Positions 1 through 64,000 of a DNA stretch of 64,000 nt are shown piece after piece. A program made the position numbers and the translations under genes. The stretch comes from Rhizobiales bacterium 64-17 (GTDB lineage: Bacteria; Pseudomonadota; Alphaproteobacteria; Rhizobiales; Xanthobacteraceae). The stretch is taken from positions 1 to 64,000 of the forward strand of contig MKWA01000024.1 in the NCBI GenBank assembly GCA_001899285.1, given 5' to 3'. The notes beneath the pieces were generated by a model that was given only the letters and a program-made list of their open reading frames with translations, did no database searches and was not told the origin of the DNA. Position 1 is the first letter of the stretch. The number at the start of each line of letters is the position of its first letter.

Positions 1-64
1 CGGCGATCACCACCCGCTTGCCCTGCAGCGCGAAGAACAACGGCAGCCGCGCCAGAGGCTGCAT
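1..64 (-). CDS. cysG: Siroheme synthase CysG, N-terminal fragment
   Basis: Only the first 21 codons are in the window and the gene runs off the left edge. The translation begins MQPLARLPLFFALQGKRVVI, which resembles the start of the CysG precorrin-2 dehydrogenase domain, where a Rossmann nucleotide-binding fold follows the GKR segment. The ATG lies 16 bases past the nasA stop codon on the same strand, so it is probably the last or next gene of the nitrate operon. CysG makes siroheme, the cofactor of the nitrite reductase NirA encoded upstream, which supports the call. The identification rests on a very short sequence. Confidence 0.6.
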   Translation of the reverse strand, partial: MQPLARLPLFFALQGKRVVIA

Positions 65-80
65 GCGCGAGGGCGGCGTT

Positions 81-2765
81 TCAGATGGCGAGCGGTGCAG
101 CGTCATGATGCAGAAGCCGTTTCAGTTCCGGAATACAGGAGCCGCAATTCGTGCCGGCTTTCGTCGCCATGCCGATCGCGGCCGGCGTCGTCGCACCTTG
201 TGCGATACAAGCGCGGATCGGATTGAGGCCGACGTTGAAGCAGGCACAGACGGTCGGCCCCGGCTGCGCCACACCATCCGCCGTTTTGCCGGACAACAGC
301 AGCCGGCGTGCACTGTCATCGACAGCATCGCTGTCGAACAGTGCTTTGACCGTATCCCACAGCGGTAAACCCGACGCGCTGACGAACAGAGCGCCCGCAA
401 GGCGGCCCTCGCGGAACGCGGCCACGCGGCATTCACCTTTTTGTTGATCGCAATAATCGGCAAGCTCGACATCGTTGCCAAAGACGCGGTTCGCCCAACC
501 CTGCCAGACCGTCAGTTCGGCGTTGCCGGCAAACAGATAAGCGTCGCCGCCATTGACGGCGACGCGCGCCCACCAGCTTTCAGCGGGCCAATCGGGTACA
601 TCGCGCGCGAGGACGAAACCGCGATACCGAAACGTCACCGGCGCAACCGCGACGGGAGTAGCCTTTGCCTCCGGCTGTCCCGACACCGGATCAGTGAGCG
701 GCGCGATCAGCGCGCCGATCCGGGCATCGCTTGCGGTTTCGTTACTCCAGTGAATCGGCGCGAACACCGAACCGCGCTGCTGACCGGGAGTCAGCACGAC
801 CTTCAGCACGCACGCACCATGGCGCGTACGCAGCCGCGCGAATTCACCATCGCCAAGACCGTAGAACGCCGCATCGTCGGGGTGCACCTCGACAAACGGT
901 TCCATCAGATGCAGGCCGAGACGTGCGCTCAGCCCGGTGCGGGTCATGGTATGCCACTGGTCGCGGATACGGCCGGTGTTGAGCCGCAACGGGAAATTGT
1001 CGTGGAGCGGCTCGGCCAGCGCCACATCGGCCACCGCCGCGAATGACGCTTTTCCATCTGCATGGCAATAGCCACCATCGGCGAACAGACGGCTCGTGCC
1101 TCCGGCGCGCGATGAAACCGGCCACTGCACCGGTGTCATCACCGCAAAGGCGGCATCATCGAGATCGGCGAGCCCGCCAATATTGAAAGCGCGCGTGTGG
1201 TTGTTCTCGAAGGCTGATAGCGCCGCATGCTCGCGAAAGATGTCCGCCGCCGATCGATACGAGAACGCGTCGCCGAAGCCGAGCCGTTTCGCGACCTCTG
1301 AGACGATCCACCAGTCAGGCCGCGCCTGACCGGGCAACGGCAGGAACGGCCGCTGCCGCGCAATGCGGCGTTCCGAATTCGTCACCGTTCCGTCCTTCTC
1401 GCCCCAAGCCGCCGCAGGCAGAACGATATGCGCGCCAGCCGCCACAGTATCGTTGGAGCAAACATTCTCCGACACGACGAAAAGATCGAGCTTGCGCAGC
1501 GCCGCGCGCGCCGCATCGGCGTCCGGCAGCGACACTACCGGATTGGTCCCCATGACCCACAACGCCTTGATCTCGCCGCGCGCGACAGCCTCGAACAGAT
1601 CGACCGCCTTGAGGCCAGGATGCGTGGCCATCCGCTGTGCGCGCCAGAAGCGCCGCACGCGATCGATCTCGCGCGGCGTGAAATCCATATGCGCGGCAAG
1701 CTGGTTGGCGAGGCCACCGACCTCCCGGCCGCCCATGGCATTGGGCTGACCGGTGAGCGAAAACGGTGTTTGGCCTTCCATGCCGATCCGGCCTGTCGCC
1801 AGGTGACACTGGATGATTGCCGCAACCTTGTCGGTGCCTTGCGCGGACTGGTTCACGCCCTGCGAGAACGCGGTGACGATTTTCGGTGTCGCCTGAAACA
1901 GCCGAAAGAACTGCTCGACATCGGTGATCGCAAGCTTCGTCGCCGCCGCAACACTTGTCATATCCGGCGCGAGGCGGCGCGCCTGCGCAAGCGCAGTCGC
2001 AAAGCCATCGCTATACGCCGCGATATAGTCGAGATCCAGCGCACCCTGATCGGCAAGGAACACCAGCAAGCCGGAAAACAACACCGTATCCATACCCGGT
2101 GCGATGCCGAGGAACAGATCCGCATCCTCGGCGCTCGCGGTGCGCCGCGGATCGATGACGACGAGCTTCGCGCCGCGATCGCGCTTGTTCGCGATGATTC
2201 GCTGGTAGAGGACCGGATGGCACCAGGCCGCGTTGGAGCCGACCAGAACGATCAGATCGGCGGTGTCGAAATCGGCATAACAGCCGGGTACGACATCCTC
2301 TCCGAACACCCGGCGATGACCCGCCACCGACGACGCCATGCACAGCCGCGAATTGGTGTCGACATTGGCCGAGCCGATGAAACCTTTCATCAGCTTGTTG
2401 GCGACGTAATAATCCTCGGTCAGCAACTGACCGGACAGATAGAAGGCAACGGAATCCGGCCCATGGCGCTCAATCGTATCACGCAAGCCGTCCGCGATTG
2501 TTCCGAGCGCGTCATCCCACGAAGCCCGGTTTAACACGCCTCGTTCATTGCGCACCAGCGGATGCAGCAGACGGGTCTTGAGACCGAGCGTGTCGCCGAG
2601 CGCCGCACCTTTAGAGCACAACCGGCCGAAATTCGCGGGATGATCGGGATCGCCCGCGATCATCGCGCCGCCACGCCCGTCCGGCCGCGCCAGCACGCCG
2701 CAGCCGACGCCGCAATACGGACAGGTCGTCTTGACGGATGCCGGCGTCTGCAGCGGCGCGTTCAT
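81..2765 (-). CDS. nasA: Assimilatory nitrate reductase catalytic subunit NasA
   Basis: Cytoplasmic molybdenum bis-MGD enzyme that reduces nitrate to nitrite for assimilation. The 894-residue protein opens with a [4Fe-4S] ligand set (C15, C18, C22, C50) typical of the NasA/Nap/FdhA family, followed by molybdopterin oxidoreductase domains (GSNAAWCHP near 175, VMGTNPVVSLPDAD near 405) and the C-terminal molydopterin-binding domain (LNTGRIRDQWHTMTRTG near 600). The last 60 residues form a BFD-like [2Fe-2S] domain with a CACF and CGSC cysteine pattern, as in bacterial NasA proteins of about 900 residues. The start codon overlaps the stop of the upstream reductase gene by one base, so translation is probably coupled. 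No signal peptide is present, as expected for an assimilatory enzyme. Confidence 0.95.
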   Translation of the reverse strand: MNAPLQTPASVKTTCPYCGVGCGVLARPDGRGGAMIAGDPDHPANFGRLCSKGAALGDTLGLKTRLLHPLVRNERGVLNRASWDDALGTIADGLRDTIERHGPDSVAFYLSGQLLTEDYYVANKLMKGFIGSANVDTNSRLCMASSVAGHRRVFGEDVVPGCYADFDTADLIVLVGSNAAWCHPVLYQRIIANKRDRGAKLVVIDPRRTASAEDADLFLGIAPGMDTVLFSGLLVFLADQGALDLDYIAAYSDGFATALAQARRLAPDMTSVAAATKLAITDVEQFFRLFQATPKIVTAFSQGVNQSAQGTDKVAAIIQCHLATGRIGMEGQTPFSLTGQPNAMGGREVGGLANQLAAHMDFTPREIDRVRRFWRAQRMATHPGLKAVDLFEAVARGEIKALWVMGTNPVVSLPDADAARAALRKLDLFVVSENVCSNDTVAAGAHIVLPAAAWGEKDGTVTNSERRIARQRPFLPLPGQARPDWWIVSEVAKRLGFGDAFSYRSAADIFREHAALSAFENNHTRAFNIGGLADLDDAAFAVMTPVQWPVSSRAGGTSRLFADGGYCHADGKASFAAVADVALAEPLHDNFPLRLNTGRIRDQWHTMTRTGLSARLGLHLMEPFVEVHPDDAAFYGLGDGEFARLRTRHGACVLKVVLTPGQQRGSVFAPIHWSNETASDARIGALIAPLTDPVSGQPEAKATPVAVAPVTFRYRGFVLARDVPDWPAESWWARVAVNGGDAYLFAGNAELTVWQGWANRVFGNDVELADYCDQQKGECRVAAFREGRLAGALFVSASGLPLWDTVKALFDSDAVDDSARRLLLSGKTADGVAQPGPTVCACFNVGLNPIRACIAQGATTPAAIGMATKAGTNCGSCIPELKRLLHHDAAPLAI

Positions 2766-4402
2766 CAGTAGACGTCCTGCTGATAGCGCGATTTCCTCTT
2801 CAGATCACCGACGAAGACGATAGCCTCCTCGGTCGAGCGTGCGCTGTGGGTCGCGACAATCTCGATCAGCGCGCCTTCAACGTCTCGCGCCATCCGCTTG
2901 GCGTCGCCGCAGACGTAAATATGCGCGCCGTCCTTGATCCAGTTCCACAGCTCGGCGCCAACCTCGCGCATCCGGTCCTGCACATAGAACTTCTGATCGT
3001 CGTCGCGCGACCAGGCGAGAGACAGGCGCGTCAACAAACCCGACGCTTTCATCGCCGCGAGTTCATCCTCGTAGAAGAAGTCGTAGTCGCGCCGCTGATG
3101 GCCGAAAAATAGCCAGTTGCAGCCGGGCGATCGCGTCGCCATCCGCTCTTGCAAGAAAGCGCGGAATGGCGCCACGCCGGTGCCGGGGCCGATCATGATC
3201 ACCGGCACGGATGGATCGTCCGGCAGCGCGAACGCATGCGCCTTCTGAACATAAGCTTTCACAAAATCGCCGACCGCGAGCCGATCGGCAAAGCAGGTCG
3301 AAGCGACCCCGAGCCGCTCCCGGCCGTTGATTCGATAGCGAACCGCATCGATCGTCAGCGACACGTGGCCGGGCTTCGCCTTCGGCGACGACGAGATCGA
3401 ATAGAGCCGCGGTTGCAGCGGCTCCAGCGCCTCGACAAATGCCTCCGGGTCAGGCCGCACGTCGGGAAATTTCTCAAGCGCCGCGAGCACATCGAGTGTC
3501 GCCGCATCGCCGTCGGGATCGTCTCCTGCCGCCAGCGCCTTCAGCTTCTTCTTGCACTCGCCGCCACTGATATAGGACATCAACTGGAACAGGCTGTCTG
3601 GCGCGGGCGCAAGCGAGACGCTGTCGGTCAGCACCTCGCGCAGCGTCGATTCACCGATCGGCGTATCCGCCGTCGCGCCGAGCGTGGCGATGACACCATC
3701 GACCAACACGGAATCGTTGATCGGAAACACACCGAACGCATCGCCGGCCTGATAATCGATTCCGCTCTGCGACAGATCGATATCAATATGCCAGGTCTGT
3801 TTGTCGGAGCCAGGCCTGTTGAGCCGATAGCGCGCCGCGAGCCGCACCTCAGCGGGCGTTTCGCGCGAGGGTCCAGCCGCCATCACCGGCGGAACGGCGA
3901 CGACGGAAGTCACAGCCGAAACAGTTGCACTGTCCATCGGCGTCTTCGGCGCTGCGGGCTGATCGATCTCCAGCGCCAGCGCCTTCAGCGTGCGAGCGGT
4001 TTCCTTGCCGCCCGGCACGCAGAGATTGAGCCTTGCTTCCGTTTTCAGGAACAGAGCGTTGGAATAGTCCTCGCAACTGTACCCGCATTGTCCACAATCC
4101 TGCTGCGCCATCGCGGCCATCAAACGGCGCCGGACCGGGCGGTCCTCCGCCAGCGTCAGCCGCTCGGCGAGCGGCAATGACGGGTCGTGCCAGGGCGCTT
4201 CGCCATCATCGGCGTCGCCAAATTCGTTCTGCGCCGGCGGCATCAGCGCCGCATTCTGCTCTCGAGACAGCGCCGTTATGCCGGCGCCGTCGAGCGATAC
4301 CAGACCAGCGAAAAACCCGTTGAGCCACGAGCGCTGCTCCGGCGTGAACGGCGCTGTTTCCGGTACAAGCTCAATCGACGGTGACGCGGCGTGCTGAGTC
4401 AT
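2765..4402 (-). CDS. CysJ-like FAD/NADPH reductase with N-terminal Fe-S motif
   Basis: 545-residue protein related to the flavoprotein subunit of sulfite reductase. Residues about 180-545 form a CysJ/ferredoxin-NADP reductase unit: a FAD-binding segment with the RLYSISSSP motif near 333 and an NADPH-binding GPGTGVAPFRAFLQER motif near 400. The FMN (flavodoxin) domain of CysJ is absent. In its place is an N-terminal cysteine cluster (C103, C106, C110 and a fourth near 128) that looks like a [4Fe-4S] site. Databases often call such proteins sulfite reductase subunit alpha. Here the gene sits between nirA and nasA with overlaps on both sides, so I infer that it passes NAD(P)H electrons to nitrate and/or nitrite reductase. 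Confidence 0.85.
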   Translation of the reverse strand: MTQHAASPSIELVPETAPFTPEQRSWLNGFFAGLVSLDGAGITALSREQNAALMPPAQNEFGDADDGEAPWHDPSLPLAERLTLAEDRPVRRRLMAAMAQQDCGQCGYSCEDYSNALFLKTEARLNLCVPGGKETARTLKALALEIDQPAAPKTPMDSATVSAVTSVVAVPPVMAAGPSRETPAEVRLAARYRLNRPGSDKQTWHIDIDLSQSGIDYQAGDAFGVFPINDSVLVDGVIATLGATADTPIGESTLREVLTDSVSLAPAPDSLFQLMSYISGGECKKKLKALAAGDDPDGDAATLDVLAALEKFPDVRPDPEAFVEALEPLQPRLYSISSSPKAKPGHVSLTIDAVRYRINGRERLGVASTCFADRLAVGDFVKAYVQKAHAFALPDDPSVPVIMIGPGTGVAPFRAFLQERMATRSPGCNWLFFGHQRRDYDFFYEDELAAMKASGLLTRLSLAWSRDDDQKFYVQDRMREVGAELWNWIKDGAHIYVCGDAKRMARDVEGALIEIVATHSARSTEEAIVFVGDLKRKSRYQQDVY

Positions 4403-6156
4403 GCCGCCGTCTCCGCTGCAATCAGACTTCTCAGCGCGATAACGTCATGGCGGCGCGCAAACGCGACAAAGTTTTCCTCCGGCGTCGCACGATGCACGAG
4501 ATAAGTGTTAAGGATTGTTTCGATGAGCCGCGGCGCATCATCGGCCTTGACGTTCTGAAACAATTCCCGGCCGATCCCCGCGTCGGCGCCGAAGCCACCG
4601 CCGACGTGAACGTGATAACCATCGACGGTGTCGCCTTCGTCCGACACCGGCACCCGTGCGCCGATCAACCCGATATCGCCGATATAGTGTTGCGCGCAGG
4701 TGTTGTGGCAGCCGGTGAGATGGATATTAATCGGCGTATCCATCGCCACACGCGGTTCACACCATGCGGCGATCTTCTCCGCATCTTCCTTGGTATGGGC
4801 GCCGGCAAACCGGCAGCCGGTGGCGCCGGTGCAGGCCACCAGCCCGGCGCGCAATGCGGTAGCGTGGGTGGACAAATCCAGCGCCGCGACCGCCGCCTCC
4901 GCCAGCGCGACGTTTTCTTTGCTCACGCCGGAAATGAGCAGGTTCTGCCAGACGGTCAGGCGGATATCGCCATCGCCCAGATCGGCGGAAATCCTTGCGA
5001 GACCGCGCATTTGTGCCGTGGTCAGTTTGCCCACCGGCAAAACGACGCCGATCCAGAATAGGCCCGGCTGCTTTTGCGGATGCACGCCGATATGCGCCGC
5101 ACGATCATAGGCGCGGCGCGGCAGCACGGCAGCGGCCGGCACGCGCGCCAGCGGCGCACCGATTTTGGCCTCAACAGCGGCAAGGAATTTATCGAAGCCC
5201 CATGCATCGAGCACATATTTGAGGCGGGCCTTGTTGCGATTGGTGCGGTCGCCGTGTTCGCTGAACACGCGCACGATCGCATCCGACACACAGGTCGCGT
5301 CCCGCGGCCTGACAATAACGCCCGTGTCGCGGGCGAAGTCCTTGTGACCGGTGATGCCGCCGAGCGCGAGCCGGAACCAGACACCCGGATCAACGCCGAA
5401 ACCGTCGCGAACTTCTACCGCCTGAAAGCCGATGTCGTTGGTGTCCTCCAGCACCGGAATGACGCCGGCGCCGTCGAACGCAACATTGAACTTGCGCGGC
5501 AGACCGTACATCGCCCGGTCGTTGAGAATGTGGAAATGCCACTCACGCGCATAGGGCCGCGTGTCGATCAGTTCCTGCGGATCGATCCCGGCGGTCGGCG
5601 TACCGGTGACATTGCGGATATTGTCGGCGCCGCTGCCGCGCGAGCACAAACCGATATCCTGGATCGCCTCCAGCACCTCGACCGCGTGGCGCGGCACGAT
5701 CTCGCGGATCTGAAAATTCGCCCGTGTCGTCACATGGGCGTAACCGCCGGCATAATCATCGGCGATCCGCGCCAGCTCATATAACTGCCAATGATTGAGG
5801 ATACCGTTGGCGATCCGAAGCCGGCACATATAGGAATCCTGTGCCGGCGCCACATAGAAGATGCCGTAATAGCGCCAGCGAAAATTGTCGGCCGGCTTCG
5901 GCGCCTCGTCGGCCACCGCCTGCGCCTTGAGTTTTTCATAAGCATCGAACGGATGCTGCTCGCGCTTGATCTTCTCCTGCTCGTTCAGCTTCTTGCCGGC
6001 GGCGAGCACCTTGTTCTGCGCGATCAGATGGATCGCATCGGGACCGGAGGGCTCGCCCGGCGCAGATGTGGCGGCGCGTTGCGACCGCGCCGCGCTCAAT
6101 CCGGATACGAAACCTTCCAGGTAGCGCTTCTGCTCGCTGCTGAAGTCGCTGGACAT
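4399..6156 (-). CDS. nirA: NirA-type siroheme nitrite (or sulfite) reductase
   Basis: 585-residue single-subunit siroheme/[4Fe-4S] reductase of the NirA/CysI superfamily. It has two ferredoxin-like half domains and two siroheme-binding domains. The cluster ligands are visible in CTGATGCRFAG (C-x5-C) and TGCHNTCAQHYIG (C-x3-C). The family performs the six-electron reduction of nitrite to ammonium or sulfite to sulfide. Being flanked by nitrate uptake genes and nasA, nitrite is the likely substrate, though the sequence alone does not exclude sulfite. It overlaps the downstream reductase by four bases (ATGA), which implies translational coupling. The cysG start just past nasA would supply siroheme. 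Confidence 0.9.
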   Translation of the reverse strand: MSSDFSSEQKRYLEGFVSGLSAARSQRAATSAPGEPSGPDAIHLIAQNKVLAAGKKLNEQEKIKREQHPFDAYEKLKAQAVADEAPKPADNFRWRYYGIFYVAPAQDSYMCRLRIANGILNHWQLYELARIADDYAGGYAHVTTRANFQIREIVPRHAVEVLEAIQDIGLCSRGSGADNIRNVTGTPTAGIDPQELIDTRPYAREWHFHILNDRAMYGLPRKFNVAFDGAGVIPVLEDTNDIGFQAVEVRDGFGVDPGVWFRLALGGITGHKDFARDTGVIVRPRDATCVSDAIVRVFSEHGDRTNRNKARLKYVLDAWGFDKFLAAVEAKIGAPLARVPAAAVLPRRAYDRAAHIGVHPQKQPGLFWIGVVLPVGKLTTAQMRGLARISADLGDGDIRLTVWQNLLISGVSKENVALAEAAVAALDLSTHATALRAGLVACTGATGCRFAGAHTKEDAEKIAAWCEPRVAMDTPINIHLTGCHNTCAQHYIGDIGLIGARVPVSDEGDTVDGYHVHVGGGFGADAGIGRELFQNVKADDAPRLIETILNTYLVHRATPEENFVAFARRHDVIALRSLIAAETAA

Positions 6157-6160
6157 GGCG

Positions 6161-7369
6161 TCAGGCCGCCACGCGTTCGGCCAGAGCGCGACCGAATGCC
6201 AGATCGTCGCGGAACGCCTCGATCGGCGTGCCGTTCCTGATCAGATCGAGATACCAGCGCGCATCGCCGGTGTCGCCGAACAACACCGCGCCGACCAGAC
6301 GGCCTTCCGCAATGACGAACTTCTTGTAGTGCTTCAGCCCGGCGTCGCTGTAGACGATGCTCTCCGTGCCCGGCGCACCGAGAAAATCCCCGGCGGAGAA
6401 CACATGCACGCCGGAAACCTTCAGATTGGTTGAGAGTATGCTGCCGGCATAGCTTGCATTGTGTCCGGCGAGACGACGCGCCAGCACTCTGGCCTGCTCG
6501 TAAGCCGGCTCGACCAGTCCATAGCAGACGCCGCGATGTTCGGCGCATTCACCGATCGCGCTGATACCGGTGTGACTGGTGCACATATGGTCGTCGACGA
6601 CGATGCCGCGGCCGACCGACAATCCGGTCGCATATGCCAGATCGACATTGGGCGAAATGCCGGTCGCGACGACAACTTTGTCCGCTTCGAGCACGCGACC
6701 ATCGGCAAGAACGACGGCATTGGCACGACGCCGGCCTTCGATCCTTGCCGTTTGCGCCTGCAGCAGCACGTCGACTCCGATCGCCTCAACAGCATCGCGC
6801 AGCATCGCCGCCGCACGCGCATCAAGCTGGCGCTCCATCAGCCGGTCCATGAGATGCACCAGCGCAACCTGCGCGCCGGCCTTCGCCAGACCATAGGCAG
6901 CTTCAAGGCCAAGAAGCCCACCGCCGATCACGACGACCTTCGATCCGGGCCCGACGGATAGCGCCTCGATATCGGCCATGTCGCGGAAGGTCAGAACACC
7001 AGGCCGGTCGATACCGGGAATCGCCGGTCGCGCGGGTCGCGATCCTGTCGCCAGCACCACATGCCGGTAGGGAAGCGTCGCGCCGCCGGCAAGCCGCACA
7101 CGGCGGATGGCGGTGTCGATCGCCACCGCGCGATGGCCCGTGAGCAACGTCACGCCACGATCCACCCACCACTGCGCCGGATGCAGCTCGATCTCGTTAC
7201 GCGCGACATCACCGGCGAGCACGGACGACAGCAGCACGCGGTTGTACGCAAGCTGCCGCTCCTCACCCACCACGGCAATGGCGAAACGGCCGAGCGCGGC
7301 GCGCGTCAGCGCATCGACAAAATGCGCCGCAGCCATTCCATTGCCGATGACGACCAGCGGCTCGCCCAT
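6161..7369 (-). CDS. FAD-dependent NAD(P)H oxidoreductase, NirB N-terminal/rubredoxin reductase type
   Basis: 402-residue Pyr_redox_2 protein with two Rossmann dinucleotide-binding folds: an FAD site at the N-terminus (VIGNGMAAAHFVDAL) and an NAD(P)H site near residue 145 (VVIGGGLLGLEAAYGLAKAG). A third conserved stretch (STNLKVSGVHVFSAGDF) is characteristic of the N-terminal half of NADH-dependent nitrite reductase NirB and of NasB-like electron carriers. It lacks the siroheme and BFD domains of full NirB. It is four bases upstream of nirA and five bases downstream of nrtD, so it is part of the nitrate operon. I infer a role as an electron donor to NasA or NirA; the exact partner is not known. 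Confidence 0.8.
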   Translation of the reverse strand: MGEPLVVIGNGMAAAHFVDALTRAALGRFAIAVVGEERQLAYNRVLLSSVLAGDVARNEIELHPAQWWVDRGVTLLTGHRAVAIDTAIRRVRLAGGATLPYRHVVLATGSRPARPAIPGIDRPGVLTFRDMADIEALSVGPGSKVVVIGGGLLGLEAAYGLAKAGAQVALVHLMDRLMERQLDARAAAMLRDAVEAIGVDVLLQAQTARIEGRRRANAVVLADGRVLEADKVVVATGISPNVDLAYATGLSVGRGIVVDDHMCTSHTGISAIGECAEHRGVCYGLVEPAYEQARVLARRLAGHNASYAGSILSTNLKVSGVHVFSAGDFLGAPGTESIVYSDAGLKHYKKFVIAEGRLVGAVLFGDTGDARWYLDLIRNGTPIEAFRDDLAFGRALAERVAA

Positions 7370-7374
7370 GACGA

Positions 7375-8169
7375 TTATGCCGCTTCGACGAAGTGATGAC
7401 GCTCGTACAGGAATTCAAGTACGCGCTGGCGGCACTTCAAATAGGTGGCGTTGGTCGCCATTTCGAGCCGCTTGCGCGGTCGCGGCAGCGGCACGTCGAG
7501 CAATTCGCCGATTCGTGCCGACGGACCGTTAGTCATCATCACGATCCGGTCGGACAGCAGCACCGCCTCATCGACGTCGTGCGTGATCATCAGCACGGTG
7601 TTGCCGAGCTTCTGCTGCAGCGACATCACCGAATCCTGAAGATGCGCCCGCGTCAGCGCGTCGAGAGCCCCAAACGGCTCGTCCAGCAGTAGAACCTTCG
7701 GCTCCATGGCGAGTGCGCGAGCGATGCCGACGCGCTGTTTCATGCCACCGGAGATTTCCGACGGACGCTTGTCCTTCGCATGGGTCATCTGCACCAGATC
7801 AAGATTGTGCAGCGTCCAGGCATCGCGCTCGGCACGCGACTTGGTGCGCGAAAACACCTTGTCGACGCCCATACGGACGTTGTCGTACACGGTGAGCCAC
7901 GGCAGCAGGCTATGGTTCTGGAACACCACCGCGCGGTCAGGGCCCGGTTCGTTGACTTCCTTTCCTTCCAGCAGCACAGCCCCACTCGTCACCGGCAGAA
8001 GACCGGCGACGATATTCAGCAGCGTGGACTTGCCGCAGCCGGAATGACCGATGATCGACACAAACTCACCACGCGCGATCGTGAGGGTGATGTCCTTCAA
8101 TACCTCGCTGGTGGTCGAACCGCGCTTGAACGACTTGTCGACATGATCGATCTGAAGATAGGCGGTCAT
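7375..8169 (-). CDS. nrtD: Nitrate ABC transporter ATP-binding protein
   Basis: 264-residue ABC ATPase of the NrtD/SsuB/TauB family that energises nitrate import at the inner membrane. The Walker A motif is GHSGCGKST, the signature is ISGGMKQRVGIARAL, and Walker B follows as LLLDEPFGALDALT. The open frame extends 31 codons further upstream, but the chosen ATG is preceded by AAGGAG at good spacing and gives the family N-terminus (MTAYLQIDHVDKSF). It lies 10 bases downstream of the permease gene. The length matches NrtD rather than NrtC, which carries an extra substrate-binding domain. Naming (nrtC or nrtD) varies between organisms. Confidence 0.92.
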   Translation of the reverse strand: MTAYLQIDHVDKSFKRGSTTSEVLKDITLTIARGEFVSIIGHSGCGKSTLLNIVAGLLPVTSGAVLLEGKEVNEPGPDRAVVFQNHSLLPWLTVYDNVRMGVDKVFSRTKSRAERDAWTLHNLDLVQMTHAKDKRPSEISGGMKQRVGIARALAMEPKVLLLDEPFGALDALTRAHLQDSVMSLQQKLGNTVLMITHDVDEAVLLSDRIVMMTNGPSARIGELLDVPLPRPRKRLEMATNATYLKCRQRVLEFLYERHHFVEAA

Positions 8170-8179
8170 GCTGTGCTCC

Positions 8180-9073
8180 TTAGCTCGCCGAGGTGCCACG
8201 GGTGACAAGGTGGGCGACGCCGGCGACGATGCGGTCGAGGATGAAGCCGGTGATGCCGACATAGAACAGCGCCAGAATGATCTCGCTCATGTGCGAGGAA
8301 TTCCACGCATCCCAGATGAAGAAGCCAATGCCGACGCCGCCGATCAGCATTTCCGCCGCGACGATGGCGAGCCACGATAAGCCGATGCCGATGCGTAAAC
8401 CTGTGAAGATATAAGGCGCCGCCGACGGCACCATGATCTTCCAGAAGAACTCAAGATGATTGAGCCGCAGCACCGCCGCGACGTTGCGGTAGTCCTGCGG
8501 AATGTTGCGGATGCCGACCGCCGTGTTGATGATGATCGGCCAGATCGCGGTGATGAAGATCACGAAGATCGCCGCCGGATGGCCCTGACGGAACGCCGCG
8601 AGCGACAGCGGCAGCCATGCCAGCGGCGGCACGGTGCGCAGCACCTGAAAGATCGGATCGAGGCCGCGCATGGCCCAGGTCGATTGCCCGACCAGCGTCC
8701 CCAGCGCGACGCCGGCCAGCGCCGCCATGGCATAGCCGAGACCCACCCGCTGCAGGCTCGCGGACATATGCCAGAACAATCCCTTGTCGAGACCACCGCG
8801 GTCATAAAACGGATCGACGATCAGCTCCCAGGTGTCGGAGATCACTTGCGATGGCGGCGGCAGGCTCGAGCCGGCATGGCCGCACAGCAATTCCCAGAGC
8901 AGCAGCAGCCCGGAAATCACGATCACCGGTGGCAGCAAGCGGCCAGCCATCGCCGTTCCTTCCGCAAGGAAACGCTCCATGGCCGGCGCCCGGCGAACCG
9001 TCAGGTTGTGCACGGTGGCGACGGATGCCGGCAGCGGCAGGGTTGTTTCGGCTTTCAGTGCAGGCATGGTCAT
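8180..9073 (-). CDS. nrtB: Nitrate ABC transporter permease
   Basis: 297-residue integral membrane permease of the NrtB/SsuC family (BPD_transp_1), with about six transmembrane segments. The cytoplasmic coupling motif is visible around residues 195-225 (AAVLRLNHLEFFWKIMVPSA). It forms the membrane channel of the importer with the upstream substrate-binding protein and the downstream ATPase. The start chosen is MTMPALKAET, with GGAG upstream; the open frame continues 28 codons further but that extension is arginine-rich and looks non-coding. The alternative ATG two codons later is equally possible. Confidence 0.92.
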   Translation of the reverse strand: MTMPALKAETTLPLPASVATVHNLTVRRAPAMERFLAEGTAMAGRLLPPVIVISGLLLLWELLCGHAGSSLPPPSQVISDTWELIVDPFYDRGGLDKGLFWHMSASLQRVGLGYAMAALAGVALGTLVGQSTWAMRGLDPIFQVLRTVPPLAWLPLSLAAFRQGHPAAIFVIFITAIWPIIINTAVGIRNIPQDYRNVAAVLRLNHLEFFWKIMVPSAAPYIFTGLRIGIGLSWLAIVAAEMLIGGVGIGFFIWDAWNSSHMSEIILALFYVGITGFILDRIVAGVAHLVTRGTSAS

Positions 9074-9146
9074 TACAGGGAATCTCCGGGAGCGCGGTCT
9101 CCGACCGCCGGGGCGACCGGGCAGCGACAATGCCGCCCGCACGGGA

Positions 9147-10469
9147 TCACGCTTCAACGCGCTTGATGGACAGCGCCTTGAGGTAAGCCATGGGATTGGC
9201 GGGATCGAACGCCTTGCCGTCGAACATCTTCTCGATGCCGCGCGATTTCGATGTGGGGATCTGATCGGCGGGAACGTTGAGCTGCTTGGCCGCCTCGCGC
9301 CACATGTCCTCGCGATTGACCTTGCCGATCAGCGCGTTCGCATCATAGGTCGGTTCGAACTTGCCCCAGCGCATGTCCTCGGTGATGAACCACAGATCGT
9401 GGCTCTGGAACGGATAAGACGCGAAGTCATTCCAGTAGCGCATGATGTGCGGGCTCATCTCCACGACCTTGCCCGGCAGGCCATAGTCAAACTTGCCCTT
9501 CATGCGATCGGTGACGTCATTCACCGGAACATTGATCCACTGACGCTTGGCGCAGATGGCCGCGACCTCTGCACGATTTTCCATCTTCTCACACCACTGC
9601 TGCGCTTCCATCACCGCCATCAGCAACGCCATCGCAGCTTTCGGATTTTTGTCGACATAGGCGGCGCGCATTCCGAACGATTTTTCTGGATGTTTGTCCC
9701 ACAACTCGCCGGTAGTGATCGCGGTGTAACCGATCTGCTGATGAATCAGTTGCAGGTTCCACGGCTCGCAAACGCAAAAACAATCCATGGTGCCGACTTT
9801 CATGTTGGCCACCATCTGCGCGGGCGGAACGACGATCGTTTCGATATCCTTGTCGGGATCGATGCCGCCGGCGGCGAGCCAATAGCGGATCCACAGATCG
9901 TGGGTGCCGCCCGGGAATGTCATTGCCGCCTTGATCGACTTGCCGGATGCCTTCTTCTTCTCAAGCGCCGCCTTGAACTGTGTCGTGTCGACGCCGACCT
10001 TGATGTCGCTATACTCTTTGCCGACGGAGATGCACTGGCCGTTCAGATTGAGCCGCGCCAGGATGTACATCGGCGTCGGCACGTTGTTCTGCGTCACTTT
10101 GCCGGCGGAGATGAGATACGGCATCGGCGTCAGGATGTGCGCGCCATCGATACCGTTGCCTTCGGAGCCGAGCACGAGGTTGTCGCGCGTCGCACCCCAC
10201 GATGCCTGCTTCTGCACCTCGACATCGGGCATTCCATATTTGGCGAAGATGCCCTTTTCCTTGGCGACGAACAGCGGCGCCGCGTCGGTCAGCGCAATGA
10301 AGCCGAGATTGGCCTTGGTGGTTTCAGGCCCCGCCGCCAGCGCCGTGTGAACGCCGAAGGGAAACTGCGCGCTGATGGCCCCGAACAGCGCCGTGGTGCT
10401 TGCGCTTGCCTTCAGGAATGCGCGGCGGTCGATCCCTTTACCCGGTTCGGCTTTGATCTTGTCGGTCAT
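9147..10469 (-). CDS. nrtA: Nitrate ABC transporter substrate-binding protein
   Basis: 440-residue periplasmic nitrate-binding protein of the NrtA/CmpA family. The N-terminus carries a twin-arginine signal (DRRAFLKASASTTALF) ending near AALAAG, so it is exported folded by Tat. The mature part shows family segments such as ALTDAAPLFVAKEKGIF and DCFCVCEPWNLQLIHQQ. It is the first gene of the transporter/reductase operon and is preceded by a structured leader with a sigma-54-like promoter (described separately), which fits nitrogen control. The start was moved 22 codons inside the open frame to MTDKIK, which places the twin-arginine motif at the usual position. Confidence 0.93.
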   Translation of the reverse strand: MTDKIKAEPGKGIDRRAFLKASASTTALFGAISAQFPFGVHTALAAGPETTKANLGFIALTDAAPLFVAKEKGIFAKYGMPDVEVQKQASWGATRDNLVLGSEGNGIDGAHILTPMPYLISAGKVTQNNVPTPMYILARLNLNGQCISVGKEYSDIKVGVDTTQFKAALEKKKASGKSIKAAMTFPGGTHDLWIRYWLAAGGIDPDKDIETIVVPPAQMVANMKVGTMDCFCVCEPWNLQLIHQQIGYTAITTGELWDKHPEKSFGMRAAYVDKNPKAAMALLMAVMEAQQWCEKMENRAEVAAICAKRQWINVPVNDVTDRMKGKFDYGLPGKVVEMSPHIMRYWNDFASYPFQSHDLWFITEDMRWGKFEPTYDANALIGKVNREDMWREAAKQLNVPADQIPTSKSRGIEKMFDGKAFDPANPMAYLKALSIKRVEA

Positions 10470-10535
10470 CGGTGTGCTCTTTTTCTGAACAATGAAATCC
10501 GGCCTCGCCGCGCGTCCACGTTGATGACTGCCCAC

Positions 10536-10640
10536 AAAAAAGCCGCCCCCAAGCCATCCCCGCGCATGCGCGCGGAGGGATTTGCTCGGGACAGCGGCGT
10601 TGCTGTCGGTCCTTGATGGACGTGGCGCTTTTTTTGCGCC
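10536..10640 (-). promoter_or_regulatory. nrtA leader: candidate NasT (ANTAR) antitermination site and terminator
   Basis: Read on the minus strand, the leader contains GACAGC-AACGCC-GCTGTC (10590-10607), a 6-bp stem with a six-base loop having A at position 1 and G at position 4, the signature of ANTAR-protein RNA targets. A small GTCC/GGAC hairpin lies just before it and a GGCGC-A7-GCGCC hairpin at 10624-10640. The 3' side of the hexaloop hairpin (GCCGCTGTCCC) can alternatively pair with GGGGGCGGC at 10542-10550, which is followed at once by TTTTTT (10536-10541), forming an intrinsic terminator around a strong CCGCGC/GCGCGG hairpin. This mutually exclusive geometry is the one known for NasR/NasT-type antitermination. 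The pairing is by eye. Confidence 0.75.
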
Positions 10641-10651
10641 GACCTCTTCAA

Positions 10652-10668
10652 TACAAGCTTCGTGCCAA
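10652..10668 (-). promoter_or_regulatory. Sigma-54 (RpoN) type promoter for nrtA operon
   Basis: On the minus strand the sequence TTGGCACGAAGCTTGTA matches the sigma-54 consensus TGGCAC-N5-TTGCA with one mismatch (TTGT for TTGC) and correct spacing. A start site about 12 bases further on would fall at about 10641, immediately before the hairpins of the leader. Nitrate assimilation operons are commonly under RpoN and NtrC. From 10669 to the nasS stop codon I see no further feature. Confidence 0.65.
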
Positions 10669-10800
10669 TTCCCGGCCGAAGAGAAAATCGATATTTTTCA
10701 AAGAGTTAGCATTTTCCCATCCATGCGGGACGTGGCGGCGCGCCAGCCGACATCACGCGCACTCTGGCGAAAAACTGTGCAATGCAGCAAAACAGGCCGA

Positions 10801-11967
10801 TCAACGCCGGATCCGCAACGACCCGAGATAAGCCTCGATATCGTCAGGGTCGAACGCCGCATCATCGAAGGCACCTACGGTATCGGGCAAAGCGAACGAA
10901 GAGCCCGCATGACCTGCCGCCGCATCATAAATGTCCGGCCGGCACACTGCGGCCGCGACCGCTGCATGAGCGCGGTCGAACGGCGCCTGCCCCCATCGCA
11001 CCATCTGCGCATACAACCATGCGGCTTGCGCCGGATCGGGTCGCGCCGCGCCTTCGCGACCGACCAGCAGATAATTCTTTCCCGTCCTGATGTCTCCGGC
11101 TTGATTCACTTTCAGTCGTCCCTCCAGCGTGCGCAGGATCACCTCCGGCGAGACGCCGATACGATCGGGCCGCGCCAGCAGCTCCGCCGCCTCGCGATGA
11201 TTCTCCGGCTGCTCGACGAAAGCGGCGGCGCGGATATGCGCCCGCACCAGCCGCAGCAAGGTTTCCGGATGTTCGTCTGCCCAGCTTTGGCGCACCGCCA
11301 GAAACTTTTCTGCGGCACGACTGAAGATGTCGGAAACGAAATGCAGGATCACGCCGATACCGAGATCGACGGCAACCGAATTCCACGGTGCGCCGACACA
11401 AAATCCATCGACATGTCCGTTCTCGAGACTCTCGACCATGTAGGGCGGCGGCAAGACAACCAGCCGTACATCCTCGTCGGGATCGACGCCACCCGCCGCC
11501 ATCCAGTAACGCAGATGGTAGTTGTGGGTCGAGAACGGAAACGTCATGCCGAGCGTCAGCGGCTCGTCGCCTTTGGCCTTGCGGGCCGCGACCACCTTTG
11601 CCAGGGCGCGCGCCGAGACCAGCGGATCGCGCAGATCACCATCGGCGACGATTGACAAAGCACGCTGTAACGCCGGCGATATGGTGATCGCGTTGCCGTT
11701 CACGCCGAGACCGAACGGCGCGATGATCGGCACCTTGACATGTCCGAGGCCGAGTGCCGACGCGATCGCCACCGGCGCGATCAGGTGCGCGGCGTCGAAC
11801 AGCCCGATATTCAGCTTGTCCCGAACATTCGACCACGACACCTCTCGGACAAGCTCGATCGCAAGCCCCTCGTCCGCGCAGAAGCCTTTGTCGACGGCAA
11901 TCAACAGAGCTGTGGCATCGGCGAGCGGAATGAACCCGATCCGTAGCGGTTGAAGGGTCGCAGTCAT
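10801..11967 (-). CDS. nasS: Nitrate/nitrite sensor NasS (NrtA-like, cytosolic)
   Basis: 388-residue protein homologous to the nitrate-binding protein NrtA (segments GFIPLADATALLIAVDKGF and VDGFCVGAPWNSVAVD) but without a signal peptide: the protein begins directly with the binding fold. The gene overlaps nasT by four bases (ATGA). This pairing and the missing export signal identify it as NasS, which in characterised alphaproteobacteria and Azotobacter holds NasT inactive until nitrate or nitrite binds. It is separated from nrtA by about 330 bases carrying the regulated leader. I cannot exclude that it is simply a second binding protein, but the context makes that unlikely. Confidence 0.85.
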   Translation of the reverse strand: MTATLQPLRIGFIPLADATALLIAVDKGFCADEGLAIELVREVSWSNVRDKLNIGLFDAAHLIAPVAIASALGLGHVKVPIIAPFGLGVNGNAITISPALQRALSIVADGDLRDPLVSARALAKVVAARKAKGDEPLTLGMTFPFSTHNYHLRYWMAAGGVDPDEDVRLVVLPPPYMVESLENGHVDGFCVGAPWNSVAVDLGIGVILHFVSDIFSRAAEKFLAVRQSWADEHPETLLRLVRAHIRAAAFVEQPENHREAAELLARPDRIGVSPEVILRTLEGRLKVNQAGDIRTGKNYLLVGREGAARPDPAQAAWLYAQMVRWGQAPFDRAHAAVAAAVCRPDIYDAAAGHAGSSFALPDTVGAFDDAAFDPDDIEAYLGSLRIRR

Positions 11968-12548
11968 TTCAAAATCTCCGCTGCCGTCACCACCGACTGA
12001 GCGATATCGGCGATTTTTTTCTTTTCATTCATCGCCGTCTGTCGCAGCAAGACGTATGCCTGATCCTCGCTGATCGATTTGGCCTTCATCAGGATGCCTT
12101 TGGCGCGATCAATGATCTTGCGATCCTCAAGCGCGGTTTTCGCGTTCTCGAGATCGTCCTGCAATTTTGTGAAGGCGTTGAATCGCGAAATACAAAGATC
12201 GAGGATGTATTTCATCCTCTCCTTCTTGAGACCGTCGACGATATAAGCCGAAATGCCGGCATCGACCGACGCCTGAATCGAGGCGGCATCGCTCTGGTCG
12301 ACGAACATCGCGATCGGGCGCTTGACGATGCGGCTGACCTGAAACATCTGCTCCAGCACGTCACGGCTCGGGTTGGCGAGATCGATCAGGATGACGTCGG
12401 GGTCGATTTCATAGACGCGCTTGAGCAAGTGCCTGGTTTGCTCGATCCAGATCACGTCGAGAAAGCCGGCTTCCCGCAGCCCTTCATCCAGGATGGCCGC
12501 CCGGATCGGATTTTCATCGACGATCGCGATCTTGAGACGTTGCGCCAT
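11964..12548 (-). CDS. nasT: ANTAR-domain antiterminator NasT
   Basis: 194-residue regulator with an N-terminal receiver-like domain (KIAIVDENPIRAAILDEG, DVILIDLANPSRD) and a C-terminal ANTAR RNA-binding domain starting near residue 130 (ALEDRKIIDRAKGILMKAK and the conserved AYVLLRQTAM helix). Together with NasS it forms a two-component-like system that binds hairpins in the nrtA leader and prevents termination when nitrate or nitrite is present. The open frame extends 59 codons upstream; I chose the internal ATG that gives the usual NasT length. Other in-frame ATGs exist at 12575 and 12596. No clear ribosome binding site decides between them. Confidence 0.88.
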   Translation of the reverse strand: MAQRLKIAIVDENPIRAAILDEGLREAGFLDVIWIEQTRHLLKRVYEIDPDVILIDLANPSRDVLEQMFQVSRIVKRPIAMFVDQSDAASIQASVDAGISAYIVDGLKKERMKYILDLCISRFNAFTKLQDDLENAKTALEDRKIIDRAKGILMKAKSISEDQAYVLLRQTAMNEKKKIADIAQSVVTAAEILK

Positions 12549-12910
12549 GGCCGCTACTGATTGACCGGTCGCCATGATCGGCGCCGCTTTGGCCATATGA
12601 CCTGCAAATTCCAAGCCAATACCGGGCGCGACAGCGGAAATGCAGAAATAATCCGGTTTTTGAATGCTGAGGTGAGCGTTCCCACCCGGTTCGATGTTCC
12701 GAAAGACGCAGGCCGTCCACGGCACCTTTCACCTGTGGCGACAGCGCCAGTCAGACTGCCGGGTTGCTCCGTCGTGAAGTTGTGTCCTATTGCCGACCAG
12801 CCGCTCGCGGCGGGCGACCTCAATCACAAGATTTGCAAAACCCGGACGCTAGAAGCGAGAGTTCGATGTTACTCTGCCAAATCTAACCATGACGGCGGGA
12901 GCAGCGCGCG
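12549..12910. other. Intergenic region upstream of nasT
   Basis: 362 bases between the nasT start and the nth stop codon. I see no convincing gene, no sigma-54 consensus and no strong hairpin with a T-run. It must contain the nasT-nasS promoter, and it ends directly at the nth stop. Open frames here are short and arginine-rich, and look like non-coding extensions. Confidence 0.5.
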
Positions 12911-13708
12911 TCACGCCGCAACCGTCTTCGCCGGCCACTTGCACAGATCGGCGATGATGCAGCGCTCGCACAGCGGCTTGCGCGCGAGGCAGGTATAGCG
13001 CCCGTGTAAAATCAGCCAGTGATGCGCATGCTGCATGTACTTCGCCGGAATACGCGCCACCAGCTCGTCCTCGACCTCGCGCGGATTTTTGCCCGGTGCC
13101 ATGCCGGTGCGGTTACCAATGCGAAAGATGTGGGTATCGACCGCCATGGTCGGTTCGCCGAACGCGATGTTCAGCACCACATTGGCGGTCTTGCGGCCGA
13201 CGCCAGGCAATGCCTCCAGTTCCTCGCGCGAGCGCGGCACTTTGCCGTGATGCTGCTCGACCAGCATGGTCGCCAGCGCCGCGACGTTCTTCGCCTTGGT
13301 GCGATAGAGCCCGATGGTCTTGATCAGCTCGCGGATGCGGTCTTCGCCGAGCTTCGCCATCTTCTCAGGCGTGTCGGCGGCAGCGAACAATCCGGGCGTC
13401 GCCTTGTTGACGCCAGCGTCGGTCGCCTGCGCCGACAGCACCACCGCGACCAGCAGCGTGAACGCATTGGTATGATGCAGTTCTCCCTTGGGGTGCGGTT
13501 CGCGCGCGGCGAAGCGGCGGAACGCCTCGTCAATCTCCGCATCGGTCCAGCGCGGGATATCGCCGTGCATCGCCTTGGCATCGGCTTTGGCCTGCTGCGC
13601 CGGCGGCTTCAGTGTGGCCGCTTTGCCGGCTCTGGCTTTGGCGAGCCGCATCTTCGTTGTGGCGGCTTTGGCCGCGCGTTTCTTTTTACCGGTCGCTGGT
13701 TTTGCCAT
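12911..13708 (-). CDS. nth: Endonuclease III
   Basis: 265-residue DNA glycosylase/AP lyase that removes oxidised pyrimidines. The helix-hairpin-helix (LEALPGVGRKTANVVL) carries the catalytic lysine, the catalytic aspartate is in AVDTHIFRIGNR, and the C-terminal [4Fe-4S] loop has the C-x6-C-x2-C-x5-C pattern (CLARKPLCERC...C). The first 55 residues are a lysine/alanine-rich tail absent from E. coli Nth (about 211 residues), possibly a DNA-binding extension. The start MAKPATGKK is chosen over an ATG 13 codons upstream because the latter would overlap the promoter space of the divergent DUF2244 gene, only 22 bases away. Confidence 0.95.
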   Translation of the reverse strand: MAKPATGKKKRAAKAATTKMRLAKARAGKAATLKPPAQQAKADAKAMHGDIPRWTDAEIDEAFRRFAAREPHPKGELHHTNAFTLLVAVVLSAQATDAGVNKATPGLFAAADTPEKMAKLGEDRIRELIKTIGLYRTKAKNVAALATMLVEQHHGKVPRSREELEALPGVGRKTANVVLNIAFGEPTMAVDTHIFRIGNRTGMAPGKNPREVEDELVARIPAKYMQHAHHWLILHGRYTCLARKPLCERCIIADLCKWPAKTVAA

Positions 13709-13730
13709 GGTTCCGATATAGATTACCGGG

Positions 13731-14249
13731 ATGAGTGCCGACAACACGATGGCTCAGGACGGCGATGCACCGATTTTTGCGGCGCTGCTGACGCCGCATC
13801 GGTCGCTGGGCCGGGCCGGGTTCCTGATCGTGATGCTGCTGTTCGGCGGCGTCAGCTTCGTCGCCGGCATGGCGTTCCTGCTGATGGGCGCCTGGCCGGT
13901 GTTCGGATTCTTCGGCCTCGACGTGCTGCTGCTCTATCTCGCCTTCCGGATCAATTATCGCGCCGCGGCGGCCTATGAGGAAGTCACCGTCACCGCCACC
14001 GAATTGAAAGTCCGCAAGGTCACCCATCACGGCCGCGTGCGCGAATGGACGCTCAACCCGCTGTGGGTCCGGCTGGAAACCGTGACCCACGCCGACTACG
14101 GCATGGAGAAGCTGCTGCTGGTCACCCGTGGGCGCGCGCTGCCGATCGCCACCCTGCTCGGCCCGGACGAAAAAGCCAGCTTCGCCAAGGCTCTGGGCGC
14201 CGCGCTCGGCGAGGCGAAACGCGGCCCGACCAGGACCGTGCTGCCATGA
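13731..14249 (+). CDS. DUF2244 membrane protein
   Basis: 172-residue protein with two closely spaced hydrophobic segments (about 27-48 and 50-68, LIVMLLFGGVSFVAGMAFLL and VFGFFGLDVLLLYLAF), then a cytoplasmic domain (VTVTATELKVRKVTHHG). This layout matches the DUF2244 integral membrane family found in alphaproteobacteria next to nth. No function is established. It is transcribed divergently from nth, and the ada-like gene follows 65 bases downstream on the same strand. Confidence 0.8.
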   Translation: MSADNTMAQDGDAPIFAALLTPHRSLGRAGFLIVMLLFGGVSFVAGMAFLLMGAWPVFGFFGLDVLLLYLAFRINYRAAAAYEEVTVTATELKVRKVTHHGRVREWTLNPLWVRLETVTHADYGMEKLLLVTRGRALPIATLLGPDEKASFAKALGAALGEAKRGPTRTVLP

Positions 14250-14314
14250 CCGGTCCGGGAAGCCGGTTCAGAAATCGGGTGGCGACGCCCGCCCGCCGGC
14301 CCTAAATCGGGATC

Positions 14315-15220
14315 ATGCTGAACACCATGACCCAGAACCCATCGTTCGCTTCCGCCCTCGCAGCGCAGCAGCCGGTCAAGACCGCCGAGACCGACTACGA
14401 CATCGTGCGCCGCGCCATTGCCTTCATCTCCGAACGCTGGCGGGCGCAGCCGGAGATCGACGCCATCGCCGCAGCGGCCGGCGTCACGCCGACCGAACTT
14501 CATCATCTTTTTCGCCGCTGGGCCGGGCTGACGCCCAAGGATTTTCTGCAAGCGATCACGCTCGATCACGCACGCCTGCTGCTGCGGGATTCCGCCAGCG
14601 TGCTCGATGCCGCCTATGAGGTAGGCCTGTCGGGGCCGGGCCGGCTGCACGATCTGTTCGTCGCGCATGAAGCGATGTCGCCCGGCGAATGGAAAGCCGG
14701 CGGCGAAGGTCTGACGCTGAGTTATGGCTTCCATCCCTCGCCGTTCGGCATCGCGCTGGTGATCGCCACGCCGCGCGGGCTGGCGGGACTTGCGTTCGCC
14801 GATCCGGGCGAGGAGCGCGCCGCGCTCGCCGACATGACCCGGCGCTGGCCGAAGGCGACCTATGTCGAGGATCGCGCCATGACGGCACCGATCGCGCAGC
14901 GCATTTTCGATCAGGCCCAGTGGTGCGCCGAGCAGCCGCTGCGCGTCGTGCTGATCGGCACCGACTTCGAGCTGCGCGTGTGGGAAACGCTGCTGACGAT
15001 CCCGATGGGCCGCGCGACGACCTATTCGGACATCGCGGCGAAGATCAAATCGCCGAAAGCCTCGCGCGCGGTCGGCGCCGCCGTCGGCAAGAATCCGATC
15101 AGCTTCGTGGTGCCGTGCCATCGCGTGCTCGGCAAGAGCGGCGCAATCACCGGCTATCACTGGGGCCTGACGCGCAAGCGCGCCATGCTCGGCTGGGAAG
15201 CGGGCAAGATCGCAAGTTAG
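14315..15220 (+). CDS. AraC-HTH/O6-methylguanine-DNA methyltransferase fusion (Ada-like)
   Basis: 301-residue protein combining an AraC-type helix-turn-helix region (about residues 25-110, IDAIAAAAGVTPTELHHLF and LDAAYEVGLSGPGRLHDLF) with a C-terminal O6-alkylguanine methyltransferase domain holding the acceptor cysteine in the PCHR motif (SFVVPCHRVLGKSGAITGYH). The zinc-binding, methylphosphotriester-sensing N-terminal domain of E. coli Ada is missing, so it may repair DNA and regulate transcription without the classical sensor cysteine. It ends with a four-base convergent overlap with the CoA-transferase gene. The start MLNTMTQ could instead be the second ATG four codons later. Confidence 0.88.
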   Translation: MLNTMTQNPSFASALAAQQPVKTAETDYDIVRRAIAFISERWRAQPEIDAIAAAAGVTPTELHHLFRRWAGLTPKDFLQAITLDHARLLLRDSASVLDAAYEVGLSGPGRLHDLFVAHEAMSPGEWKAGGEGLTLSYGFHPSPFGIALVIATPRGLAGLAFADPGEERAALADMTRRWPKATYVEDRAMTAPIAQRIFDQAQWCAEQPLRVVLIGTDFELRVWETLLTIPMGRATTYSDIAAKIKSPKASRAVGAAVGKNPISFVVPCHRVLGKSGAITGYHWGLTRKRAMLGWEAGKIAS

Positions 15221-16608
15221 TTTGCAGGCCAGACCGGTGCGTCGGTGCCGAGCGGCACCGACGGCCGATCCCACCGTGGCGGTGTCAGCGGCAACTCCGC
15301 CGGGTGCCGGACCACCGACAGATTGCCGAAACCGGACGGCATCTCCACCAGCATGTCGCTCACGTCCTCGCGCGACGGATCGGGACAGGCAAGACCGTCG
15401 ATCCGGCCGAGACCGCGCAGCCAGTGCCCGGTCTGCACCAGCGACAATCGCACCTGCCAGCTTCCGCCCTCGCGCGCACGGCGCAGCAACGCCGCCATGG
15501 TGGCAAACGCCATCAGATAGCCGGTTGCATGATCGAGGATCTGCGCGGGCAACGGCTTCGGCGCATCGCTGCCGGCAGCTTTCGCCTCCGCATCATTGAA
15601 ACCCGTCGCGGTCTGTACCAGTGAATCGAAGCCGCGACGCGACGCCCATGGCCCTGCATGGCTGTAGGCCGACAGCGACACCGACACGATGCCGGGTCGC
15701 AGGCGCGCGAGATCGTCGGCGCCATAGCCGAGCGTGGCGAGGCCGCCGGGGCGATAGCCCTGCACCACCACGTCCACATCGCGCAGCAGTGTCTCGAAGA
15801 TCGCACGATCGTCCGCCTGTGTGAGGTCGAGCGATACCGACAGCTTGCCGCGGCCGGTGTCGATGACCAGCGGCGCGATCGACGGCAGGTTCGGCGACGT
15901 TACCAGCATCACGTCGGCGCCGTGCGCCGCGAGCGTCAGCCCGCACACCGGCCCGGCGATGATCCGCGTGAGATCGAGCACGCGAAGGCCGGCGAGCGGA
16001 CGCTCTCCCGCCGGCCACCGCGCGGGCGGCGCGTCGCCGATCCGCGTGATATCGAACAGCGGCAGCGCCGCGATGACCTCACCCTGCGGATGTGCGTCCC
16101 ATTCGGCAAAGCTGCGCATTGCCGCCACCACAAGACCGGCCTCGGCGCAAGCGGACTCGAAATCGAACGCAGTCCAGCGTTGCAAAGCGTCAGCGACCGC
16201 TGCCTTGTCATAGGCGCAGCCGAGGATGTTCAACACGCCGTCACGGTGATGCGGGAAATTGGTATGCAGCCGCACCCAGCGCCCATCGCCGCAACGATAA
16301 GCGCCGGCGATTGTGTCCCACAATTCCGGCGCCGGGCCGCCATCGACGGTCAGATAGCGTTCGCTGCGCGCGGCAATCGCAGCGGCGCGCATATCGACCG
16401 TGACCTGTTGCGTTTCACCGCTGCGCGCCCGCCAGCATTCCGCCGCCGCGAGCGCCGATGCCGCGACGCTTGCCTGCATCGCCGTTCCGACGGCGAAGGA
16501 CGATGGCAGCACTGGCTCCGCGCCGGTCAGTGTCAGATGATCGAGCGCAGCCGGATCGAGGCGCGCCGCGCGCCACAGCTTTTCGACCGTGGCGCGGGCG
16601 TCGATCAC
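15217..16608 (-). CDS. CaiB/BaiF family CoA-transferase
   Basis: 463-residue protein of the type III (CaiB/BaiF) acyl-CoA transferase family, recognisable by [25 protein letters not shown] near residue 210 and by [22 protein letters not shown]. Family members move CoA between carboxylic acids through an aspartyl-CoA intermediate. The usual nucleophilic aspartate region is not obvious by eye, and the substrate cannot be predicted. It overlaps gpmA by four bases (ATGA) as the downstream gene, so it may be co-transcribed with dapB-gpmA, although no functional link is apparent. Confidence 0.8.
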
Positions 16609-17228
16609 GCCGCCAGTTCTTTGAGGTCCGCCACGGTGGCGTCGGCGTTGAGCCGATAGACCAGCGGCACGCCGGTCGCCAGTTCGCGCTTGAGGATCTG
16701 CTCCGGCGACAGCCGGTCGAGCACCATCACCAATGCGCGCAGGGAATTGCCATGAGCGGCGACGATCACCCGTTCACCGCGCAGCACGCGCGGCAGGATG
16801 TTCTGGACGTAATAGGGCAGCGTACGCGCCAGCGTATCGCGCAGGCTCTCGCCACCGGGCGGCGCGATGTCATAGGAGCGGCGCCAGATATGCACCTGCT
16901 CCTCGCCCCACTTCTTGCGCGCATCGTCCTTGTTCAACCCCGACAGATCGCCGTAGTCGCGCTCGTTGAGCGCAGAATCACGGGTGATCGGCAATTTGCT
17001 CTGGCCGAGTTCAGCGAGGATGAGATCGAGCGTGCGCTGCGCCCGCGACAGCGACGAGGTGAAGCCGACGTCGAACTGCAAGCTGAGCGCCTTGAGCCGT
17101 TGGCCGGCAGCTTTCGCTTCGGCGACACCCTTCTCGGTCAGGCCGGGGTCTTTCCAGCCAGTAAACAGGTTCTGCAGATTCCATTCGCTCTGGCCGTGAC
17201 GCACCAGAACCAGCAACCGATCGCTCAT
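16605..17228 (-). CDS. gpmA: 2,3-bisphosphoglycerate-dependent phosphoglycerate mutase
   Basis: 207-residue glycolytic enzyme interconverting 3- and 2-phosphoglycerate. The catalytic histidine is in [10 protein letters not shown] at residues 7-16, the acid motif in [12 protein letters not shown], and the second histidine in [11 protein letters not shown]. At 207 residues it is shorter than E. coli GpmA (250), as is usual in Rhizobiales. The start MSDRLL is chosen from 27 codons of upstream open frame because it places the RHG motif correctly. It lies two bases downstream of dapB and overlaps the CoA-transferase gene. Confidence 0.93.
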
Positions 17229-17230
17229 CG

Positions 17231-18058
17231 TCAGAAATCCTTCAGGTCGAGAACATCCAGCATGGAATAGACGCCGGGCTTCTGCCCCTGCTTCCGTCCA
17301 TGCGCCCACAGCGCGGCCTTCAACGCGCCGCGCGCGAAAATCATCCGGTCGTCGGCCTTGTGCGCCAGCTCGATGCGCTCGGTCGGGCCGGCGAAGATCA
17401 CATTGTGCTCGCCGACCACCGTGCCGCCGCGCAGCGAGGCGAAGCCGATGGCGCCGCGTTCGCGCGCGCCGGTATGACCATCGCGGCCGCGTTCGGAATG
17501 TTGCGCGAGCGTGATGCCGCGGCCTTCCGCCGCCGCCTCGCCAAGCAACAGCGCGGTGCCGGACGGCGCATCGACTTTCTTGTTGTGGTGCATCTCGACC
17601 ACTTCGATGTCGAAGTCCTCGTCGAGCGTGCGCGCCACGCGCTTGACCACCGCCGCGAGGAGATTGACGCCGAGGCTCATATTGCCGGACTTGACGATCA
17701 CCGCTTGTTTCCCAGCCTCGACGATGCGCGCCTCGTCATCGCTGGACAGACCCGTGGTGCCGATGATGTGGACGAGGCCGCGCTGCGCGGCAAGCGCGGC
17801 ATAGGCCACCGTCGCCGCCGGCGCGGTGAAATCGACAAGTCCATCGGCCTTGTCCATCAGCGCAGCCGCATCACCGGTCAGCTTGATCCCGTTGGCCGGC
17901 AGACCGGCGAGCGTGCCGGAATCCTGACCGAGCAGCGGCGAGCGCGCATCGTCAAGCGCACCGGCCAGCGCCAGCTTGTCATTCTCCGAGATCGCCTTAA
18001 CCAAAGCGCGGCCCATCCGTCCGCCGGCGCCGGTCACGATCAACCGCATCTGTGCCAT
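17231..18058 (-). CDS. dapB: 4-hydroxy-tetrahydrodipicolinate reductase
   Basis: 275-residue enzyme of the diaminopimelate/lysine pathway. The Rossmann motif [16 protein letters not shown] binds NAD(P)H, and the catalytic region is [19 protein letters not shown]. The length is typical. It is the first of three tightly packed minus-strand genes (dapB, gpmA, CoA-transferase). The dapB-gpmA adjacency is common in Rhizobiales. Confidence 0.96.
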
Positions 18059-18118
18059 CGCACTTCTCGCTTTTCTTTACCGTGCCTATAGCCGGACCAG
18101 CGGACCGCGCAAAGCGGT

Positions 18119-18418
18119 TCACGCCCCGTCGTAACCTTCAATGATGATCAGGTCGACCTCGGCGCCGCGTTTCAGATCCTTGGATATGGCCTGGTACGCC
18201 TCGGAATGGAAACAGGTCTTCGCCGCCTCGTAGCTCGGGAATTCCAGCACCACATTATGTTTGCGGGCGTCGCCGAATGCGACCTCGAACGGGCCGCCGC
18301 GCACCAGGAAACGGCCGCCATGCGCGGCAAACACCGCGCCGTTGCGGTCGCGGTAAGCATCATACGCGGCCTGATCGTGAATGCTCAGCCGCGCGATCCA
18401 ATAGCCTTTCTTTGCCAT
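18119..18418 (-). CDS. DUF1330 family protein
   Basis: 99-residue protein with the dimeric alpha/beta-barrel (ferredoxin-like) DUF1330 pattern: GYWIARLSIHDQAAYDAYR at the start, GGRFLVRGGPFEV in the middle, and a YEAAKTCFHSEAYQA helix. No catalytic function is established for this family. It lies between pyrF (26 bases upstream) and dapB (60 bases downstream) on the same strand. Confidence 0.85.
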   Translation of the reverse strand: MAKKGYWIARLSIHDQAAYDAYRDRNGAVFAAHGGRFLVRGGPFEVAFGDARKHNVVLEFPSYEAAKTCFHSEAYQAISKDLKRGAEVDLIIIEGYDGA

Positions 18419-18444
18419 CCGTCTCTCCCTGTCATGTTGTTGCT

Positions 18445-19137
18445 TCAGCCGGCGTCGCGGATTTCGGCAACGATGGCGGCGGCAGCAGCGCGCGGATCGG
18501 CCGCCTCGACGATCGGCCGGCCGACCACGAGATGATCGGCACCGGCCGCGATCGCCTTCTGCGGCGTCATGATGCGCTTCTGATCGCCGCTCGCTGCGCC
18601 GGCGGGGCGAATGCCCGGCGTCACCAGCGCGATGTCGGTGCCGATCACCGGGCGCAAAGCCGCCGCCTCTTCCGCCGAACAGACGAGGCCATGGATGCCG
18701 AGATCGCGCGCCTGCTTCGCGCGCAGCAGCACCGTCTCGCGCACGCCACTCTTGTACCCGGCAGCAGCGAGATCGTTGTCGTCGTAGGACGTGAGCACGG
18801 TCACGGCGAGGATCTTCAGGCTCGAGCCGCGCGCGGCCTCGACCGCCGCCTGCATGGTTTGCGGATAGGCATGCACGGTGAGGAATGTCGCGCCGAGCTT
18901 GGCGATGTTCTCGACGCCCTTCGCCACGGTGTTGCCGATGTCGTGCAGCTTGAGATCGATAAAGACCTTATGTCGCGCCGCGATCAGCGCACGCGCGAAA
19001 TCGAGCCCGCCGGCGAAGGCGAGCTGATAGCCGACCTTGTAGAAGCACGCGGCATCGCCGATGCGCGCAACGGTCGCTTCGGCCTGCGCTACCGTCGGCA
19101 CGTCGAGCGCGATGATCAGCCGGTCTCTCGCATCCAC
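18445..19137 (-). CDS. pyrF: Orotidine 5'-phosphate decarboxylase
   Basis: 230-residue TIM-barrel enzyme for the last step of UMP synthesis. The catalytic Asp-Lys-Asp array is visible in [13 protein letters not shown] near residue 60. The phosphate-binding C-terminal region is also conserved ([19 protein letters not shown]). The length is normal for the bacterial family. It starts 13 bases downstream of the FMN reductase gene stop, so the two may share a transcript. Confidence 0.96.
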
Positions 19138-19150
19138 GTCGTCTGTCTCC

Positions 19151-19732
19151 TTACGTCAGAGCGCGCGCGACGGCGATCAGCCGCTGCACGGCGGTTTTCA
19201 GCGCCTTCATGGCGCGCGGATCGGTGAGTTCATCCATGTCGTTGAATGCCTTGTCGGCATGCGGCACGGAAATATGCTCCGGCAGTACCAGCGCGCCGCA
19301 GCCGACCGCCAGCACCTGACGCAATGCGAGCAGCGAGCGCTGCCCGCCATAAGGCCCCGGCGAAGCCGAGCCGAAGGCGAACACGCGGTCGCGATAGGCG
19401 GCGAGCGGCGCCTCGTCGCGCTCGCGCACCCGCGACACCCAGTCGATGGCGTTCTTCAGGAGCGGCGTCACCGAGGCGTTGTATTCCGGACTGACGATGA
19501 AGATGCCCTGATGCGCCATGAACATGCGCTTGAGCTTCACGGCATTTTCGGGAAAGCCGGAATTGACCTCGAGGTCGTTGTCGTAAAGGGGCAGCGGATA
19601 ATCCTGCAGCGAGATGCGGGTGACATCCGCTTCCGCCAGCGCGAATTCCTTCACCGCCAGCGCCGCCAGCCGCGCATTGAACGAGCCGGTGCGGATCGAG
19701 CCGGCAAACACCAGGATTTTCGGTTCAGGCAT
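19151..19732 (-). CDS. NADPH-dependent FMN reductase family protein
   Basis: 193-residue flavodoxin-fold protein. The N-terminal FMN phosphate loop is [18 protein letters not shown], and the [21 protein letters not shown] segment is typical of the ChrR/YieF/SsuE-like family of soluble quinone, chromate or azo reductases. It would reduce quinones or other acceptors using NAD(P)H and bound FMN; the natural substrate is unknown. The chosen ATG follows AGGTG at good spacing. Confidence 0.85.
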
Positions 19733-19837
19733 GGTCACCTCGCGCGTGCTCCTAGCATACTGCACGCGATAACCCAGCCCGTCATGCCCGGCTTTTTGCC
19801 AAACGGCATCGCGTCGGCAAGGCGGAAGAAAACCCGA

Positions 19838-20470
19838 TCAGCGGCCGCGATAGACCCAGACGCGGGCGGGCGGCACATTGGCCCAGACCAGGTCGGACGC
19901 ATGCACGGTGATGCTGCTGGTCGCCTTCGGGATCGGTGTTACCATCGCGTAGGTGAACTGCACGAATGGCGCATGCGGTGCCATCAGATGCAGCGCGTCG
20001 GAGATCAGCCGCACGCGGGTACGCAGCGGCTTGGTCATCAGCGGCAGGCTCGACACCAGCGCGGCGGCCGGCTCCTTCATCAGCGACGACAGCAGCGGGC
20101 GCAGCCGGTAGGCGTCGCCCTGCACCACGGTGGCTTCCGGATAGCGCGTGCGCAGCAGGCGGCAGAAAGTCGGATTGAATTCAACAAGCACCAGACGGCG
20201 CGGCTCGACGCCGTGACGCACCAGCGCCTCGGTCACCGGGCCGGTGCCGGGCCCAAGCTCGATCACCGGGCCGTCCTGGGTCGGATCGACATAACGCGCC
20301 ATCGTCCGCGCCAGGATGCGGCCGGACGGCATCACCGCCCCGGTGGCCAGCGGCTTCTCGATCCAGGATTTGAGGAAATGCACCTCGTCGTCGAAGCGCA
20401 GCACCTTGTCCAAGAGGCCCTTTTTCGCGACGCGGGTGGCAACGGGGTGCAACGGCATCGGATTGGGCAT
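19838..20470 (-). CDS. PmtA-like class I methyltransferase
   Basis: 210-residue SAM-dependent methyltransferase. Motif I is VIELGPGTGPVTEALVRHG, and the next acidic motif is LVLVEFNPTFCRLLR, resembling the phospholipid N-methyltransferases (PmtA) that convert phosphatidylethanolamine toward phosphatidylcholine in Rhizobiales. The N-terminal segment FDDEVHFLKSWIEKPLATGAV also fits that family. The open frame begins 40 codons upstream and would overlap dnaJ; the chosen start MPNPMPLHP leaves an 88-base gap. An rRNA methyltransferase of the KsgA type is less likely. Substrate assignment is inferred. Confidence 0.75.
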   Translation of the reverse strand: MPNPMPLHPVATRVAKKGLLDKVLRFDDEVHFLKSWIEKPLATGAVMPSGRILARTMARYVDPTQDGPVIELGPGTGPVTEALVRHGVEPRRLVLVEFNPTFCRLLRTRYPEATVVQGDAYRLRPLLSSLMKEPAAALVSSLPLMTKPLRTRVRLISDALHLMAPHAPFVQFTYAMVTPIPKATSSITVHASDLVWANVPPARVWVYRGR

Positions 20471-20558
20471 CGAACTGACTGGCACGAGGGACGCGGCGGA
20501 GCGGGCCGCTGACCCTTCAGGCGTACTGCGGCGGCCTGACACGGTCAAGGCCGTGCCG

Positions 20559-21713
20559 TTACTTGTCCGCCGCACGCTGCCCGAGGCCATCTAGGAACTC
20601 CTTGACCTTGCTCAGGAATCCGGTGGATTCCGGCTGCGTCGTGTCAGATGACAACTGGTCGAATTCGGCGAGCAGTTCACGCTGGCGCTTGGTCAGGTTC
20701 TGCGGCGTCTCGACCACAACCTGCACATAGAGGTCGCCGTTGCGCTTGGAGCGCAGCACCGGCATGCCACGGCCTGACAGGCACAGCCGCACGCCGCTCT
20801 GGCTTCCCGCAACGACTTTCACCGTCGCATCGCTGCCGTCGATCGCCGGCACCTCGATGGAGCCGCCGAGCGCCGCCGTCACCATGGAGATCGGCACGCG
20901 GCAATGCAGATCGGCGCCGTCGCGCTGGAAGAACGGATGCGCGGCGACCGACAGGAAAATATAGAGATCGCCCGCCGGCCCACCGCGCGTGCCAGCCTCG
21001 CCTTCGCCGGCGAGGCGGATGCGGGTGCCATCCTCGACGCCAGCCGGAATGTTCACCGACAGCGTGCGCTCGCGCGTGACGCGGCCCGCGCCCGAGCAAT
21101 TCGGACACGGATTCTCGATCACCTGACCACGGCCCTGACAGGCCGTGCAGGTGCGTTCCAGCGTGAAGAAGCCTTGAGCGTGGCGCACCGTGCCCTGACC
21201 GTTGCAATGCGGACAAGTGCGCGGCTTGGTGCCCGCCTTGGCGCCGGTGCCGGAGCAGGTCTCGCAGGTCACCGAGGTCGGGATGCGCACCTGCGCGGTC
21301 TTGCCGGTGAAGGCATCGTCGAGCGTGATCTCCATGTTGTAACGGAGATCGGAGCCGCGCTCGCGGCCGGAGGAACGGCCGCCCCGGCGACCGCCGCCCA
21401 TACCGAACAGATCCTCAAAGATATCGGAGAAGGTCGAGCCGAAGTCGGCGCCGAAGCCCGCGCCCATCCCGCCACCCATGCCGCCATGCTCGAACGCCGC
21501 GTGACCGAACCGGTCGTATGCCGCGCGCTTGTCCGAATCTTTCAGGACTTCGTAGGCTTCGTTGCATTCCTTGAAGCGGATCTCGCAATCCTTGTCGCCG
21601 GGATTGCGGTCGGGATGATGCTGCATCGCCGCCTTGCGGAAGGCGGTTTTCAATTCGATTTCGGTGCAGGTGCGCGTCACACCCAGCACCTCATAGTAAT
21701 CGCGCTTCGACAT
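20559..21713 (-). CDS. dnaJ: Chaperone protein DnaJ
   Basis: 384-residue Hsp40. The J domain (residues 1-70) has the HPD motif in [13 protein letters not shown]. It is followed by a glycine-rich linker (about 75-120) and four CxxCxGxG zinc-finger repeats ([32 protein letters not shown]), then the substrate-binding domain. It stimulates DnaK ATPase and delivers clients. It is downstream of dnaK on the same strand, separated by 144 bases with a palindromic repeat and a terminator-like hairpin, which probably tunes the DnaJ to DnaK ratio. Confidence 0.98.
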
Positions 21714-21729
21714 CAGCTTTTATCGCCGC

Positions 21730-21768
21730 AAAAACAAAACCCTGCCCCAGGTACGGGTGAGGTTTTGT
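21730..21768 (-). terminator. Terminator-like hairpin between dnaK and dnaJ
   Basis: On the minus strand ACAAAACC-tca-CCC pairs with GGG-cag-GGTTTTGT across a seven-base loop and is followed by a short T-run (TTTTT including the last stem base). It lies between dnaK and dnaJ and could act as a partial terminator. Folding is by eye. Confidence 0.55.
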
Positions 21769-21790
21769 TCGCCCCCTGAAAACGAAAGCC

Positions 21791-21837
21791 CCCATCCTTC
21801 GAGACGCATTGCTTCGCAATGCTCCTCAGGATGAGGG
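21791..21837. repeat. Palindromic REP-like element (family A) in dnaK-dnaJ gap
   Basis: The segment reads CATCCTTCGAGACGC, then ATTGCTTCGCAAT, then GCTCCTCAGGATGAGG: a long imperfect palindrome with CATCCT and AGGATG ends and an inner ATTGC/GCAAT stem. A related element with the arms CATCCTGAGGAG and GTCTCGCAGGACGAGG is present at 61367-61408. Such elements are common in intergenic DNA of Bradyrhizobium relatives. Confidence 0.75.
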
Positions 21838-21857
21838 CCATCATCATTCTCCGGCTC

Positions 21858-23771
<1,914 letters not shown>

Positions 23772-23906
23772 GAATTTGTCCTCTCGATTACGGCAGGCCG
23801 GCCGGACCAATCAGCGTCCGAATTGCCCTCCGGGGATCGTCCCCGAAAAGCCCCCTAACCGGCCCCCTGGATTCACGTTTTCGCCGCATTGAACGGCGTT
23901 ACGGCT

Positions 23907-23934
23907 CATATAGGAGAGGGGCGGAGTGCCGCAA
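23907..23934 (-). promoter_or_regulatory. RpoH (sigma-32) type promoter of dnaK
   Basis: On the minus strand CTTG (23931-23934) and CCTATAT (23907-23913) are separated by 17 bases, matching the alphaproteobacterial RpoH consensus CTTG-N17-CYTATNT. The predicted start lies about 130 bases before the dnaK ATG. I found no CIRCE repeat (TTAGCACTC-N9-GAGTGCTAA) here. Confidence 0.8.
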
Positions 23935-24032
23935 GACGGATTGTCACGAATCCGCGAGGCGCGGCCCTGTCCAGCCTCGCATTGCCGCCGCCGGCGGCGG
24001 CGCGTAGGGAAGGGACGAACGAAGGAGCGGTC

Positions 24033-24998
24033 ATGCTGCGATTTTCAGGTCTGGTTCGGGCTTATGTGCGGGCGGGCGTCCTGGCCTGCCTGGTCGGCGG
24101 ACTTGCCCTGGGCGCAGCCTGCGGAGCCAGCGCCAATCCGGTTTTCCCGCCCGGCTCGCGGGTCGGTATCACACCACCGGTCGGCATGGCCCCTGATGCC
24201 GTGGGTGCCCGCTTTCAGGACGGCCGCAACGGCGCGACCCTGACGGTGCTGGAGCTGCCCGGCCCCGCCTACGAACAGATCGAGCGCGGCCTGTTCGCGG
24301 CCAACGAGCCGAACGTTACGCTGATCAAGCGGGAATCCTTCGGATTCGACGCGGGTCTCGGTTATCTGGCGCAGGTTGAGGTCAAAACGGGCGGCAAAAC
24401 CTTGCGTAAATGGGTGCTGCTGGGTCGCGCCGTGGCCGGCGAGCCGACGGCGCTCGTCACCTTCGACGTGCCGAGCGAAGCCGCCGCCGCCTATCCGGAG
24501 GCGAAAATCCGCGAGACGCTAGCAAGCGTGACGTTTCGGCCAGCGCCGGTCGAGGAACAGCTCAACCTGATGCCGATGAAGCTCTCGGACCTCGCGGGCT
24601 TCCGCGTGGTGCGGGTTCATCCGACGCTGGGCGTGCTGCTGACCGACGGACCGAAGGACCAGAGCCCGGAGCAGCCGACACTGCTGCTCAGTTTCGGGAC
24701 GCAGACGGCAAGCAATCCGTCCGACCGTCAGTCGATCGCGCGGGACATGCTGCGGAATTTCGGCCTGCCGGAGTTGCGGATCCAAACCACGGAAACCATC
24801 CGCCTGCGCAACCAGCCGGTGATCGAGGTGCGCGCCGAGGCGAAGGATCCGCCATCCGGCACCGAACTGCGCGTGGTGCAGTGGATGCGGTTCAGCGAGG
24901 GCGGCTTCATGCGCATCATCGCCGCCGCGCCGAAGCAGGACTGGGATGCGGCGTTTCCGCGCTTTCGCGCCGTGCGCGACGGCATCCAGCCGCGCTAG
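24033..24998 (+). CDS. Hypothetical exported protein between dnaK and grpE
   Basis: 321-residue protein I do not recognise. It has a cleavable-looking signal peptide (hydrophobic AGVLACLVGGLALGAACG, likely cleavage after ASA near residue 35), so it is probably periplasmic. The mature part contains alternating strand-like segments (GATLTVLELPGPAYEQIERGL, RVVRVHPTLGVLLTDG, RVVQWMRFSEGGFMRIIAAA). This gives a soluble beta-rich impression with no visible catalytic motif. A strong ribosome binding site (GAAGGAG) precedes the chosen ATG. It is transcribed toward the minus-strand grpE gene and away from dnaK. Confidence 0.75.
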   Translation: MLRFSGLVRAYVRAGVLACLVGGLALGAACGASANPVFPPGSRVGITPPVGMAPDAVGARFQDGRNGATLTVLELPGPAYEQIERGLFAANEPNVTLIKRESFGFDAGLGYLAQVEVKTGGKTLRKWVLLGRAVAGEPTALVTFDVPSEAAAAYPEAKIRETLASVTFRPAPVEEQLNLMPMKLSDLAGFRVVRVHPTLGVLLTDGPKDQSPEQPTLLLSFGTQTASNPSDRQSIARDMLRNFGLPELRIQTTETIRLRNQPVIEVRAEAKDPPSGTELRVVQWMRFSEGGFMRIIAAAPKQDWDAAFPRFRAVRDGIQPR

Positions 24999-25028
24999 CG
25001 GATCAGACAGAAAAATCAGCTCGAAAAA

Positions 25029-25655
25029 TCACGCGGTCGTATCGACCGTCGGTGCTTTCTCGCCCTTCGCCACGGCGACCATCGCCGGCCGCAGCACGCG
25101 CTCGCCGATCATGTAGCCGGACTGGATCACCTGGGCGACGTGGCCGTTCGGATAGCCGGAGCCCGGCATCTCGAACATCGCCTGATGCAGGTTGGGGTCG
25201 AACTTCTCGCCGAGCGGCGAGAACATCTTGACCCCATGCTTCTCCAGTACCTTCACCAGCTCACGCTCGGTGAGATCGACACCCTCCACCAGCGACTTCA
25301 CGGTCGGATCAACGCTGGAACGCAACTGATCGCCGATATGGTCGAGCGCGCGGTGCATATTGTCGGCAACCTGCAGCACATCGCGAGCAAAGCCGGTGAT
25401 GCCGTAGAGGCGCGCCTCGGCGACATCGCGCTCGGTGCGCTTGCGCAGATTTTCCATGTCGGCGAGCGTGCGCAGCAGCCGGTCCTTGAAATCCGCCGCT
25501 GCGTCCAGCGCCGCCTTCACCTGCTCGGCCGGCACCATCTCCGGGGCACCATCCTGCTGCGGGGCAGTCTCCGGAGACTCCGCGGCGACCCCGTGCTCGT
25601 GGGGGTCCATGCTGGCGGCCATATTGGCCGACTTGCCGGCTTTATTGTCGGTCAT
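25029..25655 (-). CDS. grpE: Nucleotide exchange factor GrpE
   Basis: 208-residue co-chaperone that releases ADP from DnaK. An acidic, low-complexity N-terminus (about 60 residues) precedes the long helical coiled coil ([21 protein letters not shown]) and the beta domain ([39 protein letters not shown]). It lies 125 bases downstream of hrcA on the same strand, a common hrcA-grpE arrangement. The start MTDNKAGK is preferred to an ATG 13 codons upstream. Confidence 0.96.
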
Positions 25656-25780
25656 CGCTCTCGATCGCTTTTGCGCTTCTGGTCGGGTTTTCAACGATTG
25701 CCGGGGATATCAGGGTTCGGCACCGAAAAATCAAGCGATCCCGCGTCGCGGCAGCATTTTTCGAGACCAGGCGCCGCGGT

Positions 25781-26887
25781 TCAGGGGCCACCCAGCATCC
25801 GCCCGACCAGTTTCGCCGTGTAATCCACCATCGGGATCACCCGCGCGTAATTGAGCCGGGTCGGCCCGATCACGCCCAGCACGCCGACGATGCGGCCACC
25901 GGCGTCACGATAAGGCGTGACGATGGTGGACGATCCCGACATGGAAAACAGCTTGTTTTCCGAGCCGATAAAAATGCGCACGCCGTCGCCGCCTTCGGCG
26001 CGGCCGAGCAGATCGACCACGCCGCGGCGGGTTTCCAACTCGTCAAACAACGTGCGGATGCGTTCGAGATCCTCAATCGCGTGCAGGTCTTCCAGCAAAT
26101 GCGACTGACCGCTGATGATCAACTTGCGGTCCTCGTTCGCTCCGCCGGACCAGCTCGCGACACCGGCCGCGATCACTTTGCCGGTCAGTTGATCGAGTTC
26201 CGCCTGTCCCGCCGTCAGCGCGCGCTCCAGTTCGCTGCGCAGTTCCGGCAACGTGCTGCCGCGCACCCGCGCATTGAGGAAGTTGGACGCCTCGACCAGC
26301 GACGAACTCGGCAGATCGGCCGGCACCGGCAATACGCGGTTCTCCACCTGCCCGTCCTCGGACACCAGCACGGCGAGCGCGCGCGTCGGCTCGAGCCGCA
26401 CGAACTCGACCTGCTTGAGCCGCACGTTGGATTTGGTGGTGAGCACGACACCTGCAGTACGAGTGAGGCCCGACAGCATCTGCGACGCTTCGGTGAGCAC
26501 TGCTTCCATCGACTTGCCGTCGCCGAGCGCCGCGACATTGGCTTCGATCGATTGCCGGTCGGCCTGATCGATCTCACCGATCTGCATCAGGGCATCGACA
26601 AAGAACCGCAGACCCAACTCGGTCGGCAGCCGCCCCGCCGATGTGTGCGGCGCGTAGATCAACCCGAGATGTTCCAGGTCGGACATCACGTTGCGCACCG
26701 ACGCCGGCGACAATGTCATCGGCAGGATGCGCGCGAGATTGCGCGAGCCGAGCGGCTCGCCCGTCGCCAGATAGCTCTCGACGATGCGGCGGAAAATCTC
26801 GCGCGAACGCTCGTTGAGCGCCGACAGGCTGCTCGCCGGACTAGAACCGATCGGAATGTCTCGCGCGCTCACGCGGGTCTGCTCCAT
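25781..26887 (-). CDS. hrcA: Heat-inducible transcription repressor HrcA
   Basis: 368-residue repressor of CIRCE-controlled heat-shock genes, typically groESL in this group. The N-terminal winged helix covers about residues 22-95 ([59 protein letters not shown]). The dimerisation and insert domains follow, including [20 protein letters not shown] and the C-terminal [20 protein letters not shown] motif. No CIRCE element is visible in the hrcA, grpE or dnaK upstream regions here, so its target is presumably elsewhere. It is divergent from rph across 163 bases. Confidence 0.97.
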
Positions 26888-27050
26888 CGCGGGGCCGGAT
26901 CATAAAGGACGATTTTGCCCCACCAGCACCAGATTTGACCATTCTGCCGCCCGCAGACAAGAGATCACGGGCAGAAGACTGCGACTTGTCGCTGGCGCAG
27001 TCGCCCCCTACAAGCAGCCGCAAATCAGCGACCGAACAAGGAGCAATGCC

Positions 27051-27764
27051 ATGCGGCCGAGCCGCCGAGCCCCCGATGAACTGCGCGCCGTCTCGCTGGA
27101 GCGCGGCGTGGTGAAATATGCCGAGGGCTCCTGCCTGGTGAAGTTCGGCGACACCCATGTGCTGGTCACCGCCTCGCTGGAGGAGCGTCTGCCGCCGTGG
27201 CTCAAGGGCCAGGGCCGCGGCTGGATCACCGCCGAATACGGCATGCTGCCGCGCGCCACCGAGACGCGCACGCGCCGCGAGGCATCTGCCGGCAAGCAGG
27301 GCGGCCGCACCGTCGAGATCCAGCGGCTGATCGGCCGCTCGCTCCGCTCCGTGGTCGATCTCGTCGCGCTCGGCGAACGGCAGATCACGCTGGACTGCGA
27401 CGTCATTCAGGCCGACGGTGGCACCCGCACGGCGTCAATCACCGGCGCATGGGTCGCGCTCGCCGACTGCCTCGCCTGGATGAAGAGCCGCAGCATGATC
27501 TCCGCGCCGGTTTTGCGCGATCACATCGCCGCGGTGTCGTGCGGCATCTATCGCGGCACGCCGGTGCTCGATCTCGATTACGCGGAAGATTCCGAAGCCG
27601 ACACCGACGCGAATTTCGTCATGACCGGCAAGGGCCTGATCGTCGAAGTGCAAGGCACCGCCGAGAAGGACCCGTTCAGCGAGCAGCAACTACTCGAACT
27701 CCTGGCGCTGGCGCGCAAGGGTACCGGGCGTCTCGTCGATCTGCAGAAGATGGCCGCGACGTGA
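27051..27764 (+). CDS. rph: Ribonuclease PH
   Basis: 237-residue phosphorolytic 3'-5' exoribonuclease that trims tRNA 3' ends. Family motifs include [20 protein letters not shown] at the start, [20 protein letters not shown], and [15 protein letters not shown]. The open frame extends 89 codons upstream, but the chosen ATG follows AAGGAG and matches the family start. It overlaps rdgB (GTGA), an arrangement common in Rhizobiales. Confidence 0.97.
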
Positions 27765-28414
27765 ACGACGCCGTTTCGCCGCATCGGCGCCTGTCCGGCA
27801 AGGTGGTGATCGCCACCCACAATCCCGGCAAGCTCAAGGAAATGCGCGATCTGCTCGCGCCTTACGGGATCGAGGCGGTGTCCGCCGGCGAGCTCGGCCT
27901 CGCCGAGCCGGAGGAAACCGGCAAGACCTTCGCCGCCAATGCGCGCATCAAGGCCGAGGCCGCCGCCAGGGCGTCCGGCCTGATCGCCTTCGCCGACGAT
28001 TCCGGTTTCGTCGTCGATGCGCTCGGCGGCGATCCCGGCATCTATTCGGCGCGCTGGGGCGGGCCGGACAAGGATTTCCGGCTGGCGATGAACAAGGTGC
28101 AGACCGCGCTGGTGAAAGCCGGCGCGACGACGCCGGAGCAGCGGCGCGCACATTTCGTCGCCGCGCTGTGTCTCGCCTGGCCCGATGGCCATCGCGAGGA
28201 ATTCGAGGCCGCGGTCGACGGCACTGCCGTCTGGCCGCCGCGCGGCACGCGCGGTTTCGGCTACGATCCGATGTTCAGGCCCGACGGTTTTGATGAAACC
28301 TTTGGCGAGATGAGCGCCGAGGAAAAACACGGGCTGCCGCCGCTGGGAAAAGGGCTTTCGCACCGCGCGCGTGCCTTCGTGACGCTGGCAAAAGCCTGTC
28401 TCTCAAGCCTCTGA
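27761..28414 (+). CDS. rdgB: dITP/XTP pyrophosphatase RdgB
   Basis: 217-residue house-cleaning nucleotidase that hydrolyses dITP, ITP and XTP. The N-terminal substrate motif is [18 protein letters not shown], the metal site is in [18 protein letters not shown], and the C-terminal region contains [14 protein letters not shown] and SHRARA. The start is a GTG overlapping the rph stop codon (GTGA), implying coupled translation. There is no ATG in the correct N-terminal position. Confidence 0.96.
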
Positions 28415-28415
28415 T

Positions 28416-28462
28416 AGCGGATTGATCCGCTCTCATTTTAATCTCTTTTGTCTCACAAAAGA
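28416..28462. terminator. Double hairpin after rdgB, possible terminator
   Basis: Two small perfect inverted repeats follow the rdgB stop: AGCGGA-ttga-TCCGCT (28416-28431) followed by CTCATTTTAATC, and TCTTTTGT-ctc-ACAAAAGA (28444-28462). Either could end rdgB transcription before hemW. The T-runs are weak. Confidence 0.45.
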
Positions 28463-28554
28463 CCTGCTATCTCATTGAAACAGCGAGAAGAATTCTGGCG
28501 ACAAGCACGCTTTTCGCGTGACGCGGAGCGACGAACCTGCGATATGGTTAATCC

Positions 28555-29730
28555 ATGATCGCGCAGGCCCATCAGCACACCCATCAGCAGCACGGCTTTG
28601 GTGTCTATGTGCACTGGCCGTTTTGCCTGTCGAAGTGCCCGTATTGCGACTTCAACAGTCATGTCCGCCATGGCGCGATCGACCAGCCGCGCTACGTGCG
28701 CGCTTTCGCCGCCGAGATCGCTGCCACCGCAGCGCGCACGTCGAAGCGCACTGTGTCGTCGATTTTCTTCGGCGGCGGCACGCCGTCGCTGATGCAGCCG
28801 GAAACGATCGGCGGCGTGCTCGATGCGATCGCGAAACACTGGACCATCGCGCCGGACGCCGAGATCACGCTCGAAGCCAATCCGACCAGCGTCGAGGCAA
28901 CGCGGTTTCGCGGCTATCGTTCGGCCGGCGTCAATCGTGTCTCGCTCGGTGTGCAGGCGCTCGACGACGTTTCATTGAAAGCGCTCGGCCGTCTGCATTC
29001 GGCGCGCGAAGCCCTCGATGCCATCGCCGTCGCACGCGCGAATTTCGAGCGCTACTCGTTCGACCTCATTTACGCGCGGCCGGACCAGACGCCGGCGCTA
29101 TGGGCCGATGAACTGCGCCACGCCATCGCTGAAGCGGCGGAGCATCTGTCGCTGTATCAGCTCACCATCGAGCCGGGGACGCCGTTCGCCGCGCTGCATG
29201 CTGCCGGCAAACTCAAGACGCCGGACGACGACACCGCGCGCGCGCTTTACGACGTGACGCAGGAGATCTGCGAGCACGCGGGACTGCCCGCCTACGAAGT
29301 CTCCAATCACGCACGGCCCGGCGCGGAATCGCGACATAATCTGATCTACTGGCGCATGCACGATTACGCCGGTATCGGGCCCGGCGCACATGGCCGCTTG
29401 CAGATCGGCACCAACCGTTTTGCCACCGCCACCGAGAAGCGGCCGGAAACCTGGCTGATGCGCGTCGAGGCGCTCGGCCACGGCGTGACCGTCAACGAGC
29501 GTCTCACTGACGACGAACAGGCCGACGAATTGCTGCTGATGGGTCTGCGGCTCAAGGAAGGCATCGATCCGCTGCGCTATCAGTTGCTCGCCGGTCGTCC
29601 GCTCAACCCGCAGCGCGTCTCGGCGTTGCGCGCGCAGGGCGCGGTGGAAACCACCGCGAGCGGCTGGCTGCGCGTCACCAATGCCGGCTTCCCGGTGTTG
29701 GATGCCGTCGTCGCCGATCTCGCGGCGTAA
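28555..29730 (+). CDS. hemW: Heme chaperone / radical SAM protein HemW
   Basis: 391-residue radical SAM protein with the cluster motif CLSKCPYC (C-x3-C-x2-C) near residue 25, followed by FFGGGTPSLM and the ANPTSVE SAM-binding segment. HemW (formerly annotated as a coproporphyrinogen III oxidase) binds heme and is thought to deliver it to membrane targets. The C-terminal HemN domain contains ELLLMGLRLKEGIDPLRY. The gene order rph-rdgB-hemW is frequent in Rhizobiales. Confidence 0.95.
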   Translation: MIAQAHQHTHQQHGFGVYVHWPFCLSKCPYCDFNSHVRHGAIDQPRYVRAFAAEIAATAARTSKRTVSSIFFGGGTPSLMQPETIGGVLDAIAKHWTIAPDAEITLEANPTSVEATRFRGYRSAGVNRVSLGVQALDDVSLKALGRLHSAREALDAIAVARANFERYSFDLIYARPDQTPALWADELRHAIAEAAEHLSLYQLTIEPGTPFAALHAAGKLKTPDDDTARALYDVTQEICEHAGLPAYEVSNHARPGAESRHNLIYWRMHDYAGIGPGAHGRLQIGTNRFATATEKRPETWLMRVEALGHGVTVNERLTDDEQADELLLMGLRLKEGIDPLRYQLLAGRPLNPQRVSALRAQGAVETTASGWLRVTNAGFPVLDAVVADLAA

Positions 29731-29746
29731 TCAACTGAATTTTCGC

Positions 29747-30970
29747 TTACGTCCCCGGCGCAAAGTTGCGCGGCGCCGGCGCGACCACCTGTGGGCCGGA
29801 CGGCGTCACGCGCAGCACCGCAAGGCCGCGCTCGCTGGTACCGTCATTGCGGAAGCGGAACACGCCGTCGATGCCGGCAAAGCCCGACGAATTGGTCAGC
29901 ACTTGTTCGCTGAAACGCTGCGTGCCCTGCGTCTTCACCAGCGCCGCGACCAGCGCCGCCGCATCATAGGCGAGCGTCGCCGTGCGCGCCGGCTCGCTGC
30001 CATAGCGCGTGCGATAACGGTTGGCGAAATTGCGGAAGCCGGTGCCATCCGGCGCCGCAAACCAGCCGCCCGACATCGACGAATTGGCATAGAGGCGTTG
30101 ATCGTCCCACAGACCGGTGCCGAGCAGTTGCACGCGCTTGGTCACGCCGCTCGCCAGCAAGGTGTTGACGATCTGCGGCGCACCATCGGCGCCGTCCGGA
30201 ATGAAGATCGCGTCGGCGCGCGATGCCTGCTGTGCGACGCGCCGCGCGGCTTCTGCCATGCGCGCGGGATCGGACGGATAGCGTTCGAGCGCAACCACGC
30301 GGCCACCGCGCCGCGCCACCGCGTTCTGGAACGCGGCTTCGGCGACGCCGCCGTAAGCATTGTCGGGAATGAGCGCGGCGAACGAGCGTTTGCCCTGTGA
30401 CACCGCGTATTCGATGATGCGGTTGACGTCGGATTCCGGCAGGAAGCTCAACAGATACACGCCGCGCGACGCGACCGTCGTATCGGTGGAGAAGCCGATC
30501 ACCGGCACACCGCGCGCCCGCGCGACCTGCGCCGTCGCCGACACCGCCTGCGCGAACAGCGGCCCGAGGATCAGCTCAGCGCCTTCCTCCAGCGCCTGCT
30601 GCGCCGCCTGCTGCGCGCCCTGCGGCGAACCGCCGTCGTCCTTCACCAGGATCTGGATGTTGGGATTGTTGAATTCGAGCAGCGCCATCTCGGCGGCATT
30701 CTTCATCGACAGCGCGACGCTGCCGGCATTGCCCTGCGCCGACAGCGGCAGGATCAGCGCGACCTTGACGGTGCCGCTGCCGATCAGCGTACCCGGCGGC
30801 GGGGCCGTGACCTGTTGCTGGGGCAGATTGGGATTGTCGAAGGCTTCGCCGGGGCTGTTACGGCCAACCGAGCCGCAACCGGCCAGCGTCAATCCGGCCA
30901 GCGCGGTCAGGACCACGCGCCGGCTCCACTGAACTACAGAATTCCGGTTTTGACGCTGCGATAAAGCCAT
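29747..30970 (-). CDS. LpoA-like penicillin-binding protein activator lipoprotein
   Basis: 407-residue lipoprotein: a signal segment VLTALAGLTLAGC ends in a lipobox with C32 as the modified residue. The rest is a type I periplasmic binding fold (VKVALILPLSAQGNAGSVAL, LILGPLFAQAVSATAQVARA, FAALIPDNAYGGVAEAAFQ) as in the C-terminal part of LpoA and in leucine/isoleucine/valine-binding proteins. In alphaproteobacteria the gene beside rsmI-yraN-gshB is usually annotated as a penicillin-binding protein activator, and the neighbours here agree. It is divergent from rsmI across 173 bases. Confidence 0.85.
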   Translation of the reverse strand: MALSQRQNRNSVVQWSRRVVLTALAGLTLAGCGSVGRNSPGEAFDNPNLPQQQVTAPPPGTLIGSGTVKVALILPLSAQGNAGSVALSMKNAAEMALLEFNNPNIQILVKDDGGSPQGAQQAAQQALEEGAELILGPLFAQAVSATAQVARARGVPVIGFSTDTTVASRGVYLLSFLPESDVNRIIEYAVSQGKRSFAALIPDNAYGGVAEAAFQNAVARRGGRVVALERYPSDPARMAEAARRVAQQASRADAIFIPDGADGAPQIVNTLLASGVTKRVQLLGTGLWDDQRLYANSSMSGGWFAAPDGTGFRNFANRYRTRYGSEPARTATLAYDAAALVAALVKTQGTQRFSEQVLTNSSGFAGIDGVFRFRNDGTSERGLAVLRVTPSGPQVVAPAPRNFAPGT

Positions 30971-31143
30971 TCTGACACCCTGCACGCCCGATCCCCCACC
31001 GGGCAGCCCCGTCGTCTTTCCCCTGGGCCCCCGTTTACAGCAAACCAGGATCGCTGAAAAACGTTAATTCCAGGAACCACATAGGGGTCCATCGGACCGC
31101 GCGGGGCGCTGACGCGCGGCGTCGGCCCGTCTATGGTGCCGCG

Positions 31144-32067
31144 ATGTCTCATTCCGGCCTCTTAAAACCCAGCCCGGCCCCGCGCGCCTATCGGCTGCAT
31201 GACCGCGACGTGACCGCGCCGGCGCTCACGGGCGGGCTCTATCTGGTGGCAACGCCGATCGGCAATCTGCGCGACATCACGCTCCGCGCGCTCGAGACGC
31301 TGGCCGCCGCCGACGTGATCGCCTGCGAGGACACGCGCATCACGCGCCGGCTGACCGATCACTACGGCATCGCCGTGCCGCTCACGCCCTATCACGAGCA
31401 CAATGCGCAGGAGGCACGACCGGCGTTGCTGCGACAGCTCGCCGACGGCCGCGCCATCGCGCTGGTCTCCGACGCCGGCACGCCGCTCATCTCCGATCCC
31501 GGCTACAAGCTGGTGCGCGACGCCTGCGCCGCCGGACACGCCGTCACCGCCGTACCCGGCGCGTCGGCGGTGCTGACCGCGCTGTCGCTCGCCGCCCTGC
31601 CGACCGACCGGTTCCTGTTCGACGGTTTCCTGCCGCCGAAACAGGCCGCGCGGCAGAAACGCGCGCAGGAATTGGCGCGCCTGCCCGCAACGATTGTGCT
31701 GTTCGAGACCGGACCGCGCATCGCCGACGCGCTCGCCGATCTTGCAACCGCGTTTGGTGCGCGCGAGGCCGCGATCTGCCGCGAACTCACCAAACTGCAT
31801 GAGGAGATTCGCCGTGGCGATCTCGCCGCATTGGCGCAGGCTTATGCCGATGGCGCGGAAACGCGCGGCGAGTTCGTGATCGTCATCGCGCCGCCCGCTG
31901 CTGACGATCTTGCAAGCAGCGACGACGTGGATGCTTTGCTGAATGCCGCACTCGCCCGCTTGTCGGTGAAAGATGCCGTCGCGGAAGTGGCGACCGCCAC
32001 CGGACAGAAGCGCCGCGAGATCTATCAGCGCGCGCTCGAACTCACCAAGTCGAGCGGTCCGGAATGA
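31144..32067 (+). CDS. rsmI: 16S rRNA (cytidine1402-2'-O)-methyltransferase RsmI
   Basis: 307-residue tetrapyrrole-methylase-fold enzyme that 2'-O-methylates C1402 of 16S rRNA. Family motifs are [35 protein letters not shown], and [15 protein letters not shown]. The N-terminal 30 residues before the core are slightly longer than in E. coli. It overlaps yraN by four bases, and the two are followed by gshB. Confidence 0.96.
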
Positions 32068-32561
32068 GCCGCGCGCGCAAACCCGGCACCTTGCCCGGCG
32101 ACATTCCTCGCCCGACCATCGCACGTGGCACGATCCGCGAGCAGATGAACGCGTCGCCGGAGATCGCCGCGCCGAAACATCCGGAAAAGCCCGCGCCGCG
32201 CCCGGAGCGCGTCGCCGCGTTCCGCACCGGCATTTCCGCCGAAAGCCGCGCCGCCGCGCTGCTGATCGCCAAGGGCTTTCGCATCCTGGCGCGACGTTGG
32301 CGCTCGCCCGCTGGCGAGATCGACATCATCGCGCGCCGCCGGCATCTGCTGATCTTCGTCGAGGTGAAAGCCCGCGCCACGCTGGACGATGCCGCCTATT
32401 CCGTCACGCCGCAGCAGCGCCAGCGGATCGCCGCCGCGGCCGACATCTGGCTGTCGCAACACGATGTCGGTGCGATCACGGACATTCGTCTTGACGCGGT
32501 GCTGATCGCGCCAGGCAAGCTGCCGCAGCATATCCCCGCTGCGTTTGATGCAGACGGATAG
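32064..32561 (+). CDS. UPF0102 (YraN) endonuclease-fold protein
   Basis: 165-residue protein whose C-terminal 115 residues match UPF0102/YraN, a restriction-endonuclease-like fold ([40 protein letters not shown]). The EIDIIA and EVKA acidic/lysine residues are the putative nuclease site. The first 50 residues are a charged extension, so translation might begin later at the ATG at 32145. I kept the ATG that overlaps the rsmI stop. The physiological role is unknown. Confidence 0.87.
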
Positions 32562-32624
32562 CTGGCGAGAATGAAAAAGTTGGCGTAAGCAGAACCCCCT
32601 TTTCGTCATGCCTGGATAGCCGTC

Positions 32625-33569
32625 ATGAGCCTGAACATCGCCGTGCAAATGGACCCGATCGAGCGCATCAAGATCGCCGGCGACTCGACGTTTGCATTAC
32701 TGCTCGAAGCACAGCAGCGAGGCCACAAGCTCTCCTACTATCCACCCGACCGCATGGCGTTCACCGGCAACCGCGTCTATGTCGGCGCCCAGAGCCTCAC
32801 GGTGAAGGACGTACAGGGCGAGCACGCCGTACTCGGCGAGCAGAAGCGCGTCGAGGCGTCGAGCTTCGACGTGATCCTGCTGCGGCAGGATCCGCCGTTC
32901 GACCTCGCTTACATCTCGACCACGCACATGCTCGAGCGTGTGCATCCGAAGACGCTCGTCGTCAACGATCCTGCCGAGGTGCGCAACGCGCCGGAAAAAA
33001 TCTTCGTGATGCAGTTCCCGCAGCTGATGCCGCCGACGCTGATCACGCGCGATCTCGGCGAGATCAAGGAGTTCCGCAAGCAGTATGGCGACATCGTCAT
33101 GAAGCCGCTCTACGGCAAGGGCGGCGAAGCGGTGTTCCGTCTGCAGGCCGACGATCTCAACTTCGGCTCGCTCTACGACCTGTTCGCGGTGACGTTCCGC
33201 GAGCCGTGGGTGGTGCAGCAGTTCCTGCCCGCCGTCCGCCATGGCGACAAGCGCATCATCCTGGTCGACGGCGAATTTGCCGGCGCGGTTAACCGCGTGC
33301 CCGCGGCGGACGATCTGCGCTCCAATCTCGCGCGCGGCGGCTCGGCCAAGGAAGCGGACCTGACGCCACGCGAGCGCGAAATCTGCGAAACCATCGGACC
33401 CGCGCTGCGCGAGCGCGGACTGATCTTCGTCGGCATCGATGTGATCGGCGACTATCTCACCGAGATCAACGTCACCTCGCCGACCGGCGTGCGCGCCATC
33501 AAGAAGCTCGGCGGCCCCGACACGGCGGCGATGATCTGGGACGTGATCGAGAAGAAGCGCGCACGCTGA
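32625..33569 (+). CDS. gshB: Glutathione synthetase
   Basis: 314-residue ATP-grasp ligase joining gamma-glutamylcysteine and glycine. It has the family N-terminus ([20 protein letters not shown]), the [14 protein letters not shown] segment, the ATP-grasp [14 protein letters not shown], and the C-terminal [20 protein letters not shown] metal/substrate region. It lies 63 bases downstream of yraN; rsmI-yraN-gshB is a conserved cluster. Confidence 0.97.
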
Positions 33570-33630
33570 CAGCTCGCGATGCGGGCCTTCGCGCCGTCCC
33601 ATAGCTTGCGGTTATACCCTCCGGAACAAT

Positions 33631-33645
33631 GTTCATGGATTGTTC
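33631..33645. promoter_or_regulatory. LexA-type SOS box upstream of comM
   Basis: GTTC-ATGGATT-GTTC is an exact match to the alphaproteobacterial LexA consensus GTTC-N7-GTTC (a direct repeat). It lies about 108 bases before the comM start codon and downstream of gshB. It also overlaps an inverted repeat, GAACAAT/ATTGTTC (33624-33645). Confidence 0.65.
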
Positions 33646-33752
33646 TTGCGCGTCCCAGGGTCGTGCCCTAGGATCGTGCCGGAACAGAGGCTGGGAACCG
33701 CCGAACCGCGACGGATCGGCGCGCTGCCCCGGCGGCGGGCTTCACGATCATC

Positions 33753-35291
33753 ATGGTCCAGCACGTATCCACCGTGGCGTTCGAGGGCATCGAGGCCCGC
33801 GCCGTCGACGTGCAGGTGCAGGTCGCGCCCGGTCTGCCCGCCTTCGCCATCGTCGGCCTGCCCGACAAGGCGGTGAGCGAGGCGCGCGAGCGGGTCCGCG
33901 CCGCGCTGATCGCGTCCGGTCTCGCGCTGCCGGCGCGCCGCATCACCATCAATCTCGCGCCTGCCGATCTGCCGAAGGAAGGCAGCCACTATGATCTGCC
34001 GATCGCGCTCGGCCTGATGGCCGCGATCGGCGCACTGCCGCCCGACGCGCTCGCCGGTTTCACCGTGCTCGGCGAGCTGGGTCTCGACGGATCGATCGCA
34101 CCGGTCGCCGGCGTGCTGCCCGCGGCGATCGGCGCCAATGCCCGCGGCGAGGGTTTGATCTGTCCGGCGGCCTGCGGCGGCGAAGCCGCCTGGGCGAGCC
34201 CGGACATCGAGATCATCGCCGCCTCATCGCTGATTCAGATCGCCAATCATTTCAAGCGCACGCAACTCCTGGCGCGGCCGCAACCGAAGATCCGCGAGCG
34301 CGATGCGACGCTGCTTGATCTCGCCGACATCAAGGGACAGGAGAGCGCCAAGCGCGCGCTCGAGATCGCCGCGGCCGGCGGCCATAATCTCTTGATGTGC
34401 GGGCCGCCCGGCGCCGGGAAATCGATGCTCGCCGCGCGGCTGTCGTCGATCCTGCCGCCGCTGTCGCCGGAAGAGCTGCTCGAAGTGTCGATGATCGCCT
34501 CGGTCGCCGGCACACTGGAAGGCGGCGCGCTGACCAGCCAGCGGCCGTTCCGCGCACCGCACCATTCCGCATCGATGCCGGCGCTGGTCGGCGGCGGATT
34601 GCGCGCGCGCCCCGGCGAAGTCTCGCTCGCGCATCACGGCGTATTGTTTCTCGACGAATTTCCGGAGTTCTCGCCGCAGGCGCTCGATTCACTGCGTCAG
34701 CCGTTGGAAACCGGTGACGTCGCCATCGCCCGCGCCAATCACCGCGTCACTTATCCCGCGCGCTTCATGCTGGTGGCGGCGATGAATCCGTGCCGCTGCG
34801 GGCACGCCAGCGATCCCGGCTATGCCTGCAAGCGCGGCCCCAATCCGCGCTGCGCCGCCGATTATCAGGCGCGCCTGTCCGGTCCCCTGCTCGACCGCAT
34901 CGACCTGCATATCGACGTGCCGCCAGTGACCGCTGCCGATCTGTTGCTGCCGGTCCCGACCGAAGGCAGCCACGAAGTCGCCGCGCGAGTCGCCCGCGCG
35001 CGCGACATTCAGGCGGAGCGTTACGCCGCGCTGAGGCTCGCCGGCGTGCGCACCAACGCGCAGGCGCAGGGCTCGGTGCTGGAACAGGTGGCGCGCGCTG
35101 ATGCCGCCGGCATGACCCTGCTGCGCGATGCCGCAGACGCGATGCGGCTGTCGGCGCGCAGTTATCACCGGGTGTTACGGGTAGCGCGCACGCTCGCCGA
35201 TCTCGATGGCGCGGACGCTGTCGGCCGCGTGCATCTCGCCGAGGCGCTGTCCTACCGCGTCCGCAGCGACGAGCTGCGTCGTGCCGCATAA
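33753..35291 (+). CDS. comM: YifB/ComM family Mg-chelatase-like AAA+ ATPase
   Basis: 512-residue protein with an N-terminal Lon-protease-like S5 domain (FEGIEARAVDVQVQVAPGLP, INLAPADLPKEGSHYDLPIA), an AAA+ domain (Walker A LMCGPPGAGKSMLAARL, Walker B VLFLDEFPEFS), and a C-terminal Mg-chelatase domain (SARSYHRVLRVARTLADLDG). ComM in naturally transformable bacteria is a helicase aiding branch migration during integration of donor DNA. The exact LexA-type box upstream suggests SOS induction here. Its role outside competence is unclear. Confidence 0.93.
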   Translation: MVQHVSTVAFEGIEARAVDVQVQVAPGLPAFAIVGLPDKAVSEARERVRAALIASGLALPARRITINLAPADLPKEGSHYDLPIALGLMAAIGALPPDALAGFTVLGELGLDGSIAPVAGVLPAAIGANARGEGLICPAACGGEAAWASPDIEIIAASSLIQIANHFKRTQLLARPQPKIRERDATLLDLADIKGQESAKRALEIAAAGGHNLLMCGPPGAGKSMLAARLSSILPPLSPEELLEVSMIASVAGTLEGGALTSQRPFRAPHHSASMPALVGGGLRARPGEVSLAHHGVLFLDEFPEFSPQALDSLRQPLETGDVAIARANHRVTYPARFMLVAAMNPCRCGHASDPGYACKRGPNPRCAADYQARLSGPLLDRIDLHIDVPPVTAADLLLPVPTEGSHEVAARVARARDIQAERYAALRLAGVRTNAQAQGSVLEQVARADAAGMTLLRDAADAMRLSARSYHRVLRVARTLADLDGADAVGRVHLAEALSYRVRSDELRRAA

Positions 35292-35334
35292 CGCGGCTTC
35301 AAAGAGAAGCGGAACGACACGGCCAGGTTCCAAA

Positions 35335-35351
35335 TTTACCGGCGATTAACC
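35335..35351 (+). promoter_or_regulatory. Candidate CtrA-binding box
   Basis: TTTA-CCGGCGA-TTAACC resembles the CtrA consensus TTAA-N7-TTAAC with a single mismatch. It lies about 110 bases upstream of the hypothetical gene at 35462. A single by-eye match is weak evidence. Confidence 0.35.
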
Positions 35352-35461
35352 ATAAATCGGCACAGTACGGCGTATTGCGCCTGGCGTCGTCGCGATATTC
35401 CGGACGGACAACCGCTCCGCCTTTTCTGGAAAGAGTGTTGGAGCGGTCTCTCGAGGCCACC

Positions 35462-35929
35462 ATGCTGCCGTTGCATCGCGCCGCCGTTCCCGCGTTGCTC
35501 GCCGTCGCGCTCTGCGCCGGCTATGTCCTCTGGCCGAAGCCGACCGCCGCCTGCTTCCGCGCCGGCGCCGCGCAATATCAGATCACCAGCGCCGCGCATC
35601 CGACCTATACGGTGCGCTTCGTCACCGGCGAAGCCGCTGACTTTCATCTGCAGCTCGTGGACACACCGGACAACGCCGACGTGGTGCTGGTCGACGAAGA
35701 CGCCGCGCAACCCTGTTCGGCGATCCCGACCCAGACCATCCGCGTCGATGCGACTGGCACCTCACCGTCGACGGCCGACGTCACAGTGCATCTCTCGTCC
35801 GCACCGGATGCGCACAAGCTATATGTCCGCTCCGCTGCATTCACACGGCAGGAAGCCGCCGCGCTGATCGCGGTGCTGTGGCGGCAGCAGCACGGCACGC
35901 ATCGTCAGGCTCTGGCGCAGCGGCACTGA
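35462..35929 (+). CDS. Hypothetical exported or anchored protein
   Basis: 155-residue protein I do not recognise. It starts with a signal or anchor segment (AAVPALLAVALCAGYVLW), followed by a small domain with two to three cysteines (AACFRAGAAQ, QPCSAIP) and strand-like stretches (YTVRFVTGEAADFHLQLVD, NADVVLVDED, KLYVRSAAF). It is probably periplasmic. The open frame extends 29 codons upstream, but the ATG before the hydrophobic segment gives a normal signal. It lies between comM and a hybrid histidine kinase on the same strand. Confidence 0.6.
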   Translation: MLPLHRAAVPALLAVALCAGYVLWPKPTAACFRAGAAQYQITSAAHPTYTVRFVTGEAADFHLQLVDTPDNADVVLVDEDAAQPCSAIPTQTIRVDATGTSPSTADVTVHLSSAPDAHKLYVRSAAFTRQEAAALIAVLWRQQHGTHRQALAQRH

Positions 35930-35956
35930 TCCACGCATCGCGCGAATCCTTTGATC

Positions 35957-36000
35957 GCGATTTTTCACGCGAACCGGCATCCACGTCGCTTGAAAACGCT
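35957..36000 (-). repeat. Palindromic intergenic repeat (family B)
   Basis: Read on the minus strand it is AGCGTTTTCAAGCGACGTGG followed by ATGCCGGTTCGCGTGAAAAA, a diverged copy of the element at 54857-54908. The GGAGCGTTTTCGAGCGAAGTG...CCGGTTCGCGTGAAGAAA type of repeat is widespread in Rhizobiales intergenic regions. Confidence 0.65.
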
Positions 36001-36109
36001 TCGCAGCTTAACCCGCCATTCACCATAACCGCGCGCGGCGTGCAGCCGGAACGAAATCGCAACAATCGCGGCAGCATGGTCACCTCCGGGTTAAGACCGC
36101 GGGTTTGTG

Positions 36110-38299
36110 ATGCGTTGGCGCAGCAGAATGGTACGGCGGATCGATGCGATGCTCGGCCGCTCCGTGCTGTTCGGGCGGGCTGCCGTCATCACCATCGCGG
36201 TGTTCGCGGGTGCGACCGGATTTCTGTCCGGCATCCAGGCGAGCAGCGCCACTTATAATCCGCACAGTTATGCGATTGGCAGTGCCGCGCTGTTGATGCT
36301 GGCGTGCATCACGCTCGCCGGCGTGTTGTGGAGCCGCCGCCGGATCAAGCGCAGACTCGCCGACGCCGAGCGACGGATCGAACACCTCGTCGACTCGACC
36401 TGGGAATTGCGCGAAGCGCAGGACCGCGCTGCACATCTGCTTGATGCGCATGGCGACATCATCCTGCGCCGCGACGCCGCGGGCCACGTTACCTTCGCCA
36501 ATCAGGCGTACCGCGCACTCACGCAAGACGCACCGCTCACGGTGGTCGAACAAGGCCCCGCGAACGTGCTCGATGACGGCACGCGCCTCCATGACCAGAA
36601 GATCGCGACTGCCGGCGGCGCGCGCTGGATCGCCTGGCGCGAGGTCGCGGTCCGCGGCGACGCCGGCGCTGAAGTTCAAGCGATCGGACGCGATGTCACC
36701 GCGCGCGTCGCCACCGAACAGGCGCTGACCGATGCGCGCGACGCCGCGGAAGCGGCGAGCCGCGCCAAGTCACGCTTCCTCGCCACCGTGTCGCACGAGA
36801 TCCGCACGCCGCTGAACGGCATCCTCGGCATGACCGGACTGCTGCTCGACAGCCGCCTGACGCCGGAACAGCGCACCTATGCCACCGCCGCCAAGACCTC
36901 CGGAGAAAATCTGTTGTCGCTGATCGAGGACATGCTCGATTTCTCCAAGATCGAGGCCGGCAAGCTCGACCTCGCGCCGCAACCGCTGTCGCCGACCGCA
37001 CTCGTTGAAGATGTGGTCGAACTGCTGGCGCCGCGCGCGCACGGCAAGGCCATCGAGATTGCATCTTTCGTCGATCCTCAGGTGCCGGCGCAGGTGATCG
37101 GCGATCCGGCGCGGCTGCGGCAGGTGCTGCTCAACCTCGCCGGCAACGCCATCAAGTTCACCGAACGCGGCGGCGTCTCGATCACCATCGCGCCGTCGAA
37201 ACGCGCGGTGGCGGACCCGCATGCACTTGATATCGTCGTGCGCGACACCGGTATCGGGCTTGACGCGGCCGATCAGGCGCGCATCTTCGACGAGTTCGAG
37301 CAAGCCGACACCGGGACCACCCGCCGTTACGGCGGCACCGGGCTCGGCCTCGCCATCAGCAAGCGCATCATCGCGCGCATGGGCGGCACGCTCGGCGTCG
37401 ACAGCGCCCCCGGCGTGGGCGCGACCTTCACCGCCACGGTGACACTGCCACCAGCCGATACCCAGGCCGCAACCGAACCGGCGCCGATCCTCGACAACCT
37501 CGCGGTGCTGATCGCCGCTACTGGCATAACGGAAGCCGGATTGATCGCCCACCGGCTGCGCCGCTGGGGCGCGCTCTGTGCCGTCGTTAGCGATGACACA
37601 ACCGCGCAGGCCATGTTGCGGCAGCAGACGTGGGACGTGATCCTCGCCGATCCTGCACTGGCCGATATCGCCGCATCTGGCCTTGCTGGCGGCGCGCGAC
37701 GCATCGCGCTGCTCACCCCCGACAAGCGCGAGGCGATCACCGGCCTCAAGCAGAATGGCTTCGACGGCTATCTGATCAAGCCGGTGCGCGCCGCGTCGCT
37801 GGCCGCGGCCATGCAGAGCGGCGCCTTTGTCGGCGCCCTCCCCGAACCGGCCGCCGATAACGAGACCGCCGCCGACGCTCCCGTCCACCCGCTGTCGGTC
37901 CTGGTCGGTGAGGACAACCCGATCAACGCGCTGCTGGCCCGCACGCTCCTGACCCGGATGGGCCACCGCCCGGTGATCGCCGCCGATGGCGCGGCAGTGC
38001 TCGCCGCCTGGCGCGGTGCCCGCGCCGCCGGTGCGCCGTTCGATCTCGTTCTGATGGATGTGCACATGCCGGCGATGGACGGGCTCGCCGCCACCCGCGC
38101 GATTCGCCGGGAGGAACAAGCGGACACCGGTGCGATGCGCACCCCGGTCATCGCCCTCACCGCCAACGCCTTCGACGACGATCGCGACGCCTGCCGCGAC
38201 GCCGGCATGGACGGTTTCCTGGTGAAACCGCTGCAGCGCGAGGCACTTACCGCCGCGCTCGACGAGGCCTGTGGCCGCGCGGCCACGCTTGCTGCCTAG
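36110..38299 (+). CDS. Hybrid sensor histidine kinase/response regulator
   Basis: 729-residue inner-membrane kinase. Two N-terminal transmembrane segments (about 22-42 and 55-75) flank a very short periplasmic loop and are followed by a PAS-like domain (about 105-200). Next come HisKA with the phospho-acceptor histidine in SHEIRTPLNGILGM, a HATPase domain (N box LLNLAGNAIKFTERGG, G boxes DTGIGL and GGTGLGLAISKRI), a degenerate receiver-like region (about 465-565), and a C-terminal receiver with D in DLVLMDVHMPAMDG. A GTG one codon upstream is an alternative start. The signal and partner are unknown. Confidence 0.92.
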   Translation: MRWRSRMVRRIDAMLGRSVLFGRAAVITIAVFAGATGFLSGIQASSATYNPHSYAIGSAALLMLACITLAGVLWSRRRIKRRLADAERRIEHLVDSTWELREAQDRAAHLLDAHGDIILRRDAAGHVTFANQAYRALTQDAPLTVVEQGPANVLDDGTRLHDQKIATAGGARWIAWREVAVRGDAGAEVQAIGRDVTARVATEQALTDARDAAEAASRAKSRFLATVSHEIRTPLNGILGMTGLLLDSRLTPEQRTYATAAKTSGENLLSLIEDMLDFSKIEAGKLDLAPQPLSPTALVEDVVELLAPRAHGKAIEIASFVDPQVPAQVIGDPARLRQVLLNLAGNAIKFTERGGVSITIAPSKRAVADPHALDIVVRDTGIGLDAADQARIFDEFEQADTGTTRRYGGTGLGLAISKRIIARMGGTLGVDSAPGVGATFTATVTLPPADTQAATEPAPILDNLAVLIAATGITEAGLIAHRLRRWGALCAVVSDDTTAQAMLRQQTWDVILADPALADIAASGLAGGARRIALLTPDKREAITGLKQNGFDGYLIKPVRAASLAAAMQSGAFVGALPEPAADNETAADAPVHPLSVLVGEDNPINALLARTLLTRMGHRPVIAADGAAVLAAWRGARAAGAPFDLVLMDVHMPAMDGLAATRAIRREEQADTGAMRTPVIALTANAFDDDRDACRDAGMDGFLVKPLQREALTAALDEACGRAATLAA

Positions 38300-38385
38300 G
38301 CATACCTCCCCACATTGTTTTCGCGCGCCAATCAGATCATGGTGCAAGTTCCCGGCTTGACCGGGAACTCAAGGGAGCCGGGCGC

Positions 38386-39345
38386 GTGCCGGCTCCGGCC
38401 CCAATAACGACCGACGACACCTCTATGCCCGATCGCGACCCGCCGCCGCTCACCGGACCCCGGCATCCCGGCCTGTTGTCGACCTTGCAGGCTTATGGCG
38501 GGCTGCAGGTCGCACCGGCGCGCGCGTTTCGCCGTCACGACAGTCTCGGCCGCATCGGCCCGCTCGAGGTGCGGCTGGCGCAAAGCGCCGCCGAGGTGCG
38601 GCAGGCGCAGAAGCTGCGTTACCGGGTGTTCTACAAGGAAGGCACCGCGATCCCCGATCCGGCGCGGCTGGTCGCACGCCGCGACGTCGATGCGTTCGAT
38701 GCGATCTGCGACCATCTGCTGGTGATCGATCACAGCGTAACGCCGAACGGCACAGGCAATGCACCCGCTGTGGTCGGTACTTATCGGCTGCTGCGCCAGG
38801 AAGTGGCGGAAGATTTCGGCGGTTTTTATACCGCGTCGGAATTCGACATCGGCGGGTTGCTAGCACGCCACGCCGATTTGAAATTCCTCGAGCTCGGCCG
38901 CTCCTGCGTGCTCGCGCCCTATCGCAACAAGCGCACCGTCGAACTGTTGTGGGCCGGCATCTGGAACTATGTGCGCATGAGCGGGCTCGACGTGATGTTC
39001 GGCTGCGCCAGCCTCGACGGCACCGATCCGCAAAAGCTCGCGCAGTCCTTATCGTTCCTGCATCACTATGCGCGCGCGCCGGAGGAATGGCGCGCGTCGG
39101 CGCTGCCCGAGCGCTATGTCGACATGAACATGCTGTCGAAAGAATCGATCGATCCGAAGACGGCGTTGCGCGCGCTGCCGCCGCTGATCAAGGGCTATCT
39201 GCGGCTCGGCTGCTATATCGGCGACGGCGCAGTGATCGATCACCAGTTCGGCACCACCGATGTGCTGATCATGCTGCCCGTGTCCGCGCTCAACGAACGC
39301 TACATCCAGCATTTCGGCGCTGACGGCGAGCGTCACGCGGCGTAA
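38386..39345 (+). CDS. OlsB-like GNAT acyltransferase
   Basis: 319-residue protein of the ornithine-acyl-ACP N-acyltransferase (OlsB) family: the motifs RQAQKLRYRVFYKEGTAIPD, VGTYRLLRQEVAEDFGGFY, and FLELGRSCVLAPYRNKRTVE match that acetyltransferase group. OlsB adds a 3-hydroxyacyl group to ornithine to make lyso-ornithine lipid, which OlsA completes. No olsA is adjacent, so the assignment rests on family resemblance; related proteins may act on other amines. An in-frame ATG 13 codons later (38425) is an alternative start. It is convergent with coaA with no gap. Confidence 0.8.
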   Translation: MPAPAPITTDDTSMPDRDPPPLTGPRHPGLLSTLQAYGGLQVAPARAFRRHDSLGRIGPLEVRLAQSAAEVRQAQKLRYRVFYKEGTAIPDPARLVARRDVDAFDAICDHLLVIDHSVTPNGTGNAPAVVGTYRLLRQEVAEDFGGFYTASEFDIGGLLARHADLKFLELGRSCVLAPYRNKRTVELLWAGIWNYVRMSGLDVMFGCASLDGTDPQKLAQSLSFLHHYARAPEEWRASALPERYVDMNMLSKESIDPKTALRALPPLIKGYLRLGCYIGDGAVIDHQFGTTDVLIMLPVSALNERYIQHFGADGERHAA

Positions 39346-40305
39346 TTACAGGCGCCGCAGCGAGACCTCGGCGACCTGATGGTTCGCCTGCTTCTTGAGG
39401 ATCAGATCGGCGCGCTGTCGTGTCGGCACGATGTTCTCGTTCAGGTTGACGAGATTGATGCGCGACCAGATCGAGGTCGCGGTTTCGGTCGCTTCCTCGT
39501 CCGACAGATTCGAATAGCGGTGGAAGTAGGATTTCGGATCGCGGAACGCAGTGCCGCGTAGCGTCAGGAAGCGGTTGACGTACCAGCCGCGCAACACGTC
39601 CTCATCGGCGTCGATATAGACCGAGAAGTCGAAGAAGTCGGACACAAACGGGATCGCCTTGCCGTCCTTCGGCAAGCGCCCGGTCTGCAGCACGTTCAGC
39701 CCTTCGACGATGAGAATATCCGGCCGGTCGACCTCGACCCACTGGTTCGGCACCACGTCATAGACGAGATGCGAATAGATCGGCGCGCGCACCGGCCGCC
39801 GGCCGGCCTTCACGTCGGTGAGGAATGTCAGCAGCGCCGGCAGGTCGTAGCTTTCCGGAAAGCCCTTCTTCTCCATCAGCCCTTCGCGGTCGAGCACCGC
39901 GTTGGGATAGAGGAATCCGTCGGTGGTAATGAGATCGACCTTCGGCACATTGGGCCAGCGCGCGAGCAGCGCCTGCAACACGCGCGCGGTGGTCGATTTG
40001 CCGACCGCGACCGAGCCGGCGACGCCGATGATGTACGGCATCTTGATATCGACGGTCTTGAGAAAACTCTGCTGCGCGCGGAACAGCCGCTGTGTCGCCG
40101 CCACATACATCGACAGCAGCCGCGACAGCGGCAGATAAATCTCCTCGACCTCTTTCATGTCGAGGCGGTCGTGCAGCGAGCGCAACCGCTGCACCTCCTC
40201 GCCGGACAACGTCATCGGCGCGTCATCGCGCAGCGCCGCCCATTCGGTGCGCGAGAAGCTGCGGTAAGGCGAAAGAACCGTATCGGCGCGCTGTTCCATC
40301 GGCAT
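39346..40305 (-). CDS. coaA: Pantothenate kinase (type I)
   Basis: 319-residue kinase for the first step of coenzyme A synthesis. The P-loop is [17 protein letters not shown], with family regions [15 protein letters not shown] near the N-terminus, [20 protein letters not shown], and [12 protein letters not shown]. The length agrees with type I CoaA (316 in E. coli). The chosen start [10 protein letters not shown] lies 11 bases downstream of hisE, making coaA the last gene of the his transcription unit. The 74-codon upstream open frame is rejected as it would overlap hisE. Confidence 0.96.
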
Positions 40306-40316
40306 CGTCCGCGCGC

Positions 40317-40634
40317 TCAGCGCCGCGCGGCCTTTTCCTGCAGGCCGGATTGCGCCGTGCGCTGCGCCAGCACCGCTTCCACATCGGCGAGCGTCACACC
40401 GCGCGCTTCCAGCACCACCAGCAGATGATAAAGCAGATCGGCGGCTTCCGACGCGACCCGCTCCTTGTCCTCCTGCACGGCGGCGAGCGCGGTCTCGAAC
40501 GCTTCCTCGTTCAGCTTCTTCGCGCAATGGGCGATGCCCTTGTCGAGCAGGCTGCGGGTATAGGAGGTCTCGCCGCTCGCATGGGTGCGTTCGCGGACCG
40601 TCCGTTCGAGATCGTGCAGGGTGAAGGTGCTCAT
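40317..40634 (-). CDS. hisE: Phosphoribosyl-ATP pyrophosphatase
   Basis: 105-residue all-alpha NTP pyrophosphatase of histidine synthesis (second step). Family motifs are [20 protein letters not shown], the helix [14 protein letters not shown], and the metal-binding [13 protein letters not shown]. It is a separate protein rather than the HisIE fusion seen in E. coli; hisI is not in the window. It lies between hisF and coaA. Confidence 0.96.
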
Positions 40635-40700
40635 GATCGGCCTGTCATCCGCTCTTAACACTTTCCGTCCGCAGACGGGAGTCGGGCTTTGCGGGAAGCG

Positions 40701-41477
40701 TTAAGGGTCGAGCCGCATCGGCAATCCGGCCGCGGCCATATGCTCCTTGGCTTCACGCACCGAATATTCGCCGAAATGGAAGATCGACGCCGCCAGCACC
40801 GCCGTGGCGTGGCCGTCGCGGATGCCCGCCACCATGTGGTCGAGATTGCCGACGCCGCCGGAGGCGATCACCGGCACCGGCACCGCATCGGCTACCGCGC
40901 GGGTGAGCGCGATATCGTAGCCGGACTTGGTGCCATCGCGATCCATCGAGGTCAGCAGGATTTCGCCGGCGCCGAGCGAAGCAACCTCGCGCGCATAGTC
41001 GACCGCATCGAGGCCGGTGGGCTTACGGCCGCCATGGGTGAAAATCTCCCAGCGGCTTGGCGCGCCCGGCTGCGACACGCGCTTGGCGTCGATGGCGACG
41101 ACAATGCACTGATCGCCGAACTTTTCCGCCGCCTCGCGAACAAACTCGCGACGGCTCACCGCCGCGGTGTTGATCGACACCTTGTCGGCGCCGCAATTCA
41201 AAAGCTTGCGGATGTCGTCGACCGTGCGCACGCCGCCGCCGACGGTGAGCGGCATGAAGCAGGCTTCCGCCGTCCGCTGCACCACATCGAAGATCGTATC
41301 GCGGTTCTCGTGGCTCGCGGTGATGTCGAGGAACGTCAGCTCATCGGCGCCGGCAGCGTCATAAGCGATCGCCGCTTCCACGGGATCGCCGGCATCGCGC
41401 AGATCGACGAAATTGACGCCCTTGACCACGCGGCCATCCTTGACGTCGAGGCAGGGAATGACGCGGACTTTAAACAC
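40701..41477 (-). CDS. hisF: Imidazole glycerol phosphate synthase subunit HisF
   Basis: 258-residue TIM-barrel cyclase partner of HisH. It begins with [19 protein letters not shown], which contains the catalytic aspartate, and has the second aspartate in [16 protein letters not shown]. The phosphate-binding repeat halves are visible ([27 protein letters not shown]). The start is a GTG preceded by AAAGGA; there is no ATG at the family start. It overlaps the small membrane protein gene by eight bases. Confidence 0.96.
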
Positions 41478-41814
41478 GCCAATATCCTTTCCGCGCGAGC
41501 GCGTTGCGCAGGGCAAAAGCAAGCACCACGGCGAGCCATACGACCAACAACAGCATCGCCGGCGGCGCCGTGGTGAAACCGAACCATCCGGCAATCGCCA
41601 TCTTGTGCAGCACCGTGCCGAGATCGACTGCTCCCCACAGGCACGGCACCGGCGCCGCAGCATCGATCCGGCAACCGAGCAGCGGCGCCGCGTCGAGGGC
41701 AATCAGCGCGGACACCACCGGCAGCGCACCGAGCACAGTCATCAGCCCCAAGGCGACCGCAAGCGCGCGACGCGGCATTGCAGTCAATGCCGCAGGCACA
41801 GCAGCCGTGCTCAC
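41470..41814 (-). CDS. Small membrane protein encoded between hisA and hisF
   Basis: 114-residue hydrophobic protein with about two transmembrane segments ([23 protein letters not shown] and [18 protein letters not shown]) and two cysteines in the loop ([16 protein letters not shown]). I do not recognise a family with confidence. It overlaps hisA by four bases (ATGA) and hisF by eight, so it is translated within the his operon. No histidine-related function is known; a role in membrane association or simple hitchhiking are both possible. Confidence 0.75.
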
Positions 41815-42545
41815 GCGGCGGCTCCGGCGATCAGCTTGAGCGCGGCAGCCGCATCGAGCCGCCCGTCGTAGAGCGCGCGGCCGGCGATCGCGCCTTCGAG
41901 CTTGTTCGCGCGCGGCTCCAGCATCCGCGTGATGTCGTCGATGGACGCCAACCCGCCCGACGCGATCACCGGGATCGACACGGCGTCGGCCAGCGCGATG
42001 GTGGCGTCGAGGTTAAGTCCCATCAGCATGCCGTCGCGCGCCACATCGGTGTAGATGATCGCGGCGACGCCGGCGTCCTCGAACCGTTTGGCGATGTCGA
42101 GCACGGTCAATTCCGAGGTTTCCGCCCAGCCTTCCACCGCCACCTTGCCGTCGCGCGCGTCGAGGCCGACGGCGATGCGGCCGGGAAACCGGCGCGCCGC
42201 CTCTTTCACCAGCGCCGGATCGCGCACCGCCGCGGTGCCGATGATGACGCGAGTGACGCCCTTGCCGAGCCAACCTTCCACCGTCGCCATGTCGCGTACG
42301 CCGCCGCCGAGTTGCAGCGGGATCGAGATGGCATCGAGGATGCGCTCGACCGCCGCGGCGTTCACAGGCTTGCCGGCGAATGCGCCGTCGAGATCGACCA
42401 GGTGCAGATAGCGGAAGCCCTGCGCCTCGAACGCCAGCGCCTGCGCCGCCGGATCGCGGTGGAACACCGTGGCGCGTGCCATGTCGCCTTGTTGCAGGCG
42501 CACGGCCTGGCCTTCCTTCAGATCGATAGCGGGAAACAGGATCAC
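41811..42545 (-). CDS. hisA: HisA: ProFAR isomerase of histidine synthesis
   Basis: 244-residue TIM-barrel isomerase of histidine synthesis (1-(5-phosphoribosyl)-5-[(5-phosphoribosylamino)methylideneamino]imidazole-4-carboxamide isomerase). It starts with [20 protein letters not shown], containing the catalytic aspartate. The second half has [20 protein letters not shown] with the second catalytic aspartate. Two GTG starts are possible: the one overlapping the hisH stop (GTGA, used here) and one three codons upstream. It precedes the small membrane gene. Confidence 0.95.
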
Positions 42546-43183
42546 GGCGTCCACGTCAGAAAGTTGGCGATCAGAGCGAGCCCCATGCGCTGGCTCTTCT
42601 CGGGATGGAATTGCGTGCCGACCATGGTGTCGCGGCCGACGATGGCGGTGACCGGGCCACCGTAGTCGGCGCGCGCGATCACGTCCTCGGCACGCGCGGC
42701 ATCGAGCGCGTAGGAATGCACGAAATAGGCATGCAGCGTCTCCGGAATGCCGGCGAGCAGCGGATGCGCACGCGCCCGGTCGAGCGTGTTCCAGCCCATA
42801 TGCGGAATCTTCAGCGACGGATCGTTCGGCTTGATCTTGTTGACCTCCCCAGCGATCCAGCCGAGCCCCGGCGTCACGCGATATTCGTTGCCGCGCTCAG
42901 CCATCAGCTGCATGCCGACGCAAATGCCGAAGAACGGCCGCGCCTTCTCGCGCACCGCGCGATCGAGCGCACCGACCATGCCGTCGATGGCGTCGAGCCC
43001 GGCGCGACAATCGGCAAACGCGCCGACACCCGGCAGCACGATCCGGTCGGCGCGCGCCACCGCATCGGGATCACGCGTCACGACGATCCTGTCACCGGCG
43101 CCACGCTCATGCGCCGCGCGCTCGAACGCTTTCGCGGCCGAGTGCAGATTGCCGGAGCCGTAGTCGATAATCGCAACCGTCAC
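42542..43183 (-). CDS. hisH: Imidazole glycerol phosphate synthase subunit HisH
   Basis: 213-residue class I glutamine amidotransferase that supplies ammonia to HisF. The nucleophilic cysteine is in [15 protein letters not shown], and the histidine/glutamate pair is in [13 protein letters not shown]. The N-terminus [20 protein letters not shown] is characteristic. It overlaps DUF2628 upstream (four bases) and hisA downstream. Confidence 0.97.
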
Positions 43184-43686
43184 CGGCCGCTCCCCGGCTC
43201 GGGAAATACGCCGATCGGATAGGACGACGGCGTTGCCGGGCGCATGACCGGTGCCGCAGGCGCGGCCGGCGCCACCGGCGCAACAGTCGCGGCCACCGGC
43301 GCGCGTTCGACCCAGCCGGCGAAAAACCGCCGCTCGGCCTCGTCATACCGGTCGGCGACGACGACGCCGGCCTGCGTCCATTTGCGGCGCGCCAGCGTCC
43401 AACGCTGCACAGTCGCCGCTTCGAGCCCGAACAACAGCGACACCAGCGCGAGCACGAGAAAGCGCACGCCCGGAGCAATCCCGATGAAGCGTAGCGAAAA
43501 GACAAGTACGGCCATCGCCACGAGATAGATGACAAGCGCGAGCCACAGCCGTTTCACGATCAGCCACAACGGCGCGAGCAGGAAGGCCCAGAACGCGAAG
43601 CCTTCGCGCACGAACACGAAGCGGTCGGGATCGGCCGCTGTCTCGTTATGCCGCAATGGCGGCTGGTGCACGGTGTAGACCGGCAT
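43180..43686 (-). CDS. DUF2628 membrane protein in his operon
   Basis: 168-residue protein matching the DUF2628 layout: a short N-terminal segment ([31 protein letters not shown]), two or three transmembrane helices (about 35-100), and a C-terminal tail rich in alanine and proline ([19 protein letters not shown]). This gene commonly sits between hisB and hisH in Rhizobiales. No function is known. The start is chosen by the family N-terminus; the longer open frame would overlap hisB. Confidence 0.85.
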
Positions 43687-43729
43687 CAGACCTGTCTCCG
43701 CTGTCTCGTGGCCGGCTCGGGCGCCAGCT

Positions 43730-44452
43730 TCAGTTACCGAGCGTTCCCTTGGTCGAGGGCACTTCGCCCTGCGCGCGCGGATCGATCGCCACCGCCGCGC
43801 GCAGCACGCGCGCCAGACCCTTGAAGCACGCTTCCGCAATATGGTGATCGTTGCTGCCGTACAAAACCTCGACATGCAGCGTCAGGCCGGCATTCATCGC
43901 GAACGCGTGGAACCACTCGCGCACCAGTTCGGTGTCGAACGTGCCGACCTTGTCACGGCCGAACTCGGCCTTGAACACCAGCACCGGCCGTCCGGAAATA
44001 TCGAGCACGACGCGCGCCAGCGTCTCGTCCATCGGCAGATGCACGTCGGCGTAGCGGGTGATGCCGCGCATGTCGCCGAGCGCCTGCTTCACCGCCTGAC
44101 CGAGCGCGATGCCGACATCCTCGGTGGTGTGGTGGTGGTCGATATGCAGGTCGCCTTTGGCCCGCACCGCCATGTCGATGCGCGAGTGCCGCGCCAGGAG
44201 ATCGAGCATATGGTCGAAGAAGCCGATGCCGGTGTCGATCACCGCATTGCCGGTGCCGTCGAGATCGACCGCGACCTCGATCGCCGTTTCCTTGGTGATG
44301 CGCTTCACCGCGCCGCGCCGCGCCACCGGTGCCCGCGTCGTGCGCGCCACCGCGCGGGTGGTTTTCGCCAGTGCCTTGCTCCCCGTTTTGCCGGCAGAGC
44401 CGGACCGGCCCTGAACGCGGGCTTTGGCGGAACGGGCTGGAGTGCGAGCCAT
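43730..44452 (-). CDS. hisB: Imidazoleglycerol-phosphate dehydratase
   Basis: 240-residue dehydratase of histidine synthesis. The two metal-binding histidine clusters appear as [14 protein letters not shown] and [14 protein letters not shown] in the first half and [18 protein letters not shown] near the end. The family length is about 197 residues; here a basic alanine/arginine/lysine-rich N-terminal extension of about 45 residues precedes it. Translation might start at the GTG before KRITKE instead. It heads the his operon and is divergent from hslV across 195 bases. Confidence 0.94.
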
Positions 44453-44647
44453 GAGCCTTGGACCTCGTGCCTTAACCTTTTGACGGAACGGCCTATCGCC
44501 GGGCGCTGAATGCGCGGCTTTTATCAGGGGTTTGGCGGCAATACCACCATCCGAACGGCCATGCCGGGAGGGGTCGAAGTCCTTGCGAGCTGGTTTGCAT
44601 TGCCGGCGGCCGATGCCTAGATGACCGGACGCACAGGGATTTTCCGG

Positions 44648-45211
44648 ATGTCATCGCACGAAACGCCGTTCCCGGTCTGGCACGGCACCACCATCCTCAC
44701 CGTCCGCAAGGACGGCCTCGTCGCCGTCGGCGGCGACGGCCAGGTGTCGATCGGCCAGACGGTCATGAAGTCCAATGCCCGCAAGGTTCGCACCTTGGGC
44801 AAAGGCGGCGAGGTGATCGGCGGTTTCGCCGGGGCGACGGCCGATGCCTTCACCCTGTTCGAGCGGCTGGAAGCCAAGCTCGAGCAGTATCCGGGTCAGC
44901 TCATGCGCGCGGCCGTCGAACTCGCCAAGGACTGGCGCACCGACCGCTATCTGCGCCGGCTCGAAGCGATGATGATCGTCGCCGACGCCAAGGTCTCGCT
45001 GGTGCTGACCGGCAACGGCGACGTGCTGGAGCCGGAAAACGGCATCGCCGGCATCGGCTCCGGCGGCAACTATGCGCTCGCCGCCGCGCGCGCGCTCGCC
45101 GACAGCGACATGGGCGCCGAGCAGATCGTGCGCAAGTCGCTCGATATCGCTGCCGACATTTGCGTCTACACCAACCGCAACGTCACCGTCGAAACCCTGA
45201 AAACCGCGTGA
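44648..45211 (+). CDS. hslV: ATP-dependent protease subunit HslV
   Basis: 187-residue proteasome-like threonine peptidase. After processing, the mature chain would begin with the catalytic threonine in [20 protein letters not shown]. The [20 protein letters not shown] segment is conserved. It assembles with HslU, encoded 600 bases downstream. The start [10 protein letters not shown] gives the usual short propeptide; the open frame has a second ATG nine codons earlier. The stop overlaps the DUF2585 GTG start. Confidence 0.97.
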
Positions 45212-45807
45212 GCGTCGCTCCCGACACCGCGAGGCTTCCGACGCGCGGCCTGTCTTGCGCGCAGGCGTTGCTCGTCGTCCTCGCGATGCTCGCCGCGCAG
45301 GCGCTCGTGCTCTACGCCATGGGCCGCGTGCCGATCTGCACCTGCGGCACGGTGAAGCTGTGGCACGGCGTGGTGCACAGCGCCGAGAACTCGCAGCATC
45401 TCACCGACTGGTACACGTTCTCGCACATCATCCACGGCTTCATCTTCTATGCCGTGCTGACATGGTTGCTGCCGAAGACGCCGGTGACGACGCGGCTGTT
45501 CCTCGCCATCGGCGTCGAGGCCGCGTGGGAAATCGCCGAGAACACGCCGATGGTGATCGAGCGCTACCGCAGTGCCACCATCTCGCTGAACTATTACGGC
45601 GACAGCATCGTCAATTCCGTCACCGACACGCTCGCCATGATCGCCGGCTTTTTTCTCGCCCGGCGGCTGCCTATATGGATGACGGTGCTGGCCGCGGTGA
45701 CGATGGAGATCGCAGTCGGCGCCGTCATTCGCGACAATCTGACGCTGAATGTCATCATGCTGCTGCACCCCTTTGAATCCATCCAGCACTGGCAGTCCGG
45801 ACTCTAG
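45208..45807 (+). CDS. DUF2585 (UPF0314) membrane protein between hslV and hslU
   Basis: 199-residue multi-pass membrane protein matching UPF0314/DUF2585: [16 protein letters not shown]-like segments ([18 protein letters not shown]), [19 protein letters not shown], and [20 protein letters not shown]. About four to five transmembrane helices are visible. It starts with GTG overlapping the hslV stop (GTGA) and ends 17 bases before hslU. The family is found in this position in Rhizobiales; its function is unknown, and a link to HslUV is only positional. Confidence 0.88.
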
Positions 45808-45824
45808 GAAACCGACACACTCCG

Positions 45825-47129
45825 ATGACCGACTTTTCTCCCCGCGAAATCGTTTCCGAACTCGACCGCTACATCGTCGGCCAGACCGACGCCAAACGCG
45901 CGGTGTCGATCGCGCTGCGCAATCGCTGGCGGCGGTTGCAGCTCGAGGATCGCCTGCGCGACGAAGTGCTGCCGAAAAATATTCTGATGATCGGCCCGAC
46001 CGGCGTCGGCAAGACGGAAATCTCCCGCCGGCTCGCCAAGCTCGCCGGAGCGCCGTTCCTCAAGGTCGAGGCAACCAAGTTCACCGAGGTCGGCTATGTC
46101 GGCCGCGACGTCGAGCAGATCGTGCGCGATCTGGTCGAGATCGGCATCACGCAGACCCGCGAGAAGAAACGCAAGGACGTGCGCACCCGCGCCGAGCAGG
46201 CGGCGGAGGAGCGCGTGGTCGATGCACTGGTCGGCCCCGGCGCAGGCGCCGCGACCAAGGACAGTTTCCGCCGCAAGCTGCGCGCCGGGGAACTCGACGA
46301 CAAGGAAATCGAGATCGAGGTGCAAGCCCAGTCCGGCGGCATGCCGATGTTCGAGATTCCCGGCATGCCGGGCGCACAGATGGGCGCGATTTCGATCGGC
46401 GACATTTTCGGCAAGATGGGCGGGCGCAGCAAGACGCGCAAAGTCACCGTACGCGACTCGCACGAAATCCTCGTCAACGAGGAATCCGACAAGCTGCTCG
46501 ACACCGAGCAGCTGGTGCAGGAAGCGATCCGCGCCGTCGAGCAGAACGGCATCGTCTTCCTCGACGAGATCGACAAGATCTGCGCGCGGGAAGGACGCGT
46601 CGGCGGCGACGTGTCGCGCGAGGGCGTGCAGCGCGACCTGCTGCCGCTGATCGAGGGCACCACGGTCAACACCAAGCACGGCCCGGTGAAGACCGACCAC
46701 ATCCTGTTCATCGCCTCCGGCGCGTTCCACGTCTCGAAGCCGTCGGACCTGCTGCCGGAATTGCAGGGCCGCCTGCCAATCCGCGTCGAATTGCAGGCGC
46801 TGAGCCGCGACGATTTCCGCCGCATCCTCACCGAGCCGGAAGCCTCGCTGATCAAACAGTATGTCGCGTTGATGCAAACCGAGGGCGTGACGCTCGCCTT
46901 TACCGACGATGCCATTGATGCGCTCGCCGATATCGCCGTGCAGGTGAACGCCAGCGTCGAGAATATCGGCGCGCGGCGGTTGCAGACGGTGATGGAGCGC
47001 GTGCTCGACGAACTGTCGTTCAACGCACCGGACCTCGATCGCCAGCAGGTGACGATCGACGCCGCCTATGTGCAGAAGCACATCGGCGATCTCGCCCGCA
47101 ACGCCGATCTCAGCCGGTTTATTTTGTAA
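45825..47129 (+). CDS. hslU: ATP-dependent protease ATPase subunit HslU
   Basis: 434-residue AAA+ unfoldase. The N-terminus [20 protein letters not shown] is typical, with Walker [18 protein letters not shown], Walker [13 protein letters not shown], and the intermediate I-domain (about 110-230). The C-terminus ends with DLSRFIL, the tail that inserts into HslV to activate it. It closes the hslV-DUF2585-hslU operon and converges on the Smr gene three bases away. Confidence 0.98.
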
Positions 47130-47132
47130 GCC

Positions 47133-47705
47133 TCAGGATGAGGCGCGCGCTCGGCGCAGCCGCACATAGAACGCGCCGTCGCCGCCATGCGCGATATGCG
47201 CGGTCTCGAAACCGATCACCAGCGCGCGGAAGTCCGGCAGGGCAAGCCATAGCGGCACCTGCCGGCGCAACACGCCACCGCCCTCGCGGGAACCTTTCCC
47301 GGTGATCACCAAAACGAGCCGCGCCTCGCGGCGCACCGCGCTGTGCAGAAAATGCGCGAGCGCATCGTGCGCTTCCGCCTGCGTCAGACCATGCAGGTCG
47401 ATGCGACCGTCGATGGCATCGCGGCCCTTCGCCACGCGTTTGCGCTGACGGCGGTCGAGCGCAGCCAACACCGGCGGCGCGGGTGGCGGTGCCGCCAAGA
47501 CAGACGTAACGCTCGGTCGCGGCGGCGCCGCCGGTTTGATGGTGATGCCGAGACGCTTCGCTACAGTCTTCTGTTTCGGCGGTGCGCGCACGACGGTTTC
47601 GTCATCGTCCGTCTTTACGCTGCGCGCGGGATGCAACGGCGCGATGCTGCGCGTCACCGTCGTCCACAGCACCCGCTCCTCGTCGCTCAGGCGGCGCCGG
47701 CTCAT
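47133..47705 (-). CDS. Smr domain protein
   Basis: 190-residue protein with a C-terminal Smr domain (about 100-185): IDLHGLTQAEAHDALAHFLH and the VITGKGSREGGGVLRRQVPL motif, seen in MutS2 and YdaL-like nucleases. The N-terminal half is proline/alanine-rich linker (APPKQKTVAKRLGITIKPA). Family members can bind or nick DNA or cleave RNA; the target is unknown. It lies seven bases downstream of mltA, and mltA-smr is a recurrent pair in Rhizobiales. Confidence 0.88.
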   Translation of the reverse strand: MSRRRLSDEERVLWTTVTRSIAPLHPARSVKTDDDETVVRAPPKQKTVAKRLGITIKPAAPPRPSVTSVLAAPPPAPPVLAALDRRQRKRVAKGRDAIDGRIDLHGLTQAEAHDALAHFLHSAVRREARLVLVITGKGSREGGGVLRRQVPLWLALPDFRALVIGFETAHIAHGGDGAFYVRLRRARASS

Positions 47706-47712
47706 GACCCGC

Positions 47713-49011
47713 TCATGGGGTCGTCGTGCTGACCGGCGTGGCCGGGGCGATATCATCTGGCCGCGCACGCGGCAGCGGCACATGCACGGTGGCGACCGGC
47801 GCGAGCGCACGCGGCACCAGCATCACGAACCGGCCGTTCTGCTTGATGCGGCCGGCGACGCTGCCGATGTCCTCGCCAGCGCCAAAATAGATATCGGCGC
47901 GCGCCGGTCCGACGATGGCGGAGCCGGTGTCCTGCGCGATCATCAGCCGGCGGAAGCGCGTCTCCGGCTTCTCGCTCTCGATCGGCAATTCCGCCTCGAT
48001 CCAGAACGGCGTGCCGTAGACATGCCGGTTCTTGTCGACGGCGATCGAGCGTCCGGTGGTGAGCGGCACGCCCTGCGCGCCGACCGGCTCTTCGTGCTCG
48101 GCCAGTCCGGTTTCGCGGAAGAACACGAACGAGCGGTTCTTGCGGCGCAGTGCCTTGCCCTCATCCGGATTGGCGTTCATCCAGTCGCGGATGCGGTCCA
48201 TCGACATGGCTTCCTTGTCGATGATGCCGCGGTCGATTAGATCGCGACCGACCGGATAATACGGCAGGCCGTTATGCGCGTCGTAATTGAGCCGCAGCAG
48301 ATGCCCGTCCGGCAGCCGCACCCGCGCCGAACCCTGGATCTGCGCGAAGAACGCATCGACCGGGCTTTTCACGTAGCAGATTTCAAGCCCGCGCCCGGCG
48401 AGCGCGCCCTCTTCGATGGAGGTGCGGTCGTAGAACGGCACGACCTTGCGCTTGCCGACGAGACGGCCGACCTTCGCGCCCGACGATGGAAACTGCGCCA
48501 CGCGCTTGCCGCCCGCGACCGCGAGGCTTGCCGGCGCGCGATACATCGGCACGGTGAAATCCGCGGTGGCGACGCGCGAGCCCTCGAACACCGCTTCGTA
48601 ATAGCCGGTGAGGAAGCCCTGATTGGCATCCAACGGAGCGATGCGCACCGGCCGGAAATTCGCCTCGAAATAAGCGCGCGCCTGCGTGTCGTCGACCTTG
48701 CCGCCGCGCAGATGCATGCAGGCATGATAAAGGCCGTCGAGCATCGGCCGCGCATGGCGCGCCTTGCGGTCGGCGCGCAGAATCGCCTTGCAGCTTTCCG
48801 CGAACGCGGCGTAAGCGGCCGCCTGGTTGTCATCGCTCCAGCCGTCGAGCGCGTTCCAGGCGATCGGCTCAAGCTGCGCATCGCGGATCGTCAGCGCGCG
48901 CGGCTTCTCCGCATGCGCCGTCGTCGCTATCAGACACAGGGATAGAGCGGCGAAGGCCCGGCCGAGAGCCGCACTCAGCTTGGCGCGGTGCGGCGAGCGC
49001 GGCACCGGCAT
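47713..49011 (-). CDS. mltA: Membrane-bound lytic murein transglycosylase A
   Basis: 432-residue MltA. A signal peptide (AALSLCLIATTAHAE) leads to the MltA domain (QGFLTGYYEAVFEGS, FFAQIQGSARVRLPDGHLLR) and the 3D domain near the C-terminus with AQDTGSAIVGPARADIYFG, which carries the catalytic aspartate. It cleaves peptidoglycan glycan strands to 1,6-anhydro products. The E. coli protein is a lipoprotein; I see no lipobox here, so it may be soluble periplasmic. It follows the Tim44 gene by three bases. Confidence 0.95.
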   Translation of the reverse strand: MPVPRSPHRAKLSAALGRAFAALSLCLIATTAHAEKPRALTIRDAQLEPIAWNALDGWSDDNQAAAYAAFAESCKAILRADRKARHARPMLDGLYHACMHLRGGKVDDTQARAYFEANFRPVRIAPLDANQGFLTGYYEAVFEGSRVATADFTVPMYRAPASLAVAGGKRVAQFPSSGAKVGRLVGKRKVVPFYDRTSIEEGALAGRGLEICYVKSPVDAFFAQIQGSARVRLPDGHLLRLNYDAHNGLPYYPVGRDLIDRGIIDKEAMSMDRIRDWMNANPDEGKALRRKNRSFVFFRETGLAEHEEPVGAQGVPLTTGRSIAVDKNRHVYGTPFWIEAELPIESEKPETRFRRLMIAQDTGSAIVGPARADIYFGAGEDIGSVAGRIKQNGRFVMLVPRALAPVATVHVPLPRARPDDIAPATPVSTTTP

Positions 49012-49014
49012 GGA

Positions 49015-49737
49015 TCAGCGACCGCCTTCGGTCGCGACCAGCTTCCAGTTCGGATCACGCGAGGACACGTCGCGCACGAAGGTCCAGACATCGGTGACAT
49101 CCGTCACCTTGTCGGGATTACCGTCGATCACGTTGCCGGATTTGTCGCGCGTCACCGACACCATCTGCGAGACGAAACGCAGCGTGAGCTGCGCCTGCTT
49201 GTCGCGCTGTTCGGCGCCGGTAATGGCCGCGGAATCGATGGCGACGAAACGGCTCTCCACCGTCTCGCCGCGCTGCTCGCGCGCGGCGATGGCGGATTCG
49301 AAATTCTCGTAAACATCGCGCGACAGGAGATTCTTCAGCGTGCGGCGGTCGCCTTCCGCAAACGCGGTGACGATCATCTCGTAAGCGGCGCGCGCGCCGG
49401 TGAGGAAGTGCTTGGCATCGAACTGCGGATCGACGGCGACGATCGCATCGAGACCGGCCGCGACGGGCGTGCCGGCCTCGGCCACACCCTTCCAGCGATC
49501 GACCGGTGCCGCGGCTTCGCCGGTGCTGTCGCCGGGCTGCGCGGCGGTTTCGCCCGTGCGGTTCGGCAGCGGAATGACTTTCTTGTCGGCCTTGTCAGTG
49601 GACGGCTGTGCCGGCTGGCGCGCATAGGGATTGCTCGGCGGCCGCTCACGGCCGGTGCGCTGGCCGAGCACGCTGCGCAGCCGCAGGAAAATGAACACCG
49701 CGAGCGCCAGGAAAATGATGGTGTAGATGTCGAACAC
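49015..49737 (-). CDS. Tim44/TimA domain inner-membrane protein
   Basis: About 240-residue protein with a single N-terminal transmembrane segment (VFDIYTIIFLALAVFIFL), a proline-rich linker, and a C-terminal Tim44-like domain (about 115-235: FDAKHFLTGARAAYEMIVTA, VESRFVAIDSAAITGAEQ, VTDVWTFVRD). In mitochondria Tim44 tethers Hsp70 to the import channel; bacterial TimA proteins are membrane proteins of uncertain role. The start is uncertain: GTG at 49737 follows GGAAGGG at good spacing, while TTG 49746 and GTG 49770 are in frame. It is upstream of mltA and near secB. Confidence 0.85.
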   Translation of the reverse strand: MFDIYTIIFLALAVFIFLRLRSVLGQRTGRERPPSNPYARQPAQPSTDKADKKVIPLPNRTGETAAQPGDSTGEAAAPVDRWKGVAEAGTPVAAGLDAIVAVDPQFDAKHFLTGARAAYEMIVTAFAEGDRRTLKNLLSRDVYENFESAIAAREQRGETVESRFVAIDSAAITGAEQRDKQAQLTLRFVSQMVSVTRDKSGNVIDGNPDKVTDVTDVWTFVRDVSSRDPNWKLVATEGGR

Positions 49738-50062
49738 GTCAGCCAATTCCCTTCCCAGCACGTCCTTCACACCTTGCGCGCGCTTTTTGACGCGGTTTCG
49801 TACGGTCCTGGGAGCGTTCTGAAGAGCGATCCTGGGCCGGCCCGCAGATCATGTAAGCACGCGGCGCCGATGATCCATAGCCGATCCAACCAGCCGATGG
49901 GGCCGCGCCGTGGCGGGCGCGATGTTTCGCCTCAGATGGTTGGTCTGATAGGCGAATCTAGACGATTGGCGGAATGCCGCCAACCTCTGGCGGCGGCCCA
50001 AACCATGCTGCCGCACCCTCATTTGGGAGCATAGGTCTCGGAATCCTGTCATAATCCCGACC

Positions 50063-50560
50063 ATGCCCACACCTTCCCGGCCCTCGCCGCTCCGCTGGCT
50101 GCTGCTCGCCATCCTGGCCCTGCCACTGGCCGAATTTGCCGCCTTCATCGCCGTCGCTTTGGCGATCGGGGTGGTCCAGGCGGCGCTGGCGCTGATCGCG
50201 CTGTCATTGCTCGGTGTCGTGCTGTGGCAACGGGCACGCGAGCAGGCGGCGGGTCAGGTCCGGCTCCGGCTCGACCAGTCGACGATCCAGGCCATCAATC
50301 TCGACAATGTCGGCATTGCCCGCTTCGCGGCGGCAATTCTGCTGATGGTACCGGGGTTTATCACCGCCTTCGCAGGTCTGCTGGTGCTGGTTCCGGCGGT
50401 CCGGCGGACTGCTGCCGGCTGGCTGCGGCGGCTCTCCGGCGTGCCGGCGCCGCCCGCCGATCCGGATGTGGTCGATCTCGCGCCGGACGACTGGCGCCAG
50501 GTTCCCGATCCGCAACTGAAAGACCAGCGGGCGGGCAGCCGGGGCCCGCGACCGGATTGA
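50063..50560 (+). CDS. fxsA: FxsA family membrane protein
   Basis: 165-residue protein with the FxsA pattern: a hydrophobic N-terminus (WLLLAILALPLAEFAAFIAVA), a second helix pair (LALIALSLLGVVLWQRARE), then ARFAAAILLMVPGFITAFAGL and a cytoplasmic tail. In E. coli FxsA affects phage T7 exclusion when overexpressed; its normal role is unknown. It is divergent from the Tim44 gene and precedes secB. Confidence 0.85.
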   Translation: MPTPSRPSPLRWLLLAILALPLAEFAAFIAVALAIGVVQAALALIALSLLGVVLWQRAREQAAGQVRLRLDQSTIQAINLDNVGIARFAAAILLMVPGFITAFAGLLVLVPAVRRTAAGWLRRLSGVPAPPADPDVVDLAPDDWRQVPDPQLKDQRAGSRGPRPD

Positions 50561-50668
50561 GCCGCTGCCGGATTAAGCTTCGGCCCGCGCCATCCTTGTT
50601 CAAAAGCACCCGGCCATGTTAGCCAGCCGCCAACCGTTTCCGACACCCGTATCCGACGAGAGCACGCA

Positions 50669-51178
50669 ATGACGACGACCAATGGCGGCCCCACCCAGCC
50701 GGTTCCTCAGGGACAGCCCGGAGCCGATCAGCAGCCGCCCCAGCTCAACGTGCTGGCGCAGTACATCAAGGACTTCTCGTTCGAGAATCCGAACGCCCCG
50801 CGCTCGCTGCAACAGGGCCAGCCGCAGCCGCAGATCGAAATTCAGATCAACGTCAATGTCGGCCCGATGGCGGAAACCGAATTTGAAGTCGTCCTGAAGA
50901 TCGAGGGCAAGGCATCGACGCCGAACGGCGTGATGTTCTCGTTCGATCTCGAATATGGCGGCGTGTTCCGCGTGCTCAACGTGCCGCAGGAGAGCCTGCA
51001 TCCGCTGGTGATGATCGAATGCCCGCGGCTGCTGTTCCCGTTCGCCCGTGAGATCATCGCCAATGGCGTGCGCAACGGTGGCTTCCCGCCACTCCTGATC
51101 GACCCGGTCGATTTCGTCGCGCTCTATCGTCAGAAGATGATGGAGCAGCAGCCGACGGCGAACGCACAGCCGGCGTAA
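50669..51178 (+). CDS. secB: Protein-export chaperone SecB
   Basis: 169-residue tetrameric chaperone that keeps secretory proteins unfolded and delivers them to SecA. Conserved segments are [40 protein letters not shown], and [20 protein letters not shown] followed by [14 protein letters not shown]. It converges on dnaQ 16 bases away. The fxsA-secB-dnaQ-coaE-maf order is conserved near the origin in Rhizobiales. Confidence 0.98.
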
Positions 51179-51194
51179 TTCGCCGGCATCATCG

Positions 51195-51884
51195 TCAGCG
51201 ATAAACCTTCCACACCGCCTCGTCGCCCAAGGTGGCGACGAAGGCATCATGCGCGGCCTGCTCGGCCTCGGTGATGCGCGGCGCCAGCGGCGCCGGACGC
51301 GGGCGCGCATTGCGGCCGCCCGACGACGTGGTCGCGGCGCGCGCGGTATCGAGCAGAATCAGCGACGCCTGCCGCGCGCCGATCAGCTCCAGATAGACCT
51401 CGGCCAGCAATTCCGCATCGAGCAGCGCGCCGTGCTTGGTGCGCTTGGAATTGTCGATGCCGTAGCGCTGACACAGCGCGTCGAGATTATACGGGCCGGC
51501 GGAATGCTTGCGCCGCGCAAGCAGCAATGTATCGACCAGCCGTTCGCTGGCGATCAGCGGCCGCTTGAGCAACTTCAGTTCGGCGCACAGGAAACCGTGG
51601 TCGAACTGCGCGTTGTGAATGACCAGCGGCGCATCGCCGATAAAATCCAGAAAGCCGTCCACCACCTCGGTGAATTTCGGCATCGTCGCCAGGAACTCGG
51701 TGGACAGGCCGTGCACGGCGAAGGCTTCCGCCGGCACGTCGCGTTCCGGATTGATGCGCTGATGATAGCTGCGGCCGGTGGGGAACCGGTTCACCAGTTC
51801 GACGCAGCCGATCTCCACCAGCCGATCGCCCTTGAGCGGATCAAGTCCGGTGGTTTCCGTATCGAGAACGATCTCGCGCAGCAT
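51195..51884 (-). CDS. dnaQ: DNA polymerase III subunit epsilon
   Basis: 229-residue proofreading 3'-5' exonuclease. The DEDDh motifs are complete: Exo I VLDTETTGLDPLKGD, Exo II VIHNAQFDHGFLC, Exo III KHGALLDAELLAEVYLEL. The C-terminal tail that binds the polymerase alpha subunit follows. It sits two bases downstream of coaE and reads away from the putative origin. Confidence 0.96.
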   Translation of the reverse strand: MLREIVLDTETTGLDPLKGDRLVEIGCVELVNRFPTGRSYHQRINPERDVPAEAFAVHGLSTEFLATMPKFTEVVDGFLDFIGDAPLVIHNAQFDHGFLCAELKLLKRPLIASERLVDTLLLARRKHSAGPYNLDALCQRYGIDNSKRTKHGALLDAELLAEVYLELIGARQASLILLDTARAATTSSGGRNARPRPAPLAPRITEAEQAAHDAFVATLGDEAVWKVYR

Positions 51885-51885
51885 G

Positions 51886-52509
51886 TTACCCGTTCCCGTG
51901 TTCGCCCGAATCGCGGCGTCGCGGCGTCATTGTAGCGGCGACTTTCAGAATGTCCGCTACCTGCGCGCGCGCCGCATCGAAGCCTTGCGACGTATCCACG
52001 ATGAAATCGGCGCGGCGGCGCTTATCGGCGTCCGGCATCTGCCGGAACAGCAGTTGCTCGAACCGTTCGGCGGTCATGCCCGGCCGCGCCAGCACGCGCT
52101 CGCGCTGCACCTCGTGCGGCGCCGATACCACCACCACCGCGTCGCAGACCCGCTCTGCGCCGGTCTCGTAGAGCAGCGGAATGTCGAGCACGGTGACGCT
52201 GGCGCCTTTGCCATGAGCGTCGGCGAGAAATTTCTGGCGATCCAGCGTCACCAGCGGATGCACGATCGCTTCGAGTTTCTTCAGTTGCTCCGGTTTGCCG
52301 ACCACCTGCGCCCCGAGCGCGGTGCGGTCGACGCTGCCGTTGCGGGTCGAGCCCGGGAATGCCGCTTCGATCGGCGCCACCGCCGCACCGTCATAGAGCT
52401 TGTGCACTGTGGCATCGGCGTCGTGCACCGGTACGCCAGCCTCGGCGAACATCCGCGCCGTCGCCGACTTCCCCATGCCGATCGATCCGGTCAGTCCGAG
52501 TATGATCAT
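51886..52509 (-). CDS. coaE: Dephospho-CoA kinase
   Basis: 207-residue kinase for the last step of coenzyme A synthesis. The P-loop is [20 protein letters not shown] at the N-terminus, and the [14 protein letters not shown] and [20 protein letters not shown] segments are conserved. It lies 21 bases downstream of maf. In many relatives aroE stands between maf and coaE, but it is not here. Confidence 0.97.
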
Positions 52510-52530
52510 CGACGCACGATCATTCCTGCT

Positions 52531-53148
52531 TTACGCCGCCACCAATTTCGCCTGCCGCAGATGGGCCAGCAACGGCAGCAACGGCATGCCGACGATGGTG
52601 AAATAGTCCCCCTCCACCTCCTCGAACAGATGGATGCCCGGTCCCTCGATCTGATAGGCGCCGACGCTCGCGAGCACCGCATCGCCGGCGGCGTCGAGAT
52701 AAGTCGCGATCATCGCCTCGTCCAGCACGCGCATGCGCAGCCGCGCCGTAGCGCAATGGTCGAATAAAATCTGTCCGTCACGCGCGAGGGCGATGCCGGA
52801 ATGCAGCGCATGGGTCTGTCCCGACAGCGCGCGCAGTTGCGCGGCCGCATCGTCAGGGCCTTGCGGTTTGGAAAAGCGCTGCTCGCCCAAAGCCAGCGTC
52901 TGGTCGGCGCCGAGCACCAAGCGCCCCGGCAGTTGCGCGGAAATCGCCAGCGCCTTGGCACGCGCCAGCATCACCGCCACGCGGTCGGGCGCGGTCGTGC
53001 CGCTGTCACGCTCCACCGCACGCTCGTCGATCCTGGCCGGCATGATCTCCAGCGGGATCGCCGCCGCGGCCAAGACCTTGCCGCGTACTTCGCTGCGCGA
53101 GGCGAGCACCAGCGGCGCGCCGCCGCGCCAGAGTCCAGCGGTTGCCAT
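52531..53148 (-). CDS. maf: Maf-like nucleoside triphosphate pyrophosphatase
   Basis: 205-residue Maf protein. The N-terminal LVLASRSEVRGKVLAAAAI, the LGADQTLALGEQRFSKPQG active-site region, and the VGAYQIEGPGIHLFEEVEGD segment are family hallmarks. Family members hydrolyse canonical or modified pyrimidine triphosphates. The start MATAGLW is one base from the ppsR stop; the longer frame would overlap it. maf follows ppsR and precedes coaE. Confidence 0.94.
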   Translation of the reverse strand: MATAGLWRGGAPLVLASRSEVRGKVLAAAAIPLEIMPARIDERAVERDSGTTAPDRVAVMLARAKALAISAQLPGRLVLGADQTLALGEQRFSKPQGPDDAAAQLRALSGQTHALHSGIALARDGQILFDHCATARLRMRVLDEAMIATYLDAAGDAVLASVGAYQIEGPGIHLFEEVEGDYFTIVGMPLLPLLAHLRQAKLVAA

Positions 53149-53149
53149 C

Positions 53150-53983
53150 TCACACTCCCGGCGCGCGCTTGCGGTCAGTGTAGAGCCGCAACACCGCCGC
53201 CGCCGTCTCCTCAATGGAGCGGCGGGTGACGTCGATCAGCGGCCAGTGGTGCTTGGCGCACAGCCGCCGCGAGAACGCCACCTCCTCCGCCACCGCGGTA
53301 CGATCAATATAGCGGTCGTCGTCGCGATGCGCGTTGAGGCCGAGCAACCGGTTCTCGCGGATCTGCACGATCCGCTCCGGGCTCGCATAGAGACCCACCA
53401 CCAGCGGGCGTTTCAGGTTCTCCACATCCGGCGATACCGGCACGCCCGGTACCAGCGGCACATTGCCGGTCTTGACGCCGCGATTGGCGAGATAGATCGA
53501 GGTCGGCGTCTTCGAGGTACGCGACACGCCAACCAGCACCACATCCGCGTCATCGAGCGTCTGGGTGTTCTGCCCGTCGTCGTGCATCATGGTGAAGTTG
53601 AGCGCCTCGATGCGGTTGAAATATTCCGCATTGAGCACATGCTGCGCGCCAACGCGATGCAGCGTCTCGGCGCCGAGATAGGACTGGAACAGCCGCAGCA
53701 CCGGCCCGAGGATCGACATGCACGGCAGGTTCAGTTCCCGGCAATGATTCTCCAGGCTCTCGATCAGGTCTTCCTCGATCAGCGTGAACAGGACGAGGCC
53801 CGGCGTCTCGGCAATCTCGTTGAGCGCATGGTCGAGCTGCTTCTTGGTCCGCACCATCGGATAGACATGCTCGACCGGCTGCACATGCGCGTATTGCGCC
53901 GCTGCGGCGCGCGCCACGGTGATCAAGGTTTCGCCGGTGGAGTCCGAAACGAGATGCAGATGGAAGTAGCCGGTCTGGGGCAT
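53150..53983 (-). CDS. ppsR: PEP synthase regulatory protein (kinase/pyrophosphorylase)
   Basis: 277-residue DUF299 protein. [20 protein letters not shown] marks the N-terminus, and [20 protein letters not shown] is the nucleotide-binding P-loop-like motif. It regulates PEP synthase or pyruvate phosphate dikinase by ADP-dependent phosphorylation and Pi-dependent dephosphorylation. This is the RP001 homologue beside the chromosome origin in Caulobacter. The start [10 protein letters not shown] is the family start; a further 16 codons of open frame are ignored. Confidence 0.95.
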
Positions 53984-54431
53984 CGGATAACGCTGTGGCG
54001 ATCCTGTGGATGATGCGGGACGAGGCCACACCGAAACGGGCGAGGCAAGCGGGGCGCGGGATGACGCAGGAGCCTATCAACATCCGTGCCTTCGGGAGAG
54101 CCCTTGGGGCGCAGACCGGTGGTGGCGCAAACGCTGTGCGCAGGAGAATGGGAATTGCGGGGGTGACGCACCGGAAAAGCCCGGAATGACGACAGACTCC
54201 CCATGGCGATCGTTTTCCGCTGGCAAGCAAGGGGCTGGGGAGAACGCTGGCTGTGCCGGGGACAAGATGTGGACAGCAAAGTGTGAGTCCAATCCCCGCC
54301 CTAACAACTACAACAACCAGAATCTCTAGATAGTATGAGGAAGAGCGAGACCGCCGGGAGAGCGTGTACAACTCTCGGACATCAACGGATCAAGCAAGGT
54401 CCGTCAGGGACTCTCGATCGAAGGATGGCTC
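53984..54431. other. Candidate chromosome replication origin (ppsR-hemJ gap)
   Basis: 448 bases without a credible gene, between ppsR (minus) and hemJ (plus). TGTGGATGA at 54005-54013 is eight of nine to the DnaA box TGTGGATAA, TGTGGACAG at 54269-54277 is seven of nine, and the complement of 53985-53993 contains the TTATCC core. The segment 54300-54340 (CTAACAACTACAACAACC and after) is clearly less GC-rich and could be the unwinding element. No perfect DnaA box and no CtrA box is visible. Location, not motif strength, drives the call. Confidence 0.55.
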
Positions 54432-54854
54432 ATGTATCTCTGGGTAAAGGCGATCCACATCATCGCGGTGATCGCCTGGATGGCCGGGATGCTCTACCTC
54501 CCCCGCCTGTTCGTCTATCACTGCGATGCCGAACCGGGCTCTGCGCAGGCCAATACCTTCAAGCTGATGGAACGGCGCCTGCTGCAGGTGATCATGCTGC
54601 CGGCGCTGCTGGTTACCTGGGCGCTCGGCTTCTGGCTGGTGCTGCAGGGCGGCTTCCTCAAGGAGGGCTGGTTTCACGGCAAGCTCGCTTTGGTCGTGGC
54701 CATGACCGCCCTGCATGGCCTGTTCGCTCGCTGGGCCGGCGCTCTGGAGCGCGACCACAACCCCCACAGCAAGAAATTCTATCGTATTATCAATGAGGTA
54801 GTCACACTTCTGCTGATCGGGATCGTGATCCTGGTGGTGGTCAAACCGTTCTAG
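54432..54854 (+). CDS. hemJ: Protoporphyrinogen oxidase HemJ
   Basis: 140-residue four-helix inner-membrane protein of the HemJ/UPF0093 family, which oxidises protoporphyrinogen IX to protoporphyrin IX. Conserved histidines and motifs are in VKAIHIIAVIAWMAGMLYLP, LFVYHCDAE, and WFHGKLALVVAM. The four hydrophobic stretches are near 5-22, 50-70, 82-103 and 122-139. It is the first plus-strand gene right of the putative origin. hemE, usually adjacent, is not present in the window. Confidence 0.95.
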   Translation: MYLWVKAIHIIAVIAWMAGMLYLPRLFVYHCDAEPGSAQANTFKLMERRLLQVIMLPALLVTWALGFWLVLQGGFLKEGWFHGKLALVVAMTALHGLFARWAGALERDHNPHSKKFYRIINEVVTLLLIGIVILVVVKPF

Positions 54855-54856
54855 AC

Positions 54857-54908
54857 GGAGCGTTTCGAGCGAAGCGGGAACCGGTTCGGGTCAGGAAACC
54901 GCGACGAA
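54857..54908 (+). repeat. Palindromic intergenic repeat (family B)
   Basis: GGAGCGTTTCGAGCGAAGCG, then GGAACCGGTTCGGGTCAGG, then AAACCGCG: a copy of the Rhizobiales intergenic palindrome, also seen in reverse orientation at 35957-36000. The inner CGGGAACCGGTTCGGG is nearly self-complementary. Confidence 0.7.
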
Positions 54909-55232
54909 ATCATAAAACAGCATTTTCAGACCCATCCGCTTGTGTGCTCTTGCGAAGCAGGGCGGACTTTTCTATTTTGGTGTCATCCCACCGAACGCAG
55001 GCTGATGCTGTCGCGGTCCGGTCCCGCGATCCCTGATCTCCATCAGGGTCTTGGGGCGGACAAGTAGGACCGGGACAAACTCCCCGTCTCCAGACGTCGT
55101 CACACGTTCACAGCCAGCAAGACCGCAGCACGACAGATCACCCGATCGACCCCGCGACTCTTCGCTCCCTTCCCTCCTCTTTCGTCGGCGCACCCTGGGA
55201 TCGCCGCCGGTTTCTCAACAGGACTCCCCCGC
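54909..55232 (+). promoter_or_regulatory. rho leader with hairpin and C-rich, G-poor rut-like stretch
   Basis: The 324 bases between the repeat and rho contain no gene. CCCTGAT-ctcc-ATCAGGG (55031-55048) is a perfect 7-bp hairpin, enclosed by GTCCCG (55021) and CGGGAC (55071). From 55081 to 55180 I count 46 C and 17 G, the C-over-G bias typical of a Rho utilisation site. Autogenous attenuation of rho through its leader is known in E. coli and would explain this architecture. Confidence 0.6.
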
Positions 55233-56498
55233 ATGCGGGAAATGAAACTTCAAGACCTCAAATCCAAGACACCGGCGGAGCTGGTCGCTTTCGCCGAGGA
55301 AAACCAGGTGGAGAACGCCAGCACCATGCGCAAGCAGGAGCTGATGTTCGCGATCCTCAAGCAACTGGCCGCGCAGGAAGTCGACATTATCGGCGAAGGC
55401 GTGGTCGAGGTGCTGCCGGACGGCTTCGGCTTTCTGCGCTCGCCAGAATCCAACTACCTGTCCGGGCCTGACGACATCTATGTTTCGCCGTCGCAGATCC
55501 GCCGCTTCGGCCTGCGCACCGGCGACACGGTTGAGGGCCAGATCCGCTCGCCAAAGGAAGGCGAGCGCTATTTCGCCCTGCTCAAGGTCAATCTGCTCAA
55601 CTTCGAGGATCCGGAGAAGGCCAAGCACAAGGTCAACTTCGATAACCTGACGCCGCTCTATCCCGATGAGCGGCTGAAGATGGAACACGAGGATCCCACC
55701 AAGAAGGATCTCTCGGCCCGTGTCATTGATATCGTCTCGCCGATCGGCAAGGGCCAGCGCGCGCTGGTCGTTGCGCCGCCGCGCACCGGCAAGACCGTGC
55801 TGCTGCAGAACATCGCTCATGCGATTACCGCCAATCATCCGGAATGCTATCTGATTGTGTTGCTGATCGACGAGCGGCCGGAAGAAGTCACCGACATGCA
55901 GCGGTCGGTGAAGGGCGAGGTGATCTCCTCGACCTTTGACGAACCGGCGACACGGCACGTTGCCGTTGCGGAAATGGTGATCGAGAAGGCCAAGCGTCTG
56001 GTCGAGCATGGCCGCGACGTGGTGATCCTGCTCGACTCGATTACCCGTCTCGGCCGCGCTTACAACACCGTGGTGCCATCCTCCGGCAAGGTGCTGACCG
56101 GCGGCGTCGACGCCAATGCGTTGCAGCGGCCGAAACGGTTCTTCGGCGCCGCGCGTAACATCGAGGAAGGCGGTTCGCTGACCATCATCGCCACGGCGCT
56201 GATCGACACCGGCTCGCGCATGGACGAAGTGATCTTTGAGGAGTTCAAGGGCACCGGTAACTCGGAAATCATTCTCGACCGCAAGGTCGCCGACAAGCGG
56301 ACGTTCCCGGCGATCGACATCACGCGCTCGGGCACGCGCAAGGAAGAGCTGCTCACCGAGCCGCAGCAGCTCAAGAAGATGTATGTGCTGCGCCGCATCC
56401 TCAATCCGATGGGAACGATGGACGCCATCGACTTCCTCTTGGACAAGCTGCGCAACACCAAGACCAACGGCGAGTTCTTCGAGTCGATGAACACGTAA
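55233..56498 (+). CDS. rho: Transcription termination factor Rho
   Basis: 421-residue hexameric RNA helicase. The N-terminal Rho_N domain ([20 protein letters not shown]) is followed by the cold-shock-like RNA-binding domain ([20 protein letters not shown]), the RecA-like ATPase with Walker [19 protein letters not shown], Walker [12 protein letters not shown], and the Q-loop region [26 protein letters not shown] at 55242 is an equally good start. A strong terminator follows. Confidence 0.98.
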
Positions 56499-56522
56499 GT
56501 TGTCGATATTCGCGATTTCTGA

Positions 56523-56554
56523 ACGGCCGGGTTCTGCCCGGCCGTTTGTTTTTG
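56523..56554 (+). terminator. Intrinsic terminator of rho
   Basis: ACGGCCGGG-ttctg-CCCGGCCGT is a perfect 9-bp stem with a five-base loop, followed by TTGTTTTTG. It begins 24 bases after the rho stop codon. Confidence 0.92.
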
Positions 56555-56596
56555 TCCTGCACCGGATGTTAAGGCTGCCGTGATAATCAGGCCGTG

Positions 56597-57817
56597 ATGC
56601 AGCAACATCCGGCGACAATCCGTCCGTTGATCCGGCCTGATCTCGTCCGGGCGACCGCTTTGTGCTGGATTGCTGTTGCTGCCGTGGCGACAGCCATCAG
56701 CGTTGCCCAGCATCTGCAGCACGGTCTGACCAACACGGCTGGCGAACCGCTGGGCGCGGATTTCATCAATACCTGGACCGGCGCGGCGCTGGCGTGGCGG
56801 GGGCAAGCACAGACGGTCTACGACTGGCTCGCCTATCACGCGTTTCAGGAACAGATTGTCGGCGCGCCGCTGGATTTCTATCACTATAGCTATCCGCCGG
56901 TGCTGCTGTTGCTGGCGCCGCTTGGCGCGCTGCCTTATCTCGTCGCGCTCGGCGTATGGACACTCTGTGGCTGGTTGGCGTTCTATTTCGCCCTGCGCAG
57001 CGCCTTTCCTCATCGTGCGCTGCTGTTCGCACTGGCGGCGCCGGCGGTGCTGGTCAATACGCTCGGTGGGCAGAACGGCACCTGGTCGGCGGCGTTGCTC
57101 GCCGGCGGATTGTGGCTGCTGCCGCGCCGGCCGGTTGTTGCGGGAATCCTGTTCGGCTTGCTGATCTACAAGCCGCAGCTCGGTTTGCTGTTGCCGATTG
57201 CGTTGCTTGCCGGGCGGGAAGGTCGGGCCTTCGGCGCTGCTGCGGCGACGGCGATCGTGCTTGTCCTCGCCAGCGGATTGTTGTTCGGCTTCGAGCTTTG
57301 GCCGAGCTATCTGCGCAATGCCGAAACCCTGCGCGGAACGATCCTGGAAGACGGGACCGGCGTCTGGCATCGCATGGTGTCGGTTTTCGTGTTTGCCCGG
57401 CGCATCGGCTTTGACGTTTCCAGCGCTTACGCGATGCAGTTGATTGTCGCCGTGCCGGTTGCGATCGGCGTCGCCATTGCCTGGTGGCGAAACTGGCCGG
57501 CCGATCTGCGCAACGCGCTCACCGTGGTCGGAACCTGTCTGGTGACGCCGTATTTGCAGGACTACGATCTGGTGATGGCGGTGTTTGCGGCGGCTGCATT
57601 GCTGGCAGCGATGACGCCGCACACGCAGATGCTCGCGGTTGCCGGCGCCGGTTTATTGTTGGTCGCTCCGCTGCTGGCGGCGCCGGTCGGATTGGCGACC
57701 GGGCTGTCGATCGGCGCGGTGATGCTCGCACCGGTGTTTCCGATCATCTGGATGATGAAACGCCGCGCCGATACGATCACGCCCTTTACGTCTGCATCGA
57801 TTCAACAGCAGTCCTGA
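56597..57817 (+). CDS. GT87-like (DUF2029) membrane glycosyltransferase
   Basis: 406-residue polytopic membrane protein with about ten hydrophobic helices. The first loop has [17 protein letters not shown], and a later one [21 protein letters not shown], the features of the GT-C-fold DUF2029/GT87 family that includes mycobacterial polyprenol-phosphate mannosyltransferases. The aspartate in GADF is the usual candidate catalytic residue. The substrate is unknown. A GTG one codon upstream is an alternative start. Its last 32 bases overlap the convergent DUF255 gene. Confidence 0.85.
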
Positions 57818-59840
57818 TTTCGTCCGGCGCTGTCACCGGCAGCGAGCAGGTCTCGCCGACACAGACAAATGCCGCGGTGCCGGACACGGCCTTGATCTTC
57901 TCCCGTGCCGGATGATGGTTCGGCAGCATATCGGCCGACGGCGCGCGCAGTACCATCCGGTCGGTGAACGGCACGGCGAGCGCCGCGTCGGTCAGCTTTT
58001 GGGCGGCCTCGCCCGCGCCGGTGACGACGATCTCGGCGCCGCGCAAGCGCAGGTCGAGCGCATTGAGCAGCGCTACATGCGCGAACAGGTTCTTCTCGGC
58101 AATGGCGAGCACGCCGTCGAACAATCGGTCCACCCGCGTACGGAATTTGTCGTCGCCGCTGGCCGCCGCGAGACGAACAAGATTGGCGGCCGCCACCGCG
58201 TTGTGATTGGGGATCGCATCGTCGGCGGTGGAATGCGGCCGCACCACCAGTCCCTCCGCGTCATCGGCGGTGAGGAAATAGCCGCCGGTCGCCGGATCGG
58301 CGTAGTGCCGCTCGAGTACGTCCTGCCAGCGCAGCCCCTGGGCAAGATAGTCGCCCTCGCCGGTCGCTTCGTGAAGCGCCAGCGCGGCGCGGACCATCGC
58401 CGCGAAGTCCGACGCAAGCCCCGGAAACAGCAGCCGGCCGTCGCGCCAGGAGTGACCCAGACGATCGTCTCTCGTCATCGACGCGGCGATGAACGCGAAC
58501 GCGCGCTTGGCCATGGTGATCCACGGCGGCTCGCCGAATGCGATGCCAGCATTCACGAGAGCGGCGATCATCAGCCCGTTCCAGTCGGCCAGCACCTTGT
58601 CGTCGAGGCCGGGCCGCACCCGCGCGGCGCGCGCTTGCAACAGCTTGGCGCGTAACGCCGTCAGTTTCTGCTCGTCGGCCTCTGTGCGCTCCGGTGCTTT
58701 CAGGCGATTGAGGATGGTATGGCCCTCGAAATTGCCCTCGGGCGTCACGTCGTAAAATCGTGCGAAATAGGCCGCATCCTCGGCGCCGAGCACGCGGTCG
58801 ATCTCATCGGGCGACCAGACGTAGAACTTGCCCTCCTCGCCTTCGCTGTCGGCATCGAGCGAGGCGCTGAACGCGCCCTCCGCTGTGGTCATCTCGCGTG
58901 CGAGCCATTGGACGGTCTCCGCGGCGCGCTGCCGGAACAGCGGCTTGCGCGTGCGTTGCCAGGCGAGCGTCAGCAGATCGAGCAGTTGCGCGTTGTCGTA
59001 CAGCATCTTCTCGAAATGCGGCACCAGCCAGCGATCGTCGACCGAGTAGCGTGAGAATCCACCGCCGAGATGATCGTAGATGCCGCCCTCGCTCATGCGA
59101 TCGAGCGTCAGCTCCATGGTCGCAAAGAACTGGGCATCGCCGCTGCGCCGTCCGGCGCGCCAGAGAAATTCCAGCATCGCCGGCTGCGGGAATTTCGGCG
59201 CGCCGCGCAGCCCGCCATTGACGCCATCGAACGCATTGCCAAGTTGACCGGCGAAGCTTGTGAGTTCGCGCAGTCCGATCGCCGGTCGCGCCCCGCCGTG
59301 CGCGCGCTCCGCCAGCGCTGCCAGCAGGCCCGCGCGGTTCTGCGCGATCTTCTGCGGTTCCTGATGGAAGATGCGCGAGACTTCGCGCAGCACATCGGCG
59401 AAGGCCGGTCGGCCGTAACGTGACACGTTGGGGAAATAGGTGCCGCCCCAGAACGGCTCGCCCTTCGGCGTCAGAAACATCGTCAGTGGCCAGCCCCCCT
59501 GCTCGCCGAGATGATGCAGCGCCTGCATGTAGATCTGGTCGATGTCGGGCCGCTCCTCGCGGTCCACTTTGATGTTGACGAACAGCTCGTTCATCACCGC
59601 CGCGGTTGCTTCATCCTCGAAGCTTTCGTGCGCCATCACATGGCACCAGTGGCAGGCGGCGTAACCGACCGAGAGCAGGATCGGCCGGTTGGTCCGCTGC
59701 GCTTCCGCGAGCGCCGCCGGCGACCACGGCCACCAGTCCACCGGGTTGTGCTGATGCTGCAGCAGATATGGGCTGGTCTCGCCGGCAAGACGGTTGCTGT
59801 GGCGATTGGTATTGGTCGCAGGTGTGATGGCGGAGGACAT
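57786..59840 (-). CDS. DUF255 thioredoxin-fold protein (YyaL/SPATA20 family)
   Basis: 684-residue cytoplasmic protein. The N-terminal DUF255 thioredoxin-like domain (about 15-175) opens with [20 protein letters not shown] and has the CxxC motif in [20 protein letters not shown]. It is followed by an alpha/alpha-toroid resembling N-acylglucosamine epimerase domains ([39 protein letters not shown]). Function in bacteria is unknown. The open frame continues 292 codons further upstream, antisense to mnmE; I start at MSSAITPAT, which places the family N-terminus correctly. Confidence 0.9.
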
Positions 59841-59936
59841 GGTGCTTCCGATATGGGTAGAACGAACGGTGTTGTGAACCTGCCTGATAAAGCGGCGGGA
59901 CAACACCCGTCCGATCACTGACCTCGTGAGACTGAT

Positions 59937-61259
59937 GTGACCTCTTCGCGCGATACCATTTTTGCTCTCTCGTCCGGACGGCCGCCGGCGGCGATCGCGG
60001 TGATTCGGATCTCCGGGCCGCGCGCCGGCGCGGCGCTGGAGGCGCTGACCGGCCGCATCCCGCCCGCGCGCAAGGGCGTGCTCGGCCGCATTCGTGAAAC
60101 GCCGGGCGGCGAGATGATCGACGAGGCGCTGGTGCTCTGGTTTCCGGGGCCGAATAGCGAGACCGGCGAGGACGTGGCCGAGTTGCAGTTGCATGGCGGG
60201 CCGGCGGTGATCGCCGCGACCCTGCGGGTGCTCGGCGCGATGGATGGGCTGCGGCTGGCCGAGGGGGGGGAGTTCACCCGGCGCGGGTTCGAGAACGGCA
60301 AGCTCGACTTGACGGCGGTGGAGGGGCTCGGCGATTTGATCGCCGCGGAGACCGATGCGCAGCGCCGGCAGGCATTCCAGCAGATGAAGGGGCTTCTGGG
60401 CGACCGCGCCGAGACCTGGCGGCGGCGGCTGGTCGAGGCGCTTGCTTTGGTCGAGGCGCGGATCGACTTTTCCGACGAGGCCGATGTGCCTGAGGATCTG
60501 CTGGGTCCGGCGCTGACGATTGTGCAGGGGCTGCGCGACGAGATCGCGGCGGCGCTGGCCGATGGCCGGCGTGGCGAGCGGTTGCGGGACGGGCTGATGG
60601 TGGCGGTGACGGGGCCGCCCAATGCCGGCAAATCGACCTTGCTGAACCGGCTGGCGCGGCGCGATGTGGCCATCGTCTCGCCGGTTCCCGGCACGACGCG
60701 CGACGTGATCGAGGTCCATCTTGATCTCAATGGGTATCCCGTGACTCTGCTCGATACCGCCGGTATTCGGGAATCGGCCGATCCGGTGGAGCAGGAGGGT
60801 ATTCGCCGGGCGCGCCAGCGGGCCGAGGCGGCGGATCTGATTCTCTGGCTTTCGGATTCGGGAGAAGAACCACCGTTCGGTTCTTCGACTCCAATTTTGA
60901 AGCTCCGAACCAAGGTTGATCTTCTTGACGAAAATGCGGACCAGAATTCATTTAATGAAAATAAGTTCGCTATTTCATCAAAATCAGATATCAATATTCA
61001 TCTTTTAATGGAGCGATTGGCCGCGTTCGCTGCATCATCCTTGCAGGGCCAGACGCCGGCTTTGGTGACGCGGGAGCGGCATCGCGGGTTGTTGCAGGCC
61101 ACCCTGGCCGGTCTGACCGAAGCTCTGGCGCATACCGAGCACGAACTGGTGGCGGAATCGCTGCGTCGGGCCGCCGATGCGCTGGGTCGGCTCACTGGCC
61201 GGATCGACGTAGAGGATGTGCTGGATGTGATCTTCCGGGATTTCTGCATTGGAAAGTAA
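59937..61259 (+). CDS. mnmE: tRNA modification GTPase MnmE
   Basis: 440-residue GTPase that with MnmG installs carboxymethylaminomethyl groups on U34 of tRNAs. The N-terminal folate-binding domain ([20 protein letters not shown]) precedes a helical domain and the inserted G domain: G1 [14 protein letters not shown]2 GTTRD, G3 DTAGIRES, and a variant G4 of TKVD. The C-terminus ends FCIGK with the conserved cysteine. The start is GTG at 59937. A stretch near 60865-61015, encoding the end of the G domain, is far more AT-rich than the rest. Eight consecutive G at 60264-60271 are in frame. Confidence 0.96.
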
Positions 61260-61268
61260 GCGGCGACT

Positions 61269-61284
61269 TGTTTCACGTGAAACA
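61269..61284. promoter_or_regulatory. parS: parS site 1 (ParB binding)
   Basis: TGTTTCACGTGAAACA is a perfect 16-base palindrome matching the chromosomal parS consensus TGTTNCACGTGNAACA. It lies 10 bases after the mnmE stop. Confidence 0.93.
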
Positions 61285-61366
61285 GGCCGGGCTTGCTGGG
61301 CGTAGTTCCCCGCAATGAATACAGAGTACGGCGGCCTGACAGGGGCTATGACTTCCTGTCCACCCG

Positions 61367-61408
61367 CATCCTGAGGAGGCCGCTGATCGGCCGTCTCGCA
61401 GGACGAGG
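61367..61408. repeat. Palindromic REP-like element (family A)
   Basis: CATCCTGAGGAGGCCGCTG followed by ATCGGCCGTCTCGCAGGACGAGG: the family A element, with outer arms similar to the copy at 21791-21837. The inner GGCC repeats pair with each other. Confidence 0.7.
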
Positions 61409-61427
61409 CGGCCCGGTGCCATGTCTT

Positions 61428-61479
61428 ATGGTTCGAGACGCCCGCGTTCGCGGGCGCCTCGGCGCGGTTCCCTCGTCAT
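61428..61479. repeat. Second REP-like palindrome, adjacent
   Basis: TATGGTTCGAGACGCCCGCG-TTCG-CGGGCGCCTC, then CCCTCGTCATGA. The core CGCCCGCG-TTCG-CGGGCG is a hairpin. The GTTCGAGACG arm resembles the TTCGAGACG arm of family A, so this is probably a diverged relative. Confidence 0.6.
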
Positions 61480-61492
61480 GAAGCCCTCGGTA

Positions 61493-61521
61493 TTGACTTT
61501 ATTCCTATTTTGTCGTAATCT
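61493..61521 (+). promoter_or_regulatory. Sigma-70-like promoter in mnmE-mnmG gap
   Basis: TTGACT (61493-61498) and TAATCT (61516-61521) with exactly 17 bases between them. The spacer is AT-rich in a GC-rich setting. A transcript would start near 61528 and run into the hairpin array. Confidence 0.55.
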
Positions 61522-61550
61522 CGCTTTGTCCTGCTCGGGAGGGGCGCTTC

Positions 61551-61706
61551 ATGAGGCGTTCTGAAGTGGAGCAGCTCGCCGAAGCCCTTCCGGGGCAGAG
61601 GTGGGGGCGCGGGCCGGAGATGTGGCCCGTGCACGATGCGGCGCCCGCGCGCAGGTCTCGCACCCTGCGTCCGGGACGCCCTGGGTTTGCCGTCCGCCCC
61701 AACTAA
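61551..61706 (+). CDS. Possible small ORF downstream of the promoter
   Basis: A 51-codon frame (MRRSEVEQLAEALPGQ at the start, ending FAVRPN) with GGGAGGGG six bases before the ATG. The product is rich in arginine and proline and has no recognisable domain. Its stop codon falls in the loop of the first hairpin of the structured region. It may equally be a chance frame in a non-coding repeat. Codon bias at third positions could not be assessed reliably on so short a frame. Confidence 0.25.
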   Translation: MRRSEVEQLAEALPGQRWGRGPEMWPVHDAAPARRSRTLRPGRPGFAVRPN

Positions 61707-61981
61707 GTGGGGCCGCCCGCAAGGGCTGGACGGGGTAGGACGAACGCGGGCCAAAGCCCGCGGGAGCCGGTGGGGTCCGATCCCGCAAGGATCGACAACT
61801 CCATCTGTCCGCGCCCCGGAAGCACGGTCCCGGGGAGCGAAATCGCCGCGATGATGGAGCGCCGCAAGGCGCGCGTGTCTCCGCTCGCACGGAGATGCGC
61901 TCCGGTGCTGCCGCGAGGTGGCATCGGTGGCTAAGACGTTGCGCTTCGCGGCGCTCCGTCCCCCTCGTCATGCGACGAGGG
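61691..61981 (+). ncRNA. Candidate structured RNA: array of consecutive hairpins between two parS sites
   Basis: Successive stems seen by eye: CGTCC (61691) with GGACG (61728-61732), enclosing GCCCCA/TGGGGC and GCCC-GCAA-GGGC as a three-way junction; CGCGGGC-CAAA-GCCCGCG (61745-61762); CGATCC-CGCAA-GGATCG (61778-61794); CCCCGG/CCGGGG (61814-61835); GCGCC-GCAA-GGCGC (61859-61872); TCTCCG-ctcgca-CGGAGA (61878-61895); a GU-containing stem capped by GCGA around 61910-61925; CCCTCGTC-ATGC-GACGAGGG (61962-61981). Three loops are GNRA tetraloops. I know no family with this layout. It could be a functional RNA or a dispersed repeat. The flanks (61527-61690 and 61982-62100) show no gene I can support. 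Confidence 0.5.
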
Positions 61982-62100
61982 AAGGAAAGGGCTTCCGGCG
62001 TCCCCGCGCCGCAAACAACAGGGGTGATTACGCATGCCTGCATGAACGCCGGGCACGACAGGAGCGGGCGAAACGACGGTTGGCCTACCTCAAGGTCCGT

Positions 62101-62116
62101 TGTTTCACGTGAAACA
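62101..62116. promoter_or_regulatory. parS: parS site 2 (ParB binding)
   Basis: A second exact TGTTTCACGTGAAACA palindrome, 832 bases from site 1 and 84 bases before the mnmG start. Confidence 0.93.
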
Positions 62117-62199
62117 CTTTACCGATCATCCCGGCCTTTGCTTTCGATCCGCCAAATCTATATGCCCATCCTCGCCGGCATCTGGAGCGGCTTCGCGAC

Positions 62200-64000
62200 A
62201 TGCAATTCGATGTGGTGGTGATCGGGGGCGGGCACGCCGGCTGTGAAGCCGCGGCGGCAGCCGCGCGCATGGGCGCGCGAACCGCGCTTTTGACCCATCG
62301 GTTCGACACCATCGGCGCCATGTCCTGCAATCCGGCCATCGGCGGCTTGGGCAAGGGCCATCTGGTGCGGGAAATCGATGCGCTCGACGGCCTGATGGGC
62401 CGCGTGGCGGATGCCGGCGGCATCCAGTTTCGCGTGCTCAATCGCCGCAAGGGTCCGGCGGTGCGTGGACCGCGCGCTCAGGCGGATCGCAAGCTTTATG
62501 CAACGGCGATGCAGACGGCGATCCGCGAAACGCAAAACCTCACGGTGATCGAAGGCGAGGCCGACGATCTGATCATCACCAACGATCGCATCGCCGGCGT
62601 TCGGCTCGCGGATGGCCGCGAACTGATCTGCGGCGCGGCGGTTCTCACCACCGGCACGTTTCTGCGCGGCCTCATTCATATCGGTGAGCAGCAGATTCCC
62701 GCCGGTCGCGTCGGTGAAGCGCCGGCGATGGGTTTGTCGCGCGCTCTGGAGCGCATCGGCTTCGCGCTCGGCCGTCTGAAAACCGGCACGCCGCCGCGGC
62801 TCGATGGCAAGAGCATCGACTGGCAGGCGCTGGAGATGCAGCCGGGCGACGATCCGCCCGAGCCGTTCTCGATGCTGACGGCTGCAATCAACACGCCGCA
62901 GATTCAGTGCGGCATCACGCGCACCAACGACGCGACGCATCAGATCATTCGCGACAACGTGCATCGCTCGCCGATGTATTCCGGACAGATCGCCAGTCGT
63001 GGTCCGCGTTATTGTCCGTCGGTCGAAGACAAGATCATGCGCTTCGGCGAGCGCGATGGTCATCAGATCTTCCTCGAGCCGGAAGGGCTCGATGACGACA
63101 CCGTTTATCCGAACGGCATTTCCACATCGCTGCCGGAAGACGTGCAGCGCGCGATTGTCGCCAGCATTCGCGGACTGGAAAAGACGCGCATCATTCGTCC
63201 CGGTTACGCGATCGAATACGATCATGTCGATCCGCGCGAATTGCAGCCGACGCTGGAAGCAAAGCGTATGCGCGGTTTGTTTCTCGCCGGACAGATCAAC
63301 GGCACAACGGGATACGAAGAAGCGGGCGCGCAGGGATTGCTCGCGGGATTGAACGCGGCGGCACGCGCGAGCGATAGCGATGCGATCACGTTCGATCGCG
63401 CGGAAGCCTATCTCGGCGTGATGATCGACGATCTCGTGACGCGCGGTGTCACCGAGCCGTATCGCATGTTCACGTCGCGCGCCGAATATCGTCTCGCATT
63501 GCGTGCCGACAATGCCGATCAGCGTTTGACGCAGAAGGGCATTGCGCTCGGCTGTGTCGGCGCGGAACGCGCGCACCATTTCACGCGCAAGAATGACGCA
63601 CTCAATGCGGCGCGCGATTTCGCCAAGTCGGTGTCGATCACGCCGAACCAGGCGAATGCGTTTGGTCTCGCGTTGAACAATGATGGACAGCGCCGCACGG
63701 CGTTCGAGCTGCTCGCCTATCCGACGATTGCGATCAGCGATCTCGCGCGCATCTGGCCGGAGCTTGGCGCGTTGCCATCGAAAATTGCGGAGCAGATCGA
63801 GATCGACGCGACCTATGATGTGTATCTGTCGCGGCAGGCGGCCGACATCGAATCCTATCGTCGCGATGAAAGCGTGATGCTGCCCGACGATCTCGATTAC
63901 GACGCGATCAAAGGCTTGTCGAACGAAGCGCGGCACAAGCTGGCGGCGCAGCGTCCGCGCACCATCGGTCATGCGGCGCGTCTCGATGGCGTGACGCCGG
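62200..64000 (+). CDS. mnmG: tRNA modification enzyme MnmG (GidA), 3' end missing
   Basis: 600 codons are present without a stop; about 20-25 residues are probably missing. It is the FAD-dependent partner of MnmE for cmnm5U34 synthesis. The N-terminal FAD motif is [20 protein letters not shown]; further conserved segments are [47 protein letters not shown], and the C-terminal [24 protein letters not shown] at 62183 may serve as ribosome binding site, at somewhat long spacing. In Rhizobiales rsmG, parA and parB normally follow, outside this window. Confidence 0.98.

Follow-up and report, generated by a model that had tools for sequence, protein, structure and literature searches.

We identified a non-coding element of about 550 nt, at about 61493-62044 on the forward strand of the window (the whole 64,000-nt stretch of contig MKWA01000024.1 that was analysed); its extent was taken from comparison of the copies in the same genome. 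The host site of this copy is a 940-nt gap between mnmE (59937-61259, forward strand) and mnmG (from 62200, forward strand), so mnmG lies on the same strand as the element, at least 156 nt downstream. Among relatives (24 loci tried, 21 measured), the mnmE-mnmG gap is 89-266 nt in 15 of the 21 measured loci, compared with 940 nt in the window; the gap is longer in the other six (510-2020 nt, with two probably false mnmE matches). Two TGTTTCACGTGAAACA sites, which we take to be parS-like, bracket the insert between mnmE and mnmG in the window (61269-61284 and 62101-62116), and many relatives have one TGTTTCACGTGAAACA-type site in this gap. REP-like palindromes (CATCCTGAGGAG..) are found at 61364-61490, immediately 5′ of the promoter of the window copy, and likewise upstream of several other copies.

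Its parts, all on the forward strand in the window, are a promoter and a helix domain at the 5′ end, a branched core containing a three-way junction, and, towards the 3′ end, a long-range helix and an H-type pseudoknot. The promoter-like region (61493-61521) has a -35 box TTGACT (61493-61498) and a weak -10 box TAATCT (61516-61521), separated by a 17-nt spacer containing TCCTA. The 5′ domain, P0 (61530-61575), pairs CUGCUC (61531-61536) with GAGCAG (61569-61574), and contains the conserved GAGGGGCG (61539-61546) and a small hairpin; it is followed by an insert (61575-61637), found in the window copy and in 4 of 13 other aligned copies of the same genome. The 5′ core (61638-61685) contains GCGGCGCCCGCG, a variable hairpin (61649-61669) and a conserved hairpin (61670-61685), and leads into the three-way junction (61691-61732), which is closed by CGUCC/GGACG and holds hairpin 1, with a conserved ACUA loop, and hairpin 2. 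Next are the tetraloop hairpin GCGGGC-CAAA-GCCCGC (61746-61761; helix 7 in the pair counting), whose loop is GAAA in most relatives, a variable hairpin that is not alike among copies (61771-61806), and a conserved region (61814-61849) with CCGGAAGCACGG and GAAA..CGCCGC. The latter is a possible partner of GCGGCG at 61638; the basis for this GCGGCG/CGCCGC pairing is one compensatory case (L015), and the same bases have a competing pairing. The 3′ domain (61855-61957) is a long-range helix (61855-61872 / 61938-61957) enclosing two variable hairpins, followed by the 3′ hairpin CCCUCGUC-AUGC-GACGAGGG (61962-61981), whose stem letters vary among copies, and the H-type pseudoknot CGGCGU-CCCC-GCGCCG-CAAACAACA-GGGG (61996-62024). 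The shared sequence ends at 62025-62044 without the GGCUGUUUGAnAAUnGnAUCGG tail seen in many copies. Since its -10 box is weaker and this tail is missing, the window copy, which also carries the 5′ insert, may be decaying.

The segment 61691-61981 folds at -174.4 kcal/mol on the forward strand (z -6.53; 0 of 200 shuffles as low), with z -4.65 on the reverse strand; for 61528-62044 the z-scores are -4.87 (forward) and -4.16 (reverse). An earlier note, made from the sequence alone, had described 61691-61981 as an array of about eight consecutive hairpins over about 290 bases, denser than chance, with a three-way junction in its first part and stems capped by GNRA tetraloops (GCAA twice and GCGA once). 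The observation held, and the fold is far below the shuffles; the junction (61691-61732) and the GNRA stems are present in the sequence. A row of local hairpins describes it only in part: the GCAA stem near 61865 competes with the long-range helix 61855-61872/61938-61957. The hairpin at 61779-61793 has a five-base loop, which is not GNRA. The range was also partial. The repeated unit (about 61493-62044) starts about 200 nt further upstream and ends about 60 nt further downstream, which makes 61691-61981 the middle of the element.

Compensatory changes were found among homologues, with the stems kept. The RNAalifold fold of 21 sequences has 38 pairs, 13 of them with changes on both sides, and the fold of 30 sequences from several families has 34 pairs, 22 with changes on both sides; paired cells make up 96.2% and 91.4% in the two folds, versus at most 53.2% and 58.8%, respectively, when slid. 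By pair counting, both folds are above all 500 shuffles on every measure. In P0, helices 1 and 2 (A2) show both-side changes in 7 of 8 and 5 of 6 pairs. In the folds as a whole, G-U pairs occur as intermediates on one strand. We also applied a tree-based covariation test, with a null of our own version, to 69 motif-chosen sequences aligned by MAFFT without structure: four pairs reached E <= 0.05, all of them in hairpin 1 of the three-way junction and each standard in 69/69 sequences. The next best was P0 pair 13-51, standard in 65/68 at E about 0.1. No pair reached E 0.05 in this test in the 3′ half (49 sequences), where pair 47-141 of the long-range helix is standard in 46/47 homologues and pair 54-134, which lies inside the supposed GCAA tetraloop, is standard in 42/47. 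In the second stem of the pseudoknot, 17 of 26 sequences have GC at pair 15-34 and the other 9 have CG; one of five measures for the pseudoknot (further pair types) was not above the shuffles (339/500), and outside Pseudolabrys this end resembles a plain hairpin. Compensatory changes beyond phylogenetic expectation, as required of a structured RNA family, are shown for the junction hairpin, and not for the 3′ half alone.

No Rfam 15 family matched above the gathering threshold in the 64-kb window or in 14 distant loci; the best match for 61260-62200 had an E-value of 1.4 (a trypanosome snoRNA, reverse strand). No description of the element was found in the open-licence literature searched. The earlier note had proposed either an undescribed structured RNA or an RNA-derived dispersed repeat, and both halves held. 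It had named a repeat whose stems are not conserved as a refutation, which was not met because the compensatory changes keep the stems.

Many copies are preceded by a promoter-like region. Both boxes were found at the expected distance in 37 of 76 anchored loci and in none of 380 shifted control windows; the -10 box alone was found in 57/76 loci vs 31/380 shifted windows, and the -35 box alone in 47/76 vs 34/380. One or both boxes are absent in 39 of the 76 loci. This test lost or wrongly anchored most copies with the 5′ insert; the window copy is among those mis-anchored. The GC content is 0.46 in the promoter region vs 0.61 upstream. By eye, TCCTA..TAGGA lies between the boxes in many copies, whereas those of several other genera show TTATCCCC or GGGGAT..ATCCCC further upstream in its stead. 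A second style of promoter region, which departs from the TTGAC/TCCTA style, lies 5′ of P0 in L165, L168, L171, L178, and L230-L238; it has TTATCCCCGCC together with palindromes of the form GGGGATA..TATCCCC. In two complete genomes most copies point with replication (16 of 18 and 11 of 14), and a third genome has no such bias (6 of 14). Two distant copies from one genome, L170 and L188, have a terminator-like hairpin, with a T run, that separates the 5′ domain from the core.

At the 3′ end, the tail may resemble the NusB/NusE boxA of rRNA leaders; no 16S leader was found for comparison, a search of the own genome for 16S having returned 0 matches, and the literature searched gave no sequence. 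Allowing one mismatch, the tail pattern occurs at 30 places in five genomes, 21 of them behind a match to R2, the broader of our two covariance models. The other nine comprise four at the ends of a second RNA type (see below), four at element ends (by R1, the other model, or by reading), and one in a coding frame.

The element is present in many copies. A BLASTN search of the own genome with 61628-61982 returned 18 segments (E <= 1e-11). Of these, 12 are nearly complete (including the window), five are truncated where a contig ends, and one is internal and diverges in its 3′ part. The covariance model R1 found 14 cores in this genome. The own-genome copies share 79-92% identity over long stretches and differ by insertions of whole hairpins, for example, a 30-nt hairpin that precedes the 3′ domain, or the 62 nt that separate P0 from the core in 5 of 14 aligned copies. 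The median identity is 0.849 within a genome vs 0.586 between genomes, and for 43 of 48 copies the nearest relative is in the same genome.

Counting the own genome, R1 matched 36 of 43 genomes of the same genus and 13 of 397 in the order sample, where R2 matched 22 of 397, spread over 15 of 142 genera and nine families; five of these 22 have a single match at E 1e-4 to 1e-3 and are uncertain. In the class sample, which also includes a few genomes of Hyphomicrobiales, the own genome was the one match among 289 (0 of the 288 others). Because few candidates were scored per genome (80 of thousands for the genus; 8 to 11 for the order and class), copy numbers in these samples are minimum values, and weak matches may escape; the E-values are rough, coming from shortened calibrations. 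As a check of the background, 1.2 Mb of sampled slices gave six matches of at least 62.9 bits, each a known copy; below these, leaving aside the second RNA type, the highest score was 18.5 bits. Of 14 genomes sought through named loci, 13 were searched and 11 were positive, with 1-25 copies each: 3, 9, 15, and 6 in Pseudolabrys genomes (the 6 in the named isolate Pseudolabrys sp. Root1462), 16 in Pseudorhodoplanes, 11 in a Rhodopseudomonas MAG, and 25 in a Rhizobiales MAG. Six better assembled genomes contain 18, 14, 9, 6, 17, and 6 copies. Relatives with the element also include Xanthobacteraceae genomes; among the 13 genomes searched, Bradyrhizobium erythrophlei GAS478 and Rhodoplanes tepidamans had no copy. 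The earlier note's suggestion of Bradyrhizobium-like genomes was thus right at the family level, with no copy in the one named Bradyrhizobium genome searched.

The window query matched no plasmid or phage sequence, and an origin from phages or plasmids was rejected on this ground. Two distant-homologue queries also had no match in plasmids; a third matched 21 plasmids over only about one tenth of the query, at an acyltransferase gene beside the RNA. In viral contigs, one strict pattern, which copies with the 5′ insert (including that of the window) would fail, gave 0 matches.

The copies are found next to unrelated genes. In other genomes, R2 had no match at any of 80 mnmG loci, where its best score was 17.5 bits (E 0.81); one of the 80, L106, is without upstream DNA. 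Most of the carriers tested have the element elsewhere than at mnmG. The downstream gene is on the same strand in 37 and on the opposite strand in 40 of 77 cases, and no Pfam family occurs in more than three of 137 flanking proteins. Among 82 distinct loci, the same arrangement of both flanking genes never occurs twice. About 30 pairs of loci have some flanking sequence in common, part of which is repeats, and in some pairs a single gene is shared on the same side. From the absence of shared gene pairs, the absence at mnmG, and the sharing of single genes, it is likely that the element moves or is lost often, and some sites may be inherited. Among the families shown, an IS1595 transposase domain is found in 2 of the 137 flanking proteins. 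Ten copies of one genome, inspected by eye, have sharp ends without inverted ends or target duplications; the ends were judged from these ten only, as no matched empty site could be aligned.

The flanking proteins comprise 132 of 148 flanking frames chosen by script and five added by hand, without a control protein set; because of those five, the set is tilted towards defence genes. A defence-gene partner was considered and rejected, since no PADLOC family occurs in more than 2 of the 137 flanking proteins. Upstream of the RNA at five distant loci we observed genes for a reverse transcriptase (PADLOC RT_UG13a), a phosphorylase-superfamily protein, a cytosine methylase, an HD protein, and a macro-domain protein (DarG). 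The RT_UG13a gene is located at 1943-3127 (forward strand) of L166, and starts upstream of, and divergent from, the distant RNA copy.

We find a second type of RNA with the same ends. The tail search in five genomes revealed four places that end another RNA, three in genome G406 (L319, L321, and L331) and one in Pseudolabrys bin_2003 (L306, in G726). In an alignment, the second type agrees with the first in its style of promoter, in P0 (including GAGGGGCG), and in the 3′ module, and has a different middle; R2 matches it weakly, at P0 (33.9, 19.1, 16.7, and 16.5 bits). Rfam gave only three matches in the four loci, all below threshold and all in L331 outside its RNA. The common ends and different middle suggest modular evolution, on four sequences only.

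Comparative sequence, and no other kind of evidence, establishes the fold, the promoter, the copies, and their independence from neighbours. The explanation that we favour, as more likely than not, is that the copies are autonomous genes for a trans-acting structured RNA that multiply within chromosomes. Transcription, action in trans, and the role of the 3′ end are inferred, without RNA-seq or Northern evidence; the feature of an autonomous gene that the copies do show is a promoter of their own at a fixed distance (37/76 vs 0/380). RNA polymerase would transcribe each copy from its own promoter, and in many lineages a regulator may read the spacer palindrome TCCTA..TAGGA. The transcript would fold into a 5′ domain exposing the purine-rich GAGGGGCG and a branched core with a conserved ACUACG loop, while the 3′ helix and pseudoknot would shield its 3′ end. 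The folded RNA is predicted to act in trans, either as a protein scaffold or in an RNA-only assembly, and new copies would arise by duplication into other intergenic sites, to be inherited or lost thereafter. Counting against this explanation are the third genome without replication bias, the 3′ half without a pair at E 0.05, the one pseudoknot measure that does not exceed the shuffles, the loci without one or both promoter boxes, and the possible decay of the window copy. The multi-copy, patchy, and position-variable pattern also fits a selfish element.

The main rival, which remains possible, is such a selfish SINE- or MITE-like element, transcribed and folded, with fold and promoter serving its own multiplication through an enzyme provided in trans. 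It is supported by the many copies, their patchy spread, the variable position (0/80 mnmG loci with a match), and the random orientation to the next gene; by copies that are more alike within than between genomes; and by the contig ends at 5 of the 18 own-genome segments, as repeats give. Against it, inspection by eye of ten copies from a single genome revealed no inverted ends or target duplications, a transposase domain is present in only 2/137 flanking proteins (among the families shown), and the window query is unmatched in plasmids and phages. In addition, several loci of different genomes with one common flanking gene on the same side suggest inheritance in place, and the promoter and RNA-level compensatory changes exceed what a MITE needs. 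A trans-acting RNA gene and a selfish element are not mutually exclusive.

It is very unlikely that the element serves the gene that follows it (mnmG in the window) as a 5′ leader, riboswitch, or attenuator. In favour of this reading, the window copy is upstream of mnmG on the same strand, and the terminator-like hairpin of L170 and L188, with its T run, lies within the element. Against it are the strands of the downstream genes (37 same, 40 opposite, of 77), the lack of any recurring neighbour family, and the absence of the element from every other mnmG locus. The unrelated neighbours and random downstream strand thus argue against a leader in general, and an mnmG leader was rejected on the strand counts and the absence at the 80 other mnmG loci.

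We consider it about as improbable that this is a DNA-level feature without an RNA role, be it a set of REP-like palindromes, a single strand that folds, or a binding array. REP-like palindromes do lie directly upstream of several copies, and the inverted repeats fold on the reverse strand too; however, the forward strand folds better than the reverse, G-U intermediates occur on one strand, and the pseudoknot, the conserved unpaired motifs, and the promoter at a fixed distance also speak against it. A small protein gene with a structured mRNA can be practically ruled out: many own-genome copies have a start codon after GAGGGGCG and a frame to a TAA in the junction loop, but the frame varies between copies, the start codon is missing in several, and there are insertions of 1-3 nt. 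Coding was rejected because the distance between two fixed motifs in 14 own-genome copies falls at 97-101 or 154-156 and does not vary by multiples of three; the earlier note's statement that no credible coding frame runs through the region therefore held.

Among known kinds, the autonomous RNA gene that we favour would by analogy work most like GOLLD, ROOL, and OLE, the function being inferred. These RNAs are likewise non-coding, hundreds of nt long, with elaborate pseudoknotted folds and unknown function (PMC12286853). GOLLD and ROOL are phage and prophage encoded, and all three families are in Rfam (PMC12286853), whereas the element has no Rfam match, is chromosomal and multi-copy with unrelated neighbours, and has a different fold. 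HEARO RNA is structured and similar in size, and is linked to mobile elements (in part PMC12286853). HEARO goes with a nuclease gene; the element, in contrast, has no recurring nuclease gene in its flanks and no Rfam match. Similar to the mobile or repeat candidates of a survey of non-coding RNAs in 50 genomes (PMC11109978), the element has many copies and inconsistent neighbour orientation; by the copy-number and orientation criteria of that survey it is a mobile or repeat candidate without the usual transposase link, and it differs from those candidates in being rarely beside a transposase and in having a conserved promoter and compensatory changes. REP and BIME palindromes are dispersed intergenic inverted repeats, as the element is, but the element is about 550 nt long and multi-domain, with a promoter at a fixed distance and a pseudoknot.

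A bolder reading, which in our judgment is possible but less likely than not, is that the two RNA types belong to a modular superfamily of large RNAs special to Hyphomicrobiales. Its 5′ module would be the promoter and P0 with GAGGGGCG, and its 3′ module the long helix, the pseudoknot, and the GGCUGUUUGAAAAUnGAAUCGG tail, with interchangeable middles (two kinds so far) in between; an RNA-encoded element of this kind would multiply and disperse in the chromosome without a protein gene of its own.

Few large structured bacterial RNAs of unknown function exist. The present element adds one that is chromosomal, has up to 25 copies per genome and its own promoter, and is accompanied by a sister type that differs in the middle but not at the ends. 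With a named isolate, Pseudolabrys sp. Root1462, among the carriers, the element is a tractable system for asking whether a bacterial RNA family can behave as a dispersed element, and whether functions pay for the copies. Its copies also mark places where assemblies break, as the own-genome segments at contig ends illustrate.
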